DNA from: Calothrix sp. PCC 7103
GTDB lineage: Bacteria > Cyanobacteriota > Cyanobacteriia > Cyanobacteriales > Nostocaceae
Direction: 5' to 3'
Assembly (NCBI RefSeq): GCF_000331305.1
Contig: NZ_KB217478.1
Coordinates: forward strand, 7,218,317 to 7,282,316
Length of the DNA: 64,000 nt
Within the stretch, counting starts at the first letter, position 1, and the number at the start of each line of letters is the position of its first letter. The notes under the pieces are model-generated. The model made no database searches. It saw only the letters and a list, made by a program, of their open reading frames with translations, and was not told the origin of the DNA. Of the stretch, positions 1 to 64,000 are shown piece by piece. The position numbers were made by a program, and so were the translations under genes.

Positions 1-1449
1 GACTACAGTGGCGCCACGCTTGATTAAGTCGTCGCGTATTAACCTAGAAATAACTAAATTAACATCTTTTTCTAAAGTACCCTCTGGACCACTGGCGCCA
101 GATTCAGTCCCACCATGTCCTGGGTCAAGTAGTACTTTCACACCAGATAATGGTTTGCGTCCAGTTTTAGTGGGGGGGTGACGCATTGTTAAAATTAAGC
201 TAGTCCCTTCATAGCGGAGTTTGTAACCCCACTGTTGATTTGTCTTGAGGTTGAAAGTGTATCTAACTTGATTTGGGTTGACTTGTTGCCAATGGAGACG
301 TGAAATAATTGGGTTATTGTCAGTGCGGAACGTATCGGTTTGTGCAGTGGTGTTATAAAGAGTCAAAGTTAGAGACTTGTCACCTTGCTGGACACTGACA
401 GGAACAGGCACCTGTAAAGGAAAAACTATCTCAGTTTTGCCCTGTAAATTCCGATAGCCAACACTGCGAATAATTGTGCGTGGTGGTACACTACCTGGTA
501 TAATACGAGTCTCTTTACTATTAATCCAGGCGCCGTAATCTAAGCGTAACCAATCACCGTCTCTTCCGGTAATAGAAGCCCTTGTACCTTTTGGTAGAGG
601 TGTAAGCCGAGAAAAGTCGGTACTAGCACCAGTTCTTGCGACACCCGCGTCGGATGTAACTTCAGCTACTTGTAATTGCGCTTGAGGAAGTACGGTAATT
701 TTACCATTACCAGTTTGGGTAATAGTCTTACCATTGATAGTTAGTTGGAATTCCGGTTTACCTAACTCAATCAAAGTGGGAGTATCTGGAATAACTGTAC
801 CTGAGATAATGTTATTGCCATAAAGTAACGTACCTGTTTGTTGACTAGATTGTCCAACAGTGGTGCAGCCTTCATACTTACTAACGCTCGGACTAGCAAT
901 TGGTTGGTTCCTTCCTGTTAAAGCTGCTTTATTATCTGGAAGTTGTGCAATTTGTGGTTGAGGTAAAAGAGAAATTGTTTGTAAACCAAGTTTGACAGAG
1001 ACATTTGAAGCAGGAGGTGCAACGGCACTAAAACATACAGTCTCTCCTGGTAATCGAGCAATATCAACTGCTGGTGTGAGAGAATTTGGAGCAAAAGCAG
1101 CTCCAGTGGGGATTTCGGGTTGTAAACTCAACCGCGTTACTTTTATCAACAATTCTTGATTTTGGTAACGAATTGTAAAGTTATTTTCCCCAATTGATAG
1201 CGGTAAGCTTGGTGCAAAATGACCACTCTGACTTCTTTTGACTAGCTTACCATTAATGAAAACTTGTCCGGTTGACGGCGCCGTGCCAATGAAGAAGATT
1301 CTATCGGCACTTGTTTTGTGATTGGTTCGGGGGTAGACAACCTTAAGGGATTGTTCCAAAGCCAAAACGCTATAGGGGGTGAGTATTGAACTGATTAAGG
1401 ATAATCCTAAAAGGGGTTTCACGCCACTAAATAAATAAGAACATAACAT
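1..1449 (-). CDS. N-acetylmuramoyl-L-alanine amidase, C-terminus cut by window edge
   Basis: Reading leftwards from ATG at 1449 (alternative GTG at 1422) the frame stays open to base 1, so the catalytic domain runs off the window. The start encodes a hydrophobic signal-like stretch (LLGLSLISSILTPYSVLA). A long all-beta middle follows, including an SH3-like segment (ITGRDGDWLRL), and then the start of an Amidase_3 domain: LLDPGHGG carries the first zinc-ligand His and a downstream EKDVNL the zinc-ligand Glu. This family cleaves the lactyl-peptide amide bond of peptidoglycan in the periplasm, in cell separation and septal-pore formation. The gene is divergent from pyrG with about 60 bp between starts. 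Family is certain; which cyanobacterial Ami paralogue it is cannot be told. Confidence 0.88.
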   Translation of the reverse strand, partial: MLCSYLFSGVKPLLGLSLISSILTPYSVLALEQSLKVVYPRTNHKTSADRIFFIGTAPSTGQVFINGKLVKRSQSGHFAPSLPLSIGENNFTIRYQNQELLIKVTRLSLQPEIPTGAAFAPNSLTPAVDIARLPGETVCFSAVAPPASNVSVKLGLQTISLLPQPQIAQLPDNKAALTGRNQPIASPSVSKYEGCTTVGQSSQQTGTLLYGNNIISGTVIPDTPTLIELGKPEFQLTINGKTITQTGNGKITVLPQAQLQVAEVTSDAGVARTGASTDFSRLTPLPKGTRASITGRDGDWLRLDYGAWINSKETRIIPGSVPPRTIIRSVGYRNLQGKTEIVFPLQVPVPVSVQQGDKSLTLTLYNTTAQTDTFRTDNNPIISRLHWQQVNPNQVRYTFNLKTNQQWGYKLRYEGTSLILTMRHPPTKTGRKPLSGVKVLLDPGHGGTESGASGPEGTLEKDVNLVISRLIRDDLIKRGATVV

Positions 1450-1507
1450 TTACTGTGGCACAATGACGGGGTGTCTTTTACAGAAGTTGCTAAAATTTGA
1501 TAATTGA

Positions 1508-3148
<1,641 letters not shown>

Positions 3149-3154
3149 AGTATT

Positions 3155-3307
3155 GAGTGCAGTATTGAGTGCTGAGTACTGAGTACTGAGTACTGAGTGA
3201 TAAGAAAAATAATTAGTAACTTTATTTCTCTACCTCAACTCCGCGCCTCTTAACTCCGCGCCTCCTAGCTCTTAACTATTTACTCAGCACTCAGTACTCA
3301 GCACTTT
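3155..3307. repeat. Short tandem heptamer-type repeats (GAGTACT/GTGCTGA) in inverted arrangement
   Basis: Immediately after pyrG, 3155-3200 contains serial copies of GAGTACT and GAGTGCT. At 3281-3307 the complementary units (ACTCAGC, AGTACTC) occur, so the two arms can pair across an 80-base loop. This resembles the short tandemly repeated repetitive sequences known from heterocystous cyanobacteria and may act as a terminator. Confidence 0.75.
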
Positions 3308-3329
3308 TTACTATTAATGGGAGAAAATC

Positions 3330-3746
3330 GTGGCGCACTGGGAAAAAGTACTTTTTGACCGCAACGAGTACATAGTAAACTTCGAGTGTGTCAGTGCATT
3401 TTGCCGCGAACCGAATCGTAGAGTAACATTTTGGCTACCAGATAACGCCATTCCAATTGTGATAAACCCACAAAGTAACCCAAAAGACTACCAAAAAATT
3501 CTTAACTACACTGAAAAAGTTACACAATTGCCTGAAAATACATATTGGGTAAAAATAATATACGAAAGAAACGAGTACATAATCAACCTAAAATGTATCA
3601 GTTCATTTTGCCGCGAACCCAATGGTAGAATCACCTTTTGGCTACCCGATAGTACTATCCCCATCATCATCAACCCCGTCAGTGACCCCGAATCATACAA
3701 AAAAGTCATCGACTACATAGAAAAAGCCACAGGATACTCTATGTAA
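3330..3746 (+). CDS. Hypothetical protein made of two tandem copies of a ~65-residue domain
   Basis: The 138-residue product starts at GTG 3330. It consists almost wholly of two related halves: residues about 3-66 contain FDRNEYIVNFECVSAFCREP and residues about 71-136 contain YERNEYIINLKCISSFCREP, each followed by a TFWLPD...IPI.INP segment. The two halves are alike in DNA as well as in protein, so the duplication is relatively recent. I do not recognise the family. There is no signal peptide or membrane segment, and no obvious operon partner; a palindromic repeat follows the gene. Confidence 0.7.
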   Translation: MAHWEKVLFDRNEYIVNFECVSAFCREPNRRVTFWLPDNAIPIVINPQSNPKDYQKILNYTEKVTQLPENTYWVKIIYERNEYIINLKCISSFCREPNGRITFWLPDSTIPIIINPVSDPESYKKVIDYIEKATGYSM

Positions 3747-3763
3747 TCACCGTAGTAATCATC

Positions 3764-3797
3764 GTAGGTTGGGTGTAGCGTTTTTCGCTTCCCAACA
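3764..3797. repeat. Dispersed palindrome, GTAGGTTGGGT family
   Basis: GTAGGTTGGGT, then a short stem-loop with GCG...CGC, then CCCAAC. Related copies lie at 10667-10703, 39011-39043 and, almost perfect, at 52341-52379. Located 3' of the duplicated-domain gene. Confidence 0.7.
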
Positions 3798-3892
3798 TCA
3801 TAATTCAAAACCGACCCTGCCCCCAAGAGTTCCAGGTACTGCGCCAGGAATGATAATATAGACAAATGTACCAATCAAACTAAACACTTTAC

Positions 3893-5206
3893 ATGGCAAC
3901 AGGGATACCAGGTAAAAACGCTTATATCAGTAAATCGATAAATACAAATATATCCTTTCAATTAAATTACGAAGGTAAAATTCCAGCAGAATATATACTC
4001 AAAACTCAACCAGCCAAATTAAAACATGTAGTCACGGTAGATAAAAACCTAAAAAATAAATTAATTTATGGTGAAAACCTGAGAGTATTGAGTTCATTAT
4101 TAAAAGACCCTACCGTTGCTGGAAAAGTTGGATTAATATACATAGACCCTCCCTACGCAACAGGAAGCAGCTTTGAATCTCGTAAAAGCGACCATGCTTA
4201 CCACGACTGCATGGAAGGAGCAGTATATTTAGAATTTTTGCGTCAGAGACTAATACTACTAAAAGAACTTTTATCTGAGCAAGGCGCCATATATGTCCAC
4301 CTAGACGAAAACATGGCTTTTCCAGTAAAAATTATCATGGACGAAATATTTGGCGCCAGAAATTTCCGTAACTGGATAACAAGGAAAAAATGTAATCCCA
4401 AAAACTACACACGTAAGCAGTACGGAAATGTTGCTGATTACATATTATTTTATACAAAGACCGACAAATACACATGGAACCAGCCGTTTGAAGCATGGAC
4501 AGAAGCAGCAATAAAAAAAGAGTATCAATATGTAGAAGAAGGAACAGGAAGACTGTATAAAAAAGTTCCGATTCATGCACCTGGAACTAGAAAAGGTTCA
4601 ACAGGTCAACCTTGGAGAGGAATGTTACCCCCTCCTGGAAAACATTGGCAATATACTCCTGAAACATTAGATGAAATGGATGCTAAGGGAGAAATATACT
4701 GGTCTCCTACAGGAAACCCGAGACGAAAAGTATATTTAGATAATAGTCAAGGTATTGGAGTGCAAGATATTTGGCTTGATTATAAAGACGCTCATAACCA
4801 AAATATCAAAATTACAGGTTATCCTACAGAAAAAAATCCAGATTTGATAAAAAGAATAATTCTTGCTTCGTCGAACACAGGGGATTTAGTATTAGACGCT
4901 TTTGCAGGAAGTGGAACCACAGCTGCTGTAGCTGAAGAGTTAGGTAGACAATGGATAACTATCGATAATTCTCCCCTAGCTATAGCTACAATAATTAAAC
5001 GTTTAGTCCAAGGTAGCGAGGTCATGGGTGATTTCGTCAACGGAAATAATTTTCAATCAAGACAAATGTTTTTGATAGATACGAAGAGGGTTTTACATAG
5101 CGGTTTGGACTTTTATATTGAGGAACACCCGGAATTAGAAACTATAGATGAATCTTTAATAAAAGATTGGGATAGTAAGCTTAACTTTCAAGCCAATCTT
5201 TGGTAA
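3893..5206 (+). CDS. DNA methyltransferase, amino (N4-cytosine or N6-adenine) type
   Basis: The 437-residue product has the target-amino motif DPPYATG (about residue 87) before the AdoMet-binding motif LDAFAGSGTT (about residue 336). This is the order of beta-class amino-methyltransferases (motif IV first, motif I late), with the target-recognition region between. Its 3' end overlaps the end of the opposite-strand gene 5181-6041 by 26 bases, a common layout for a methyltransferase and its restriction partner. The recognition sequence cannot be read from the protein. Whether the product is m4C or m6A is open. Confidence 0.9.
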   Translation: MATGIPGKNAYISKSINTNISFQLNYEGKIPAEYILKTQPAKLKHVVTVDKNLKNKLIYGENLRVLSSLLKDPTVAGKVGLIYIDPPYATGSSFESRKSDHAYHDCMEGAVYLEFLRQRLILLKELLSEQGAIYVHLDENMAFPVKIIMDEIFGARNFRNWITRKKCNPKNYTRKQYGNVADYILFYTKTDKYTWNQPFEAWTEAAIKKEYQYVEEGTGRLYKKVPIHAPGTRKGSTGQPWRGMLPPPGKHWQYTPETLDEMDAKGEIYWSPTGNPRRKVYLDNSQGIGVQDIWLDYKDAHNQNIKITGYPTEKNPDLIKRIILASSNTGDLVLDAFAGSGTTAAVAEELGRQWITIDNSPLAIATIIKRLVQGSEVMGDFVNGNNFQSRQMFLIDTKRVLHSGLDFYIEEHPELETIDESLIKDWDSKLNFQANLW

Positions 5207-6041
5207 ACCTCTCATCGAGCATTTTTAAAGTACAAACCATTACTCTATTTTGACCGTAATTTTCTAAATTAGCGTAGTCATTCCACATTGAACCAAGAAG
5301 CAAACCTGGGCCATCATTCAAAAAAAATACTTTCAAAGGTAAATTGTAAGTATTGGCGTACTTTATAATTTCTGTGACTTTATCTCGATTACCACCTGTT
5401 CTGTCATCTTCCTGAGAACCTCCTCTGTCAGAGTCATAACGGGCAAACCCTACTATCAAAGGTGTTCCATCTAAGCGGGAAATCAAAATATCAGCAGGTG
5501 TCTGAGCTTCCCAATTTTCAAGTGCCTTGTTAAGCATTACATCTTTTCCGGCTCGAACTGGGCCTTTAATTAAATAATCTTTACTAAATGTTTTATCAAA
5601 CCAAAGGAAAAACGCTTCTGTTAAATCGTAACCCTTTTGACCTCTTTTACTTTGTTCCAGAAGAATAGCCATAAGTGCCTCATCTGGGACAGGACGACTT
5701 TTAAAATTGCTTCTTACTTCTTCTAATTTACGAAATCGACTGCCAAAATCTCTAATAATATCAGGTATCTTACTTTTGTTCTTAGTCATTTCAACCGAGG
5801 TGTCCGGAGATACATATCGACGAAATACTCTTAGAAGCTGTATGCGAAGTGGGTCAGGTTCTTGAGTAATAACCTGTAACAAGTTTGTCGAGCTACTTAC
5901 ATACTCAATCAACTCGCCAAAACGCTCTAATACTTTTTCATAAAGCACTTTAGCTTCATCTAACGAATCTGGGTAAAATGGTGAGTCAAAAATAGTAATC
6001 CATTGAGATGCTGTTGATTTATAGCTACTGAAAGAATTCAA
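5181..6041 (-). CDS. Candidate type II restriction endonuclease
   Basis: The 286-residue product has no motif I can assign with certainty. A polar segment (residues about 200-222, GFARYDSDRGGSQEDDR) after a beta-strand-rich stretch looks like a nuclease active-site region. The gene is convergent with, and overlaps, a DNA methyltransferase, which is the main reason for the call. The start used here is TTG at 6041, overlapping the TGA of the ROK kinase gene; no upstream ATG is available, so translation may be coupled. There are no membrane segments or signal. It could also be a hypothetical with another role. Confidence 0.6.
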   Translation of the reverse strand: MNSFSSYKSTASQWITIFDSPFYPDSLDEAKVLYEKVLERFGELIEYVSSSTNLLQVITQEPDPLRIQLLRVFRRYVSPDTSVEMTKNKSKIPDIIRDFGSRFRKLEEVRSNFKSRPVPDEALMAILLEQSKRGQKGYDLTEAFFLWFDKTFSKDYLIKGPVRAGKDVMLNKALENWEAQTPADILISRLDGTPLIVGFARYDSDRGGSQEDDRTGGNRDKVTEIIKYANTYNLPLKVFFLNDGPGLLLGSMWNDYANLENYGQNRVMVCTLKMLDERFTKDWLES

Positions 6042-6946
6042 TTGCCACCCCTATTTATTTTTGTTAATGCTAATTTTGCGGCGCCTAACATTCCTGCTGA
6101 ATTACCCAACTCTGCTGGTAAAATTTCTAAACCAATGCGCGATGTAATAAAGACTCGTTTTTCAATTTCAGCTTTGGCACTAGGTATAAAAAACTTTGCA
6201 CTGGCGCCTACTCCACCACCAATTAAAATAGCTTGTGGTGTCAGCACGTAAATTAAACTTGTTAAACCAATACCTAAATCTCTGCCGTATTCTTGCCAAA
6301 AGTTTAATGCTTCGACGTTACCAGTTTCTGCTAATTCCCCTAATTCCGAAGGTTCTTTACCAGTACGGCGCCTAATTGCTCGAATCGAAGTAAATTGTTC
6401 TAATGAGCCTTGGTTGCCACTGTTACATTCTGGTCCATCTGAGTGTAAGCTAATTAAACCAAGTTCACCTGCGGCGCCATGATGTCCAATAAATAATTTA
6501 CCGTCAATAAAGACGGCGCCACCAACACCAGTACCCAAGGTAAGCATAATAAAATTTTTGAACCGACGACCGGCACCTAACCAAGCTTCACCTAAACCAG
6601 CACAGTTAGCATCGTTAGCCAAAATAGCAGGTTTGCCTGTTTTTTCTTCTAACCATTGAGCTAACGGAACATCACGCCAACCTGGTAAATTAATAGATAC
6701 TAACGCAATTCGTCCCTCTGGGTCAGAAGGTCCAGGCATTCCCACACCAATAGCCAAAGCTTGATTATTTGAATCAAGTTCTTGTAATGTCCTAACTATT
6801 ACATTCAAAACCATTTCAGGAGCAGGAGGTTGAGGAGTTGCAACCGTCATCGACTGTAAAAGGGCGCCAGAGACATTAAATCTCCCCAACTTTATCGCTG
6901 TTCCACCTAGGTCAATCCCAATAACTTGAATATTATTATTTGTCAT
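6038..6946 (-). CDS. ROK-family sugar kinase (glucokinase-like) with degenerate zinc motif
   Basis: The 302-residue product starts with the ATP phosphate-binding motif IGIDLGGTAIKLG and has the second phosphate site LTLGTGVGGA and the LANDANCAGLGE segment with the catalytic Asp. ROK kinases phosphorylate glucose or related hexoses in the cytoplasm. The family's usual C-x-C-G-x2-G-C-x-E zinc site reads CNSGNQGSLE here: only the first Cys is kept, so zinc binding is probably lost. It is the second gene of a short leftward run behind a 61-residue membrane peptide (15 bp gap). Substrate is not determined. Confidence 0.9.
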   Translation of the reverse strand: MTNNNIQVIGIDLGGTAIKLGRFNVSGALLQSMTVATPQPPAPEMVLNVIVRTLQELDSNNQALAIGVGMPGPSDPEGRIALVSINLPGWRDVPLAQWLEEKTGKPAILANDANCAGLGEAWLGAGRRFKNFIMLTLGTGVGGAVFIDGKLFIGHHGAAGELGLISLHSDGPECNSGNQGSLEQFTSIRAIRRRTGKEPSELGELAETGNVEALNFWQEYGRDLGIGLTSLIYVLTPQAILIGGGVGASAKFFIPSAKAEIEKRVFITSRIGLEILPAELGNSAGMLGAAKLALTKINRGGN

Positions 6947-6961
6947 TGGTAGTTTTTTTGC

Positions 6962-7147
6962 CTAGCCTAATTTTTTCACTTCATGTACTTCAGATTTTTT
7001 TACACTCACATAAGTGACAGGAGAAATATTAAAACTAGCTTCACTGGCGATATTAGTTACAGGCTTACCATGTAATATCCCGGTTAAAGCAACCGATAGC
7101 ATGAAACCGCCAGTCGTAGCAGCAATCAAGGACATCTTATCTTTCAC
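6962..7147 (-). CDS. Small single-span membrane or exported peptide
   Basis: This 61-residue product starts MKDKMSLIAATTGGFMLSVALTGIL: a short basic start and a hydrophobic stretch, either a signal peptide or an anchor. A polar tail with SVKKSEVHEVKKL follows. It lies 15 bp before the ROK kinase on the same strand, which supports its being transcribed. I do not recognise a family. Confidence 0.5.
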   Translation of the reverse strand: MKDKMSLIAATTGGFMLSVALTGILHGKPVTNIASEASFNISPVTYVSVKKSEVHEVKKLG

Positions 7148-7223
7148 GTTCAGACTCTCTGTTATAAATAGAACAAAATATATAGATTAACAAATGAAAT
7201 TGAGATTTGTGTGTTTATCGTAT

Positions 7224-7265
7224 TAAGCACTTCAGTGCTTTCATGTACAAGCACTAAAGTGCTTA
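7224..7265. terminator. Inverted repeat downstream of the ABC permease
   Basis: TAAGCACTTCAGTGCTT and AAGCACTAAAGTGCTTA form a long, nearly perfect stem with nested palindromes. It lies between the permease stop (7292) and the start of the next leftward gene (7147), so it probably ends the permease transcript. Confidence 0.55.
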
Positions 7266-7291
7266 CAGCGTGCTTACAACGATCTTCTACA

Positions 7292-8182
7292 CTAATTCCT
7301 AATTTGTTTTCGTAAGCGTGGGTTAACCAAATCGTTCAACCCCTCACCAAATAGTGATAAACCTACTACCATCAAAGTTAGTGCCAAACCCGGAAATAAA
7401 GTAGTCCACCAAATTCCTGTAGGTAAAGCCTCTAAAGCTTGCTTCAAATCATGCCCCCATTCGGGAACTTCATCAGGAAGCCCTAGACCTAAAAATCCTA
7501 ATCCACCCAACACTAGAATGGCATCCGCAGCATTAAGGGTAAAGAGTACAGGTACACTTTGGATAACATTGAAAAATAAATATTTGCTAAGTACCTGCCA
7601 AGTATTGGCGCCCATTGCCTGAGCAGCTTCGATAAATACTTCTGTTTTGACACTAACTGTATGATTACGAACAACTCTATAATACTGAGGTATGTAAGCA
7701 ATACTAATAGCAATAGCAGCGTTTAATATTCCACGTCCAACAACAAACGCTAGCGTTACCGAAAGCAACAATCCAGGCAAAGTATAAATACTATCCATAA
7801 TAAATAGTAATACTTTGTCTAACTTCCCGCCCATGTAACCACTCAACATTCCCAGTGGTACACCAATAACCATACTTAACGCCGTCGCCACTATTACAAC
7901 TTGTAAAGCAGCTTGGGCACCGAACATAGTCCGAGAAAACACATCATACCCTAAACGACTAGTACCAAACCAGTGCTGAAGAGAAGGCGCCTCATGCATA
8001 GGGTTACTAAGAAACTCAGTCGGATTTTGTAGTATTCCAACAGCTTGTAAAACAGGGGCAAAAAACGCCAGCAATATAAAAAATAAAGTTAACGCCAACC
8101 CCACATACATCAACTTCTGCGAAAGACTAGGATTTTGGGGAAGCCGTAGAAACTTTGGTAGAGGACTCTTTGTAACTGCCAT
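7292..8182 (-). CDS. Peptide/nickel-type ABC transporter permease (DppC/OppC family)
   Basis: The 296-residue inner-membrane protein has an N-terminal anchor (LMYVGLALTLFFILLAFFAP) and the OppC-like N-terminal extension with an HWFGTSRLGYDVFSR segment. A five-helix permease core ends in the EAA loop (IEAAQAMGANTWQVLSKYLF) that contacts the ATPase, and in the GLGFLGLGLP...WG signature. It would form half of the channel for peptides or similar solutes, with a DppB-type partner and ATPases that are not in this window. It stands alone, as these genes often do in cyanobacteria. Heptamer repeats lie just upstream. Confidence 0.92.
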   Translation of the reverse strand: MAVTKSPLPKFLRLPQNPSLSQKLMYVGLALTLFFILLAFFAPVLQAVGILQNPTEFLSNPMHEAPSLQHWFGTSRLGYDVFSRTMFGAQAALQVVIVATALSMVIGVPLGMLSGYMGGKLDKVLLFIMDSIYTLPGLLLSVTLAFVVGRGILNAAIAISIAYIPQYYRVVRNHTVSVKTEVFIEAAQAMGANTWQVLSKYLFFNVIQSVPVLFTLNAADAILVLGGLGFLGLGLPDEVPEWGHDLKQALEALPTGIWWTTLFPGLALTLMVVGLSLFGEGLNDLVNPRLRKQIRN

Positions 8183-8185
8183 ATA

Positions 8186-8232
8186 TATTTATGAGTTATG
8201 AGTTATGAGTTATAAGTTATGAGTTAAGAGTT
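8186..8232. repeat. Tandem GAGTTAT heptamers
   Basis: Five or so consecutive units of GAGTTAT/AAGTTAT/GAGTTAA, directly in front of the permease start codon. They belong to the same class of heptamer tandem repeats as those at 3155-3200. Confidence 0.8.
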
Positions 8233-8337
8233 TTAATATATAACAATAGTTTTGTCAATGGAACATACAACCAATTGAACGCACATCGCAACAAAATGTT
8301 TCATTCTGGCAATGTAACACTTGTGGTATAAATACAC

Positions 8338-8370
8338 CTCTTGTGGTACAGGCATCCCTGCTTGTTACCC
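8338..8370. repeat. Dispersed palindrome, TCTTGTGG...GGCATCCCTGCC family
   Basis: CTCTTGTGGTACAGGCATCC followed by CTGCTTGTTACC. Other members lie at 27472-27505, 38961-38998, 41462-41491, 49747-49778, 50703-50749 and 55275-55310. Confidence 0.7.
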
Positions 8371-8423
8371 CATATTGGGTTTGATAAGAATCTTTACTAC
8401 CTTAGAGCAAAAAGGATATTTTT

Positions 8424-8483
8424 ATGTCTAATGTTCAAAAAATTAGTGTCGCTTTAAGAAATGTTAAAGTCAAATATATGTGA
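8424..8483 (+). pseudogene. 5' remnant of a ParD-type antitoxin gene
   Basis: A 19-codon frame begins MSNVQKISVAL, which matches the usual opening of ParD-type ribbon-helix-helix antitoxins (strand 1 of the RHH fold), and then breaks off into unrelated sequence and a stop. No ParE toxin follows; a Uma2 gene does. I read it as the leftover start of a lost parDE pair. A short independent peptide is the alternative. Confidence 0.4.
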
Positions 8484-8494
8484 AGGTTGTAACT

Positions 8495-9109
8495 ATGACA
8501 CAAGCCCTACGTAAATTACTAACCTTAGAAGAATTTATTGAGTGGTTCCCCAACGACGGGAAGCGCTACGAGCTACATAAAGGAGTTATTGTTGAGATGG
8601 CGCCACCAACTGGAGACCATGAAAAAGTTGTTGGGTTTTTAGCAGCAGAAATTACCTTAGAGTACAGACGGTTAAAGTTACCGTTTACCATTCCCAAAAC
8701 CGCATTTGTTAAAACTCCTAATTCTGAATCAGTTTACTCTCCTGATGTACTGCTATTAAATCTTAATAATTTACCTAACGAACCTCTTTTTCAAAAACAG
8801 TCAACGGTTACTCAAGCTGCTTCTGTTCCTTTGGTAGTTGAAGTTGTTAGTACTAATTGGCGGGATGATTACTACGACAAGTTTGGAGACTACGAGGAAA
8901 TGGGCATCGCTGAGTTTTGGATTGCTGATTATAGAGCGTTAGGTGGTAAAAAATTTATTGGAGACCCTAAACAGCCGACTTTCTCGGTATGTCAGCTTGT
9001 CGGGGATGAGTATCAAGTTACCAAGTTTACGGGTAATGACTTAATCGTTTCCCCAACCTTTCCCAAACTCAATCTTACCGCGCAGCAAGTTTTTGATGCT
9101 GCTTTGTAA
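8495..9109 (+). CDS. Uma2-family (DUF820) putative endonuclease
   Basis: About 204 residues when started at ATG 8495 (MTQALRKLLTLEEFIEWFPN). This start is preferred over GTG 8480 because the paralogue at 10813-11436 begins at the same point. Uma2 proteins have a PD-(D/E)xK nuclease-like fold. Visible landmarks are YELHKGVIVEMAPPTGDHEKV, YSPDVLLLN, PLVVEVVSTNWRDDYYDKF and DYEEMGIAEFWIAD, which hold the acidic and Lys-equivalent positions. The family is greatly expanded in filamentous cyanobacteria and its biological role is unproven. The gene is a close relative of 10813-11436, which lies in opposite orientation on the other side of the NTRC gene. Confidence 0.88.
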   Translation: MTQALRKLLTLEEFIEWFPNDGKRYELHKGVIVEMAPPTGDHEKVVGFLAAEITLEYRRLKLPFTIPKTAFVKTPNSESVYSPDVLLLNLNNLPNEPLFQKQSTVTQAASVPLVVEVVSTNWRDDYYDKFGDYEEMGIAEFWIADYRALGGKKFIGDPKQPTFSVCQLVGDEYQVTKFTGNDLIVSPTFPKLNLTAQQVFDAAL

Positions 9110-9245
9110 GGGGTCATTTATGGGACGACTGAGGACAACCGTCCCACAAGATGTTTACTATTGGTTCATGTCAATAGTTTTGGTAAGTTGCGACTGGCAA
9201 GATTCCCAACTTCTTTAAGAAGTCGGGAATCTGAACGGGAAGTGT

Positions 9246-10610
9246 TTAGATGTTGGTTTCGATCAATTGACGGTATTGGCTTTTTTGCTTGACGCCTTTG
9301 ACTTCTTGGAGTAGTTCTTTGTCTTTGAATAGCTGAACTGTGGGTGTGCCTGTTACACCAGCGTTTTCGGCGATGTCGCGGTCTTTGTCGATGTCTATTT
9401 CGACGAAGTGTATTTTGCCGTCGAATTCGTCTACTACTTTGTTTAATATCGGTTTGAGGGTGTGGCATGGGCCGCAACCTGGTGATACATATTTAACAAC
9501 GATTAATCTATCGCTGTCGTGGAATAGTTTCCGCAGTGCCAAACCACCTTCGTGACGTGTTGCGCTGAGACTAAATTCGACAGGCGCCATAGTTTTGGCT
9601 TCAGGTTCATGTTCTAGTTCGTTGTCTGGAGTATGCGGCGCCTGTTTGTATTCTTCAACTAAATCATTTACAGACAACCAGCGTTCTGCCAACATTGCTG
9701 CGGCACATCCCGAACCTGCTGCTGTAATTGCTTGGCGATATTCATGGTCTTGTACGTCACCTGCTGCGTATACTCCTTCTACGCTGGTTTCTGGCGAACC
9801 TGCTTTGGTAACGATGTAACCTACTTCGTCAAGTTGAATTTGTCCTTCAAATAATGAAGTATTGGGTTTGTGACCGATGGCGTAAAATAACCCTTTAGCA
9901 TGTAATAAACTTTCTTCACCCGTCTTAGTGTTACGGACTTTTACGCCTTCCATGTGCCCGTCACCGTAAATATCTACAGCTTCGGTGTTCCAATGTACTG
10001 TGATTTTAGGGTTAGTTAATACACGGTCTTGCATTGCTTTTGACGCGCGCATTTTCTCAGAACGTACAAGCAAGTTTACCTTGGAACCATATTTAGTTAA
10101 GTAAATTGCCTCTTCTGCCGCCGAATCTCCGGCACCTATTACCGCAAGTTCTGCACCGTGGAATATTGGAGTAGCACCGTCGCAAATTGCACAAGCGCTT
10201 ATACCTCGACTCCAAAAAGTATGCTCACTAGGTAAACCTAAACGCTTTGCAGTGGCGCCAGTAGCTATGATAATACTGTGGGTTTTAAATTCCCTTTCTT
10301 CTGAACGCACAGTAAACGGACGCTGACTCAAATCAACTGATATCACATCCTCAGTATATAACTCGGCGCCCCATCTCTCAGCCTGGGACTTCATCTTATC
10401 CATCAACTCAGGGCCAGTAATACCAGCAGGAAACCCAGGAAAATTCTCAACCTCAGTCGTCGTCATTAACTGCCCACCAGGTAAACCCCCCGCTTGGAAA
10501 CCTTCAAACACAACAGGTTTAAGATTCGCACGGCCTGCGTATATAGCAGCGGTATATCCAGCAGGCCCAGAACCAATAATTACTACGTTTTCAACTGTGG
10601 GATTTGTCAT
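9246..10610 (-). CDS. trxB: NADPH-thioredoxin reductase with fused thioredoxin domain (NTRC)
   Basis: The 454-residue protein joins a thioredoxin reductase (residues 1-about 320) to a thioredoxin domain (about 345-454). The reductase has the FAD-binding [15 protein letters not shown], the redox pair CAIC in ISACAICDG, the NADPH-binding [10 protein letters not shown] and a second FAD motif VYAAGDVQD. The thioredoxin part has the active site CGPC. This is the chloroplast/cyanobacterial NTRC design, which passes electrons from NADPH to 2-Cys peroxiredoxin and Calvin-Benson or tetrapyrrole enzymes, mainly in the dark. Length and both redox centres are intact. It is flanked by two inverted Uma2 paralogues. 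Confidence 0.97.
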
Positions 10611-10666
10611 AACAGGTTATATAAACTCATAACGACTACGCTTAATTTAATATAACACATTATTTT

Positions 10667-10703
10667 TGGGTGTGTTATGGCAGGGCATAGCGTAACCCAA
10701 CAC
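10667..10703. repeat. Inverted repeat TGGGTGTGTTATG / CATAGCGTAACCCAACACA
   Basis: An imperfect palindrome upstream of the NTRC start, related to the GTAGGTTGGGT family seen at 3764, 39011 and 52341. Confidence 0.5.
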
Positions 10704-10812
10704 ATATTAAATAACTAACTACCCGCGCAGGGTTGCAAACCCTACGCTAATAGCCAAAGTCCTCTAAAAGAGGACTGAATAAAAAGCTTACAGACTGCAA
10801 AATTATTTATAG

Positions 10813-11436
10813 TTATATAACAGCTGCATCAAAAACGTGTTGTGCAGTAAGGTTAAGTTGAGGGAAGGTTGGAGAAACAATAAGCTGGTTGCCTGTGAAT
10901 TTTGTAACTTGGTACTCATCCTCTACCAGTTGACATACCGAAAAAGTAGGCTGTTTAGGGTTTCCTATAAACTTTTTACCCCCTAGCGCTTTATAATCTA
11001 CAATCCAATACTCGACAATACCCATTTCTTCATAATCCCCGAACTTGTCGTGGTAATCATCCCGCCAATTAGTACTAACAATCTCAACCACTAGGGGAAC
11101 CGAAGCTGCCTGGGTTACAGTTGATTGTTTCCTCCAGAGAGGTTCATTAACAAAATTGTTAGGATTTATTAATAGAATATCTGGTATATAGGTAGATTCA
11201 TTTGGTTTGACAAATGCGGTTTTGGGAATGCGATATGGGAGTCCCATTTGTAAAAGCTGGAAGCCTAATTGCACTGTTAAAAATCCAACAACGTTTTCGT
11301 GGTCTCCCGTAGGTGGCGCCATTTCAACAATTACTCCCTTATGTAATTCATACCGCTTAATGTCATTCGGATACCAATCCATAAATTCTTCATGGGTTAG
11401 TAATTGAGGTAAGGTTTGAGTTAGGGCTTGAGTCAT
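10813..11436 (-). CDS. Uma2-family (DUF820) putative endonuclease, paralogue of 8495-9109
   Basis: 207 residues, with an N-terminus (MTQALTQTLPQLLTHEEFMDWYPND) and most motifs close to the gene at 8495: YELHKGVIVEMAPPTGDHEN, PLVVEIVSTNWRDDYHDKF, DYEEMGIVEYWIVD and the same C-terminal LIVSPTFPQLNLTAQHVFDA. The two have diverged most in residues 50-80. Function is as for the family: a nuclease-like fold with an unknown role. With its paralogue it brackets NTRC in inverted orientation. Confidence 0.87.
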   Translation of the reverse strand: MTQALTQTLPQLLTHEEFMDWYPNDIKRYELHKGVIVEMAPPTGDHENVVGFLTVQLGFQLLQMGLPYRIPKTAFVKPNESTYIPDILLINPNNFVNEPLWRKQSTVTQAASVPLVVEIVSTNWRDDYHDKFGDYEEMGIVEYWIVDYKALGGKKFIGNPKQPTFSVCQLVEDEYQVTKFTGNQLIVSPTFPQLNLTAQHVFDAAVI

Positions 11437-11672
11437 AAGCTGTTTAACCTTTGATTGTGTACGCAGCGTTGTCTATCATATTTAATTATGGCGCCCACTC
11501 CTGGGATAAGGCTTGCAATATTAGCAGGCGCCAGTAAGTGTAATATTCGTAACGCCATTGTCACAGGCAGAGCGTGAATGGTAGGATCGGCGAATTTTAG
11601 AGATTGGTAGAATTTCATAGTTAAAAATTAGTTAAAGATTAAAATAAATTGAGCCTTTGAATATTAAAAATT

Positions 11673-11921
11673 GTGAGCCAACAAGAAAAACTCTTAGCTA
11701 GAATCTTATCAGGAACATCTGATACTAATATCCCGTTCGACCAGTTATGTCAACTTTTATACAATTTGGGCTTTGATGAACGAATTCGTGGCAGTCATCA
11801 CATTTTTACAAAAGATGGTATAGAAGAAATATTAAACCTTCAACCAAAGCAAGGCAAAGCTAAACCTTATCAAGTGAAACAAGTTCGTGATGTTATTTTA
11901 AAATATAACCTAGGAGAGTGA
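11673..11921 (+). CDS. hicA: HicA-family mRNA interferase toxin
   Basis: The 82-residue product starts at GTG 11673 and shows the double-stranded-RNA-binding-like HicA fold. FDQLCQLLYNLGF leads into RIRGSHHIFTKDG, which carries the catalytic His, and the end is KPYQVKQVRDVILKY. HicA cleaves mRNA and is neutralised by HicB. The hicB start lies one base after the hicA stop, so the two are translationally linked. Confidence 0.9.
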   Translation: MSQQEKLLARILSGTSDTNIPFDQLCQLLYNLGFDERIRGSHHIFTKDGIEEILNLQPKQGKAKPYQVKQVRDVILKYNLGE

Positions 11922-11922
11922 G

Positions 11923-12135
11923 ATGACAATTCGTTACGAAATTACTATTTACTGGAGCGAAGAAGACCAAGCATTTATTGCAGAAGTACCTGAATTAGCT
12001 GGATGTGCTGCTGACGGTGCCACTTATCAAGAAGCGTTAAATAATCTAGAAATTATTATGCTTGAATGGATAGAAACTGCTCAAGAATTAGGACGTATCA
12101 TTCCTGAACCTAGGCGCCGTTTAATGTCAGCTTAA
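11923..12135 (+). CDS. hicB: HicB-family antitoxin
   Basis: The 70-residue product has the partially degraded RNase-H-like HicB domain: YEITIYWSEEDQAFIAEVPE, then LAGCAADGATYQEALNN. It is the short type without a separate C-terminal DNA-binding domain. It directly follows hicA and forms a type II toxin-antitoxin pair with it. Confidence 0.9.
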   Translation: MTIRYEITIYWSEEDQAFIAEVPELAGCAADGATYQEALNNLEIIMLEWIETAQELGRIIPEPRRRLMSA

Positions 12136-12136
12136 T

Positions 12137-12304
12137 TATACAGTACCAGCTAAAGGATGCCGCATAAGCGAAATAATTAATAAGCAAAATATGACTCAAG
12201 GTCAAGCAGCAGAACTTTTAGGAGTTGAGCAATTCCAAATTTCAGCGCTAATTAAAGGAAGACTATCAGACTTTTCAACTGAAAGACTTTTGGCTCTTCC
12301 GTAG
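12137..12304 (+). pseudogene. Truncated XRE-type antitoxin remnant
   Basis: Just after hicB a frame without a clear start reads ISEIINKQNMTQGQAAELLG, continues through VEQFQISALIKGRLSDFS, and ends TERLLALP-stop. This matches the helix-turn-helix of the XRE/HigA-like antitoxins common in cyanobacteria, but the N-terminus and the last part of the domain are missing. No toxin gene accompanies it. An ATG at 12191 could make a 37-residue peptide. Confidence 0.6.
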
Positions 12305-12626
12305 GTGTTATGCTGAACTTTAAACTAAAAGTTAGGACTTTTCCTTTAAAATCAAGGCTTACAGGCAGTTTTAGTCTAGATTTTATCGTAAAGGCTCGAA
12401 CGTTAAGTATAACGGCTGTTATCCTTGCCCAGTAAGGATTTAATCCTATTTTTTAGACGTGTCTAGCATAAGAAGTAATGAAGAACCAGACTTTTTCAAT
12501 TTTTAGATATCTTAGGTTGTGATGGCGCCAATTAGCAACGGATGTAACAGATGTAACGGATAAGTTGTACATTACAGCAATCAGCCAAAGTCGTTTCGTA
12601 GTGTTTTGTATTGACTATAGTCTTTT
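12305..12626. other. Gene-free spacer before xisI
   Basis: AT-rich spacer with no convincing gene. It holds a dispersed repeat copy at 12535-12564. Confidence 0.5.
12535..12564 (+). repeat. GCAACGGAT...GATGTAACGGATAA dispersed repeat, left copy of the xisHI pair
   Basis: GCAACGGATGTAACAG followed by ATGTAACGGATAA. The same element recurs inverted at 13451-13478, directly at 25638-25668 and inverted at 31958-31985. The copies at 12535 and 13451 face each other around xisI/xisH. Confidence 0.75.
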
Positions 12627-12962
12627 TTATTCAACGCCAAAGCCAGTTAAATGGCGCATTTTAGGCGTATGAAATCCAATTATAATGTCAGATTTGGGTA
12701 CTCCCATGTCGATTAGCTCGGTTGCGATATCTACTTCTGTAATATTTTCCTGAATCCAAATTTTTTCATTTTTAATGTCTAAATGCATGATTGGATTATA
12801 GACGCGCGTTTGCTGATTCCAGCCAATGCTAATAATTTGGTAATGGTCACGCTCTAAATCATAAATTGTTTCGATATCAATGTTTCCATTGCTATATTTA
12901 TGCTGTGCGTATTCATCGAGTATATTTTTCGCTTTTTCTCTATATAATTCTAATTTATCCAT
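12627..12962 (-). CDS. xisI: XisI-like protein (fdxN-element excision controlling factor family)
   Basis: The 111-residue product is full length for XisI: MDKLELYREKAKNILDEYAQ, an immunity-like beta-rich middle (YQIISIGWNQQTRVYNPIMH, KIWIQENITEVDIATELI) and the conserved end GFHTPKMRHLTGFGV. In Anabaena PCC 7120, XisH and XisI are needed with XisF for excision of the fdxN element; most cyanobacteria carry extra copies not tied to that element. Its ATG overlaps the ancestral end of xisH. No recombinase lies nearby, so a role in excision here is not supported. Confidence 0.9.
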   Translation of the reverse strand: MDKLELYREKAKNILDEYAQHKYSNGNIDIETIYDLERDHYQIISIGWNQQTRVYNPIMHLDIKNEKIWIQENITEVDIATELIDMGVPKSDIIIGFHTPKMRHLTGFGVE

Positions 12963-13370
12963 TGTACTATTTCCTCAGTGTCTATATTGTAAACAATTAT
13001 TTTTAGTAAATTCTCGCTTACTACTAATTGAGTAAATGGAAGCATGAAAAAACTATTATTAAGTAACTAAAGGAACAGCTAAAAACAACTTCCTATCAGG
13101 TTGCTCAATGCGTAAGACAGTGCGATAATTAATAAATTGACCTAAAGCTGTGTGAAACTTTGAAATCTTTGAAGCACTTGCAAAGGTTTTAATCTCAACA
13201 GCTATTTTCTCTCCAGATTTTTCTGCTGCAATTAGACGCTCTGCACCTAAGTTGGATGAGTCATAGTGTTCTGCAAGAATATCTGTCAAGGCGCCTGTAT
13301 GAGCTAGCACCCTCTCTTCCCATCCAGAATCTGACATTGATTCAGTCTTAAAAATAATATATTTGCCCAT
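12950..13370 (-). pseudogene. xisH: XisH-like gene: chimeric N-terminus and frameshifted C-terminus
   Basis: The readable product (13370 to 13059, 103 residues) has the XisH core LGAERLIAAEKSGEKIAVEIK...ALGQF and stops at LFLAVPLVT. In the next frame the missing XisH tail continues: NSFFMLPFTQLVVSE, then IVYNIDTEEIVQWIN and a stop at 12950 overlapping the xisI ATG, as in intact xisHI pairs. One base deleted near 13057-13061 explains the shift. The first 40 residues (RVLAHTGALTDILAEHYDSS) do not look like XisH and resemble the separate fragment at 13503-13578, so the N-terminus seems to come from another gene. XisH has a restriction-nuclease-like fold in known families. Confidence 0.75.
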
Positions 13371-13450
13371 TTTTTAGTCCTCTTGGTAATAATCAAGAAA
13401 ATTAGTCTTGTCAAGAAGCGCCACCCAGTAACAAATGTAGCGAATAAACC

Positions 13451-13478
13451 TATCCGTTACATCCGCTTAATCCGTTGC
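13451..13478 (-). repeat. GCAACGGAT...GGATGTAACGGAT dispersed repeat, right copy
   Basis: On the minus strand this reads GCAACGGATTAAGC followed by GGATGTAACGGATA. It is inverted relative to the copy at 12535-12564, and the two together enclose xisI and xisH. Confidence 0.75.
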
Positions 13479-13502
13479 CCTGCGTAATTTGAATTTTGGG
13501 TT

Positions 13503-13578
13503 GTGGTATTGGACGAGTGCTGGAGTCAAAGTTTTCGACAAGGATATCCGTCATTACACCAGTATGAACTAATCCTCA
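13503..13578 (-). pseudogene. Coding fragment similar to the N-terminus of the chimeric xisH
   Basis: The minus strand reads GLVHTGVMTDILVENFDSST, close to VLAHTGALTDILAEHYDSSN at the start of the xisH-like gene. The frame runs into the dispersed repeat and ends there in GCNG-stop. It is evidently a piece of the gene that donated the N-terminus; the intact parent is not in this window and I do not recognise it. Confidence 0.55.
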
Positions 13579-13686
13579 ATGTAAGCAAAAAATTCTGTTA
13601 TATCCTTGAAAATGTAGGGTATCGGTTGGCGCCGTGTATACTGTGTATGCTCGGCACCGACGTTAATTAAATCTTGAATATTATGT

Positions 13687-13743
13687 ATTTTCCCCTGCGC
13701 TTGCCTATCTTTTTTTGCTGCTGGTGTTAGCGCAGGGGAAAAA
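13687..13743. terminator. Strong hairpin, about 14-bp perfect stem
   Basis: TTTCCCCTGCGCT and AGCGCAGGGGAAA are exact complements separated by about 27 bases that include a T-run; the right arm continues into an A-run. It could stop transcription leftwards into the xisHI region, or be a mobile miniature repeat. Confidence 0.6.
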
Positions 13744-13903
13744 ATGGGAATACTAAATAGCGTATACAGCTATTGATTACAAGTTGTGGAATGTGCGCGT
13801 TTAAGTGTCATTTGTAATATTTAACGATATCTGGCGCCAGTAATAGCATTGTTCCACAATTTGTAAGCGGTATTAGGGAAAAGTTGTCTTAGGAGAAAAT
13901 ATT

Positions 13904-15238
13904 ATGACCGCACAGGCGCCAGAAGATAAAGCAGAGTTACTCGAAAAAATTCGTCAGCAATTTGATAGCGCCCCTTATCCGAGAGCTGCTTTGGACGAAT
14001 CTCCTAAAGATGATATAAATTCCCTTTACATACACAACTTAGTAACACCTTATTATCTGAGGAATCAAAAAGTTATAGATACGAAGGGAAAAATCATTTT
14101 AGATGCGGGGTGTGGTAGTGGCTGGAAATCGATGTCATTAGCACTAGCAAATCCAGGTGCCAAAATTGTTGGTATAGATATTTCAGCAGAATCAGTAAAA
14201 CTCGCTCAACAGCGCTTGCAGTATCACGGTGTTGAAGATGCTGAATTTCATGCTCTCTCGCTTGAGGATTTGCCTAAGCTAGGCATGGAGTTTGATTATA
14301 TAAATTGTGACGAATTACTATACCTTTTCCCCAACCCTAGCCAAGCGCTACAGGCCATGAAGAAGGTTTTAAAGCCAGAAGGGATTATTCGCAGCAACCT
14401 CCATTGTAAATTTGAGCGCCAAGCTTTTTTTCGCGTGCAGGAAATCTTCAGGATGATGGGGTTAATGAACGAAAACCCGCGCGAGCTAGAAATAGAAATC
14501 GCTGTGGAGACGATAAAAGCATTACATAATAACGTCCCACTCAAGGTTCAGGCATGGAATCCTAGCTTTGAAGGAGAAGATAAAGAAGAAAACATTTTAA
14601 TGAACTATCTGTTCCAAGGCGACAAAGGATATTCTATCCGCGACATGTTCGCAGCAATACAAGATGCAGGCTTGGAATTTACCAAAATGGTTAGATGGCT
14701 GCAATGGGAACTTATGAATTTGTTCAAAGAGCCAGATAACTTACCTGCTTTTTTGGCAATGAGTTTACCTGAATTATCAGAGGAAGAGCGTCTTTACCTA
14801 TTTCAGCTACTTAACCCCAAACATCGCTTATTAGATTTTTGGTGTGGCCATCCAGACGTTGCAGCACCTTTGGCACCGTTAGGCGAATGGAATAGCGATG
14901 ACTGGGAAAATGCAACAGTACATCTACATCCACAATTGCGAACCCCGAACTTTCGTCAAAGTCTAATCAATTCTGTGACAGAAATGAAACCTTTTGTAAT
15001 TAGCGAGTTTTTATCCTTAGATGGAAGTTACACAAGTATTGACAGTTCAAAAGCGTTATGCGTTGTACCATTACTAGAGAAACCGCAAGCTATGAAAATC
15101 TTAGTAGAGCGTTGGAGACAAGTTAGACCCCTTGACCCAGTGACTCTGAAATACACTGAATATAAACAAACGTTTAACGAGACGCAACGTCTTATAACAG
15201 GGCTAGAGAGCCTAGGCTATGTGATGGTAGAGCGTTAA
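13904..15238 (+). CDS. Class I SAM-dependent methyltransferase next to pilA
   Basis: The 444-residue product has an AdoMet-binding Rossmann domain at residues about 55-170: IILDAGCGSGWKSMSLA (motif I), IVGIDISAESV (motif II acidic residue) and FDYINCDELLYLF (post-motif). The long C-terminal half has no motif I recognise. From memory, a class I methyltransferase gene also adjoins pilA1 in Synechocystis, so the pairing seems conserved in cyanobacteria. This suggests a link to pilin or surface-glycan modification, but the substrate is unknown. An AGGAGA ribosome site lies 10 bases before the ATG. Confidence 0.85.
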   Translation: MTAQAPEDKAELLEKIRQQFDSAPYPRAALDESPKDDINSLYIHNLVTPYYLRNQKVIDTKGKIILDAGCGSGWKSMSLALANPGAKIVGIDISAESVKLAQQRLQYHGVEDAEFHALSLEDLPKLGMEFDYINCDELLYLFPNPSQALQAMKKVLKPEGIIRSNLHCKFERQAFFRVQEIFRMMGLMNENPRELEIEIAVETIKALHNNVPLKVQAWNPSFEGEDKEENILMNYLFQGDKGYSIRDMFAAIQDAGLEFTKMVRWLQWELMNLFKEPDNLPAFLAMSLPELSEEERLYLFQLLNPKHRLLDFWCGHPDVAAPLAPLGEWNSDDWENATVHLHPQLRTPNFRQSLINSVTEMKPFVISEFLSLDGSYTSIDSSKALCVVPLLEKPQAMKILVERWRQVRPLDPVTLKYTEYKQTFNETQRLITGLESLGYVMVER

Positions 15239-15358
15239 ATCTAATCGCTTGCTGGGATTTAGTATTTTTTTGGTTGACGTGATATGAAACTATAAACGAG
15301 TGGGTAAGTTATTTATACAAGGCAAAAATCAATCCGCTGACAACAAGGAAAATATAAA

Positions 15359-15916
15359 ATGAAGACCGAATTAAAAGCAAAGTTTCTCCAACATATTCTC
15401 AACAAAAAGAAAGATGACCAAGGTTTTACCTTAATTGAATTATTAGTTGTAATTATCATTATTGGTATTCTATCTGCAATTGCATTACCTTCTTTCCTTA
15501 ACCAAGCAAATAAAGCTAGACAGTCAGAAGCGAAACAATATGTTGGTTCAATTAACCGAGGACAGCAAGCGTTCTACTTAGAAAACTCTAATAAATTTAC
15601 AACCGTTGTAACAGAACTATCTCTCGGTGTGGCACCTACTACTGAGAACTATGTTTACGAAATTGTAAGCAACGCACCTGCCTCATATGTTACTAACATG
15701 GGGAAAGCGAGAAATAAAGCCCTAAAATCTTATGCAGGTGTTGCTTATACATCAGATCAAACAGTGAATGGTGTTGCAGAAACAATTACCCAAGCTATTG
15801 TTTGTGAAGCTACTAACCCATTAACTACTGACACCCCTACAGGTCAAGCTATTACTGCGGTTACTGCATCAGCACGTGCTTGTCCTACTACTCCTGCAAT
15901 GAAAATAATTGACTAA
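15359..15916 (+). CDS. pilA: Type IV pilin, PilA-like major pilin
   Basis: The 185-residue prepilin has a 22-residue basic leader ending KDDQG and the class III cleavage site G|FTLIELLVVIIIIGILSA. The mature protein therefore begins with Phe and carries Glu5. The hydrophobic N-helix is followed by the cyanobacterial pilin segment ALPSFLNQANKARQSEAKQY. Two Cys near the end (VCEATN, ARACPTT) could form the D-region disulphide. The mature domain is rich in Thr, Ser and Ala, plausible O-glycosylation sites. Cleaved by PilD and assembled into pili for motility and DNA uptake. It is followed by glycosyltransferase genes. Confidence 0.93.
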   Translation: MKTELKAKFLQHILNKKKDDQGFTLIELLVVIIIIGILSAIALPSFLNQANKARQSEAKQYVGSINRGQQAFYLENSNKFTTVVTELSLGVAPTTENYVYEIVSNAPASYVTNMGKARNKALKSYAGVAYTSDQTVNGVAETITQAIVCEATNPLTTDTPTGQAITAVTASARACPTTPAMKIID

Positions 15917-16126
15917 GTATTACTCGACTAGTCAATTAATTTATAAAATTTGTAGCTAATTTAGAATAGCAAATATTGTTTTGGAGTGGGTAGGTTTTAC
16001 TACTCACTCTCTTCAGCTTAAATATTGAATCAGAAAATGCTGATAGCTATAATAGTTGACACAAGATGATTATTCTCATAGTTTTGATTTAGATTACCTA
16101 TAATTTTTATTGAGTCAACATGTAAG

Positions 16127-18364
16127 ATGACTACTAACTCTTATTTAACTATCTCTAATAATCGGCAAGACCAAGCATACCAGTATTTAGTTCAAGGTGA
16201 CTACTATCAGGCTACAAGTTTTTACCAACAGGCAATAGACGTAGAACCAAATACCAAATTATATTATTGGTATTTGGGATTAACTTTGCTATTGCAGGGA
16301 CAAGAAAATGAAGCACAGGCAACTTGGCTGTTGGCAATGATGGAGGATGAGCCTGAGAAAGTAGACTCGCTTAGTAGTGAGTTAGCAAACTTTTTGTCTA
16401 CACACGCACAAAGGTTTTTCGCAGAAGCTAATTATGCAAGTACTTACTTATTACGGCAGCATATACAACAAATTCAGCCGACAAATATTCCAAATTTATT
16501 ACATTTAATTAATATTGCAATTGAATTAGAAATATTTTGTGGTGATAATATATGTAGCTGGGAATTAGTAGAAGTCCTGAATTTATATCAGCCAGAAGAA
16601 ATCGAAATTAATTTATTGATGCAAAGTTTGCAGCGAATTCTAGATTATGAACCACTACATCCATCATCATTAGAATTTGCTAAAGCATGTTTACCGCATC
16701 TTGGAAATTTGTATAAATATTTTGCAGTTTTGTTAGTTACCGCAGTTAAGATTGCTCATTCATATGGAGTACCAGCCCAAGCGATAGAATTTGCGAAATT
16801 ATGTATGCAAATAAATAGTCAAGATACGGAACTATTAAAACATTTGGCTAGTTTTTATCAAATATCTGGTAATCATATCAAAGCGATAGAGACAGCAAAA
16901 TATTGTTATTCTTTGCTGGAAAATGATTCACTTGTTGATAAAGTTTATGGAAACCACTTAGTATTAAAAACTCTAATTAACACTGGTGGTTATTGGGACG
17001 AATCTCAAACTTACTTACAAAAGCAGAAATTATTATTAAACTTACTGATAGAACAACAACCTAATATAGATGATAAAGCGAAAATTTCTAGACTGTTGCT
17101 CTCAGGCTTTTTCTTTGCATATTTTCAGGATAATCCCCAGCAATATCGTGAGATACAGAATCAATTAGCGGCTTTGTGCGAATCTAATTTACAAAAATAT
17201 GCACTGAAAAAGACAGATTGGTATGAACATCGAAATCAACTGATACCAAAAAATTATTCTGAGCATAGGAGGCGCCTCAAGGTCGGCTATATTTCTAGTT
17301 GCTTCCGTCAGCATTCAGTTGGATGGTTAGCACGATGGTTATTTGAGCATCATAATCGTGAAGCCTTTGAATTATATGGTTATTTTGTTAGTTATCAAGA
17401 GCGAGATGAACCTTTACAAGAATGGTACACGAAGCAATTTGAAATAGTTCATAAACTGGGCATTGATAGCATAAAAATTGCAGAAACAATTTGTAAAGAT
17501 GAAATTGATATTTTAATTGATTTAGATAGCCTCACTGTGGATGTTACATGCGAGGTAATGGCATTAAAGCCAGCTAAGGTTCAAGCCACTTGGCTGGGTT
17601 GGGATGCATCTGGGATACCAGCAGTTGATTATTATATTGCAGACCCTTATGTATTGCCAGATGATGCACAGGATTACTATTCGGAGAAAATTTGGCGTTT
17701 GCCTCAGTCGTATATTGCGGTAGATGGATTTGAAGTAGGTGTGCCAACTCTACGGCGAGAAGACCTTAATATTCCTAGTGATGCTATTGTTTATTTAAGC
17801 TCTCAGGGTGGTTGTAAGCGACACCCTGATACGGTAAAGCTGCAAATGAAAGTTTTAAAAGCTGTACCAAATAGCTACTTGTTGATTAAAGGGTTAGCTG
17901 ATGCAGAAGCTATTCAAAGCTTTTTTACTGAGATAGCAAACGAAGAAGGAGTAGATTGTGAACGTTTGCGTTTTCTTCCAATGGTTTCCTCTGAAGCAGT
18001 ACATCGTGCTAATTTAACAATAGCGGATGTAGTATTAGACACTTTCCCATATAACGGCGCCACTACAACTTTAGAGACTTTGTGGATGGGTATCCCACTA
18101 GTAACAAAAGTTGGCAAACAATTTGCTGCGCGTAACAGCTACACAATGATGAGGAATGTGGGCATTACAGAGGGTATCGCTTGGACAGATGAAGAGTATG
18201 TTAAGTGGGGTATACGTTTGGGTAAAGATGAAGCTTTACGGCAGCAAATAGCTTGGAAGCTACGACAGTCAAGACAAACGGCGCCGCTCTGGAATGCCAA
18301 GCAGTTTACTTGCGAAATGGAGAAAGCTTACAAGCAAATGTGGCAAAGTTATATTGAAAAATAA
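16127..18364 (+). CDS. TPR-SPINDLY-type protein O-glycosyltransferase (GT41 family)
   Basis: The 745-residue protein opens with TPR-like helices (QYLVQGDYYQATSFYQQAID, residues about 20-60). More helical repeat follows to about residue 370, then the GT41 catalytic region (about 383-740): LKVGYISSCFRQHSV, QATWLGWDASGIPAVDYYIA, a conserved HPDTVKLQMKVLKAVPNSYL and VLDTFPYNGATTTLETLWMG, which binds the nucleotide sugar. Such enzymes transfer GlcNAc or fucose to Ser/Thr of proteins. Its place directly after pilA suggests the pilin or another surface protein as acceptor; this is inference. Confidence 0.9.
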   Translation: MTTNSYLTISNNRQDQAYQYLVQGDYYQATSFYQQAIDVEPNTKLYYWYLGLTLLLQGQENEAQATWLLAMMEDEPEKVDSLSSELANFLSTHAQRFFAEANYASTYLLRQHIQQIQPTNIPNLLHLINIAIELEIFCGDNICSWELVEVLNLYQPEEIEINLLMQSLQRILDYEPLHPSSLEFAKACLPHLGNLYKYFAVLLVTAVKIAHSYGVPAQAIEFAKLCMQINSQDTELLKHLASFYQISGNHIKAIETAKYCYSLLENDSLVDKVYGNHLVLKTLINTGGYWDESQTYLQKQKLLLNLLIEQQPNIDDKAKISRLLLSGFFFAYFQDNPQQYREIQNQLAALCESNLQKYALKKTDWYEHRNQLIPKNYSEHRRRLKVGYISSCFRQHSVGWLARWLFEHHNREAFELYGYFVSYQERDEPLQEWYTKQFEIVHKLGIDSIKIAETICKDEIDILIDLDSLTVDVTCEVMALKPAKVQATWLGWDASGIPAVDYYIADPYVLPDDAQDYYSEKIWRLPQSYIAVDGFEVGVPTLRREDLNIPSDAIVYLSSQGGCKRHPDTVKLQMKVLKAVPNSYLLIKGLADAEAIQSFFTEIANEEGVDCERLRFLPMVSSEAVHRANLTIADVVLDTFPYNGATTTLETLWMGIPLVTKVGKQFAARNSYTMMRNVGITEGIAWTDEEYVKWGIRLGKDEALRQQIAWKLRQSRQTAPLWNAKQFTCEMEKAYKQMWQSYIEK

Positions 18365-18391
18365 GCGCCTCATATTTTAAGTAATTAATAT

Positions 18392-18420
18392 AAAACCCGG
18401 TTTTTACAAGCCGGGTTTGG
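18392..18420. terminator. Bidirectional terminator between convergent glycan genes
   Basis: AAAACCCGG and CCGGGTTTGG form a short GC-rich stem with T-rich flanks on both strands, midway between the convergent stops at 18364 and 18434. Confidence 0.75.
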
Positions 18421-18433
18421 TTTGTTTCACTGC

Positions 18434-21400
18434 TTACTTGTGTAAAGTTTGTGTAATTTTGTCTATGCTGTAAGTGTAAACACTGTCTAAACCTAATTGT
18501 GCAATTACTTGTTGGTTTTCATGCTCTAAAGCTATTCTCGCTTTGATACGAGGAAGAAGAGCTTGCCACTGAATCTCACCAAGGCGCCCAAGAAATGAAA
18601 TTTCCAGCCCTTCACTAACATCTAAATCGTCTTCCATTAGAAGATTCATACTAATGGCAGATAATAGCATTTCGGCGTAGTTGTCTATGCTGTTAGTTGT
18701 ATCGATTATTAAAGTTATATCTTGGCTATTAAAACTATTTGCTAATAGTGAAATAACTTGTTCTAATTCAGTGATAATAATTTCTTCAGGTTTCAGCCAA
18801 TTTGGGAAAATAATAAAATTAATTTCTTTCAGATTTAAAGGCTGCAATGTTGTCTCAATCAATACTGAGCTAACCGTGTGCGCCATTTTTTCCCACGAGA
18901 ACCTTTTACTTTGTTCAATTCCTGCTGCAATTAAATAATTACGAATAGTAGGCTTTTGCACTTCACAAAGCGCATTAGCTAGCCCTTCCACATCATTATC
19001 TTTTACATATATTACAGCTTCACCTGCAACTTCTGGAATTGAACCATTAGCGCAAGTAATTACTGGACAACCACAAGCCATTGCTTCAACGATAGGTAAT
19101 CCAAATCCTTCATACTTAGAAGGATATACTAGTACGACTGCCGCAGAATAAGCAATTCTTAATTCGTTATCATCTAGTTGAAGCATATGTACTGTACTTC
19201 CAGATGTATATGCTCTTAATTCTGCTTCCAGCTTCGAGGCGCCACCAGTACAAACTATATCAAACCCATATTTTGTGTAGATTTGAGAAAAAGCTTTAAA
19301 AAATAGAATTGTATTTTTGTAGCCACCTAAACCACCAGCTAATAAAAAGTATGGTTTGTAAATACCATATTTAGCCTTAAATTGATTAATTTCTTCAAGA
19401 CTAGCCACAAAAAAATCTTGATGGTTAACTCCACATTTGGCGATATTTACAGACTTGGGAGAAATATTAGGGAAACACTTTACTAAATCAAGAGCGGTAT
19501 TTTCAGAAATTGTAATATACGCAGATGAATTGTTTATTGCGTAGTGCTTTTCTCGCCACATAGGAAGGGTAAAGTCCCATCCAAAGACTTCTGGAATCAT
19601 ATCATACGCCATGAATACAGACGGCGTTGTTGTCGGTGTTGTGTAATAAGTCGAGATAAATAAATCTGCCCCTTCTGCATCACATACTTGTTGTAACATT
19701 TCTCGGTCAGCATCGGTATCGTTGTAATCATAAGCAGGAATTGTCAGATATCTTACTCCTGATACTTTGGGTGCTGTTCCAGCACGGTCAAGCACAATAA
19801 TATGTCTTGCAAAGCCGTTATTTGTCCATTCTTCTAGCAAAGACTTCCAAACACGAGCAATACCTGTTTGATAAAGTTGGAAAAATACTCCATCAACTAA
19901 AATAATTGGCGTAGGCTTGTTAATCTGTTTAATTTGTTGTATTTCGTCTGGTGCTAAAAACAACCAATTATCTGTATTTATTGGTCTCTGAGCAATTGAC
20001 GCTATACCACATGATTCAACAGTATCAACCATTGTGTCATCCTGCACCCATGAGAAATATTGCCGTAATAAAACCGGGAATTTATTTACTTCTTGTAAAG
20101 ATTTCCATTGGTAAACGGCGCCAGCATAGCCATAATATTGTTCTTTGAATTCCAACTGAGATTGCATGACATAAGCAAAATGTTGGAATATTAAATCATT
20201 CTGCTCAGTTTCATCGTGTGTAAATGGATTTATCGCTGCCACATCTTGCCATTGACCATTTGGTAAAGGTTCTTGCAATCTTGGTGGTTCATGTGCCACC
20301 CATACCGCTCCTGGCTTGTATCTCCAAGTTCTTAGCCATTCTTGTCTAGGATTTTGGGCGTAGCAATTGCGTGTACTAATAACTAATTTTTCTCCGACAA
20401 AATACCAGCACCAATAAAATGCAGCAGTTTTTTCTGGATTATCAACGAACATTTGTCGCGCAGTGCAAATTTGCTCAACAGTCCATAATTCATCAACATC
20501 GACCTGCCACAACAAACATTCTTCGTTGATGTTAAATACTGGCTCATTAACCATTTCTCGCTTACCGTTCCAAAATTGACCTTCTGGTTTACGATAAACG
20601 GTAATATTTTGAGGAAATTGCCGTACAAGTTCATCTAAATATTCACTTGTACCATCTTTACTTCTACCATTAAAATGAAATTGCTCGCTGATTTCCCCGC
20701 CTAATGCCAAACTCCAACTTGTGTCATGTTTTAATTCTGCGACACCTTCAACAATATGCCAATGCCATTGAAAAGGTAGTTGTTTAAAAGCTTCAATATG
20801 ATAACGAATAAAAGGTTCACCATTGAGAACAATAGTAAAGAAATGAACAGGTAATTCAGCACACGAAGTATTAATTTTCCGAACAACAAGTTTTTGACCG
20901 CAAGCAAGTGTTGAAGAATACTGATGGTTAACTAGATGATTTTTAGCAATTTCATGCCAAACACGTTCTGGGCCAGGCCAAGTATGTACAACATCATGAA
21001 ATGCTATCCAACCACCATATTTTACTAATGAAAAAGCTAACTCAAAATCTTTCAGTACATCTAAATATTTATGTGAACCATCAATCAAAATAAAATCAAT
21101 GTTCTTATGGTTTGTCAATTCTTGCCAACGACTCAAGATATTATGTGAGTTCCCGCGTAATGGCACTACATATTCTTCAAGTCCATTATCTTGCAAGTTT
21201 TGCTTCCAGATATTAAAAAAATCACGATGTGCAAAATCTGAATCATTTCCATCCCATGTATCAATATAATAAATTTTCCGTTGAGTTCCTATACAAGCAT
21301 GAGCCATAGCTACAGTTGAGCGACCTTTAAAACTACCAATCTCAACTATTACAGCATCACAGGGCAATGATTTTACTTTGTTAAATAAATACTCTTCTTG

Positions 21401-22852
21401 TCCTGGAATTATGAATCCTTCAATTACTTCTACACTAGCTCGAATATTCTCATAACTTAATGCTGGAGTTGTATTCCTCTTAAATATTGCATAACCATTA
21501 CGAATAGCATAATTACTCTCCAGCAACGTGTATGTAGGGTCTAACGCAAGACGATTAAAATTATGATGATTTTTGAAACTGTTAATATCATCTAAAAGAA
21601 GATATTTAGCTCCATATACTTCTTCAAGTTCCGCAATACCTGTAAATTCTGAACCATCAATTAATACAACATCAAAATCATCAATACTATTATCTAATTT
21701 AATCTTTATAATTCCATTTTCAGATACTCCGGAGCTTCTGACATATTCAATATCCTGTTGAAGCCAACCTAAAACTTGTTCTAAAGGATAAAAGTTGAGG
21801 TTACTTTGAGTGTGTTTATAAAAATTAATAACTTCTTTTTCATCTGGAAAATGTTCAACTGCAATTGACGAAATATTATAACACTTTACAAATGAATCAT
21901 CTGCATAACGTTTTTTTAGTTCAGCAAATCTAGTTTGCGAAACTTCCATACAGAAAAGTTTTGGTTGATTTGGATTTTCTCGTAATCCTGTAACAAACGC
22001 TTCTGTACTTCCTTCTCCAGAAGATGAGCCTATTTCCAAAACTGTTTTAATATTTTCTTCTCGTGCAATACGTTGAATAGCTCGATAAAAATCATCATTT
22101 TTAATCTCTGGTGAAATAACTTGATTGATTTGAGAATAAGCTAAGTTATGATTTGGGATCTGTTCTAGTAAAAATTTTACTGAAGGTAAAATTTCCTCAT
22201 TATTCCATTCTGTATAGTGAATTTTATTATTATTTGGTAAATAAAAGTGGATTGCACTATCGCGAGGGTCTATCTGCGAATAGCGACGAGCTTTAGCACG
22301 TCTTTGTTCCTCATCATTTATGAATAAATCTAAGTGATATATACTCAAATCTGACAAGCATCTTCCTTTATCTTCTAGGTTGTGCAGGCTTTCATGGATT
22401 TGTCCTGTGTAAAAAATATTTTTATTATATTTAAACAATCGACGCTGAAAATCTGGGCAGTGAGGAACACTAGTAATATAATGCTGTTTACTAAAAGAAG
22501 TAATCCATTTACGAGGCATCCAGAAGTTATCTGTTTCTAATAATACTTGATTTGATTTAATCGATTCTAAAAAATCCTTAGTCGATTTATCTATAAACTC
22601 ATCTGAGTCAAGAACAAAAACCCAATCCGTTTCTACTGCACTCAAATAAACATTACGTTGTTCGGAATGATTACCATTCCAATTATTGTGAATTATTCTT
22701 GCTTTATATCTAGATGCAATCTCACAAGTCGAATCGGTGCTGCCACCATCAACAATAATAAGTTGGTCATAAATATTATTCAAAGACTCAAGTGCAATTG
22801 CTAGAGTTTTTTCTGAATTTTGCACCATCATACAAACAGAAAGAGTCGGCAT
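18434..22852 (-). CDS. 1472-residue multi-domain glycosyltransferase/methyltransferase
   Basis: Domains in order: a GT2 glycosyltransferase (residues 1-about 230; LIIVDGGSTDST, then VFVLDSDEF); a class I methyltransferase-like domain (about 255-430; VLEIGSSSGEGST); a second methyltransferase (about 480-640; VEIGSFKGRSTVAMA and FILIDGSHKYLDV); a third transferase-like segment (about 665-960; FFTIVLNGEPFIRYH and LLWQVDVDELW); a GT4 glycosyltransferase (about 995-1340) with the donor-binding EGFGLPIVEAMACG near residue 1246; and a 100-residue tail. It would build and methylate a surface glycan from one polypeptide. It converges on the SPINDLY-type gene and is divergent from fkbM. Confidence 0.88.
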   Translation of the reverse strand: MPTLSVCMMVQNSEKTLAIALESLNNIYDQLIIVDGGSTDSTCEIASRYKARIIHNNWNGNHSEQRNVYLSAVETDWVFVLDSDEFIDKSTKDFLESIKSNQVLLETDNFWMPRKWITSFSKQHYITSVPHCPDFQRRLFKYNKNIFYTGQIHESLHNLEDKGRCLSDLSIYHLDLFINDEEQRRAKARRYSQIDPRDSAIHFYLPNNNKIHYTEWNNEEILPSVKFLLEQIPNHNLAYSQINQVISPEIKNDDFYRAIQRIAREENIKTVLEIGSSSGEGSTEAFVTGLRENPNQPKLFCMEVSQTRFAELKKRYADDSFVKCYNISSIAVEHFPDEKEVINFYKHTQSNLNFYPLEQVLGWLQQDIEYVRSSGVSENGIIKIKLDNSIDDFDVVLIDGSEFTGIAELEEVYGAKYLLLDDINSFKNHHNFNRLALDPTYTLLESNYAIRNGYAIFKRNTTPALSYENIRASVEVIEGFIIPGQEEYLFNKVKSLPCDAVIVEIGSFKGRSTVAMAHACIGTQRKIYYIDTWDGNDSDFAHRDFFNIWKQNLQDNGLEEYVVPLRGNSHNILSRWQELTNHKNIDFILIDGSHKYLDVLKDFELAFSLVKYGGWIAFHDVVHTWPGPERVWHEIAKNHLVNHQYSSTLACGQKLVVRKINTSCAELPVHFFTIVLNGEPFIRYHIEAFKQLPFQWHWHIVEGVAELKHDTSWSLALGGEISEQFHFNGRSKDGTSEYLDELVRQFPQNITVYRKPEGQFWNGKREMVNEPVFNINEECLLWQVDVDELWTVEQICTARQMFVDNPEKTAAFYWCWYFVGEKLVISTRNCYAQNPRQEWLRTWRYKPGAVWVAHEPPRLQEPLPNGQWQDVAAINPFTHDETEQNDLIFQHFAYVMQSQLEFKEQYYGYAGAVYQWKSLQEVNKFPVLLRQYFSWVQDDTMVDTVESCGIASIAQRPINTDNWLFLAPDEIQQIKQINKPTPIILVDGVFFQLYQTGIARVWKSLLEEWTNNGFARHIIVLDRAGTAPKVSGVRYLTIPAYDYNDTDADREMLQQVCDAEGADLFISTYYTTPTTTPSVFMAYDMIPEVFGWDFTLPMWREKHYAINNSSAYITISENTALDLVKCFPNISPKSVNIAKCGVNHQDFFVASLEEINQFKAKYGIYKPYFLLAGGLGGYKNTILFFKAFSQIYTKYGFDIVCTGGASKLEAELRAYTSGSTVHMLQLDDNELRIAYSAAVVLVYPSKYEGFGLPIVEAMACGCPVITCANGSIPEVAGEAVIYVKDNDVEGLANALCEVQKPTIRNYLIAAGIEQSKRFSWEKMAHTVSSVLIETTLQPLNLKEINFIIFPNWLKPEEIIITELEQVISLLANSFNSQDITLIIDTTNSIDNYAEMLLSAISMNLLMEDDLDVSEGLEISFLGRLGEIQWQALLPRIKARIALEHENQQVIAQLGLDSVYTYSIDKITQTLHK

Positions 22853-23139
22853 ATATTTAGATGTATCCTTGATTTTTTAGATTAGATTTTTTACTTATTC
22901 ATGCATAACATATACATCTTCTAAATGCCAATATTTTTATATATGTATTTGTCATTGAATATGTTTAAAAATTATTTTTTTAAATATTAAATATTTATAT
23001 ACATAGTACAAAATTTGTGCTAATCAAGAATTAAATTAGTTTTTCTAAGTATGTATATAAAATTTAGCTTGATTAGAACCTAGCCAAAATATAGTTTAGC
23101 TAGTTAATATAATAATGTTAAAATATAAAGAGACTCAAA

Positions 23140-24114
23140 ATGCCTTTTTTTCTACCAATTCTAAAACAGACAGGTAAGCTAGAACAAGTTCACATCACTG
23201 TTGCAATAGTTGGTTCTCGTAAAATATCAAATGATGATGATTATTGTTCAGGAGGTTGGATTGAATTAGCACCAAATCTAACTATTTATGGGTTTGATGC
23301 TGATGCTGATGCTTGCGAAAAAGCAAACAATAATTTAGCAGCGCGAAAAATCTTGTGGCAAGAAAAACATATTCCTATTGCATTAAATAATTCCGCTGGT
23401 TCTTATCCTTTATTTGTTACAAGCCAAATAGCTTGTACTTCTTTATATCCACCAAATCATAAATATTTAGAAAGATTTGAAAGTATAATACCTAGCTCTT
23501 TTAAAGTGGATTATACCGTAGAGATAGAAACAACGACATTGGATTCTTTATTCCAAGAAGGAGAAATTGGGCAAATAGACTTTTTGCAAGTGGATGTACA
23601 AGGAGCAGATTTACATATTTTACAAGGTGCTTCACATCTACTGGAAAGTAATATTTTAGCAATTCAAACTGAAGTAGAATTTTCTCATTTATATATACAA
23701 CAGCCACTGTTCGCCGATATCGATGCTTTTCTACAAAAAAATAATTTCACATTATTTGATTTAGTTGGTTGCAGTCGCTATCTTCGTGCTAATTCGCCAA
23801 TCCGTTCGCAAAACCGTCGCGGTCAGTTACTTTGGGCAGATGCTTTCTATTTTAGAGATTTAATACAAAATGATATCACAACACCTTTAAAAACTCCTTC
23901 ACAAATACTAAAACTAGCTTGTATCGCTGACGTTCTTGATTTTCCAGATTATGCATTGGAATTACTTGAGTATTTAACAGTGAACTATGGTGATGAACCA
24001 CAATATAATTTTGCAAGCTCTATAATTGAAAGTTTATCTCAAGTTCCAGAACTGGTTGAACAAGGGTTAAATAATCTTCGTGTAGTTCAAAACATAAGCA
24101 CTCGACTCAATTAG
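23140..24114 (+). CDS. FkbM-family methyltransferase
   Basis: The 324-residue protein carries the FkbM pattern: NLTIYGFDADADACEKAN (AdoMet acidic loop), TVEIETTTLDSLF and IDFLQVDVQGADLHILQGA, followed by IQTEVEFSHLY. FkbM enzymes O-methylate sugars or polyketides. About 80 C-terminal residues form an extra helical tail. It starts 287 bases from the divergent giant glycosyltransferase gene across a very AT-rich spacer, so the two could share regulation. A sugar hydroxyl of the same glycan is the likely substrate, by inference. Confidence 0.88.
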   Translation: MPFFLPILKQTGKLEQVHITVAIVGSRKISNDDDYCSGGWIELAPNLTIYGFDADADACEKANNNLAARKILWQEKHIPIALNNSAGSYPLFVTSQIACTSLYPPNHKYLERFESIIPSSFKVDYTVEIETTTLDSLFQEGEIGQIDFLQVDVQGADLHILQGASHLLESNILAIQTEVEFSHLYIQQPLFADIDAFLQKNNFTLFDLVGCSRYLRANSPIRSQNRRGQLLWADAFYFRDLIQNDITTPLKTPSQILKLACIADVLDFPDYALELLEYLTVNYGDEPQYNFASSIIESLSQVPELVEQGLNNLRVVQNISTRLN

Positions 24115-24198
24115 TAGTACTGTTAGTTAGCAGATAAGAGAAGTAAATAGAATTTATTTGTCTTTCTGCTAGTTTAATTTATATAATCACACCCACTC

Positions 24199-24594
24199 CT
24201 ACTTACTATGCTGTTTTTTCAACTGTTCTAAAATAGCCTTATAATCCTGTCTATCTGGAGATAACTTTACTAACTTCTCTAACGGCGCCACTGCTCCTTT
24301 TACATCCTTCATCTGCAACCGCACGTTCACCAACCCTTCCAAAGCGACTCGGTTTTCAGGTTCACGCTGTAACACCATCTCAAAACCCTGCGCTTGTTGC
24401 TGTAATGCAACAGAAGCATTAGATGCAGCTTGTTGTTGTTTTGGCGTTTCATTAATTGCATTATAAAGTGTTGGTATCACAGCCATCGCGCCAGAGCCAC
24501 CAAAAGACACAATAGATACCCATGTTAAAATCCGCTGCGTCCTATTTATTTTCTTGGCGCGCGCTTCAAAGTATTCTTTTTCAGAGCTAGTCAT
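24199..24594 (-). CDS. Membrane-anchored TPR-like protein
   Basis: The 131-residue product has a basic N-terminus, one membrane segment (residues about 20-45, [20 protein letters not shown]), a Gln/Ala-rich linker and about two TPR-like helical pairs: [20 protein letters not shown] and [20 protein letters not shown]. It probably serves as a small scaffold facing the periplasm or cytoplasm. It is alone, convergent with fkbM. Homologues of this layout are common in cyanobacteria but have no known function. Confidence 0.75.
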
Positions 24595-24726
24595 TGTTTG
24601 AGCGTTTGTTATAGTTATTATTACCCAGCTACGATCAATGTCCTGTTGTCAGGATACCCACTTGTAAATCAAAAACTAACATTCGCTTTATAAAATTTTT
24701 AAAGTCCCTTTTATAACCACCTTTGA

Positions 24727-24960
24727 GCTATCAAAATATTAGGCGCCTCCATTACCGAATGCACACCGAACGCCATCAAGTTTACAGGCATCTCGTTAAA
24801 TCAGCTAGAACAATTGCTAGAAGAAGGTTTGACTACTGCGGAAGCATATTTCAACGCGGCGCCAACAACTGCTCAGTTTATCGAGTTTGGTAAACGTTGT
24901 GCTGATATTGGAGCAGTTGCCACATTTGACGGTGTTACTTTTATTGGTGAAGGTGGGTGA
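24727..24960 (+). pseudogene. 5'-truncated hypothetical gene
   Basis: An open frame with no usable start codon reads TGISLNQLEQLLEEGLTTAE, then FIEFGKRCADIGAVATFDG and ends FIGEGG-stop at 24960. The amphipathic, protein-like composition suggests a real gene that lost its 5' part; two GGCGCC sites lie inside it. Family not recognised. Confidence 0.45.
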
Positions 24961-24967
24961 TACTTGT

Positions 24968-25126
24968 ATGGATATCATAACTGTTGTAGGCGTTCAAGAT
25001 TTAGACTTTGTTAGTGAGTTTGTAAAATTTACCAGAGGATGTGACCAACTTCTAATTAAAGTACGGGAAATAGGAATAGAAAATCAACGAATTTTAGAAC
25101 ATTTGTTTTATTTTCAAGACGAGTAA
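24968..25126 (+). CDS. Small hypothetical protein
   Basis: From ATG 24968 a 52-residue product (MDIITVVGVQDLDFVSEFVK ... LEHLFYFQDE) follows the truncated gene by seven bases, as in an operon. It is soluble and acidic at the end, and of no recognised family. It may be an intact second gene of a decayed pair. Confidence 0.45.
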   Translation: MDIITVVGVQDLDFVSEFVKFTRGCDQLLIKVREIGIENQRILEHLFYFQDE

Positions 25127-25248
25127 GAGGCGCCGTGTATTTATGAACGTTAAAATAGTCAGCAAGCGTTTTGAAGGGTCATTATTACAAACGATTACGA
25201 CGCTATAAATAAGTTTACACAGAATTGTGTAGTAAAGGTAACTAATAT

Positions 25249-25575
25249 ATGGTAGCCAGTCTTAAGGAACTAATCACATTACCACTATCATATGGCGCCG
25301 ACCCAGAGGAGAGGTTTGCTAGTAGCGATGTAAGCTGGGAAGATTATGAATCTTTGTTAACCAAGTTAGAGAATAACTCTCATTATCGTGTTAACTATTT
25401 AGATGGAATATTAGAGATTGTGTCACCATCCAGAAGGCATGAAAAAGTAAAAACAAACTTAGGCACTTTAGTAGAGCGTTTCTTCTATATCAAACGCATT
25501 CGTTATGTCCCTTTGGGAAGTTCTACTTTTTCATCAAATTGCGGAATCATTAACTCACATGCTCAACTATTCTAA
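25249..25575 (+). pseudogene. Truncated Uma2-family gene
   Basis: The first 95 residues are a normal Uma2 start of the larger subfamily (SSDVSWEDYESLLTKLENN, YRVNYLDGILEIVSPSRRHE). After VPLGSSTF, where intact members continue for another 100 or so residues including the catalytic acids, the frame enters foreign DNA (SSNCGIINSHAQLF) and stops. That foreign DNA matches the start region of the gene at 26356-26802 in inverted orientation. The nuclease core is lost, so it should be inactive. Confidence 0.75.
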
Positions 25576-25592
25576 TAATCTACTATAAAAGA
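25536..25592. repeat. Degenerate copy of the 26356-26802 gene start
   Basis: Bases 25536-25592 (CATCAAATTGCGGAATCATT, TAATAATCTACTA) resemble 26785-26842 (CGTCAAACTCAGGAATCATT, TTAATTATCTACCA). The second stretch is the 5' end and leader of the nucleotidyltransferase-like gene. Both lie in the same direction on the plus strand, so a second, mostly lost copy of that gene once ended here. Confidence 0.55.
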
Positions 25593-25637
25593 TTATTTAT
25601 TATATTGTATGTTAATATCTTCAAAATAGTAATATTT

Positions 25638-25668
25638 GCAACGGATTATAAATGGATGTAACGGATAA
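25638..25668 (+). repeat. GCAACGGAT...GGATGTAACGGATAA dispersed repeat
   Basis: GCAACGGATTATAAAT followed by GGATGTAACGGATAA. Same family as 12535-12564, 13451-13478 and 31958-31985. Confidence 0.75.
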
Positions 25669-25810
25669 TTTTTTAGTTACAAACAAGATTTTGTGTGGCG
25701 CCTCTTGAAGATGAATAACAGGCGCCTTGTATTATGTAAACGTTAAGATGGTGCGTAAGCGCTTTGAAAAGTGATTATTACAAATGATGTTATCAAGGCG
25801 CTTATACACC

Positions 25811-26368
25811 CTACCTGGGTTGAAATTGTTTATTTTCATTAATATTCTCTTGACGTTTTGCATGAGTTTTAGGTGACAGTAACTCCTCTCTTGTAATAGG
25901 AGTTCTTCTTAATGTGTCGAGGGGAACTACAAACTCAGTGGGTTGCATTTTTATATCTAGTGCATTCATTACAAATCTTACGTCTAAATAACTGGCGCCT
26001 TGATAATCATTCTTTTCATATACCTTAATTTGCTCTTCGGTAAGTCCACATAAGGCGCCAAGTTCTTTCTCGCTCAGTTTCGCTGCAATGCGTGCTTTAA
26101 TTAAAATATCTGGCAAATAATCAATGTCATCAAGTTTTAACACAATTGGCGCTTGACTATCATGAGCTATGAGCATTTCGTACTCAGCTATTTCCGCTCT
26201 TAATTTATCAAGGTGACATTGTGCTGCTCCTCGTCCCATTTCCCATTTTTGGTAGTTGTGCCTTTTCCTTTCTTCATCTAGCTCCATTGCTGCTATGGTT
26301 TTTTCAAACTCTCCTGCTAAATACTGAGTATTTTTATGTTCTTGGTCATTCTTAATCATGGTTGCCAC
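25811..26368 (-). CDS. HTH (XRE-type) protein with N-terminal coiled coil, putative antitoxin
   Basis: 185 residues. Residues about 10-80 are a charged helical, coiled-coil-like region (EERKRHNYQKWEMGRGAAQC, LDKLRAEIAEYEMLIA). Residues about 95-150 are an XRE helix-turn-helix (LIKARIAAKLSEKELGALCG, LTEEQIKVYEKN). The gene overlaps the upstream nucleotidyltransferase-like gene by 13 bases, so they form one unit. In such pairs the HTH protein is usually the antitoxin and autorepressor. A GGCGCC-containing HTH segment is intact. Confidence 0.75.
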   Translation of the reverse strand: MATMIKNDQEHKNTQYLAGEFEKTIAAMELDEERKRHNYQKWEMGRGAAQCHLDKLRAEIAEYEMLIAHDSQAPIVLKLDDIDYLPDILIKARIAAKLSEKELGALCGLTEEQIKVYEKNDYQGASYLDVRFVMNALDIKMQPTEFVVPLDTLRRTPITREELLSPKTHAKRQENINENKQFQPR

Positions 26369-26802
26369 CTTAATAAATCAATAGCGATAATACCTTTTTT
26401 ATTTAAACTTCTATCACGCTGAAATAATTCGTATGAAGTTATACTGTAACTACCTACAGGCTGGTCGGACGGAAAAATTTCACCCTTGTATTTCGCTTTT
26501 TGTCCTGCACGGTCATAAAAGTTTAATAGTCGAGCAGCATGAATTCTAAGATACTCCTCATCTACAGCCTCGTTATCGTAACAAGCATCGAAGTCAACAG
26601 GGTCTTGTTTTATTGTAACAAAACTGCCGTTAATAAAAATTGTTCGACAGCCCGCCGCTTTAAGCTGCTCCATTGCAACAACCAACCCGTTTATCAAACG
26701 CGATCTTTTGTCGTTATAATCAAATCTCTCTAGGAATTCCTCCCACTCACAAAAATGCACACCTGGAGGTAGATTACCATTCTCGTCAAACTCAGGAATC
26801 AT
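26356..26802 (-). CDS. Nucleotidyltransferase-like protein (DUF6932-like), putative toxin
   Basis: About 148 residues from ATG 26802 (MIPEFDENGNLPPGVHFCEW); an ATG at 26820 is an alternative. The middle shows the nucleotidyltransferase signature: FINGSFVTIKQDPVDFDACY, that is GS, nine residues, then DFD, with two metal-binding aspartates. The tail ITSYELFQRDRSLNKKGII is typical of the family. It overlaps the HTH gene and probably forms a toxin-antitoxin pair that modifies an RNA or protein target; this is inference. Part of its start region is duplicated at 25536. Confidence 0.72.
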   Translation of the reverse strand: MIPEFDENGNLPPGVHFCEWEEFLERFDYNDKRSRLINGLVVAMEQLKAAGCRTIFINGSFVTIKQDPVDFDACYDNEAVDEEYLRIHAARLLNFYDRAGQKAKYKGEIFPSDQPVGSYSITSYELFQRDRSLNKKGIIAIDLLRWQP

Positions 26803-27040
26803 TAACCCACACCGTAACAAAATATTTTAATTATCTACCATGAGAGCTTATTTACAAATAGGGTTCAAAATCCCTTAATTGTTTTTATCCACTAAGCATG
26901 ACAAACTTTTATACATAACAGAGGAGTAGGGGAAAAGTGAGAATAACTTTAGAAGTTATTTGAAAAGTCTAAACAGATACAAAAGAGCTAATGGTAGGCC
27001 TGACCCCTTAGTTCCACTATTTTTCGTCATTCCATACTAC

Positions 27041-27070
27041 GTAGAGACGCGATTGAACCCTTGTCTCTAC
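27041..27070. repeat. Dispersed palindrome, GTAGAGACGCGATT family
   Basis: GTAGAGACGCGATTGAA followed by CCCTTGTCTCTAC. Other copies are at 28475-28540, 58091-58120 and 63023-63052. Confidence 0.7.
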
Positions 27071-27471
27071 CTACCAATTTGTGTGAAATGATCGGTGTTA
27101 CCCCGTTTGGCGCTCTTTTGTATCATCGCTTTTAAGGGGTTAGGGGCTAGTTTTTAGTTAATATTGATATTTTTCAAACATCCTGTTACAGATGGCGCCT
27201 TTGACTTTTGTGTTGGGTAGCAGTAGCTATGAGAAACTGAGTGGTAATGGAAAGTTGGTATACAGGCACCTCTACTTGTATAGTTAGGATTTTGTTGGGT
27301 TTTCCTTCGGAACACTACGTGAACGCAAAGCCTCCAACGGCACGCGCTACAACCGGGGGAACCCCGGCAACGCGGTGCCTCCCCAACCTACGCTGTTTAT
27401 TGTTGAGTTATTTTAAATTGTGCAGATTAAATTGGTTTAAGAGCTTTTAAATCAAAAAATACCTAAAACCC

Positions 27472-27505
27472 TCTTTTGGAACGGGCAAGGATGCCCATTC
27501 CACAA
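27472..27505. repeat. Dispersed palindrome, GGAACGGGCAAGGATGCCC family
   Basis: TGGAACGGGCAAGGATGCCC followed by ATTCCACAA. A member of the same family as 8338-8370 and 50703-50749. Confidence 0.7.
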
Positions 27506-28241
27506 TCTGATGAATATGATAAATTTTACACTCTTGTTCCCCCCCTTATTAAGAGGGGCTAGGCGGGATTCTTTATACTGCAAGCATCTACACTTAATGC
27601 ACTCTTAGTATTTACACTATACATAAAGTATTTTAAAGCACAATTATATCTCCAAAACCAAAATCCGGATAAAGTTCTTTGGGCAGAAAAATTAAATTAT
27701 TCTAAAGATTGGCGCCATTTGTATCCATCTACAGATGTTTGCGATAAGCTATAAGACGATTAACTGCTATTTCTTGTCTAATGTCATATTTAAAGAGTCG
27801 CAGTTACTTGACTTTTTCGCGTCGTTGCCCCTCTTGTAGATGGCGCCAACAGCTAAATGCATCTTGCCAGCTTTGACAGATTGAACAAGTAAGCGTTTAT
27901 TGGCTTGATAGTTGAAAAAGAAGCAATTAATAGTAATATTGTAATCTTTGCTCAATTATCCGGATTTTATAAACCTTGTAATATCTGCAAGTCCTTGTAG
28001 GATGATTTATTCTGCCCAAATTTAACGTCGTAACTCAGTACTATATGCACTTTGTGGTAATTACCGTACAAAACCAGAATCCGATGCTCACAACATTGGG
28101 TTTGTTGTGATATAGTTAAGTAGATAAGACTGACTTTGCCAAAGGTAATATTACTCTACGTATAGGCAAGGTTTCCAAAATAAATGGAAAGCAGTTTTGA
28201 CCAAGTTTTTATTCCAATCAAATCAAAATTAAATTGAGGTT

Positions 28242-28463
28242 ATGGCTCAACAAGTACTTCACCCAATGGTGAAATTGCAGCGCAATGTGCAATCACTTGT
28301 AGATTCTAATATTGTCAAACCAACAGACAGCATTTGGAAGATTGCTCTACTTTTTGGCAATGACTGGCAGCACTGGAAACAGGAACTGCTAGATTTTGGA
28401 TTTACTATGCAAGACCCTCTTGGCGAATTATTGTCCGTGGAAGCATGGGACGAAGAAGAATAA
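28242..28463 (+). CDS. DUF4327-family small cyanobacterial protein
   Basis: 73 residues (HPMVKLQRNVQSLVDSNIVK, then DSIWKIALLFGNDW and DFGFTMQDPLGELLSVEAWD), an excellent match in length and pattern to the small soluble DUF4327 proteins found widely in cyanobacteria. Function is unknown. It is convergent with the kinase gene, with a palindromic repeat between them serving as likely terminator. Confidence 0.8.
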   Translation: MAQQVLHPMVKLQRNVQSLVDSNIVKPTDSIWKIALLFGNDWQHWKQELLDFGFTMQDPLGELLSVEAWDEEE

Positions 28464-28474
28464 TGACCCACTAA

Positions 28475-28540
28475 TGTAGAGACCGTACATGAACGGTCTC
28501 CAAATGGTCTAGAAAGACGCGAGACCCAAGCGTCTCTACA
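28475..28540. terminator. Double palindrome between convergent genes
   Basis: GTAGAGACCGTACATGAACG with GTCTC forms one hairpin, and AGACGCGAGACCCAAGCGTC with a TCTCTAC end forms another. The block sits between the stops at 28463 and 28543. Confidence 0.6.
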
Positions 28541-28542
28541 AT

Positions 28543-29754
28543 TTACAATTCTTTTAGCGCAGCAATTACCTCTAAAGCGGTTTGATATCTATCGCGTGGC
28601 AATGGTTCCGTCAAACGGTCGATGACTTCTCGTAATTTGGGGGTAATTGTTGGAATATTTCCTATTTCAAACCGAAACTGGCGCCCACGCTGGCGGTAAT
28701 ATTTGAATGGGCTTTCTCCTGATAGCAAGAATATCAGGGTAGGTCCTATTGCGTATAAATCTGATTGCGTTAACGGTTGCCCCCTCTCCTGTTCTGGGGC
28801 ACAATATCCTTCTGCACCTATACGGGTTCCTGGCGCCGTTGAACTTTCTTTGACGGCACCAAAATCCAGTACTACTATATTATTATTCGACGAGCGCATC
28901 ATTAAATTCGCTGGTTTAATATCGCGATGTATTAATGGTGGTTCTTGGGAATGTAGGTAGCTTAGTACATCACAGGTTTGAATCATCCAAAATATCGCTT
29001 GGTTCGGTGTCACTGGTCCCTTTAAAAAAACCAATTTCTCCAAATCTTCCCCGTGGACTAGCTCCATTGCTAGATATTTCTTTCCTTCCTCCACAAAAAA
29101 ATCATAATATTTCGGTATTCCTGGATGCGATAGCGATTTCAACGTGTTTGCTTCACGCTCAAATAATTCCTGCGCTTTCGCTATTCGTGCCATATCGGCA
29201 TTCATTTGTTTTAATACTAACAGTTGTGGGCGCCCTGTTTGACCCACAGCGTCCCATGCCAAGAAGGTAGTCCCCATACCTCCTTGTCCTAAAGTTCGCA
29301 GTACTTGGTAATTACGTACTGTTTGTAGAACTTTGATGGGTTGCCCACAATGTATACAAAATAAATTATTGTGGTTGTTGCCTTCGTGGTTACAGGTAGG
29401 TAGAGTAATTTTAGGCTTTGCTGCTGGTTGTTCGACTTTTTGCTCGGTTTGAAACCTCAATAAAGGACCACCGTTTGCTAATTGTAATAGACAGTTGTTA
29501 GGTATCGGCGCCTGAGCTACCAATACACCATCTACAAAAGTGCCATTTATACCTTTATTGACTAGATGCCAAGAACCATCTAACCCACCTGTATCGACTC
29601 GTCGAAGTTCCAAATGATAGCGAGATACCAAATCATCTGAAATAACTATATGATTATCTGACGCGCGACCAATCCTTATTAAGGGTTCATCGCTAAAATT
29701 CCACTGGTGAAGTGGTTTTTTTTGTCGCGGTTCTAGTAAGGTGAGCGTAACCAC
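28543..29754 (-). CDS. FHA-domain serine/threonine protein kinase
   Basis: The 403-residue protein begins with an FHA phosphothreonine-binding domain (residues about 5-105; RIGRASDNHIVISDD, SRYHLEL, NGTFVDG). A short zinc-ribbon-like stretch follows (about 120-140; CNHEG...FCIHCGQPI), then a complete Hanks-type kinase domain: LGQGGMGTTFLAWD, VLKQM with the ATP-anchoring Lys, HRDIKPANLMM and DFGAVK. No membrane segment. It is 46 bp downstream of the PP2C phosphatase gene on the same strand. The FHA domain could bind the kinase's own phosphorylated sites or a partner. Confidence 0.95.
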   Translation of the reverse strand: MVTLTLLEPRQKKPLHQWNFSDEPLIRIGRASDNHIVISDDLVSRYHLELRRVDTGGLDGSWHLVNKGINGTFVDGVLVAQAPIPNNCLLQLANGGPLLRFQTEQKVEQPAAKPKITLPTCNHEGNNHNNLFCIHCGQPIKVLQTVRNYQVLRTLGQGGMGTTFLAWDAVGQTGRPQLLVLKQMNADMARIAKAQELFEREANTLKSLSHPGIPKYYDFFVEEGKKYLAMELVHGEDLEKLVFLKGPVTPNQAIFWMIQTCDVLSYLHSQEPPLIHRDIKPANLMMRSSNNNIVVLDFGAVKESSTAPGTRIGAEGYCAPEQERGQPLTQSDLYAIGPTLIFLLSGESPFKYYRQRGRQFRFEIGNIPTITPKLREVIDRLTEPLPRDRYQTALEVIAALKEL

Positions 29755-29800
29755 ATTATTGAAATTATAAAATTTAGTAGTAGTGGATAGTTAATATGTA

Positions 29801-31822
29801 TTAACCAGCCCCTGGATTTGGACGTACTTTGGCTCGTACAAGCACAGCAGTGATGTTATCATGACCGTTGCACTTATTGGCTAAGTCAATTAGCTCGCGC
29901 GTGCCTTTATCTAAGTTAGCATTAGAACTCAGTAGAGGTTTGAGATGCGTTTGCCAATTTGTTTCGAGTAAATTATTATCTGTTAACCCGTCTGAGGCAA
30001 GAATAAATAAACTATCTTCATTTATTTGGAAAAAATGCACGTCTGGGTCAATTAAATTTTCATCTCGTGGCCCCAATGCTTGTGTTAGTTGATACGCATC
30101 CGGGCGCCCATATGCGATACTCGGTTCTACACCACGCATTATTTCGCGTTGTCCAACTTCATGGTCAATTGTTACCTGCTCAAGTCCCCTGCGAGTTAAA
30201 CAGTACATGCGACTGTCACCAACATGGGCAACAGCTACATGTGTATCTTGTATCAAAAGCATGACTAATGTAGTCCCCATCCTGCCAACACCCGAACGAG
30301 CATCTTTTTGGTTGAGGTCATATATAGCCTTATTTGCCTGACGTACTCCTTCCTTAATAATGTCTAAACTTGGTAAATGATTAAAATTCCAATGCGAGTT
30401 AAAATACTTCTGGAGTGTGGTGACAGCTAACTCGCTAGCAACTTCGCCACTAGCATGTCCACCCATACCATCACATAATATATATAGTCCGCGTGCTGCA
30501 ATTGCTTGCGCTTTCGGAAATTCAACTCTATTAATTCTTGTCTCAATACCAAAATAGTCTTCGTTATGGTCGCGTTGACGACCAACATCGGTGAGTCCTG
30601 CATTATCGAGACTGTTTAGCTGCATTGGAAGAACGACTGTAGGCATATCATCGCTTTTTGTTTCATTCTCCCCTGCTTCTCCAAATTGTAGAACAGTAGG
30701 TGCCGCAGTATTTGGCGCCGTTGCCATCGTAACCGTCACATCTTCTGACTCGTAATTCTCATGAATATCCTTAGTATCATGATTATTTTCTTCTATACTT
30801 GGAGTCGGCTCAAGTTCTGAGGCAATTTTTCGTAACCTTTCTTGCAACTGCTCTAACGTCTCCACAGTCCCAACATCCAAGTCTCCCAATAACTGCATCA
30901 ACGGACCAAACTGTGTACGTTGTGACTGTTTGAATAAAGTATGCCAAATATTAGCTAGTGCTTTTATGCTTAATGTTTCTGATGGTTCAAAAGCTTCAAA
31001 ATCAACATTGGCGCCTGGACTCGATTCAGTATAAAGTCTTTGTAGCACTAACTCTTGGTCTTCATCTAAACGTAAATTTGCTAACTCTAATAAACTTTGA
31101 CGACAGTTAAACGGTTCTAGCATTTGCCAAAGCTGAGTCATGCGGTGGAAGTAATGCACTACTTGTAGTGATGACATTTCGTCTTCAAGCCATAACTCAA
31201 GTAAATATGAGTAATTTGAACGGTCAAGAAGCAGTACTACCTCCATATTTTCCAAAACCCAAGCATCGTGTATTGGAGGTATTCCATAATTACACAGCTT
31301 GTGTAAAGCTAAATATGGCTTTGCAACATCTGGAATACCAGGCGCCTTAATTACAGATGATAATCCTTGTTCTAATTGAGCAGTAATCGGTGTAATTTGA
31401 TACGGCTTACAATCTAAAACTCTGACTAATAACTCTTGCTGACCTGCTTGGTCGCTACATTCAAGTACTTTATATCGTTCTTGTTTATCTAAGTAACAAC
31501 CAACGTCAAATTTAGAAATAACTTTTTTTTGTTCTAATTCCAAAACGGGTGTAGGTACATCTATTTGAATAAAAGTACTTTCTTCAACTGGAGGCGCCTC
31601 TACATTAGAATTAGAATCATTTGTAACAGTATCTTCATTAAACTTAATAATTCCCCACCAAATCGTCCCAGAATCCTTACCACAATGCTGACATTGTTCA
31701 ACATTATTCGGCACATCGGCGCCACAAGCAGGACAAGCGCGTTCAGTCAGGGAAGTGCCACAATTTTGACAAAACTTATTCTTATCGGAGTTCTCAAATT
31801 TACATTCAGGGCAAATCAGCAT
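29801..31822 (-). CDS. PP2C-family protein phosphatase with N-terminal zinc ribbons
   Basis: 673 residues. Residues 1-50 hold two zinc-ribbon units (CPECKFENSDKNKFCQNCG and CPACGADVPNNVEQCQHCG). A long middle region resembles a degenerate kinase-like or regulatory fold without catalytic motifs. The PP2C catalytic domain is about 415-665: GLTDVGRQRDHNEDYFG, LCDGMGGHASGEVAS, HVGDSRMYCL and FILASDGLTDN, so the metal-binding aspartates are present. It lies upstream of the FHA kinase and is probably co-transcribed with it, giving a matched phosphorylation/dephosphorylation pair. Confidence 0.93.
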   Translation of the reverse strand: MLICPECKFENSDKNKFCQNCGTSLTERACPACGADVPNNVEQCQHCGKDSGTIWWGIIKFNEDTVTNDSNSNVEAPPVEESTFIQIDVPTPVLELEQKKVISKFDVGCYLDKQERYKVLECSDQAGQQELLVRVLDCKPYQITPITAQLEQGLSSVIKAPGIPDVAKPYLALHKLCNYGIPPIHDAWVLENMEVVLLLDRSNYSYLLELWLEDEMSSLQVVHYFHRMTQLWQMLEPFNCRQSLLELANLRLDEDQELVLQRLYTESSPGANVDFEAFEPSETLSIKALANIWHTLFKQSQRTQFGPLMQLLGDLDVGTVETLEQLQERLRKIASELEPTPSIEENNHDTKDIHENYESEDVTVTMATAPNTAAPTVLQFGEAGENETKSDDMPTVVLPMQLNSLDNAGLTDVGRQRDHNEDYFGIETRINRVEFPKAQAIAARGLYILCDGMGGHASGEVASELAVTTLQKYFNSHWNFNHLPSLDIIKEGVRQANKAIYDLNQKDARSGVGRMGTTLVMLLIQDTHVAVAHVGDSRMYCLTRRGLEQVTIDHEVGQREIMRGVEPSIAYGRPDAYQLTQALGPRDENLIDPDVHFFQINEDSLFILASDGLTDNNLLETNWQTHLKPLLSSNANLDKGTRELIDLANKCNGHDNITAVLVRAKVRPNPGAG

Positions 31823-31854
31823 TGTGGAAATTCCTTAATCCCTTTTTAAGGCGC

Positions 31855-31888
31855 CCGTTGTAAGGACTTCAGTCCTTATTACGGGCAA
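31855..31888. repeat. Palindrome in the phosphatase leader
   Basis: CGCCCGTTGTAAGGACTTCA and TCCTTATTACGGGC can fold into a stem-loop. It lies 33 bases before the phosphatase start. Confidence 0.5.
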
Positions 31889-31957
31889 CATCGCATAGGC
31901 AACTATTTTAACCCATGATTTGCCATCTATCAGCCCGGTTATCCCACAACGACCAAA

Positions 31958-31985
31958 TCATCCGTTACATCCGTTACTATTGATA
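31958..31985 (-). repeat. GGATGTAACGGAT dispersed repeat covering the histidine-kinase stop
   Basis: The minus strand reads AGTAACGGATGTAACGGATGA. It shares its core with the copies at 12535, 13451 and 25638. It supplies the last codons (NGCNG) and the stop of the histidine kinase gene. Confidence 0.6.
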
Positions 31986-33646
31986 GGTATCAGCAAAGTA
32001 AAACAAGTACGATTTGACGCACTTTCAACCTCTATACTTCCCCCCAAACACTTAGTAAGCTTTTGCACCAGCGCTAATCCTAAACCCGTACCACCTTGTT
32101 TCCAAGGGTCATTACTAGGAATACGGTAGAACTTATCAAAAATACGCGGTAACTCAGATGCAGGAATTTCCACACCTGTATTTGTCACCCTAAGCTCAAT
32201 ATCTTGAGACTTTAAACGCGCACTAACAACGATTTCTTCGTCTGCTGGACTAAACTTACACGCATTAGTCAAGAGTTCGATTACAATTCGCTCTAAACTA
32301 AAAGGGTCTGACACCAACTGAGGAAGGTCTGGAGCAATATCCACATATAAGTTACTCAAACAGTTGCGATTCCTTGCTTTGAATAACCCGACTACCTTGA
32401 CTACCCACTCCTTAATATGTACAGTTTCCAAAACCAAAGGTTTATTATTAATATCAAGCTTCTGTAAATCTAAAAAATTACTAATTAAATTTATCTCACG
32501 CTCACACTCATTATTTAAAATTTGGAAGTAACGTGCGGCTTTCGCTTCTTTACGCTGTATTCTACTTTCTAGAGCTTGGTTTCCATCGACATTCATATTC
32601 AGCGTAATCCCAAGCATCTGAATTGCCATTTTCATATTTGTTAGTGGTGTACGTAACTCGTGCGAAACAGTACTGAGAAATTCATCCTTAAGACGATTAA
32701 GTTTTTCAATCTCGGAAACTTGGAGCTTTTTCTCGCTTTCGCTTTGTTCTCGTAACAGTTCAATCGTTTTATATTGGCTAATATCTACACAGCAACCAAT
32801 ATACCCACTAAACTCTCCACTCGCTGTAAATCTTGGAATACCTGTATCTGAAACCCAACAATACTGACCCGAAGCACGTTGTAACCGATACTCCATATCA
32901 AACTTTGTTTTTGCATTCAAAGCTGAGTAATAGGTTTGCAAACAGTTGATTTTATCATCTATATGTACATGCTCAAGCCATCCTATACCATGCGCTTGTT
33001 CTAAAGCACACCCTGTAAATTCAAGCCAAAACTCATTAAAAAAGTCATACATCCCATTACTGTTTGATGTCCACAGCATTAGAGGAGCGCTATTTGCTAT
33101 CGTCTTAAACCGCTGTTCGCACTCATTATAAGCTTCTTTCAAATGATGAAGCTGCGTAATATCCTCGCAAACCACGACAACTACAGGATTTGCTGATGAA
33201 GAAAATATTTGTGCGGTTGCTTTTACCCAAACAATTTTACTATTCGGACAATTTAAGCGATACTCAGAACTCACAACCCCCGTTGCGGATACTTTAAATA
33301 GATTTAATATTAAGCTTGCAAACTTCTCACGTTCGTTTGGAGCAAATAATTGAAAAATTGGTTGATATAGCAACTCTTCTTTTGTGTAACCAAGCTTCGA
33401 GGCGCCAAATCGATTTACAGATATAATAATACCATTTACATCAAGCGTAAAGTTAATCGAAGGTAATTCATCGTAAAGCTTACGGTACGACAAAGTACTA
33501 TCACAGGGATGTAACTCAGTTGTTTGACTAACTTCGCTAGCTAAAACTCTATCAGGTACAAGCTCCAAGCGCGTTGAAGAAATAGGTAAAATATTATCTT
33601 CCTCTTGACAAATACGATTCCGACTAGATGTTTGGTTACGGCTCAT
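31958..33646 (-). CDS. PAS-domain sensor histidine kinase
   Basis: 562 residues. Two PAS domains (about 45-165, SINFTLDVNGIIISVNRFGA; about 180-305, LMLWTSNSNGMYDFFNEFWL with a PAC end FSGYIGCCVDISQ) are followed by a short coiled coil, HisKA with the phospho-acceptor SHELRTPLTNMK (about residue 329) and an HATPase domain (LLTNACKFSPADEE, GGTGLGLALVQKL). No membrane segment, so a cytoplasmic sensor of unknown signal. No response regulator adjoins it. The last residues derive from a dispersed repeat. Confidence 0.94.
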   Translation of the reverse strand: MSRNQTSSRNRICQEEDNILPISSTRLELVPDRVLASEVSQTTELHPCDSTLSYRKLYDELPSINFTLDVNGIIISVNRFGASKLGYTKEELLYQPIFQLFAPNEREKFASLILNLFKVSATGVVSSEYRLNCPNSKIVWVKATAQIFSSSANPVVVVVCEDITQLHHLKEAYNECEQRFKTIANSAPLMLWTSNSNGMYDFFNEFWLEFTGCALEQAHGIGWLEHVHIDDKINCLQTYYSALNAKTKFDMEYRLQRASGQYCWVSDTGIPRFTASGEFSGYIGCCVDISQYKTIELLREQSESEKKLQVSEIEKLNRLKDEFLSTVSHELRTPLTNMKMAIQMLGITLNMNVDGNQALESRIQRKEAKAARYFQILNNECEREINLISNFLDLQKLDINNKPLVLETVHIKEWVVKVVGLFKARNRNCLSNLYVDIAPDLPQLVSDPFSLERIVIELLTNACKFSPADEEIVVSARLKSQDIELRVTNTGVEIPASELPRIFDKFYRIPSNDPWKQGGTGLGLALVQKLTKCLGGSIEVESASNRTCFTLLIPINSNGCNG

Positions 33647-33815
33647 AATAATTTAGTTTGAAAGCACCCGTATGCGAATGTTTATAAACGATAACAAAGA
33701 AAGGAGCATTATTATACTATATTTAATACAAAAATCTTTAACGATTATTTGTTAGTCCTAGAATAATACTATTCATACAATTATTAAGAAAAGATTAAAA
33801 AAAATTAAAATCTAC

Positions 33816-33886
33816 CAGAAACCGGGTTTCTATGCAAAATCGTTATTTTGATTACAAGATTTCATTGAAGAAACCCGGTTTCTAGA
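33816..33886. repeat. Pair of AGAAACCGGGTTTCT palindromes
   Basis: AGAAACCGGGTTTCT at 33817-33831 and AGAAACCCGGTTTCT near 33872-33886 are self-complementary and also complementary to each other. The right copy lies inside, and the left copy over the end of, the rluE coding frame. Further copies are at 45480, 59113, 59163, 59879 and 59934. Confidence 0.75.
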
Positions 33887-34507
33887 TTTTTTAACCACCT
33901 GTTTATAATTACAGCTTGTAAAAACAATATTATGCAGCAAATCTACTTCAACAGATGTGAGGTGGCGCCATTCACCCATCTGTAAAGTATTTAACATCAG
34001 ATGGACGATTTGGAAACGTATTAACCGGAGTGTTGGAAAACCTACTGCTGCGGTCATTCTGCGAACTTGGCGATTTTTTCCCTCAGTCAGAGTCATCTCT
34101 AACCATGCAGTATCGACATTTTTTCTAAATCTTATCGGTGGGTTACGTTCGGGTACATCTGGTTCTTGTGGCAATAACCGAACTTTCGCGCTTTTAGAAC
34201 GGTAATCTTGAATTTTTACACCAGTGCGTAATTGGGACAAAGCTTCTTCAGTGGGGATGCGCTCTACTTGTACCCAGTAACTTCGCTCGTGTCCAAACTT
34301 TGGGTCAGATAAACGGTGTTGTAGTTGTCCGTGGTTCGTTAATAATACTAAACCTTCACTATCCCAGTCCAGGCGCCCAACTGGATAAACATCTGGCACA
34401 TCTATATAATCTTGGAGAGTTTGACGTTCTGGGGTATCGCGTGTAAATTGGCACAGTACTCCGTATGGCTTGTAAAAAATAATATACTTGTATTCGATAT
34501 CGGTCAT
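33830..34507 (-). CDS. rluE: rRNA pseudouridine synthase of the RsuA/RluE family
   Basis: The 225-residue product has the RsuA-family core without an S4 domain, as in RluE, which makes pseudouridine in 23S rRNA. It starts YIIFYKPYGVLCQFT, has the catalytic VGRLDWDSEGLVLLTN (the Asp in GRLD) and ends the domain with EGKNRQVRRMTAAVGFPTLR. The final 35 or so residues (KKSRNRVSSMKSCNQNN) are encoded by two dispersed palindromes rather than by family sequence, so the natural C-terminus seems extended by repeat insertion. Activity should be unaffected. Confidence 0.88.
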   Translation of the reverse strand: MTDIEYKYIIFYKPYGVLCQFTRDTPERQTLQDYIDVPDVYPVGRLDWDSEGLVLLTNHGQLQHRLSDPKFGHERSYWVQVERIPTEEALSQLRTGVKIQDYRSKSAKVRLLPQEPDVPERNPPIRFRKNVDTAWLEMTLTEGKNRQVRRMTAAVGFPTLRLIRFQIVHLMLNTLQMGEWRHLTSVEVDLLHNIVFTSCNYKQVVKKSRNRVSSMKSCNQNNDFA

Positions 34508-34546
34508 GGGGGCAAATAGTAAAGGGGAAAATAATAATATCGCACC

Positions 34547-34639
34547 ATGACAAATTCTAGTTCTAAAATTAATCGACGTTCATTTTTATTTTTAGGAGGC
34601 GCCGCGCTAATACTCATGATTATCATTTGTTATATATGA
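34547..34639 (+). CDS. Very short membrane peptide or 5' remnant of a Tat-like protein
   Basis: A 30-codon frame reads MTNSSSKINRRSFLFLGGAA, then a hydrophobic stretch and stop. The RR-x-F-L pattern and hydrophobic stretch look like a signal or anchor. A second frame just downstream reads NPAPLALQQEWVKFQKRRQA-stop, so this may be one small gene broken by a frameshift near 34637. Confidence 0.35.
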   Translation: MTNSSSKINRRSFLFLGGAALILMIIICYI

Positions 34640-34985
34640 TGGCAAAAATCCGGCACCACTAGCACTACAACAAGAATGGGTCAAATTTCAAAAAAGGCGC
34701 CAAGCATAAATAGTAAAACTATAACTTAAAGCTTTTGTAATTTTTTCAGCGTTCTTATCTGAAGATTTATTGATTTATCTTGATAGTGTAATTTAGCACT
34801 ATCATTTTTCTATGCCTGGTGATATACATTATAAATAATATTAAAAAATTGGTAAAAATAATGACTTAACTTATGTAACTGTAAGTGAAGATACTGGTGA
34901 TGGTGTATTTTACTAATCCTGATGGATTAGTTAATTCCAGAAAGTTTGTAGACGCATAACCTATAGAATATATCAAAAATAATTT

Positions 34986-36023
34986 ATGCATTGGACAGTT
35001 GCTGCCCCATTTATTAACAGATTGAACCTGACCCAGGAGTACTGGTTAACTAAATATGTTCCTGGAGATAGGCATAAATTTGCTATTGTACCGCGTAGTC
35101 AACCATTACAAAACTGGCACGACCGCAAGTCAAAGGTAACTGGTTTAAAAGATTGGCTTATTTATTGGCAGCATGGAATGGACGCAGTTAAAATAACTAG
35201 AGGAGGGATTATAACAGTTTTCCCGCAACTGCCAGCAGTCGTAGGTATGCAAAGGCGCCTAACTCGTAAGCGTTTCCCAATCATAGCTTGGTTATTCAAC
35301 GTAGGTACATGTTCGACTGGAATTAGGCGCCAGTTTGCCAAAGTATCTTTAGATAATATAGATAGCTTTATCGTGCATACAAAACGTGAACGCGACATTT
35401 ATCACGAATGGTTAGGTATTCCCAAAGAGCGCTTTGAATTCGTTCCATTCCACGAAAAAGAAATTCCCATAACCCATCAAGAAAATACAGAACAACCATT
35501 TATAACTGCCCTAGGTTCAGCACACCGTGATTTTCCTTCGTTCTTTACAGCAGTTTCCAAACTTAACTTACCAACAGTAGTAGCATCAGGCAAACGCTCA
35601 TTAGAAGGAATAGACATTCCACCTAATGTTCAAACACCCTTCGGTATAAGTAAAGCAGAATGCTGGCGCCTGTCTCAAGAAGCGCGAATAAATGTAGTCC
35701 CCTTACTTCCTAACCAGCAAGTAACCGCAGCAGGACAAGTCACTATAGTAGAAGCAATGCAAATGGGTCGTGCTGTTATTGCCACCCGTTGTCACGGTGC
35801 AGAAGATTATATTCAACACGGTGAAACAGGTTTACTAGTAGAACCAAATTCCGTTGACGACTTAACCCAAGCAATAGAAATGCTATGGAATGACGCAGAC
35901 CTAAGAAACCGTCTCGGTCAAGCAGCACAACGCTACGCTAAAGAAAACTTTTCATGTGAATCAAGTGGCGCCGCACTAGGTAAAATTCTAGATAAAGTCG
36001 CTGACCAATATAATACTTATTAA
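34986..36023 (+). CDS. GT4-type glycosyltransferase
   Basis: The 345-residue protein has a GT-B fold with a C-terminal GT4 donor site: VTIVEAMQMGRAVIATRCHG, followed by DYIQHGETGLLVEPNSVDDL. The N-terminal half (QHGMDAVKITRGG, FPIIAWLFNVG) would bind the acceptor. It lacks a signal peptide and is probably membrane-associated in the cytoplasm, acting in polysaccharide or glycolipid synthesis. It stands alone; the acceptor is unknown. Confidence 0.88.
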   Translation: MHWTVAAPFINRLNLTQEYWLTKYVPGDRHKFAIVPRSQPLQNWHDRKSKVTGLKDWLIYWQHGMDAVKITRGGIITVFPQLPAVVGMQRRLTRKRFPIIAWLFNVGTCSTGIRRQFAKVSLDNIDSFIVHTKRERDIYHEWLGIPKERFEFVPFHEKEIPITHQENTEQPFITALGSAHRDFPSFFTAVSKLNLPTVVASGKRSLEGIDIPPNVQTPFGISKAECWRLSQEARINVVPLLPNQQVTAAGQVTIVEAMQMGRAVIATRCHGAEDYIQHGETGLLVEPNSVDDLTQAIEMLWNDADLRNRLGQAAQRYAKENFSCESSGAALGKILDKVADQYNTY

Positions 36024-36096
36024 CTATCTTTACTTGTCATGCTGAGGCACGAAGCATCTAACAAGTCAGAATATTGGCAACGGTAAGAAAAACGAA

Positions 36097-36166
36097 CCGC
36101 AAAGGATGCAAAGGGCGCAAAGTAAGAATTATTACCACAGAGGCTATTAGGCACAGAGAGGAGAGC
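36097..36166. repeat. CGCAAAGGATGCAAAGG and CCACAGAGG tandem-type repeats
   Basis: ACCGCAAAGGATGCAAAGG followed by GCGCAAAG, then CCACAGAGG and GGCACAGAGAGG. These are heptamer-like degenerate repeats in the spacer between convergent genes; similar blocks are common in filamentous cyanobacteria. Confidence 0.6.
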
Positions 36167-36186
36167 AGGCGCCCTACTCCTCAGAA

Positions 36187-36561
36187 TTAATCACATTGCC
36201 AAATTTGAATTGTTCCCTGACTAGTTGCACAAATAATACTTTTGAAAATTTCGCTAAACTTAGCAACGTTAATTTTACCTGAACTGGCGCCTATATCAAG
36301 TTCTTCTCCTGTACTAATTTGCCACAATTTCAAAGCTCTATCTGTGCTTGTACTGGCAATAATTTGAGAATCAGAGTTAAAAGATACAGACGAAATAGGC
36401 GCCCGATGTCCAGCAAAGCTATTAATTTTTTTCCCTGTACTGATATCCCATAAAATTATACTTTGGTCAAAGCTGTAAGCTTGTTTTATTTCTTCTTGAG
36501 ATACACCAGGTTTTAAATTGAGTATTTTGAAAGCTGAATTGATATCGATAGGTTCAGTCAT
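36187..36561 (-). pseudogene. Internally deleted J-domain/WD40 protein gene
   Basis: The 124-residue product begins with the first half of a J domain (residues about 8-29, AFKILNLKPGVSQEEIKQAY). It then jumps at once into WD40 repeats (residues 30-124: SIILWDISTGKKINSFAGHR, ALKLWQISTGEELD, IQIWQCD). The HPD motif of the J domain and most WD40 blades are gone; about two and a half blades remain, too few for a propeller. It looks like the ends of a longer DnaJ-WD40 protein joined by an in-frame deletion. The frame is open, so a peptide could still be made. Confidence 0.6.
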
Positions 36562-36622
36562 GACGACTAAGTAAAAATTAAGTATTTAAGGCTACTTTAG
36601 TTTTCCCCAGAATACTTACTAT

Positions 36623-36994
36623 CTAACTTTCGTATTTATATAAATCTGCTTGTCCAGGTAGGTCAAAAGCTATTAGCAAAGCCATTTCTAGCTGCTGTAA
36701 AGTTAAATCAGAAACGGTTCCACGTAAACGCAAAAATCGAGTTTTGGCTAAAACACGCACTTGTTCTGTCATTGCCAAAGAATCTTGTTCTAAACCTCCT
36801 TCTGGTGCATTGATTAACACCTGACTTCGATAAATTCTTTTTCTCCTACGGTAAGTACTGCAAGGAACAGCTAGGACTACTGAACTAGAAAGATTGATAG
36901 AGTTACGACTAACTATAATTACAGGTCGAACTCTTGCTTGCTCAGAACCTTCTGTTGGATCAAGCGAAGCGTCATAAACATCACCTCTCTTCAT
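36623..36994 (-). CDS. mazF: MazF/PemK-family mRNA interferase toxin
   Basis: The 123-residue product shows the PemK/MazF pattern: KRGDVYDASLDPTEGSEQA, VRPVIIVSRNSIN, VLAVPCSTYRRR, DSLAMTEQVRVLAKTRF. It cleaves mRNA at short sequences. Its ATG overlaps the stop of the upstream antitoxin gene by four bases, so the two are translated together. Confidence 0.92.
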   Translation of the reverse strand: MKRGDVYDASLDPTEGSEQARVRPVIIVSRNSINLSSSVVLAVPCSTYRRRKRIYRSQVLINAPEGGLEQDSLAMTEQVRVLAKTRFLRLRGTVSDLTLQQLEMALLIAFDLPGQADLYKYES

Positions 36995-37266
36995 AATTGG
37001 GATTCACCTAATTTAAAAGCTTCCCAATCTGCTTGTGCAAATTCTTGATTCAAAATCTCAACTTCCGCTAGATACTCAGTATCATTAGCCATTTCTGCAA
37101 ATTCGGCATCAATTTCTGCTCTTAGCAAAGCTGCTAATTCATTACGAATCGCGCGTGCGACAAAATCATTACGGCTTTTAGCTTTTCCTTTGCTAACAGC
37201 ACTATCAGCTGCTTGTAATAATTCTGCTGGTAAGGTTAAAGTCGTCCGAATGCTACCATTTTCCAT
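36991..37266 (-). CDS. Ribbon-helix-helix antitoxin of the MazF pair
   Basis: 91 residues with an RHH DNA-binding N-terminus: IRTTLTLPAELLQAADSAVS followed by KAKSRNDFVARAIRNEL. An acidic C-terminal tail (AEFAEMANDTEYLAEVEILN) would wrap the toxin. It precedes mazF with a four-base overlap and should repress its own promoter. Confidence 0.88.
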   Translation of the reverse strand: MENGSIRTTLTLPAELLQAADSAVSKGKAKSRNDFVARAIRNELAALLRAEIDAEFAEMANDTEYLAEVEILNQEFAQADWEAFKLGESQL

Positions 37267-37327
37267 AAAGTCATCAATTTTGATGTCATAACTGATGTTT
37301 ATTTTAGCATCAATTTTAGAAAAGTAT

Positions 37328-37358
37328 TACTGCACAGGCTTTCCGACCTGTGCTACAG
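37328..37358. repeat. Palindrome ACTGCACAGGC / GACCTGTGCTACAGG
   Basis: A stem of CACAGG and CCTGTG, closely related to 41462-41491. It lies between the mazEF promoter region and the thiC leader. Confidence 0.55.
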
Positions 37359-37469
37359 GTTTCTTTACAAAAGCACATAAAAGTAATGGATTTGGACGAT
37401 TTTGCAATACATTTATTAATTTTTGACGAGGCAAAAAACTGTCACAATAACAACAATAGGATTAATTTC

Positions 37470-37552
37470 CTTGCTAGGGGTGCCTGAGTGAAACCGGGCT
37501 GAGATTACACCCTTAACACCTGAGTCTGGGTAATACCAGCGGAGGGAAGCTC
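37470..37552 (+). promoter_or_regulatory. TPP riboswitch (THI element) in the thiC leader
   Basis: The sequence has the conserved pieces in order: AGGGGTGCCTGAGTG, GGGCTGAGATTACACCC, then CACCTGAGTCTGGGTAATAC and CAGCGGAGGGAAG. The 3' end is 25 bases before the thiC ATG, so it can control translation or early termination in response to thiamine pyrophosphate. Confidence 0.95.
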
Positions 37553-37574
37553 TTTAATGAAGGAAATGATTTAA

Positions 37575-38957
<1,383 letters not shown>

Positions 38958-38960
38958 AAT

Positions 38961-39043
38961 CTCTCTTGTGGAGCGGGCATAGAAAGCCCGCCCCAAAAAA
39001 TTAGACAGTTGTAGGTTGGGTGAAGGCGCCTCGGTTCCCAACA
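38961..39043. repeat. Two dispersed palindromes after thiC
   Basis: 38961-38998: TCTTGTGGAGCGGGCATAG with AAGCCCGCCCC, followed by an A-run; probable thiC terminator. 39011-39043: GTAGGTTGGGTGAAGGCGCC with TCGGTTCCCAAC. Confidence 0.65.
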
Positions 39044-39124
39044 TGTATCCGCTCTGTTAGGTTTCTTTGCGATAAAATAGAGAAGACAATATATGTATAT
39101 TTGTGTATAAATCAAACCAAGTAA

Positions 39125-39358
39125 ATGCTTAAATCGATAGAAGGTATTTATCAGAACGGAAAAATTGAACTACTTGAAACACCTGATTTATTAGAAGGAG
39201 CAAAGGTTATTGTTACTTTTGTTCCAACAGATAATTCTATAGATTTATCTTCTCGTGGAATAAACCCAGAACAAGCAGCAAACTTACGTGCAAGATTACA
39301 ATGTTTTGCTGAAGACTGGGAACATCCTGATATGGATGCTTACGATGCTTTTTTATAA
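39125..39358 (+). CDS. Antitoxin of a MazF-type pair (DUF104/AF2212-like)
   Basis: 77 residues. The start SIEGIYQNGKIELLETPDLL and GAKVIVTFVP match the small DUF104/AF2212-like antitoxin fold. An acidic C-terminal helix follows (EDWEHPDMDAYDAF). It overlaps the following toxin gene by 14 bases. Confidence 0.82.
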   Translation: MLKSIEGIYQNGKIELLETPDLLEGAKVIVTFVPTDNSIDLSSRGINPEQAANLRARLQCFAEDWEHPDMDAYDAFL

Positions 39359-39698
39359 TCGCGGACAAATAGTATTAGTTTTGTTTCCAAGCTCAAACCT
39401 TCGTACTGCTAAACGCCGTCCGGCTTTAGTAGTGCAAGCCGATAATTTATCAACTGGTTTACCGCAAATAATTGTTGCCATGATTACCAGTAATTTATCG
39501 CGCGTTGGGCATCCAAGTAGGGTTTTGATACAAATAGCAACAGAAGAAGGACAACAAACCGGGTTACTACATGACTCAGTTATTATGACTGACAATCTTG
39601 TTACTGTCCTTGAAATAGAAATTGACAGAGTAATTGGGGTTTGGTCGGATATGTCTTCTGTTGATGTTGCGCTAGCACATACTTTTGGGCTTGCTTGA
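39345..39698 (+). CDS. MazF/PemK-type toxin
   Basis: 117 residues from ATG 39345 (MLFYNRGQIVLVLFPSSNLR), which starts at the family N-terminus; an upstream ATG at 39288 would add residues not seen in the family. The core KRRPALVVQADNLSTGLPQI and DSVIMTDNLVTVLEIEIDRV is PemK-like. Forms a second toxin-antitoxin pair with the gene it overlaps. Confidence 0.83.
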   Translation: MLFYNRGQIVLVLFPSSNLRTAKRRPALVVQADNLSTGLPQIIVAMITSNLSRVGHPSRVLIQIATEEGQQTGLLHDSVIMTDNLVTVLEIEIDRVIGVWSDMSSVDVALAHTFGLA

Positions 39699-39797
39699 AA
39701 ATTGGTGGTGCGTAACTGCTATTTTAATTTTTCGTTTTGGTTGTGGTTCTTTAATGCAGTTACGCACCCTACTCTCTGTTACTATTAAACTAAATAA

Positions 39798-40442
39798 TTT
39801 GGTAAATTACTCGCAGAAGGTATTTTTACAAAGTTTGAGGTAGGTAGAATATTATCAGCTAATTCTTCTTCAGTTTCATCTAGTTTTATTCAAGAGGAGA
39901 TACAAAAAATAAAATCAGATTTTCATGACTTAAATAGTATTATTTCTGGTCAAAAAGCACCAAATTGGGTTTTTGCTCAAGAATTGATAGAAGCCACAGT
40001 ATTTGGTAATGTGGGTTTAGCTGGATTAGGGGCGGCAGTATTAATACCAGCATTTGTTTTTGCTGGTCCAATTTTAGCAGTCATAGGAGGTTTAGTTGGC
40101 GGTGGTTTGCTGGGAACTGGTTTAGGAGGTGTGTTAGGAATTGATCTAGAAATCAGAAGAAAAGTTTTTGAAGCAGGTTGTCAGCAATTTGTCAATTCGT
40201 TAGACATCGTTTTTGACAACATAAACGAAATTATTAGTACAGCTTTTAACGAAAAGACTATGCAATCTGAAAAAATTATTCATGATGCAATTTGTTTTTA
40301 CGAAAATATATTAGAACAGTACACTGAATTACATCAAGAAACCCTAACACAATGTCAAGCTGACAAGACGTGGATATGCCAAAAGCGGCAAGACCTTGAA
40401 CAGCTAAACAATCAAATTGAAGCAATATTACAAGAGTTTTGA
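39798..40442 (+). pseudogene. C-terminal remnant of a dynamin-like GTPase gene
   Basis: An open frame from 39798 reads helical sequence (SSSFIQEEIQKIKSDFHDLN). A Gly/Ala-rich hydrophobic hairpin (VGLAGLGAAVLIPAFVFAGP, then VIGGLVGGGLLGTG) and a coiled-coil tail to 40442 follow. This is the C-terminal design of bacterial dynamin-like proteins, where the hairpin inserts into membranes. The GTPase domain with its P-loop is absent. TTG 39984 could start a 152-residue peptide, but the frame has no good start where the gene should begin. Confidence 0.6.
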
Positions 40443-40551
40443 TTATAGCTTACTTGAAAAGGAGTGTAATTTAATATATTGCACTCCTAAGTATAAGGTT
40501 AAGTTTTACCTGTAACGGAGGGAAATTTTGCTTAGGCAAAAGTCGCAGAGG

Positions 40552-41355
40552 TCACGGTGCCTCTGGGTCTATACCTAATTCTCGTAATTTCGCAGCTAAA
40601 AGTTCCGCACGCTGACGTTCGGCTTTAAGCTGTTCGTTAGCATCATCCGCTCGTTGACGTTCAGCTTCTGCACGTTGGCGTTCAGTTTCTGCACGTTGAC
40701 GTTCTAACTCTGCTTGTTCGGAACTCCACAATAATAAATTACCTGCCTCGTCCCACCATCTTAACCAATTAGTAATATCTGAACCTGCACGAGTTCCTTG
40801 CCAAATTCCTAAAAATAACTCTAATTCTGGAATCAAAAAACGTCCTGATGCTCCATCCTGCAAAGCATACCGACCGTTTTCAAGGCGCCGTACTTCCAAA
40901 GTTATTGTATACGGGTCAAAAATTACGTAAGTAGGGACTTGCAGCACCTGTTCGTAGAAATATAATTTCCCATAAGGCGCCGTAGGTCGAATTGAATATT
41001 CTCCACAATCACTGTCTGAAAGAAATTCCATCACCACAGCTACAGGACTACCTTCTAAATTAGGTGTGTAGCTACGACGAATTACTCCAGCAGCAACTGG
41101 TAATACCTGTGGTACATATAACCAATCAGGTGCCTTGACAACAGTTTTTTGGCTGATATTAGCGACAATACCAAAATTTGATGCAATTAGCATATCTGAT
41201 GTAATCAAATTTGCAGCGATTAATGCATCGGTAACAGCAGCAACGAGCGGGGGTTGCTGAATATTCTCCACAGGGTCATCGGGCAGTATAAAACCATCTG
41301 GGAGTTTTTCCCAGGTAATGATAGGTGATTGGAGTTTGGATGTGGCTATAACCAT
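40552..41355 (-). CDS. Uma2-family protein with C-terminal coiled coil
   Basis: 267 residues. Uma2 core at about 20-195 (APYGKLYFYEQVLQVPTYVI, YVPQVLPVAAGV, VVMEFLSDSDCGEY) followed by a repetitive charged coiled coil (ERQRAETERQRAEAERQRAD) and the usual ending LRELGIDPEAP. This is the large Uma2 subfamily of filamentous cyanobacteria. Function is unproven; nuclease-like fold known for the family. Confidence 0.87.
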   Translation of the reverse strand: MVIATSKLQSPIITWEKLPDGFILPDDPVENIQQPPLVAAVTDALIAANLITSDMLIASNFGIVANISQKTVVKAPDWLYVPQVLPVAAGVIRRSYTPNLEGSPVAVVMEFLSDSDCGEYSIRPTAPYGKLYFYEQVLQVPTYVIFDPYTITLEVRRLENGRYALQDGASGRFLIPELELFLGIWQGTRAGSDITNWLRWWDEAGNLLLWSSEQAELERQRAETERQRAEAERQRADDANEQLKAERQRAELLAAKLRELGIDPEAP

Positions 41356-41461
41356 ATGTACCGACTTCCAAAAAACTAATGACTAAAAATCATTAGTACA
41401 TGTATTTATAAATTGTAGCCGAAGCATCAAGAGCGTGCCCTTTTAAGAGCAAATTTCTCTT

Positions 41462-41491
41462 ACTGCACAGGCAAGATGCCTGTGCTACAAG
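41462..41491. repeat. Palindrome CACAGGCAAGATGCCTGTG
   Basis: A short perfect stem-loop between the pyrE stop (41516) and the Uma2 start (41355); a likely pyrE terminator and a member of the dispersed palindrome set. Confidence 0.65.
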
Positions 41492-41515
41492 ACTGTGTTA
41501 CGTTTGTGATACAAG

Positions 41516-42136
41516 TTAAGCGTGTAATTCTTTATATCTCTTTTGAATATCCTCAATATCAAACACAGCTTCAAACTTTAAATTTTGTGACTCATAAAAC
41601 TCGGCGCCACCTTGTTTCCTATCTACAAGCGAAATAACTTCATCAACAATATAACCAGCATCACGCAGTCTCGTTACAGCTTTCATTGCTGACTGTCCAG
41701 TTGTAACAACATCTTCTAACACAACAACTTTGGCGCCACTCTGTAAAATAGGCCCTTCAATATACGCTTGTGTACCGTGACCTTTCGCTTCTTTACGAAT
41801 AATAAGCGCGCATACAGGTTTATTCTCATATGCCGATACAACGCTAACAGCACTGACAATGGGGTCGGCGCCTAAAGTTAACCCAGCTACAGCTTGCGTA
41901 TCTGGGGGCAACATATTTAAAAGTAACCTGCCAATAGCCAAGGCGCCCATTGGATGCAGCGTTATTAACTTGCCGTTTATATAGTATGTACTTTTTGCCC
42001 CAGAGGAAAGAACAAAATCTCCCTCTTTGTACGCATCTTGGCAAAGTAAATCTAATAACTTGTCACGTAGGGTAGATATATCAGTATTGACAGCCCAAAC
42101 ATTTGACTTCTGACTAATTTCAGCGGAATAACTCAT
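41516..42136 (-). CDS. pyrE: Orotate phosphoribosyltransferase
   Basis: The 206-residue enzyme joins orotate to PRPP to give OMP in pyrimidine synthesis. Landmarks are YYINGKLITLHPMGA, VAGLTLGADPI, CALIIRKEAKGHGT and the PRPP loop VVVLEDVVTTGQSAMKA. Full length. It starts about 135 bp from the divergent exported-protein gene. Confidence 0.96.
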   Translation of the reverse strand: MSYSAEISQKSNVWAVNTDISTLRDKLLDLLCQDAYKEGDFVLSSGAKSTYYINGKLITLHPMGALAIGRLLLNMLPPDTQAVAGLTLGADPIVSAVSVVSAYENKPVCALIIRKEAKGHGTQAYIEGPILQSGAKVVVLEDVVTTGQSAMKAVTRLRDAGYIVDEVISLVDRKQGGAEFYESQNLKFEAVFDIEDIQKRYKELHA

Positions 42137-42272
42137 TACAACTGGTAAAAAATTGTGCTACACCAAAGTTGAACTCATCCGAGTTCCCAAACTAAGCATA
42201 AATTATGATGCGCGCTCTTGAGGCGCCCACGAGCAATAGCTTAATAGTTCATAAAGTAGGAGTAATTTAATT

Positions 42273-42692
42273 GTGGGTTTAAAGTTTAAATTATTAAGTA
42301 GTCTTTTTATACTACTAGCAGCATCAGTTCCATCAGTTGCAGCAGCACAAGAAAGCGCACCTGGCTATGAAACCGCAGCTGATGCAATGGAAAGAGCTTT
42401 CTATAAGAATAGTCCTAACTATTACCGTAACCAAGGTATCAATCGAGATATTGACTTGATATTAGGTACAGGTACACCTTTCCGTAGCTCTTTCCCTGAA
42501 AAAGAAATTGAAAGAGATGCTGACTTGGTAAACGCGCTTTACCGAGATGTAATTATGCAGCAAGCAATGAATGACCCGTACATTCGTACACCAGACCTAC
42601 CCAACCCTTACAATACATCTTTAATGATGTCCCCACGCATGAATCAAGAGAAGCTCAGAAGCGGCACTGAGTTCCGATTTGAACAAAGATAA
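42273..42692 (+). CDS. Exported hypothetical protein
   Basis: 139 residues from GTG 42273, with a clear signal peptide (KFKLLSSLFILLAASVPSVA, cleavage near AAA-Q). The mature part is polar with AADAMERAFYKNSPNYYRNQ and GTPFRSSFPEKEIERDADLV. Small secreted proteins of this design are common in cyanobacteria; function unknown. A perfect hairpin terminator follows ten bases after the stop. Confidence 0.75.
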   Translation: MGLKFKLLSSLFILLAASVPSVAAAQESAPGYETAADAMERAFYKNSPNYYRNQGINRDIDLILGTGTPFRSSFPEKEIERDADLVNALYRDVIMQQAMNDPYIRTPDLPNPYNTSLMMSPRMNQEKLRSGTEFRFEQR

Positions 42693-42701
42693 AGAGTTAT
42701 G

Positions 42702-42751
42702 AGTGCGCTCGTGCTGAGTGTTTGGAATTTCCTACTCAGCACGAGCGCACT
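42702..42751. terminator. Perfect 18-bp hairpin built from heptamer-like units
   Basis: AGTGCGCTCGTGCTGAGT at 42702-42719 is fully complementary to 42734-42751, with a 14-base loop and a following T-rich stretch. It separates the exported-protein gene from the convergent tRNA gene. Confidence 0.85.
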
Positions 42752-42768
42752 TTCTAATTTTTACTAAA

Positions 42769-42841
42769 TCCAGGGTACAGGAGTTGAACCTGTCTGGGAC
42801 GAATTATGAGTTCGTTGCCTAAACCGATCGGCCAACCCTGG
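42769..42841 (-). tRNA. tRNA with CAT anticodon (Met, or Ile2 after lysidine modification)
   Basis: The minus strand gives a full cloverleaf of 73 bases: acceptor CCAGGGT/ACCCTGG, D arm GCC...GGC with GG in the loop, anticodon stem ACGAA/TTCGT with loop CTCATAA, five-base variable region, T arm ACAGG-TTCAACT-CCTGT, discriminator A, and no encoded CCA. The anticodon CAT fits elongator Met or Ile2; sequence alone does not decide. The first base pair is C-G rather than the common G-C. Confidence 0.9.
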
Positions 42842-43346
42842 TTGACTAAACTAATAATCTATAATAACACAGAAAAATACTTTTGCCAGCTGCCCTGTCA
42901 AAAAATGTGTAATTATTTTGTCAGTAGTGGTAGTTTATCGGATTATAATACATAATTTGAGATTGACTCTCTCCATCCTAAAGGAACAGAGATTCACAAC
43001 ACGTTTCAGTCTATATCATGCTGTATCCCAGATTCAGGCATTGCCTTACATATTGGGTTACTGGGCTTCACTACTTTCTCCCGTAGGAATAGTAATATCT
43101 CCTTTAAATCTCGTTCGTTCGAGACTGGTCGTATACTTTTCCCCAGTCCACGGGTAGGTTTTAACGTCTTTTACTGACTCTAAAATCTTACCACAAAGGT
43201 GTCTTTTCAGACGGGCTTTAAACCCAAAATTTACGATAAGATAGTGCAAACTGATATTGATAAAGTTGACTAATGGTTTTAGTTCACAAACCCCTCTATT
43301 TTTGTTACATTAGCCCAATTCTTTATTCTCTTGAGTATTAAGAGCG
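42842..43346. other. Gene-free stretch upstream of the tRNA
   Basis: About 500 bases without a convincing gene. A 63-codon minus-strand frame (43249-43058) has a protein-like look (KDVKTYPWTGEKYTTSLERT) but no family I can name and no supporting context; it may be a decayed gene end. Confidence 0.4.
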
Positions 43347-44039
43347 ATGAAACTTAATTCTACTGTGCTTCTGACGTTGACTTTATTAACCCTGATGTTG
43401 GGAGCTGGTTCTGTAAGTGCAATAATCGGTTTTGATGTCGGTAGTAAAGCCCTAAAAGGTGTAACTACACCCGACGCACGTCCTACTAGTAAGTTTGCTA
43501 GCGCTAAATCTGGCAATACGGCACATACAGGAGTGGCATTATTAAGGGAAGAAGAAATATTAAAAATTGTAAAGGCACGTATTGAAGGTAAGACTAAGGC
43601 TGCTAAGGCGTCGAAGTCTGATGATGACGAAGATACTAAGGAGAAGCAAAAGCCAGAAGAAAAACCAAAAGAGACACAAGAAAAGCCTCAAGCTGGATTT
43701 CCTATCAATGCTGAAAATGGCGGTGTGAACTTCTCGGTACAGTCAGCGCGCTTTTCGGGTGGCGATTTGGTACTTAGGGTAAAAATGCAAAACAAAGGTT
43801 CAGAAACTGTACGTTTTTTGTATAGTTTTTTGGATGTTACGGACGATAAGGGCAGAACTCTTAGCCAAAGTACTGAAGGATTACCCGCTGAATTACCAGG
43901 AAATAGCTCAGAATTTACTGGAACGGTTAGTATTCCCACACCACTACTTGATGATGTCAAAAAAATATCACTAGCTTTGACTGACTACCCAGCACAAAAA
44001 ATGCGACTTGAAGTATCAAATATCCCAGTGGAAAGATAA
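43347..44039 (+). CDS. Exported hypothetical protein with charged linker and beta-sandwich-like C-terminus
   Basis: 230 residues. Signal peptide at 1-25 (STVLLTLTLLTLMLGAGSVS). Residues about 80-120 form a low-complexity Lys/Glu linker (SDDDEDTKEKQKPEEKPKET). Residues about 125-230 look like an Ig/DUF4352-like beta domain (GGDLVLRVKMQNKGSETVRF). Probably anchored or periplasmic. It is 40 bp before the CNNM/CBS gene and may share its transcript. Function unknown. Confidence 0.75.
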   Translation: MKLNSTVLLTLTLLTLMLGAGSVSAIIGFDVGSKALKGVTTPDARPTSKFASAKSGNTAHTGVALLREEEILKIVKARIEGKTKAAKASKSDDDEDTKEKQKPEEKPKETQEKPQAGFPINAENGGVNFSVQSARFSGGDLVLRVKMQNKGSETVRFLYSFLDVTDDKGRTLSQSTEGLPAELPGNSSEFTGTVSIPTPLLDDVKKISLALTDYPAQKMRLEVSNIPVER

Positions 44040-44079
44040 ATTTTAGTGGGCGCTTATCTATTGGCGGGTTATCAATAAA

Positions 44080-45408
44080 GTGAGTTTCAGAGACGTGGGG
44101 CTGAGGTTGTTGTCGGTATTGTTGCTGATTGCAATCAATGCTTTTTTTGTGATTGCTGAGTTTTCGATGGTGACGGTGCGACGTTCGCGCATCCACCAGT
44201 TGGTTGAGTCAGGTGATGCAGGCGCCGTTGCAGTTGAATCGCTGCATCGTAGTATAGATAGACTACTATCTACTACTCAATTAGGCATAACCCTATCCAG
44301 CTTGGCGTTGGGATGGATAGGGGAAAGCACGATGGTTAAATTGATTGATGTATGGCTGATGTCATTACCACTGCCGAGTGGGATGAATTTTTTTGTTGTG
44401 CATTCGCTTTCAATTCCCATTACTTTTCTTTTAATTGCTTACTTGCAAATTGTTTTAGGTGAACTTTGCCCAAAATCGCTGGCAATTCTTTACTCGGAAC
44501 AGCTTGCAAGGTTTTTGGGACCGCTTTTTAAAGCAATAGTTAGATTCTTTAGACCATTTATCTGGATACTCAATCAATCTAATCGATGCTTACTCAGACT
44601 TTTTGGTATTGAGTATACTGGTAAAAGCTGGCGCCCGCCTGTTACATCTGAAGAATTGCAGCTAATTATATCGACCGAACGCGAATCAACAGGGCTACTC
44701 GCTAAAGAACGGCAATTACTTAAAAGGGTTTTTGAATTTGGAGAGATTACCGTTCAAGCAGTAATGATTCCCCGTACTAGTATTGTATCACTACCAATAA
44801 ACGCCTCATTACAAACTTTGCTCAAAACAATGATAACTACTGGTTATTCATGCTACCCAGTCATCGGTGAAGATTTGGATGATATTCGTGGTCTTGCTTA
44901 CTTTAAAGACCTAACAAAACCCTTAGCTCTAGGCAAACTCACGCTAGATACACAAATTCAACCTTGGATAAGACCAGCAAGGTTTGTCCCAGAAAACACA
45001 CTACTCCATGAATTGCTGCCAGTGATGCAGCGGCAAAAGCCAGCAATGGTAATGGTGGTAGATGAGTTTGGGCAAACCGCTGGACTGGTTACTATCGAAG
45101 ACGTTATTGGTACCATTATCGGTGATGCCAATGACTCAGAGAATGCCAATAATCTATCTATTCAAGTTCTAGATGAATACACATATTTGGTGCAAGCACA
45201 AATTAATGTCGAAGAATTAAATGAAAATTTACATATCAATTTACCTCTGACAAGAGAATATCAGACAGTAGGAGGCTTCTTGCTGTATCAATTGCAGAAA
45301 ATTCCAGCTTTGGGGGAAATTTTTATCTACCAGAACCTGGAGTTCACGGTTATCTCTGTCGTTGGTCCACGCTTGCACCAAATTCAACTGCGAAGATTAG
45401 AAGTTTAA
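44080..45408 (+). CDS. CNNM/HlyC-CorC family membrane protein with CBS domains
   Basis: 442 residues from GTG 44080. The N-terminal DUF21/CNNM region has about four membrane segments (LLSVLLLIAINAFFVIAEFS; STTQLGITLSSLALGWIGES; ITFLLIAYLQIVLGELCPKS). A CBS pair follows at about 215-345 (VMIPRTSIVSLPINA, VMVVDEFGQTAGLVTIEDVI), then a CorC_HlyC domain (TREYQTVGGFLLYQLQKIP). Such proteins are linked to Mg2+ or Co2+ transport; older annotations say hemolysin. Substrate not determined. Confidence 0.92.
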   Translation: MSFRDVGLRLLSVLLLIAINAFFVIAEFSMVTVRRSRIHQLVESGDAGAVAVESLHRSIDRLLSTTQLGITLSSLALGWIGESTMVKLIDVWLMSLPLPSGMNFFVVHSLSIPITFLLIAYLQIVLGELCPKSLAILYSEQLARFLGPLFKAIVRFFRPFIWILNQSNRCLLRLFGIEYTGKSWRPPVTSEELQLIISTERESTGLLAKERQLLKRVFEFGEITVQAVMIPRTSIVSLPINASLQTLLKTMITTGYSCYPVIGEDLDDIRGLAYFKDLTKPLALGKLTLDTQIQPWIRPARFVPENTLLHELLPVMQRQKPAMVMVVDEFGQTAGLVTIEDVIGTIIGDANDSENANNLSIQVLDEYTYLVQAQINVEELNENLHINLPLTREYQTVGGFLLYQLQKIPALGEIFIYQNLEFTVISVVGPRLHQIQLRRLEV

Positions 45409-45838
45409 AATTGGAAGTAATGGGGTTAAAATTTTGATAGTAAACGTATCGACGAATACAGTTTTATTTCTAATTAAAAGAAACCCGGTTTCTAAATTTA
45501 AAAATAACTTTTATTTTGTTGCTGATAAGCTGCAATTGCGCTGTAGTAAGATGAATCCGGCTAATCGGTATTTGGAGTCAAATATATAAAGTTTGTGAGA
45601 AGACTTATTGAATTTTGTGCAAAATATACAAAAAGTAAGTAAGTAGAATCCCATAGTGTAGGGAATGCGCGCATAAGAATCTCATGTAACGGGAACTCAC
45701 AACAAACTTTGAAATTCTTCATAAATATAACCTCCATGTTACCATCTGGATGGTTTAAAACGGCTCGTTATTGGTATTTTGTATGATATGCCAATGTCCG
45801 TAGCATCTCTATATTTGGTGGTTGAGGAGAGAATAATA
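45409..45838. other. Spacer before the oxidoreductase gene
   Basis: AT-rich, no gene. It holds one AAGAAACCCGGTTTCT palindrome at 45479-45494. A GAGGAG ribosome-binding site lies at about 45823-45829. Confidence 0.5.
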
Positions 45839-46927
45839 GTGCAAGATAGCATGTCAGTGGCAGAACCAAATCCATATACACAACGTAGCCCACTACGCCC
45901 TATCCGCGTCGGTGTGATTGGTGTAGGTAACATGGGGCAACATCACGTCCGCGTTTTTAGTTCAATGAAAGACGTTGAACTAGTGGGAGTGGCAGATATT
46001 AATTTTGAGCGTGGACTGGAAACAGCAAGCAAGTACAAAGCTCGCTTTTTTGAAGATTATGCTGACCTGCTACCTCTTGTCGATGCGGTTTGTATTGCAG
46101 TGCCAACAAGGATGCATTACGCCGTCGGTATTAGTTGTTTGTTAGCAGGTGTCCATGTTTTAATCGAAAAGCCTATTGCTGCAAGTCTTTCTGAAGCAGA
46201 GTCGCTTGTTAATGCTGCTGCTGAGTCGGGATGTATTTTGCAAGTGGGTCACATTGAGCGCTTTAACCCTGTTTTTCAAGAATTGAGTAAAGTTCTGAAA
46301 ACTGAAAAAGTTTTAGCTCTCGAAGCGCACAGAATGAGTCCTTACTCGAATCGAGCTAACGATGTGTCAGTTGTCTTGGATTTAATGATTCATGATATTG
46401 ATTTATTGCTTGATTTAGCTGCGGCGCCTGTGGTTAAGTTAACTGCTAGCGGGACTCGCAGTCCAGACTCTGTTTATTTAGATTATGTGACAGCAACATT
46501 AGGATTTGCGAACGGGGTTGTTGCTACACTTACTGCAAGTAAAATTACGCATCGAAAAACTCGCAATATCTTAGCTCACTGTCAAAACTCACTAACTGAA
46601 GCAGATTTTCTTAAAAACGAAATATTGATTCATCGACACACAGCAGCTAACCCAAACACTGCAAATCGACAAGGGCTTTACAAGCAAGATGGCTTAATTG
46701 AAAAAGTTTACACTAGTAATATTGAGCCTTTACGTGCGGAATTAGACCATTTCGTCAACTGTGTTCGTGGTGGCAATCCTCCTTCTGTGGGTGGAGAACA
46801 AGCATTAAAAGCTTTACGTTTAGCTAGTTTAATCGAGCAAATGGCGCTTGAAGAGCGTGATTGGAATCCATTAGATTGGGAATCAGAACATTCTAATATC
46901 CGGCAATCATTAACGCCTATTGTTTAG
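45839..46927 (+). CDS. Gfo/Idh/MocA-family oxidoreductase
   Basis: 362 residues from GTG 45839, which has a GAGGAG box 9-10 bases upstream; ATG 45779 and ATG 45851 are alternatives. The N-terminal Rossmann domain binds NAD(P): IRVGVIGVGNMGQHHVRVFS. EKPIAASLSEAE carries the catalytic-type Lys and VGHIERFNP follows. The C-terminal domain is the usual GFO/IDH barrel-like sheet. Substrate is probably a sugar or sugar nucleotide; family members next to glycan genes are common, but none adjoins this one. Confidence 0.9.
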   Translation: MQDSMSVAEPNPYTQRSPLRPIRVGVIGVGNMGQHHVRVFSSMKDVELVGVADINFERGLETASKYKARFFEDYADLLPLVDAVCIAVPTRMHYAVGISCLLAGVHVLIEKPIAASLSEAESLVNAAAESGCILQVGHIERFNPVFQELSKVLKTEKVLALEAHRMSPYSNRANDVSVVLDLMIHDIDLLLDLAAAPVVKLTASGTRSPDSVYLDYVTATLGFANGVVATLTASKITHRKTRNILAHCQNSLTEADFLKNEILIHRHTAANPNTANRQGLYKQDGLIEKVYTSNIEPLRAELDHFVNCVRGGNPPSVGGEQALKALRLASLIEQMALEERDWNPLDWESEHSNIRQSLTPIV

Positions 46928-47160
46928 GCAGTTCTTGGGGGATTAGCTGACTATTCCCCCTTCTCAAATTTATATCAAATTTCTACGATTAATAAATTTA
47001 GTTAACTGTTATACTTTTTACGTGTTTCTATTATTAATTTCTATGAATTATATTGGAAGCTAACATTTTAACTATTGGATACACGCAGTTGCCCCCATAA
47101 TCGGGGACAATTATTGAAGAATGTAACGAGACGGCTAGAAGTTTCACACCCATCAACTCA

Positions 47161-47707
47161 ATGTTTGATTGGATAATACCAAATGTAATAAATATCGTCT
47201 ATTCCTTGGGTTACTTTGGAATAGCTTTAATCATGTTTTTAAAAAACCTGTTCCCACCAATTCCATCGGAATTGATAATGCCCCTAGCAGGTTTTACAGC
47301 CAAAGAAGTCCCAGTTACAGCAGCACAAGCTTCTCTAAATAAACTTGCTGATAAATACGGCAAGTGCATAACCGTGTCAAGTAAAAATATTACCAAATCT
47401 ATCGAATGGTTTGACCATCAAGGTAGTAAAGCTATCTTTATTGGGCGTCTAGTACCAGGAGTGGGAACATTTATTTCGGCTCTTACGGGTATTGGTAACA
47501 TGCCATTGCCATCTTTCTTATTTTATACAACATTGGGTAGCGCACTGTGGACAGGTTTGCTAACATACTCAGGATATGCGTCCTTGTACACAGTACAAGT
47601 TAGTTGATAAGTACCTTGCCCCTGTATCAAAAATGGTGCTGGTGGCTTTAGTACTGACATTTCGCTTGTGGGTGTTTAAACGCAAACAAAAACGAAGACC
47701 AAGATAG
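47161..47707 (+). pseudogene. dedA-family pseudogene
   Basis: The start MFDWIIPNVINIVYSLGYFG and LFPPIPSELIMPLAGFTAKE is a normal DedA N-terminus. The next segment expected in DedA proteins (a membrane hairpin before LADKYG) is missing between residues about 48 and 60. The frame continues through AIFIGRLVPGVGTFISALTG to YSGYASLYTVQVS-stop at 47607. A shifted frame then gives the remaining tail KYLAPVSKMVLVALVLTFRL up to 47707. One internal deletion and one frameshift therefore inactivate it. DedA proteins carry undecaprenyl-phosphate or other lipids across the membrane. Confidence 0.8.
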
Positions 47708-47913
47708 CAGCGACTAGTAGAGCGATAATTTCAACCATTCGTGTATTTTGTAACTTCTTCGAGTTGTTAACCGAGTATGCAAACGTTTAGTAACGTATCT
47801 CTAGCGACATTTGTATTTAGGTAAAACTTTTTGTTACCAGCGTTTTCTAGTACTCGTTTTTTTGCGATAAGAGCATGATAACTTGTTAGAGCTAAGTAAT
47901 TACTAGGAGCTTT

Positions 47914-49104
47914 ATGACAGACCAACCCAACAATACAACACCAATTAGCGCAGCAACTCCAATGAACGCTGCCTCAATTCCAATGAACCGCACCCCAGTG
48001 ACTGCAAATCCTATTAGTGCAAACCCAATGGCTGCAAACCCCTCTGTGGCGCCAAGACCAACTGGAAACAGCTCAGGCAAAAATATACTTAGTGTTGACT
48101 TAGGTAGAACTTCCACAAAAACCTCCGTCAGTCGCGAACCAAACAGCGTATTATTCATTCCTGCCAACGTCAAAAAAATGACGATGGAAGAAGTACGTGG
48201 TGGAGTATTTGAAGCACGTGCTACCGACCCATTGATGGACTTGTGGATGGAATTTCAAGGTAATGGTTACGCAATTGGTCAATTAGCTGCTGACTTTGGA
48301 GCTAATTTAGGTGTGGGTCAATCGAAAGTAGAAGATGCACTTGCAAAAGTATTAGCTTGTGCAGGTTACTTCAAACTCAAAGACGAAATTTCTGTAGTAC
48401 TAAGTCTGCCATATCATTCACAAGAGCAATTTGAAAAAGAAAAAAGTCAGTTGATGAGCCAAATTAGCGGCCCACACGTAATGAACTTCCGTGGTGAGAC
48501 CGTTGAACTCAACGTAACCAAAGTTTGGATAATGCCCGAAGGTTACGGCAGCTTGCTATGGTGTGAAGCACAACCTAAGAAAGGTCCTGGCACTCCTGAC
48601 TTTACAAAAGTTTCAGTTGCTATCGTTGACATTGGTCATCAAACAATCGACTGTTTAATGGTTGATAACTTCCGCTTCGCGCGTGGAGCTTCCAAGAGCG
48701 AAGAATTTGGTATGAACAAGTTCTACGAACTAGTTGCCGCTGAAATCGAAGGAAGTGATGCACAATCATTATCTTTAATAGCTGCTGTAAACCGTCCAAA
48801 AGGTGACCGCTTTTACCGTCCACGTGGCGCCGGCAAACCAACAAACCTTGATGATTTCCTACCTAACCTAACTGAGATGTTCTCCCGCGAAATTTGTAAT
48901 CGTGTATTAGCATGGTTGCCAGAACGTGTGACAGACGTAATTCTCACTGGTGGTGGTGGTGAATTTTTCTGGGATGACATGCAGCGTTTACTCAAAGAAG
49001 CAAAAATTAACGCTCATTTAGCTGCACCATCGCGGCAAGCTAACGCTTTGGGACAGTATATTTATGGAGAGGCACAGCTATCCAATCGTCCCGCTAAGGC
49101 TTAA
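47914..49104 (+). CDS. Actin-like ATPase of the ParM/StbA type
   Basis: 396 residues. Residues 1-48 are a low-complexity Asn/Pro/Thr/Ala tail (AATPMNAASIPMNRTPVTAN). The actin fold then starts with ILSVDLGRTSTKTSV (phosphate 1), has KVSVAIVDIGHQTIDCLMVD (phosphate 2) and ends with VTDVILTGGGGEFFWDDM (adenosine site). ParM-type proteins form ATP-driven filaments that separate plasmids. This one has a partner gene six bases downstream with a ribbon-helix-helix-like start, as parR follows parM. The surrounding genes look chromosomal, so the cargo is unclear. Confidence 0.85.
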   Translation: MTDQPNNTTPISAATPMNAASIPMNRTPVTANPISANPMAANPSVAPRPTGNSSGKNILSVDLGRTSTKTSVSREPNSVLFIPANVKKMTMEEVRGGVFEARATDPLMDLWMEFQGNGYAIGQLAADFGANLGVGQSKVEDALAKVLACAGYFKLKDEISVVLSLPYHSQEQFEKEKSQLMSQISGPHVMNFRGETVELNVTKVWIMPEGYGSLLWCEAQPKKGPGTPDFTKVSVAIVDIGHQTIDCLMVDNFRFARGASKSEEFGMNKFYELVAAEIEGSDAQSLSLIAAVNRPKGDRFYRPRGAGKPTNLDDFLPNLTEMFSREICNRVLAWLPERVTDVILTGGGGEFFWDDMQRLLKEAKINAHLAAPSRQANALGQYIYGEAQLSNRPAKA

Positions 49105-49109
49105 AAGAA

Positions 49110-49661
49110 ATGTTCCAATGGTCAAAAAAAGTAGTTAAATCAGTCACATTTAATCCGGGGGTTGCGGACGAAAGTTTGCTTGCGCTAGTCGAAAGCCATT
49201 TGGAAAAAGACCCTGATAAGTCGTTTAGCGACCTTTGTAAAGAAGCGTTGTGGCAAGCTTTGTGCGTACCAGAATCGGTACGCCCAAACCAAAAACCCAC
49301 ACAAGCACTACCATCGTCATCACCATCACAAATACCAACACCACTGCCATTACCTAGTAGTACTGGTGGTGGTGAACCACAAATCGCCGACCTACATCGT
49401 CAAATTACTGACCTTGAAGGACGCTATTATTCCAGAGAAGCAAATAGACTTGATGCCGTCGAAACTCAGCTAATACAACTGAGTCAACAAGTTGCACAAC
49501 TGGCAATTATGGTAACACAGGGTGTCACCGTTCAAGTTGCCCCAACCCAATCAATATCCACAGGAGGAGAAGTATATAAACCTACTAACACTCCTCCTCC
49601 GGCACCTGTTGAAGTTGACCCTGTTATCAGCCGCTTGAGTCTACTTGTTGATGATTTCTAG
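49110..49661 (+). CDS. Ribbon-helix-helix-like partner of the actin-like protein
   Basis: 183 residues. Residues about 8-48 (KSVTFNPGVADESLLALVES, then SFSDLCKEALWQAL) have the beta strand plus two helices of an RHH DNA-binding domain. A Pro/Ser-rich linker follows (about 60-90), then a coiled coil at about 95-140 (ADLHRQITDLEGRYYSREAN, LIQLSQQVAQLAIMV) and a polar tail. The position after the ParM-like gene suggests a ParR-like adaptor that binds DNA and the filament. I saw no obvious iterated binding site nearby. It is also possible that it only tunes the filament. Confidence 0.65.
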   Translation: MFQWSKKVVKSVTFNPGVADESLLALVESHLEKDPDKSFSDLCKEALWQALCVPESVRPNQKPTQALPSSSPSQIPTPLPLPSSTGGGEPQIADLHRQITDLEGRYYSREANRLDAVETQLIQLSQQVAQLAIMVTQGVTVQVAPTQSISTGGEVYKPTNTPPPAPVEVDPVISRLSLLVDDF

Positions 49662-50313
49662 TTCAAGCAAATATCCGTACAGGGTGAATCATTCCATACT
49701 TTTATTCGCACTCCTTGATACATGTGTATTGAGGAGTATTGTTTTTTCTCTTGTGGAACAGGCATCCCTGCCTGTTAATTAATATATATTTTAAGGGACA
49801 TATTTTCAGGGACGGGCAAGGATGCCATTAGTGTCAAGTTAAGCTCAAACTCGTTAGGTCAATGAGTAATTATGCTTAAAAATTAGGTTTTAAAGGAACA
49901 AAAAACGAACTTTGAATGGCGCCATAAATGCTTTATTTATTAGCATCGCTCTTAAATTCCGTATAAAAGCAAGGTAAATGTTCGTCTTTATACTTTTTCA
50001 CTAACCAAACCTCTCGTTGACAAATGGTTTTAAACCTTAAGTTGACACCAATGGTAAGGATGCCCCACAAGAGTAGCCATTTTTTATTATCAGCAAAGTT
50101 TGGAAGTTTATAAACATCTGCTTACAAGTTTTTGGGCAAGATATATTTAAAACGTCAAGAGCGTAAGCATAATAATGCAGAAGAAATTGCTACACACTTT
50201 TGAAGTGAGAGTCTGCAAATTTATCGCACGCTTTATTTACAACAAGAAGCGACCGAGCTTGAAAAGTTGCTATCTACTTTTGGCGAGTTATACTGCCATC
50301 AGTATATATATTG
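49662..50313. other. 650-base stretch without an intact gene
   Basis: Contains dispersed palindrome copies at 49747-49778 and 49803-49828, and a coding remnant at about 50213-50332 (plus strand, LYLQQEATELEKLLSTFGEL). No complete gene, promoter or RNA was recognised. Confidence 0.5.
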
Positions 50314-50727
50314 TTACCGAGAAAAATCTCGATAGTTTCGTGTGATTACAACTGCATCATTTACCAAGGCAATTGCAGCAATACGCATATCTTTATGCAA
50401 TCGCTGTTTTGATAATGCTGGATTTTCTTTTAGTAATTGCTGAAACTTTTCACCTGCTTTTTCATCAAAGTCCAATACCTTTACTCGTCCGAATAAAGCA
50501 ACTGTCTGGCTCAAATATCCATATAGTTCTACTACTTCTTCAACAGAGCGTGCTTTGTTGATTTGTACCACCCAACCATTAAATACTTCTTGAACTGTAA
50601 CAATTGAAATTGTAACCTCTGTCCCCGCCAAAGCTACACGACTACTTATTTGGGGATGCCGCCTTAATAGTAAAGCTTTTGGTGCAAAAAACAAAGAATA
50701 TAGAACGGGCAGGGATGCCCGTTCCAC
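50314..50727 (-). pseudogene. VapC-like PIN-domain toxin gene with replaced N-terminus
   Basis: The body is a PIN domain: LLLRRHPQISSRVALAGTEV, TISIVTVQEVFNGWVVQINK with the conserved Glu, and KDMRIAAIALVNDAVVITRN with the acidic and Asn positions. Normal members begin MxxLLDTD, giving the first catalytic Asp. Here the first 18 residues (MERASLPVLYSLFFAPKA) come from a dispersed palindrome (50703-50749) and have no Asp. Either the gene is dead or the start annotation is artificial. No antitoxin gene accompanies it. Confidence 0.65.
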
Positions 50728-50749
50728 AAGAGATGCCTATTCCACAAGA
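50703..50749. repeat. Palindrome GAACGGGCAGGGATGCCCGTTC with TTCCACAAG extension
   Basis: Near-perfect member of the TCTTGTGGAACGGGCATCCC family, followed by a second partial unit (GATGCCTATTCCACAAGA). It overlaps the 5' end of the vapC-like frame. Confidence 0.75.
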
Positions 50750-50893
50750 TAACAAGTGTAATAGGAAACAATTTTAGTAATGTTTGTGTCAAGTATTATG
50801 GACTTAATGTAATGATTATTATACCGAAGTCATTTTTTACCAGGTGACTTACGTAAATGCTAGAATCCTCTGGTGGAAAGTTAGGATATCTCG

Positions 50894-52330
50894 ATGTCAG
50901 TAGCAGCTAAGTCAATCAAGTTTGGTACGGATGGTTGGCGCGGTGTAATTGCCGATGAGTTCACTTTTGAGCGTGTCGCGTTAGTCGCCCCCGTTGCAGC
51001 TAAAGTTTTATTTGACACTTACGGTCAGCAAGTCGGGAACCGTAAAATTATTGTTGGTTATGACCGTCGGTTTATGGCGGAAGATTTTGCTATTTTTGTC
51101 GCGAATATTGTTTCTGCGGCTGGTTTTGATGTGTTATTGAGCGAATCTTTTGCCCCGACACCTGCTTTTAGTTGGGCTGCAAAGCAAGAAAATGCTTTAG
51201 GCGCCTTAGTTATTACAGCAAGTCATAATCCGGGTAAATACTTAGGTTTAAAAGTTAAGAGTGCTTTTGGTGGGTCTGTACCTCCAGAAGTAACAAAAGA
51301 AATAGAAGCTTTGTTAGGTGAAACATTACCCCCTGCTGAGACACCAGGCAAAATAGAAAAGTTTAACCCTTGGTTGAGTTATTGCGAAGGTTTAAAAAGT
51401 AAAGTTGATATAGCCAAGCTTCGTGATGCAATCGATAAAGGTAAACTAACTTTGTTTGCTGATGCTATGCATGGCGCCTCTGCTGGTGGTTTGGCAATGC
51501 TTTTGGGTGATAATGTTAAAGAAATTAATAGCGATAGTGACCCAACTTTTGAAGGTGGGGCGCCGGAACCTTTACCCAAATATCTGTCAAAATTGTTTGG
51601 TGTAATGAAAACACACCGCGAACAAAACCCTAATGATTTAATGGTGGCTTTGGTATTTGATGGTGATTGTGACCGCATCGCTGCTGTAGACGGCGAAGTT
51701 AATTTTCTTAGTTCACAAATACTAATTCCAATTTTAATTGACCATTTAACTAAGCGACGCGGTTTTAGTGGTGAAATAGTAAAAACTGTTAGCGGTTCCG
51801 ATCTAATACCATTAGTTGCAAAACTGCACAATCTTTCAATCTTTGAAACCCCTGTTGGTTATAAATATATAGCTGATAGAATGCTCGCGGCATCTGTTTT
51901 ACTTGGTGGTGAAGAATCTGGTGGTATCGGATATGGTACACATATTCCAGAACGTGATGCGCTGTTATCTGCTTTATATGTTCTAGAAGCGATTGTTGAA
52001 TCAAACCTAGATTTGGGTGATTATTATCGTAATCTCCAAGAGAAAACTGGCTTTAACTCCGCATACGACCGCATTGATTTACCTTTAGCAAGCATGGAAG
52101 TACGCGCGAAGTTACTCGAACAACTGCAAAAAGAACCGTTAAAAGAAATTGCGGGACTTGCAGTAACTGGTTGTCAAACTATTGATGGTTATAAATATCG
52201 TCTTGCTGATAACCGTTGGTTGATGATTCGTTTTAGTGGCACTGAACCAGTTTTACGTCTTTATTGCGAAGCTGCTACCCTTGAACAGGTACATGAGACT
52301 TTGGCATGGGCTAAAGAATGGGCATCTTAA
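50894..52330 (+). CDS. Phosphoglucomutase/phosphomannomutase family protein
   Basis: The 478-residue alpha-D-phosphohexomutase has the four expected sites: substrate entry FGTDGWRGVIADEF, the phosphoserine loop VITASHNPGKYLG, the Mg-binding VFDGDCDRIAA, the sugar-selecting GGEESGGIGYG and the phosphate-binding RFSGTEPVLRLYCE. It interconverts hexose 1- and 6-phosphates for glycogen and cell-surface sugar supply. Whether it prefers glucose or mannose is not decided by these motifs. Confidence 0.95.
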   Translation: MSVAAKSIKFGTDGWRGVIADEFTFERVALVAPVAAKVLFDTYGQQVGNRKIIVGYDRRFMAEDFAIFVANIVSAAGFDVLLSESFAPTPAFSWAAKQENALGALVITASHNPGKYLGLKVKSAFGGSVPPEVTKEIEALLGETLPPAETPGKIEKFNPWLSYCEGLKSKVDIAKLRDAIDKGKLTLFADAMHGASAGGLAMLLGDNVKEINSDSDPTFEGGAPEPLPKYLSKLFGVMKTHREQNPNDLMVALVFDGDCDRIAAVDGEVNFLSSQILIPILIDHLTKRRGFSGEIVKTVSGSDLIPLVAKLHNLSIFETPVGYKYIADRMLAASVLLGGEESGGIGYGTHIPERDALLSALYVLEAIVESNLDLGDYYRNLQEKTGFNSAYDRIDLPLASMEVRAKLLEQLQKEPLKEIAGLAVTGCQTIDGYKYRLADNRWLMIRFSGTEPVLRLYCEAATLEQVHETLAWAKEWAS

Positions 52331-52340
52331 ATAGTAAGCT

Positions 52341-52379
52341 GTAGGTTGGGTTCTGCGCGAGCGCGGAACCCAACCTACG
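52341..52379. terminator. Near-perfect palindrome after the mutase gene
   Basis: GTAGGTTGGGTTCTGCGCG and GCGCGGAACCCAACCTAC fold into a stem of about 17 pairs. Best copy of the GTAGGTTGGGT family. It lies just 11 bases after the mutase stop and 16 before the rdgB start. Confidence 0.8.
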
Positions 52380-52394
52380 TTATTGCTTTTATTT

Positions 52395-52970
52395 ATGACT
52401 TTATTAGTTGTTGCTACAGGTAATCCTGGCAAATTACGCGAAATGCAAGCTTATCTCGCTGACTCAGGTTGGGAATTAACACTTAAACCACCCGAATTAG
52501 ATGTAGAAGAAACCGGCGAAACTTTTGCTGCGAATGCTTGTTTAAAAGCTTCTCAAGTCGCAATTGCTACAGGTAACTGGGCAATTGCCGATGATTCTGG
52601 TTTGGAAGTTGATGCTTTGAACGGCGCCCCAGGTGTATACTCTGCACGCTATGGTAGTTCTGATGCTGACCGTATAGCTCGGTTATTGCGTGAACTTGGG
52701 AATAATAATCACAGGGGAGCGCAATTTGTTTGTGCAGCTGCAATCGCACGTCCTGATGGAACGATTGCACTGCAAGCTAACGGTGTTTGTCGCGGTGAAA
52801 TACTAAATGCACCACGTGGGAATGGGGGTTTTGGTTATGACCCCGTTTTTTATGTTCCGGAGCAAAATTTCACTTTCGCTGAAATGACACCAGAAGTGAA
52901 GCGCTCTGTTAGTCATCGCGGCAAAGCTTTTGCAAATTTACTCCAACAGTTGCCACATATAGAGATGTAA
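52395..52970 (+). CDS. rdgB: Non-canonical purine NTP pyrophosphatase (RdgB/HAM1)
   Basis: About 191 residues from ATG 52395 (MTLLVVATGNPGKLREMQAY), which fits the family start better than TTG 52383. It hydrolyses ITP and XTP to keep them out of nucleic acids. Seen are ETGETFAANACLKA, IADDSGLEVDALNGAPGVYS with catalytic acids, and GNGGFGYDPVFYVP near the substrate pocket. It follows the mutase gene across a palindrome and converges with glnB. Confidence 0.95.
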   Translation: MTLLVVATGNPGKLREMQAYLADSGWELTLKPPELDVEETGETFAANACLKASQVAIATGNWAIADDSGLEVDALNGAPGVYSARYGSSDADRIARLLRELGNNNHRGAQFVCAAAIARPDGTIALQANGVCRGEILNAPRGNGGFGYDPVFYVPEQNFTFAEMTPEVKRSVSHRGKAFANLLQQLPHIEM

Positions 52971-52987
52971 TGAATTACATCATTACA

Positions 52988-53629
<642 letters not shown>

Positions 53630-54241
53630 CTATTGAGAGTTGTTATGATTTGCTAACAATGGACGTACAATTAAATACCCGGCGCCAAATGCTGTAAGAA
53701 CGATTAGTAATATAGCGATTAACAACATCCATCCGTTCGTTTCCGTTTTTTGCGTATTGCTGTAAGGGTAATAGCGAATTTCCTGTTCTTCAATGTACAC
53801 AGGTTCTGACATTGAAAAATATTCAGGAGTTGGTTCGGGACTTGGCGCCCTGTTGATTTTAATCTTTTTTGGCACCGCAACACGTTGTTTGCGTGGTTGT
53901 GATTTAGGAGTTTTGTGCGGTTGTGGTTGTGGTGATGCTTGCCTTGGTACGCTTCTTTCGCTGGCAGTTGGGTAAGCTTGTGGGTTATAACTGTTTGTGG
54001 ATTGAGTAGATATTAGTTGCTGTAACTGCATTACTGAATTAACCGCTTTCGTTATTTCTTGACGCAAAAGCTGATTTTCTTGGTTTAAATGCTCGTTTTT
54101 AGCAGAAAGCGTATCAACTACTGACTGTGCAGCTTGGAGTTCTGCTGCTAAGTCACGATACACTGACAAGGGTACTGATGGTGGGTAACCTTGATTATTT
54201 GAGTATTGAGTATTAGGGACGGAGTTTACAGTAGTTCGCAT
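53630..54241 (-). CDS. Hypothetical protein with coiled coil and C-terminal anchor
   Basis: 203 residues. Coiled coil at about 30-75 (DLAAELQAAQSVVDTLSAKN, EHLNQENQLLRQEITKA), a Pro/Gln/Lys-rich linker (PQPQPHKTPKSQPRKQRVAV) and a C-terminal membrane segment (about 175-197, MLLIAILLIVLTAFGAGYLI). A tail-anchored protein with a cytoplasmic coiled coil; similar cyanobacterial proteins are uncharacterised. Confidence 0.75.
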   Translation of the reverse strand: MRTTVNSVPNTQYSNNQGYPPSVPLSVYRDLAAELQAAQSVVDTLSAKNEHLNQENQLLRQEITKAVNSVMQLQQLISTQSTNSYNPQAYPTASERSVPRQASPQPQPHKTPKSQPRKQRVAVPKKIKINRAPSPEPTPEYFSMSEPVYIEEQEIRYYPYSNTQKTETNGWMLLIAILLIVLTAFGAGYLIVRPLLANHNNSQ

Positions 54242-54403
54242 GTTCGTTCGTTCAAATATTGTTCGGAATTTGAGTCAAAGTGTAAATTGCCACAATCCAG
54301 ATTAGATAGATACAACAATAACTGCCTCTACCAGATAGGCAGTTATTAAAGCTATGCCGGCATGATAATAGAAAACTGCTCTATGAGCAAAGGTTTTTTA
54401 ACA

Positions 54404-55225
54404 CTATATTTGTAACAGTGGATAGAAATGTCCCACAGGTCCTGTCCCTTTACCTATATCAAGCGCATATGTTAAAGCTACAGTCACGTAATCTTTAGCT
54501 TTTTGGACTGCGGTAAATAGATTTTCGCCACGGGCAAGGTTCGCTGTTATTGCTGCTGCTAATGTGCAACCTGTACCATGAGTATTTTTTGTATTAACTT
54601 GCTGCGTCGTTATTATCTCCAAAGTTTCCCCATCAAACCATACATCTGTACCACGTTCTTGCCCTGTCATTCCACCACCTTTGACTAATACTGCTTTAAC
54701 AGGTAAATGTTGGTGGATATATTCAGCAGCTAATTTCATTTCATCGAGTGAATTAATTTCTATCCCCGTTAGAATTTGAGCTTCATAACGATTAGGTGTC
54801 ACCAAAACTGCCAACGGTAATAAAGTTTCGCGAAGTATTTTTACAGCTTCATCATCAATTAATTGTGCCCCAGCCCGCGACACCATAACTGGGTCTACAA
54901 CTAAGTTTTCGATTTGTAATAATTCTACTTGCTTGGCAACGGCGCCAATTATTTGTTTATTAAGTAACATTCCTGTTTTCGCAGCTTGGACACCAATATC
55001 TTCGACAACCGCTTGCATTTGGGCAACCACAGCTTCGGGTGGCATTGCATCAACTCGAGTAACACCGAGTGTATTTTGAGCAGTAATACAAGTCACCGCA
55101 CTAGTCCCATGTACACAATGAAACGCAAAAGTCCGTAAATCTGCTTGAATTCCGGCACCTCCCCCACTATCTGAACCCGCAATAGTCAAAGCAACAGGCA
55201 CCCTAGATACTTTTGTTACAGCCAT
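54404..55225 (-). CDS. thiD: Hydroxymethylpyrimidine/phosphomethylpyrimidine kinase
   Basis: The 273-residue ribokinase-like enzyme phosphorylates HMP and HMP-P for thiamine synthesis. Seen are ALTIAGSDSGGGAGIQADLR, CITAQNTLGV, KTGMLLNKQIIGAVA, LVTPNRYEAQILTG and the catalytic TKNTHGTGCTLAAAITANLA. It uses the product of thiC (37578-38957). No riboswitch was seen in its leader. Confidence 0.97.
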   Translation of the reverse strand: MAVTKVSRVPVALTIAGSDSGGGAGIQADLRTFAFHCVHGTSAVTCITAQNTLGVTRVDAMPPEAVVAQMQAVVEDIGVQAAKTGMLLNKQIIGAVAKQVELLQIENLVVDPVMVSRAGAQLIDDEAVKILRETLLPLAVLVTPNRYEAQILTGIEINSLDEMKLAAEYIHQHLPVKAVLVKGGGMTGQERGTDVWFDGETLEIITTQQVNTKNTHGTGCTLAAAITANLARGENLFTAVQKAKDYVTVALTYALDIGKGTGPVGHFYPLLQI

Positions 55226-55695
55226 AGTTAATAAATTAAAATCATAAGTATATATTAATTAATCTTACTCAACATCTCTTGTGGAGCGGGCATCCTGCCC
55301 GCCTCACCCAAATGTTACTACCTCGATACTTATGGGCATTATAAAAAAAGTTAATTTTTATATTATTACAAAACATATATCAATTATTTTTTATGATTTC
55401 GATGTATTTTTACACAAATCTATTGCTAAAATTCAAAATACAATTGCTAATCTAAATACCAATAGTGATTTCAAAAACTCTATTAGCGATGATTTGCTTA
55501 CACCCAAGTCCTGTTAAATATACTTGCTCTTTATCACAAGCATTACCCTAAACCAAATATAGAAATACAAAATAAAGCTGAAGCTATAGACCTTGATTTT
55601 ATTCAAGATGACTGACCAAAACTATATACTCAATGCAAGTCGGCGCCAATCGTATACGTGAAATAGTTACATCACTACGTACTTTTTCAGCAACC
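55226..55695. other. Spacer with palindrome and small coding remnants
   Basis: Holds a TCTTGTGGAGCGGGCATCC palindrome at 55275-55310 and decayed frames such as LALYHKHYPKPNIEIQNKAE ending at about 55613. No intact gene. Confidence 0.45.
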
Positions 55696-56109
55696 CTATA
55701 TAGTCTTTACTTTTTGTAGATATTCACACCATTTTGCAGCAAGGGGGACTTCAGTAAAAGGTACTCGTACTGATTTTGTGGGTTCAGAAAAATTAAACTC
55801 TAGTTCAATGGAACGACCACGTTGGGGTGGTTGCTCGATATCTACTTTGTTGCCATTGACTAATAGCTGGATATTAACTACATCTTTAAGTGAAAAAGTT
55901 TCGAGGTTTATTAAACCCTTGGGAGTGGGTTTACCCCAAGTAATATTACTGTTTTTTTGACCCAGTACTGCGTATATATCATATTTTGCCTTGTCAAACT
56001 GGGATGCCCAAGTCTCGTAAGCTTGAACTTTTTTAAATTCCCTTGAACCTTGCCAAGCGAGCCAAAAGAATGCAAACAGTAAAGGCAACCACAAGAGACC
56101 ACGTTCCAT
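55696..56109 (-). CDS. Hypothetical membrane-anchored protein
   Basis: 137 residues with an N-terminal membrane segment (GLLWLPLLFAFFWLAWQGS, residues 4-22) and a soluble domain with KYDIYAVLGQKNSNITWGKP and RSIELEFNFSEPTKSVRVPF. Family not recognised. It is divergent from the protease gene (119 bp between starts). Confidence 0.7.
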   Translation of the reverse strand: MERGLLWLPLLFAFFWLAWQGSREFKKVQAYETWASQFDKAKYDIYAVLGQKNSNITWGKPTPKGLINLETFSLKDVVNIQLLVNGNKVDIEQPPQRGRSIELEFNFSEPTKSVRVPFTEVPLAAKWCEYLQKVKTI

Positions 56110-56227
56110 AATGTTTTAATTATCTGTTAAAGTGAAATTTTTGTAACTAATCGCTCAATATAAAGCCAAGCTGGATGTGTATAAGTTATCGTAGTGGCAA
56201 CTGGCTTTCATCGGTAATCAGTAATAT

Positions 56228-58087
56228 ATGAGAAGGCTAATACTAACTTGTTTGTTTGTGATAGGGCTGTGTGCAGCCTTATTCAATTTCGTTAACTTCC
56301 AGGGACTTGGCGCCCAAGGAGAGTTTGAAACGCTCCTCCTTGATTTCCGGGAAGATATCCCCTCTACCAAGTTGCAGCAAGATTTGGCTAAAATCTCGCA
56401 GCAGTTCAACGTCACGCCAAAGCTGGATAATAAATTTTCCGAAAAGGATAACGTTTATATTATCAAAGGTGACAAAGCGCGTCTTAAGCAGTTGCGCTCT
56501 GAATTCGCAAAAGATACCGAATTCATTGAACCTAACTATATTTACAAGATTCCTAAACAAGGTCAAGTTGCAAGGCTCGCAGAATTTCTTGACCCTCGAC
56601 CAGAAGAATCTAAAGAGCCTGGTGCTTCATTCACTGGCGCCAACGACCCTTACTATAGCAAACAATGGCACTTACACAATATTAATGTTGAAGGCGCCTG
56701 GAAACAAACTAAGGGTAGTGGTGTTACCGTTGCTGTGATTGACACGGGTGTTACACAAGTTCGTGATTTGATTGAAACTAAGTTTGTCAAAGGTTACGAC
56801 TTTGTGAACGACCGTGAAAAAGCAAACGATGACAATGGACATGGGACACACGTAGCCGGAACTATTGCTCAAGCAACTAATAATAGTTGGGGTGTTGCGG
56901 GTATTGCCTATGAAGCCAGTATTATGCCTTTAAAGGTTCTTAGTGATTACGGTGGTGGAACTGTTGCTGATATTGCCGAAGCTATTCGCTTTGCTGCTGA
57001 CAACGGCGCTAACGTTATTAATATGAGCTTGGGTGGTGGTGGTGAAAGCCAGTTGATGAAAGAAGCAATTGACTATGCACATAGTAAAGGCGTAGTTATT
57101 ATCGCTGCTGCTGGTAACGAAGACGCTAACGGTGCCGCATATCCTGCACGCTATCCCCACGTTATCGGTGTTTCTGCACTTGGCCCCGATGGAGAAAGGG
57201 CGCCTTATTCTAACTATGGTGCAGGTGTAGATATTTCTGCCCCTGGTGGTAGTGATGCTGGTAAGGTTCTCCAAGCAACCGTTGATATGGATAGCAAAGG
57301 AGAAGAAGTATTCCTTGGTTTGCAAGGTACTAGCATGGCATCTCCCCATGTTGCAGGTGTTGCTGCTTTAGTTCGTGCATCAGGAGTTGAAAATCCAGAT
57401 GAAATTGAAAACGTACTTCTTGGTTCCGCACGAGCTATTCATGAAGATGGTTTAAACTATTACGGCGCCGGACAACTCAACGCCGAAGCCGCAGTTAAGC
57501 AAGCTACTGTTGGTCAAATCACTTTCCAAGACTTTTGGCGCTGGTTACGTGAAAATGGCTATCTCAATCCTCGTTTCTGGATTGATGGTGGTGCATATGC
57601 ACTAGTGCCAAAACTTCTTATGGTTGTAGGTTCTTACCTGCTTGCTTGGTTTCTACGGGTTTACTTCCCATTCTCATGGAGTTGGAGTTTATCGGCAGGT
57701 TTACTTTTTGGTAGCTCAGGTTTATTTCCTCTCAAAGGACTTTATATCTTTGATTTACCACAGTGGCCCTTCCGTGTACTAGGTAGCTCTATTCCTGAAC
57801 TTGGTAATGCTATTCAAGGAACTGATGCATTTAATCCTATCTTCGCAAGCGTACTTATTCCTTTAGGTCTAGTTGCTTTGCTGTTAGGACATCCACAATT
57901 GAAGTGGTTTGCTATTGGTTCTTCCATAGGTATCGCCACATGTTTGGGGGTTAGTTCATTCTCTGACCCTGCTGTATGGGGTTTAGGTGCTGGTTGGATA
58001 TCAAGAATTTTCCTTCTCGTTAATGCCGTCATCTGTTACGGTCTCGCTCACTTTATTGTGACAAACGAAGAAAAAACTGCACAATAA
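56228..58087 (+). CDS. S8 subtilisin-like serine protease with C-terminal membrane helices
   Basis: 619 residues. A signal/anchor at 1-20 (LILTCLFVIGLCAALFNFV) and an I9-like propeptide at about 30-105 precede the S8 domain (about 140-415) with a complete triad: VAVIDTGVTQV (Asp), NGHGTHVAGTIAQ (His), the oxyanion Asn in IIAAAGNEDANGA, and GTSMASPHVAGVAAL (Ser). After it come several hydrophobic segments (about 455-610), an unusual membrane-anchored tail for this family. It may process proteins at the outer face of the plasma membrane. Target unknown. Confidence 0.94.
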   Translation: MRRLILTCLFVIGLCAALFNFVNFQGLGAQGEFETLLLDFREDIPSTKLQQDLAKISQQFNVTPKLDNKFSEKDNVYIIKGDKARLKQLRSEFAKDTEFIEPNYIYKIPKQGQVARLAEFLDPRPEESKEPGASFTGANDPYYSKQWHLHNINVEGAWKQTKGSGVTVAVIDTGVTQVRDLIETKFVKGYDFVNDREKANDDNGHGTHVAGTIAQATNNSWGVAGIAYEASIMPLKVLSDYGGGTVADIAEAIRFAADNGANVINMSLGGGGESQLMKEAIDYAHSKGVVIIAAAGNEDANGAAYPARYPHVIGVSALGPDGERAPYSNYGAGVDISAPGGSDAGKVLQATVDMDSKGEEVFLGLQGTSMASPHVAGVAALVRASGVENPDEIENVLLGSARAIHEDGLNYYGAGQLNAEAAVKQATVGQITFQDFWRWLRENGYLNPRFWIDGGAYALVPKLLMVVGSYLLAWFLRVYFPFSWSWSLSAGLLFGSSGLFPLKGLYIFDLPQWPFRVLGSSIPELGNAIQGTDAFNPIFASVLIPLGLVALLLGHPQLKWFAIGSSIGIATCLGVSSFSDPAVWGLGAGWISRIFLLVNAVICYGLAHFIVTNEEKTAQ

Positions 58088-58090
58088 TAA

Positions 58091-58120
58091 TGTAGAGACG
58101 CGATTAATCGCGTCTCTACA
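58091..58120. terminator. Perfect palindrome after the protease gene
   Basis: TGTAGAGACGCGATT with AATCGCGTCTCTACA is an exact 15+15 palindrome, the best copy of the GTAGAGACGCG family, three bases after the protease stop codon. Confidence 0.75.
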
Positions 58121-58139
58121 ACCCTAATAAAATTAATTT

Positions 58140-58364
58140 ATGTCTATTACAGTCACTGGTACTATTCAACGTCGCGATATCGGTATGGGCGCCTGGGCAT
58201 TCGTTACCGATGAAGGCACTACTTACGAAATTCCTCGTAGTGCCGACAAAAAGTTACTTCAAGCAGGGCAAAAAGCGAAAGTTACAGGACAGGTACGTGA
58301 AGATGTCATGACGAGTGCAATGATTGGGCCCGTCCTAGAAGTTAAGTCTTTTGAAGTTCTTTAA
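58140..58364 (+). CDS. Small OB-fold-like hypothetical protein (DUF5818-like)
   Basis: 74 residues: VTGTIQRRDIGMGAWAFVTD, then GTTYEIPRSADKKLLQAGQK and AKVTGQVREDVMTSAMIGP. The alternating beta pattern with GxVxxxG spacing suggests a five-stranded barrel binding a small ligand or nucleic acid. It converges with the thioredoxin-like gene, four bases between stops. No proven function. Confidence 0.75.
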   Translation: MSITVTGTIQRRDIGMGAWAFVTDEGTTYEIPRSADKKLLQAGQKAKVTGQVREDVMTSAMIGPVLEVKSFEVL

Positions 58365-58368
58365 ATAC

Positions 58369-58689
58369 CTACTGAGCAGGAACAGAATCTAAAACTGCTT
58401 GCAAGCGTTCTCGAAACTCTCCTTTGGGATGTCCCCCTTTTACTTCGCCTACAATTTCAAACTCTCCTTCAGGCGCCGAGCATACAATATAAGTTGGCCA
58501 TCCCATCTCTGACTTATCGGGATATTGCTTCAAAAGTATTTGCCGATATTTACGGTAAGTCGCTGTATCCTGCATCTTGACATCAATAAACTCTAAACCA
58601 AGCTCTGCTGATACTTTCTGGTCATAAAAAGCCATTTTGTGACAAATACCGCAATCTTCACTCGAAAACTTAATCACAGAATAAGCCAT
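58369..58689 (-). CDS. Small thioredoxin-like protein
   Basis: 106 residues, with YSVIKFSSEDCGICHKMAFY giving a CxxC active site (CGIC) after the first strand, and GWPTYIV as the cis-Pro segment. A soluble thioredoxin fold without a signal peptide, probably a cytoplasmic disulphide reductase or a bacilliredoxin-like protein. The first gene left of the sRNA array. Confidence 0.85.
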   Translation of the reverse strand: MAYSVIKFSSEDCGICHKMAFYDQKVSAELGLEFIDVKMQDTATYRKYRQILLKQYPDKSEMGWPTYIVCSAPEGEFEIVGEVKGGHPKGEFRERLQAVLDSVPAQ

Positions 58690-59009
58690 ATCTTTAGTAG
58701 TGTTTTAGTACTAAACAACGTATAGGTTGTAGCTAAATTTAATATCTAATAATTTATCTTATATTTAATGCTGTTTGATTGTCCAAAAACTTGTAATAGT
58801 GCTAATATATAAAAATCTACTAAAAATCTACCGTTGTCTCACATTCCGGCAGCTAGTATTAGTCCTTACTAATTAGTACAAAGAAAAAAGGCTAATTCCG
58901 GAACATTTTTGAAGGTTAAGTATTTATTCGATTCTTTCATCAATAAACAGGCGCTCTACCAAGGGAGTGAGTTATTAAGGTGTTGTACATGTGGGTGCAA
59001 ATAGCCATG

Positions 59010-59068
59010 AAAAAACCCCTAGCGGATGGCAGTCTACTAGGGGAGTAAGTTATTAGGGTGCATCTACC
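59010..59068 (-). ncRNA. nsiR1: nsiR1-like sRNA unit 8 (farthest from hetF)
   Basis: On the minus strand: predicted start at GGTAGATGCACCC, then a terminator hairpin with CTAG-GGG stems and a T-run. The upstream box reads TCCTGA instead of TCCGGA, so this copy may be weaker. Confidence 0.75.
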
Positions 59069-59220
59069 ACTTTATTGTTCGCTGCATAGTACTCGTTTTC
59101 AGGACGAATCTTAGAAACCTGGTTTCTTTAGATAGCTTGTAATAGAAATGAGTATTTCGCGCAGAAACTAGGTTTCTTAGCTTGAGATAGTTGTCAATTT
59201 CGTCTCGTTATGATTACAAT

Positions 59221-59277
59221 AAAAAACCCTAGCGGATGGAGATCTACTAGGGAGTGAGTTATCAGGGTGCATCTACC
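59221..59277 (-). ncRNA. nsiR1: nsiR1-like sRNA unit 7
   Basis: Minus strand GGTAGATGCACCCTGATAAC, then a hairpin (stem CCCTAG/CTAGGG) and T6. The promoter box is degenerate (TCCTGA). The stem is one pair shorter than in unit 6. Confidence 0.75.
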
Positions 59278-59364
59278 ATCTACTTGTTCGTTATCTAAGG
59301 GTCATCTTCAGGACAAATTGGCGTATAACTTCAAAATTTGGTTCAAGGTCGTAAATATAGCCAT

Positions 59365-59424
59365 AAAAAAACCCCTAGCGGATGGCAGTCTACTAGGGGA
59401 GTGAGTTATCAGGGTGCATCTACC
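59365..59424 (-). ncRNA. nsiR1: nsiR1-like sRNA unit 6
   Basis: Minus strand start at GGTAGATGCACCC; hairpin stem CCCCTAG/CTAGGGG; T-run of seven. TCCGGA at 59455-59460, exactly 30 bases upstream of the predicted start. Confidence 0.85.
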
Positions 59425-59521
59425 ATTTACTTGTTCTCTTGATAACCAGTGCTTTCCGGATATTTTTGTTCTTATTTTGTTGCTATTGATGGCAAAGATT
59501 TTAGCAGCACATTAAATGGAC

Positions 59522-59583
59522 AAAAAAATTCCCTCAGTTGGTTGTTACCGTCCGAGGGAGTGAATTATTAGGGTGCATCTACC
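59522..59583 (-). ncRNA. nsiR1: nsiR1-like sRNA unit 5
   Basis: The single-stranded 5' part is conserved, but the hairpin uses a different stem (CCCTC/GAGGG) and loop, so pairing is kept while sequence changes. TCCGGA at 59614-59619, 30 bases upstream. Confidence 0.85.
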
Positions 59584-59667
59584 ATCTACTTGTTCGTGCT
59601 TACATCTACCAGTTCCGGAAAATTTTTATTTCAAGCGAGAAATTTTTTGCATCACCAAAAAATGCCC

Positions 59668-59728
59668 AAAAAACCCCTAATTAGACATTTAGTCCATTAG
59701 GGGAGTGGGTTATCAGGGTGCATCTACC
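59668..59728 (-). ncRNA. nsiR1: nsiR1-like sRNA unit 4
   Basis: Conserved GGTAGATGCACCCTGATAAC; stem CCCCTAAT/ATTAGGGG with T6. TCCGGA at 59759-59764, 30 bases upstream of the predicted start. Confidence 0.85.
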
Positions 59729-59775
59729 ATCTACTTGTTCTTAAAGCTACAAGCCTATTCCGGAAAAAATTGCAT

Positions 59776-59835
59776 AAAAAAACCCTTAGCCGTAATTAAA
59801 CAGCTAAGGGAGTGAGTTATCAGGGTGCATCTACC
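59776..59835 (-). ncRNA. nsiR1: nsiR1-like sRNA unit 3
   Basis: Conserved 5' part; stem CCCTTAGC/GCTAAGGG, different from its neighbours but fully paired; T7. TCCGGA at 59866-59871, 30 bases upstream. Confidence 0.85.
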
Positions 59836-59959
59836 ATATACTTGTTCTCAAAATTACAAGCCTATTCCGGATAAATTATAGAAACCGGGTTTCTTTTTTG
59901 AAATATGTAATCAAAATCATAATTTTGGTCATAAACCCGGTTTCTTGTTTTATACGCAC

Positions 59960-60018
59960 AAAGAACCCCTAGTGGAAAGTTTCCAACTAGGGGAGGTTAT
60001 TATCAGGGTGCATCTACC
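59960..60018 (-). ncRNA. nsiR1: nsiR1-like sRNA unit 2
   Basis: Stem CCCCTAGT/ACTAGGGG with inner GGAAAG/TTTCC pairing; T-run interrupted (TTCTTTG), so termination may be weaker. TCCGGA at 60049-60054, 30 bases upstream. Confidence 0.82.
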
Positions 60019-60220
60019 ATATACTTGTTCTCAAAATCACAAGCATTATCCGGATAAATTAAAAAACGAAAATCCCTAATCATCTTGTACTAGAGTATTT
60101 TGCAGTTATTTTCTGTAAAATACTGAGTATTTGTAGTGAAACTATATTGTTTTTGAGATAAATTAGTTACATGGGATTGATAAGTGAGAGCTTTCGGCGC
60201 CCAACCGCATGTATAAATAG

Positions 60221-60277
60221 AAAAAACCCCCATTTGATTTAAACAATTGGGGGACTGAAGATTAAGGTGCATCTACC
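60221..60277 (-). ncRNA. nsiR1: nsiR1-like sRNA unit 1, within the hetF leader region
   Basis: The copy nearest hetF has diverged: start GGTAGATGCACCTTAATC, stem CCCCCA/TGGGGG, T6. TCCGGA at 60309-60314, 31 bases upstream. It lies 195 bases before the hetF start on the opposite strand, so it would be antisense to any long hetF leader. Confidence 0.82.
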
Positions 60278-60471
60278 ACTAATGATGTTCGGCGCCGAGT
60301 CGATGATATCCGGATAAACTGGTAAAAGCTTGGGTAATACCTAAGAGCGTGAAACATTCCGCGATGAGGATGCATCTAAGGTATTAGTAGGGAAGGGAAC
60401 ATTTATAGAGATATTTATGAATGAATATTCCCATTTCAATCAAGTGATTTAGGAGACGAACAGGAGAAGTT

Positions 60472-63015
60472 GTGACCCAGGAATTTCACATTTCCGTAAC
60501 ACTGGTAGGACAAAATGACTACTTGGTACGAACGGAACAAGTCGCGTCTGGGGTGCCATTAGCGGAAGAACTGGTGACTTGGCCTGTAGCTGAATGGTTA
60601 GCTGCTGCTGGACATCTTATGAATGACCCGCTTAAGTCCGTGTTGCAGGGAGATGCAATGGTGCGGAACTCGGTCAACTTAGCGGCGCTGGGTCAACAAT
60701 TATATAACGAACTTTTTCAAGGCACTCTCAGAGATAGTTGGATTACTGCACAAGGCATTGCACAGAACCATCAACAAGTTCTGCATTTGCGTATTGGAAT
60801 TAAAGATAATCGATTAGCGCGCTTACCTTGGGAGGTTATGCACGCTGGTGACCGTCCCATTGCCACAGGTCCCTATATTTCATTTTCTCGCTATCAAACT
60901 GGAGTAGCAGGCGCCTCACGTTTACCATCAACGAATATGCCCATACCACCTGACGAAGGTGGAATTAAGGTATTAATGGTGCTTGCCTCTCCAACCGATT
61001 TAGTGCGCTTAGATTTGCTCAAGCAAGAAGCTATTAAACTTCAAGCCGAACTAAATCGTCAAACACCAAACATTACCGAAGGTGGTCATTTTTTCCCAGA
61101 TATACAGTTGCACTTTCTTGAACAACCGGGACGGGAAGAATTGACGCAAGCCTTAGAACAAGGGCGCTATCATATTTTGCATTACTCAGGTCACAGTAAC
61201 TTGGGTGCAAACGGTGGTGAAATTTATCTTGTAAATCGACGCACTGGTTTAACAGAGACTTTAACTGGTGATGATTTAGCTGGTTTACTGGTTAACAATA
61301 ACATCCAAATGGCGGTGTTTAATTCATGTTTGGGAGCTTATGGCGCCAGCACAGGCACTACAGAAGCGGGAGAGCAAAGTTTAGCTGAGAGTTTAGTTAA
61401 ACGGGGTATTCCTAGTGTCTTAGCGATGTCCGAACGAATTCCAGACGAAGTAGCGCTAACACTAACACAATTGTTCTATCGTAATCTCAGCCAAGGGTAT
61501 CCAATTGATTTGTGCGTAAGTCGTGTACGTCAGGGATTAATTTCCGCTTACGGTTCGCACCAAATGTATTGGGCTTTACCAATTTTATATCTCCAATCAG
61601 AATTTAATGGTAATTTAAGCCCTGGATTATATGTACAGCAAAGAAGTGAATTATTGCCTGAGTACGGTGAACTACCAAATATAAGGGCAACAAATGCACT
61701 ATATAGTAATATCGGTGATGATGCTCAAATGTCATTACCAATCAATGATGTCATGTCGAGGTCATTGGGACAAAATGACTTAGAACTTGATTGGTTAGGA
61801 GAAGAAACTTGGGGTGACTTAGTTGACGAAATCGAAGATTATGATGACCCAAGTTATGCTGATGATTCGGCGATAGTTTCCGATTTATTTCGCCAACTCG
61901 ACCAGCAAAAAACGGTAAGTGAACAAACTCCAATAAATACTTCTATCCTTGACGACGACGAAGATGATGATAGTATCCCTGGTGTTGAAGTCTCTGATGA
62001 TTTAACTTCTTTAGACCGCGAAGTCGAAAAATGGCGCCGAGAAAGAGCGGCAAGGGAGTCAGAATCTTTAGTGCCAAATACTCTCCAGGGTAGCGAAATG
62101 ACCGTTGGTAACACTCAGGGGATGACGACAAACATCGCAACACCTTATGACCCAATTAGCATTAGCGAACCAAACGTACCACGTCGCAAATCAAGAAAAT
62201 TAATACCACTCATTGGACTTGTAGGAGCAGGTGCAATTACATTTGCTGTCGGTCTTAACTGGTGGCAAAGTCAACCAAACACGTTATCTAACCTACCTCA
62301 AATAACGGCGCCAGATTACAGTAAAATTAATTTAGAGAGAGAAAAAACTGAAAAAGTGACAGCATTTGCCACTGAAAGACTTAATCAAGGTGATTTAGAC
62401 ACAGCATTAAAAGCCGTCGATGCCTTATTAAATCGTAATGCACTTGCAGAGGCAGAGTCTGTACTTAAACAAGTACCCCAGCGAAACATCGATAATCCAT
62501 CCGTCAGTTTCTCATTCGGGCGCCTTGCATGGCAATCGATACAAGCAGGTGACAAAAAATATAGTATTGATGATGCTCGTCGTTACTGGAATACAGCATT
62601 TAAAGCTAAACCAGACTCTATAGTATATGCTAACGCTTTAGGTTTTGCTTACTATGCAGAAGGTAATATTAATTTAGCTAATGATTCTTGGTTTCAAGCT
62701 TTAAGTATTGCTGCAAAAGACCAACAGCCAAAAGTCTCAAACATGGCAGCAGCAAACGCATCGGTAGTACCACAGCAACGCCAAGACCTAATCGCTCATG
62801 CTGGACTAGCGCTAGGATTATATAAATCAGCGCGCTCACAACCCCCTGCAAAACGTGAGCGATATATCGACGAAGCAGTAAAATTACAACAAAAAGTAAT
62901 AAGCGAAGACCCAGTAAGCTTCCAACCCGATAAACTCAATCAAAATTGGTTGTGGACTCCAAAAATTGCTCAAGACTGGAAATCATTATCAAAAACACCC
63001 AGTCCGCGACGGTAA
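60472..63015 (+). CDS. hetF: HetF, CHAT-domain heterocyst differentiation protease
   Basis: The 847-residue protein begins at GTG 60472 behind AGGAGAAG. Its CHAT (caspase-HetF-associated-with-TPR) domain occupies about residues 100-385; HILHYSGHSNLG gives the catalytic His (about 241) and MAVFNSCLGAYG the Cys (about 286). An acidic disordered region follows (about 480-560), then one membrane segment (about 578-598, LIPLIGLVGAGAITFAVGLN) and TPR-like helices to the end. In Anabaena PCC 7120 HetF promotes heterocyst formation together with PatA/HetR turnover and affects cell division. The sRNA array in front confirms the identity. Confidence 0.93.
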   Translation: MTQEFHISVTLVGQNDYLVRTEQVASGVPLAEELVTWPVAEWLAAAGHLMNDPLKSVLQGDAMVRNSVNLAALGQQLYNELFQGTLRDSWITAQGIAQNHQQVLHLRIGIKDNRLARLPWEVMHAGDRPIATGPYISFSRYQTGVAGASRLPSTNMPIPPDEGGIKVLMVLASPTDLVRLDLLKQEAIKLQAELNRQTPNITEGGHFFPDIQLHFLEQPGREELTQALEQGRYHILHYSGHSNLGANGGEIYLVNRRTGLTETLTGDDLAGLLVNNNIQMAVFNSCLGAYGASTGTTEAGEQSLAESLVKRGIPSVLAMSERIPDEVALTLTQLFYRNLSQGYPIDLCVSRVRQGLISAYGSHQMYWALPILYLQSEFNGNLSPGLYVQQRSELLPEYGELPNIRATNALYSNIGDDAQMSLPINDVMSRSLGQNDLELDWLGEETWGDLVDEIEDYDDPSYADDSAIVSDLFRQLDQQKTVSEQTPINTSILDDDEDDDSIPGVEVSDDLTSLDREVEKWRRERAARESESLVPNTLQGSEMTVGNTQGMTTNIATPYDPISISEPNVPRRKSRKLIPLIGLVGAGAITFAVGLNWWQSQPNTLSNLPQITAPDYSKINLEREKTEKVTAFATERLNQGDLDTALKAVDALLNRNALAEAESVLKQVPQRNIDNPSVSFSFGRLAWQSIQAGDKKYSIDDARRYWNTAFKAKPDSIVYANALGFAYYAEGNINLANDSWFQALSIAAKDQQPKVSNMAAANASVVPQQRQDLIAHAGLALGLYKSARSQPPAKRERYIDEAVKLQQKVISEDPVSFQPDKLNQNWLWTPKIAQDWKSLSKTPSPRR

Positions 63016-63022
63016 TTCAAAA

Positions 63023-63052
63023 TGTAGAGACGCGATATATCACGTCTCTACA
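63023..63052. terminator. Palindrome between convergent hetF and SanA-like gene
   Basis: TGTAGAGACGCGATA with TATCACGTCTCTACA: a copy of the GTAGAGACGCG family, seven bases after the hetF stop. Confidence 0.75.
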
Positions 63053-63057
63053 TCTGT

Positions 63058-63717
63058 TTATTTTATTCCTTCAAATCTTCCCAAAAAAGTTGGTAATGGG
63101 CGAGTTACATGAACTTCCCACAGTGCTTTTAACGTAGAAACTTGTTCTCTAAAAGTGTAGAAAGAAACAGTCTTTTTGCTATAACTACCCCAGTCAGGAG
63201 TTCCCAAACCAGCTGCTTCAATACCAAGTTGACGACAGGTATAAACAGCACGTGGTAAATGGAAATTTTGCGTTACTAAAATAGCTTCTTTAACACCAAA
63301 AACCTCTTTTGCACGGTAACAGCTTTCGTAAGTGCTAAACCCTGCATGGTCAAGTGTAATATCTTCTACTGGAACACCCTGTGCAATTGCGTAGTTTTGC
63401 ATGACCATAACTTCGTTATAATCAACCCTGCTATTATCACCAGTCATCAATAGCTTTTGTACTCGTCCTAATTTATATAAATCAACAGCAGCACTTACTC
63501 TATCAGCAAGCATTGGTGTTGGTGTATTATCCGGTCGAATTCCGGCGCCAAACACAACTGCAACTTTTTGTGTCGGAACTTTATCAGCTTCAGTAAACCG
63601 ACGAGTGTTAGTAGCTGCATTGACATACAAACCAAGAGTAAAGGGAGAAAGTATAGAGCTTACAATTACAACTCCCGTCATTAGGCGCCAGTGCAATAGT
63701 AACGATAAAGTACGCAT
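63058..63717 (-). CDS. SanA/YdcF/ElyC-family (DUF218) membrane protein
   Basis: 219 residues. N-terminal membrane anchor (LMTGVVIVSSILSPFTLGLY, about 12-32), then the DUF218 Rossmann-like domain: VAVVFGAGIRPDNTPTPMLA, VQKLLMTGDNSRVDYNEVMV, ITLDHAGFSTYESCYRAKEV and ILVTQNFHLPRAVYTCRQLG. Homologues act in envelope integrity and vancomycin exclusion, probably on undecaprenyl-linked intermediates. Convergent with hetF. Confidence 0.9.
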   Translation of the reverse strand: MRTLSLLLHWRLMTGVVIVSSILSPFTLGLYVNAATNTRRFTEADKVPTQKVAVVFGAGIRPDNTPTPMLADRVSAAVDLYKLGRVQKLLMTGDNSRVDYNEVMVMQNYAIAQGVPVEDITLDHAGFSTYESCYRAKEVFGVKEAILVTQNFHLPRAVYTCRQLGIEAAGLGTPDWGSYSKKTVSFYTFREQVSTLKALWEVHVTRPLPTFLGRFEGIK

Positions 63718-64000
63718 ATGTTCTTATTTACCGTATGTGAGGATATATCTATTATCTATAGATTTTCTCCAAGCAACAGTAGTTCCTCAGCACAAAAGTA
63801 TATTTTGATGCTTTTGTAGTAAAAGTATCCTTACCTAACTGATAAAATGTAAAGACTTAACAAAACTTTTTTAAACTATTTTATAGATTTACTTAACCTG
63901 ATAGTATATATCAACTAGTATATTTATCCTCCTGGCACGCATAATATACATGTTTTGGTTTCAATATTAATATTTGGGAGTAATAGCTGTGATAGATGGC
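63718..64000. other. AT-rich end of window
   Basis: No gene is supported before the edge. A GTG at 63990 could begin a rightward gene, but only a few codons are present. Confidence 0.4.

Follow-up and report, generated by a model that had tools for sequence, protein, structure and literature searches.

The small-RNA array that lies opposite hetF in Calothrix sp. PCC 7103 very probably makes NsiR1, and would be one locus of a wider family that served as an ancestral output of the HetR system and was later specialised in heterocyst formers. The array itself is the expected ortholog; the distribution that it exposed matters more. Sequence, synteny and co-occurrence together make it likely that NsiR1 and its DIF1 promoter form an ancestral, near-constant companion of HetR that predates heterocysts and is anchored at hetF and at cobM. 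The copy at hetF would have expanded to an array, and heterocyst formers would have inherited the circuit and gained a trans site in the hetF leader, with HetR's original role kept elsewhere.

Within the window, by which we mean the whole 64,000-nucleotide stretch of DNA that was analysed, the array consists of eight minus-strand units spanning positions 59008-60278 beside hetF (Table 1). All eight match Rfam family RF02399 (NsiR1) over model positions 1-60 at 48.2-67.9 bits (E 2.1e-6 to 2.7e-11), above the curated gathering cut-off of 39 bits, which bears out the eight nsiR1-type units that an earlier note had described from the letters alone. By the Rfam match each unit is 60-64 bases long, and the start-to-start spacings from the hetF side outward are 259, 183, 107, 145, 159, 147 and 209 bases. 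The opening 12 bases, GGTAGATGCACC, are identical in all eight, so that the conserved 20-base 5' segment claimed for the units stood in its first part, the full 20-mer being exact in only four. A 3' hairpin also folds in every unit, as claimed, with minimum free energy (MFE) z-scores from -0.96 to -4.04; several of the hairpins are therefore unexceptional against shuffled sequences, and the T-run said to follow each of them is broken in unit 2 (TTCTTTG). Two further features went beyond that description: a degenerate ninth unit, which keeps the post-seed part CACCTTAATAACTCACTCCCTTGG and has lost both seed and terminator, and a seed-like element in the hetF leader. Reading the array as CRISPR or as transposon repeats was considered and rejected: seed, hairpin and box are common to the units, all of which match Rfam. 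Inverted repeats, AGAAACCGGGTTT/AAACCCGGTTTCT, which resemble dispersed intergenic repeats, lie between NsiR1 units at window positions 59880-59945 and about 59110-59180 and lengthen two of the array spacings. The same Rfam scan returned a TPP riboswitch (RF00059, 62.2 bits) at 37466-37564 on the plus strand.

Table 1. Features of the hetF-NsiR1 region, in window coordinates.
Feature	Position	Strand	Remarks
Subtilase-DUF5942 protein gene	56228..58087	+	Pfam; within the hetF-array syntenic block
Small protein gene, far side of array	58369..58689	-	thioredoxin-like by appearance only; no Pfam match
Degenerate ninth unit	~58940..58982	-	repeat family D2; no Rfam match
NsiR1 unit 8	59008..59069	-	RF02399 62.1 bits; box TCCTGA 59099-59104
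NsiR1 unit 7	59218..59278	-	RF02399 55.6 bits; box TCCTGA 59308-59313
NsiR1 unit 6	59364..59425	-	RF02399 67.9 bits; box TCCGGA 59455-59460
NsiR1 unit 5	59523..59584	-	RF02399 49.8 bits; box TCCGGA 59614-59619
NsiR1 unit 4	59666..59729	-	RF02399 50.4 bits; box TCCGGA 59759-59764
NsiR1 unit 3	59775..59836	-	RF02399 67.3 bits; box TCCGGA 59866-59871
NsiR1 unit 2	59958..60019	-	RF02399 58.4 bits; box TCCGGA 60049-60054
NsiR1 unit 1 (nearest hetF)	60219..60278	-	RF02399 48.2 bits; GCACCTT seed variant
DIF1 box TCCGGA, unit 1	60309..60314	-	39 bases ahead of seed T
hetF leader element GGATGCATCTA	60368..60378	+	matches NsiR1 seed complement except at one base; candidate trans target site
hetF	60472..63015	+	GTG start; divergent from array; NCBIfam NF045509

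Each array unit carries its own DIF1 (TCCGGA-type) box as a putative promoter. As previously described, the box is exact ahead of the six units nearest hetF and reads TCCTGA, one change away, ahead of the two farthest. The earlier figure of 30-31 bases, counted from where the box ends up to the first G, agrees with our own measure of 38-39 bases from the first T of the box to the seed T; this distance is 38 bases in seven units and 39 in one, the values for units 7 and 8 being hand counts from the sequence. A control search with the box-plus-seed pattern written backward gave zero matches in the Calothrix sp. PCC 7103 genome. An exact TCCGGA stood 35-40 bases ahead of the seed in 300 of 449 seed-bearing stretches, and at 30 bases in one more, in a count that dropped stretches with no TTTT run near their end and so lost unit 2 of the window and admitted leader elements (the window's row comprises seven units plus the leader element, and the row for named hetF loci is diluted likewise). 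Among shuffled upstream sequences the box appeared at that spacing in 44 of 8980.

Outside the window's family, which we take to be Nostocaceae, 60/60 loci each centred on an Rfam hit carry the exact seed, TAGATGCACC, at the expected place, as do all 11 dispersed hits of the own genome. This constancy is partly expected, given that the seed counts towards the Rfam score and that the 60 loci come from the stronger hits. An alignment of 48 units cannot serve to test it, most of its members having been picked for their exact first nine letters. Across diverse NsiR1 loci the consensus fold from RNAalifold comprised only 3 pairs with weak covariation, because the hairpins differ and do not align, and was set aside as proof of structure. 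An accessible seed was not shown in MFE structures, where the first 13 nt were unpaired in 0/7 window units, 22/260 units of named hetF loci and 4/30 units from outside the order; this follows from the ability of GGU to pair with ACC around an AGAUGC loop. A trans-acting RNA with several targets would be expected to combine, as here, a constant seed with a terminator that is free to vary.

The identity of the neighbouring gene is clear, the HetF protein scoring 1412.6 bits against the NCBIfam equivalog NF045509 (cut-off 1200) with a CHAT domain present. A search of named genomes with this protein kept 80 loci out of 167 relatives, the nearest of those kept including Dulcicalothrix desertica PCC 7102 and Calothrix PCC 7716 (97% identity). 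Seed-bearing or seed-like units stood opposite hetF in 79 of the 80 loci and in none at L089; at L038, for which the upstream piece is short, the sole seed-like unit is the leader element. A head-to-head array of varying copy number is common to named hetF loci, and 73/80, counted by eye, include a unit with GCACCTT instead of GCACCCT, usually the one nearest hetF. Together, the Rfam matches, the HetF equivalog and the shared arrangement support the earlier reading of the window's array as the orthologous nsiR1 locus.

The arrangement extends well beyond the window's family. Among 291 genomes of the window's GTDB order, the window hetF found a match at E <= 0.001 in 264, a number that will include other CHAT-domain proteins. 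In at least 28 genomes from seven other families the best hetF match and NsiR1 lie head-to-head, 161-1113 bases apart, these cases having been picked by eye from the listed rows with misses uncounted; in some genomes, for instance G033, G060 and G122, hetF lies apart from NsiR1. Crinalium has the block of subtilase, thioredoxin-like gene, NsiR1 and hetF seen in the window, and the same block, with the small gene on the far side of the array in its syntenic place, recurs in one genome outside the order (G355). Also outside the order, G335 has the hetF-NsiR1 pair, G330 has both this and a cobM-lgt pair, and G456 and G517 have NsiR1 with a cobM neighbour. Given that the same neighbours occur inside and outside the order, the pattern is hard to explain except by descent.

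The cobM-linked gene came from the remaining copies in the own genome (11.58 Mb), which holds 19 NsiR1 matches at E <= 0.001, eight in the array and 11 elsewhere, five of these 11 exceeding the Rfam cut-off. One of them is a solo copy, carrying an exact TCCGGA, in the lgt-cobM interval, where it stands head-to-head with cobM; most other dispersed copies have a TCCTGA-like box. A 51-55 nt NsiR1 match beside cobM was present, from the matches listed, in 20/20 named Nostocales-type genomes. When these 20, drawn from the 80 named genomes, were surveyed together with the own genome and three more from outside the window's family, the solo loci had cobM as a neighbour in 24/24, lgt on the opposite side in 20/24 and TCCGGA in 24/24. 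We rejected NsiR8 and NsiR9 as identities for this gene, as those RNAs are given as 171 and 122 nt in the available text (PMC4734099) versus Rfam matches of 51-55 nt. No description of a cobM-linked solo NsiR1 gene was found in the literature searched.

Several other placements were observed. On the own-genome contig C12 (1.56 Mb), two NsiR1-like units with TCCTGA boxes lie upstream of a ferritin-like gene (PF13668; L009:4063-4278, plus strand). A second conserved array location, in two families, was seen at L161 (genome G055) and L172 (Crinalium) beside a metal-sensing repressor gene (PF02583 in L172), and in G137 a DIF1-NsiR1 unit sits just upstream of a same-strand gene that we named glnB-like by eye (L150:1551, minus strand). 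Four genomes of family f15 (G084, G160, G185 and G042) have 15-30 DIF1-NsiR1 modules each, many of the listed ones in long arrays. A separate seed-bearing class has a GGAGAG-type hairpin and no DIF box (L014, L147:317 on the plus strand in Crinalium, L140 and G262). In the own genome it forms three tandem units with different upstream sequence behind a gatB-like gene, also named by eye (L014:4245-4885, minus strand), and in L147 it again lies behind such a gene; the class falls short of the NsiR1 cut-off and could represent an older relative of NsiR1 under different regulation.

We then compared the distribution of NsiR1 with that of HetR (PF03574), a gene for which is present in the own genome (G000:C7:5911726). 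HetR was found in 163 of the 291 order genomes. An NsiR1 search of the same genomes with stricter filters matched 198, of which 181 exceed the cut-off. Every HetR-bearing genome was matched (163/163), as were 35 of the 128 HetR-lacking ones, 20 at E < 1e-5 and 15 only above 1e-5; the RNA alone thus does not require HetR. The box-plus-seed module, TCCGGA-N26-38-TAGATGCACC, is stricter than the Rfam match and followed HetR. It occurred in 160/291 order genomes, the backward control in 0/291, and in a 2x2 table that ignores shared ancestry 154 genomes had both module and HetR, nine HetR only, six the module only and 122 neither. Of the genomes with the module only, four (G031, G054, G144, G174) reach a completeness of at least 97%, whereas two (G199, G258) stay below 90%. 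A draw of 292 genomes from the phylum, which overlaps the order draw, gave 61 with both, three with HetR only, one with the module only and 227 with neither, again with no account of shared ancestry; here the backward control matched 3/292. In the same class but outside the order, the module was present in 10/11 HetR-bearing genomes and in 0/45 others, many of these 45 being small genomes of one family (f41). The one HetR-bearing exception, G398, has six NsiR1 matches, those inspected having changed boxes. The NsiR1 search outside the order, with G345 left out, matched 10/10 HetR-bearing and 0/4 HetR-lacking genomes.

The module and HetR occur together in Crinalium epipsammum PCC 9333 (G048), Allocoleopsis franciscana PCC 7113 (G065), Oscillatoria nigro-viridis PCC 7112 (G281), Phormidium yuhuli AB48 (G097) and Oscillatoria acuminata PCC 6304 (G113), strains assigned by 100% matches of non-chromosomal contigs to a plasmid collection (eight compared, three without a match). 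To our knowledge, none of these five strains forms heterocysts. NsiR1 is usually described, as in the earlier note, as heterocyst-specific; an occurrence in heterocyst formers only does not agree with the module in these five strains and in genomes outside the order. Heterocyst formers are described as one monophyletic group in the available text of a recent paper (PMC11298460). By this comparison, the NsiR1 family appears to be confined neither to the hetF array nor to heterocystous cyanobacteria.

The same distribution might arise if the units outside Nostocales were a recurrent seed-plus-terminator design and not related by descent, the agreement with HetR then reflecting shared ancestry of large filamentous genomes. 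The hairpins are wholly different between loci with weak covariation, some units in the HetR-lacking families f32 and f18 match RF02399, the L014 class lacks the box, and the module-HetR tests take no account of the tree. We consider this explanation very unlikely, however, because two loci keep their neighbours inside and outside the order (subtilase, thioredoxin-like gene, NsiR1 and hetF in one, NsiR1, cobM and lgt in the other), the reversed pattern is almost absent from both draws, and within the order the module is found in only 6/128 genomes that lack HetR.

The position of unit 1 relative to the hetF start would fit antisense pairing with the hetF leader, the reference start site at -256 being that of PCC 7120 (PMC8406250, available text). 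On this basis the array could work in cis only, covering the hetF leader while the distal units are spare or decaying; the hetF-proximal unit, with its GCACCTT, is distinctive and falls within the likely leader, the farthest remnant has decayed, and units 7 and 8 have TCCTGA boxes. Such a restriction is unlikely in our view, as distal units retain the seed, and so do loci remote from hetF, and in PCC 7120 the identical central NsiR1 copies are reported to repress alr3234 in trans (PMC9045159, available text). The same available text that places the start site also describes a hetF reporter that was little changed when the -10 box of nsiR1.1 was replaced or removed in PCC 7120 (PMC8406250), a result that argues against strong action in cis on the reporter.

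A trans route to hetF may be offered by the leader element, GGATGCATCTA, which with at most one change occurs in 74 of the 80 named hetF leaders and in the window, 82-116 bases before the start. Among the 80 named loci examined it is absent from the leaders of L039, L045 and L085; L064, L089 and L092 were left unjudged because the match did not begin at the start codon. No separate element was found in four hetF leaders checked outside the window's family. Duplex prediction used 77 of 81 leaders, L064, L079, L089 and L092 being dropped for an unmatched start codon, and the best predicted NsiR1-leader duplex covers the element in 70 of them. The duplex energies are modest (median z -1.5; 7/77 beat all 40 shuffles), and strong claims for the element on that ground were set aside. 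The element may be a trans target of NsiR1 or a protein site. The element GATGCATC is a perfect palindrome, and we give a little under an even chance to its being bound by a regulatory protein instead of being targeted by NsiR1. The modest energies and the four leaders outside the family point that way, as does a mismatch to the seed that stays constant in nearly every leader, with L048 as the exception; against it, a 10/11 match to the seed complement on the sense strand of a known NsiR1-target mRNA would have to be coincidence, and the best predicted duplex covers the element in most leaders.

These data allow us to propose how the array may function. Its product would be NsiR1, a small RNA of about 57-62 nt whose weakly structured 5' segment contains a nearly constant UAGAUGCACC core and whose 3' terminator hairpin varies. 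By analogy with PCC 7120, the units most likely give separate transcripts, each from a DIF1-type promoter dependent on HetR and HetZ; HetR would switch on these promoters via HetZ, so that they fire early in developing heterocysts. The hetF-proximal unit probably runs antisense to the hetF leader, which should reduce HetF and allow HetR to rise, and all copies would act through the seed on other mRNAs. The fall in HetF, the accumulation of HetR and the faster commitment that would follow in heterocyst formers are reported for PCC 7120 and inferred here. The solo cobM copy, the dispersed copies and the arrays of HetR-bearing strains that form no heterocysts have the same seed and mostly the same promoter box. 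The presence of these parts in such strains makes it probable that the circuit was inherited rather than newly made for heterocysts.

NsiR1 was named and has been studied as heterocyst-specific, yet it is matched in each of the 163 HetR-bearing genomes drawn from the order. Such a short RNA, with its conserved seed, its HetR-type promoter box and, in many genomes, a site next to hetF, might serve to read out HetR activity in non-heterocystous species and lead to HetR targets, and it suggests how a developmental circuit was put together from an earlier one. Relatives of the model strain provide a second point of entry in the solo gene linked to cobM. What hetR and patX do in species that form no heterocysts has been called a mystery (PMC11298460, available text).

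The closest known system is the NsiR1 array of PCC 7120, which according to the available text of two reports has 12 copies in the same place beside hetF (PMC9045159, PMC8406250), with individual DIF1 promoters active early in heterocyst differentiation (PMC9045159); its NsiR1.1 is reported to be antisense to the hetF leader and to lower HetF. NsiR1 is described as expressed in proheterocysts under nitrogen stress, in dependence on HetR, and as a repressor of a hetP-like gene besides hetF. Compared by description, both arrays are tandem, head-to-head with hetF and composed of RF02399 units of about 60 nt with individual DIF1 promoter boxes and a distinct hetF-proximal copy. The Calothrix array differs in having eight intact units, not twelve, with uneven spacings of 107-259 bases, which accords with the copy number and spacing of its own that had been proposed for it; two of its boxes read TCCTGA, a ninth unit survives as a remnant, and identical copies do not form a long run. 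Outside heterocystous cyanobacteria, the parts of the literature available to us hold one NsiR1 report, though older papers may contain an earlier one: the NsiR1-like RNA162 of Limnospira indica PCC 8005, a 57 nt RNA from the radiation transcriptome of a non-heterocystous strain (PMC8400943). RNA162 is mentioned as a single gene, and the available text of that report makes no mention of arrays, a promoter box, linkage to hetF or spread with HetR.

A further comparison is with PatX, beside which NsiR1 appears to be a second old companion of HetR, in the form of an RNA. Elhai and Khudyakov reportedly described PatX in 2018 as a HetR companion peptide with a DIF1 promoter. The available text of a later paper likewise treats it as a HetR companion peptide with a DIF1 promoter and a link to HetR that predates heterocyst formers, the only RG(S/T)GR protein described with a link of that age (PMC7761841). 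NsiR1, as found here, has a similar distribution; PatX, however, is a peptide inhibitor of HetR, and NsiR1 an RNA with mRNAs, that of hetF among them, as its targets.
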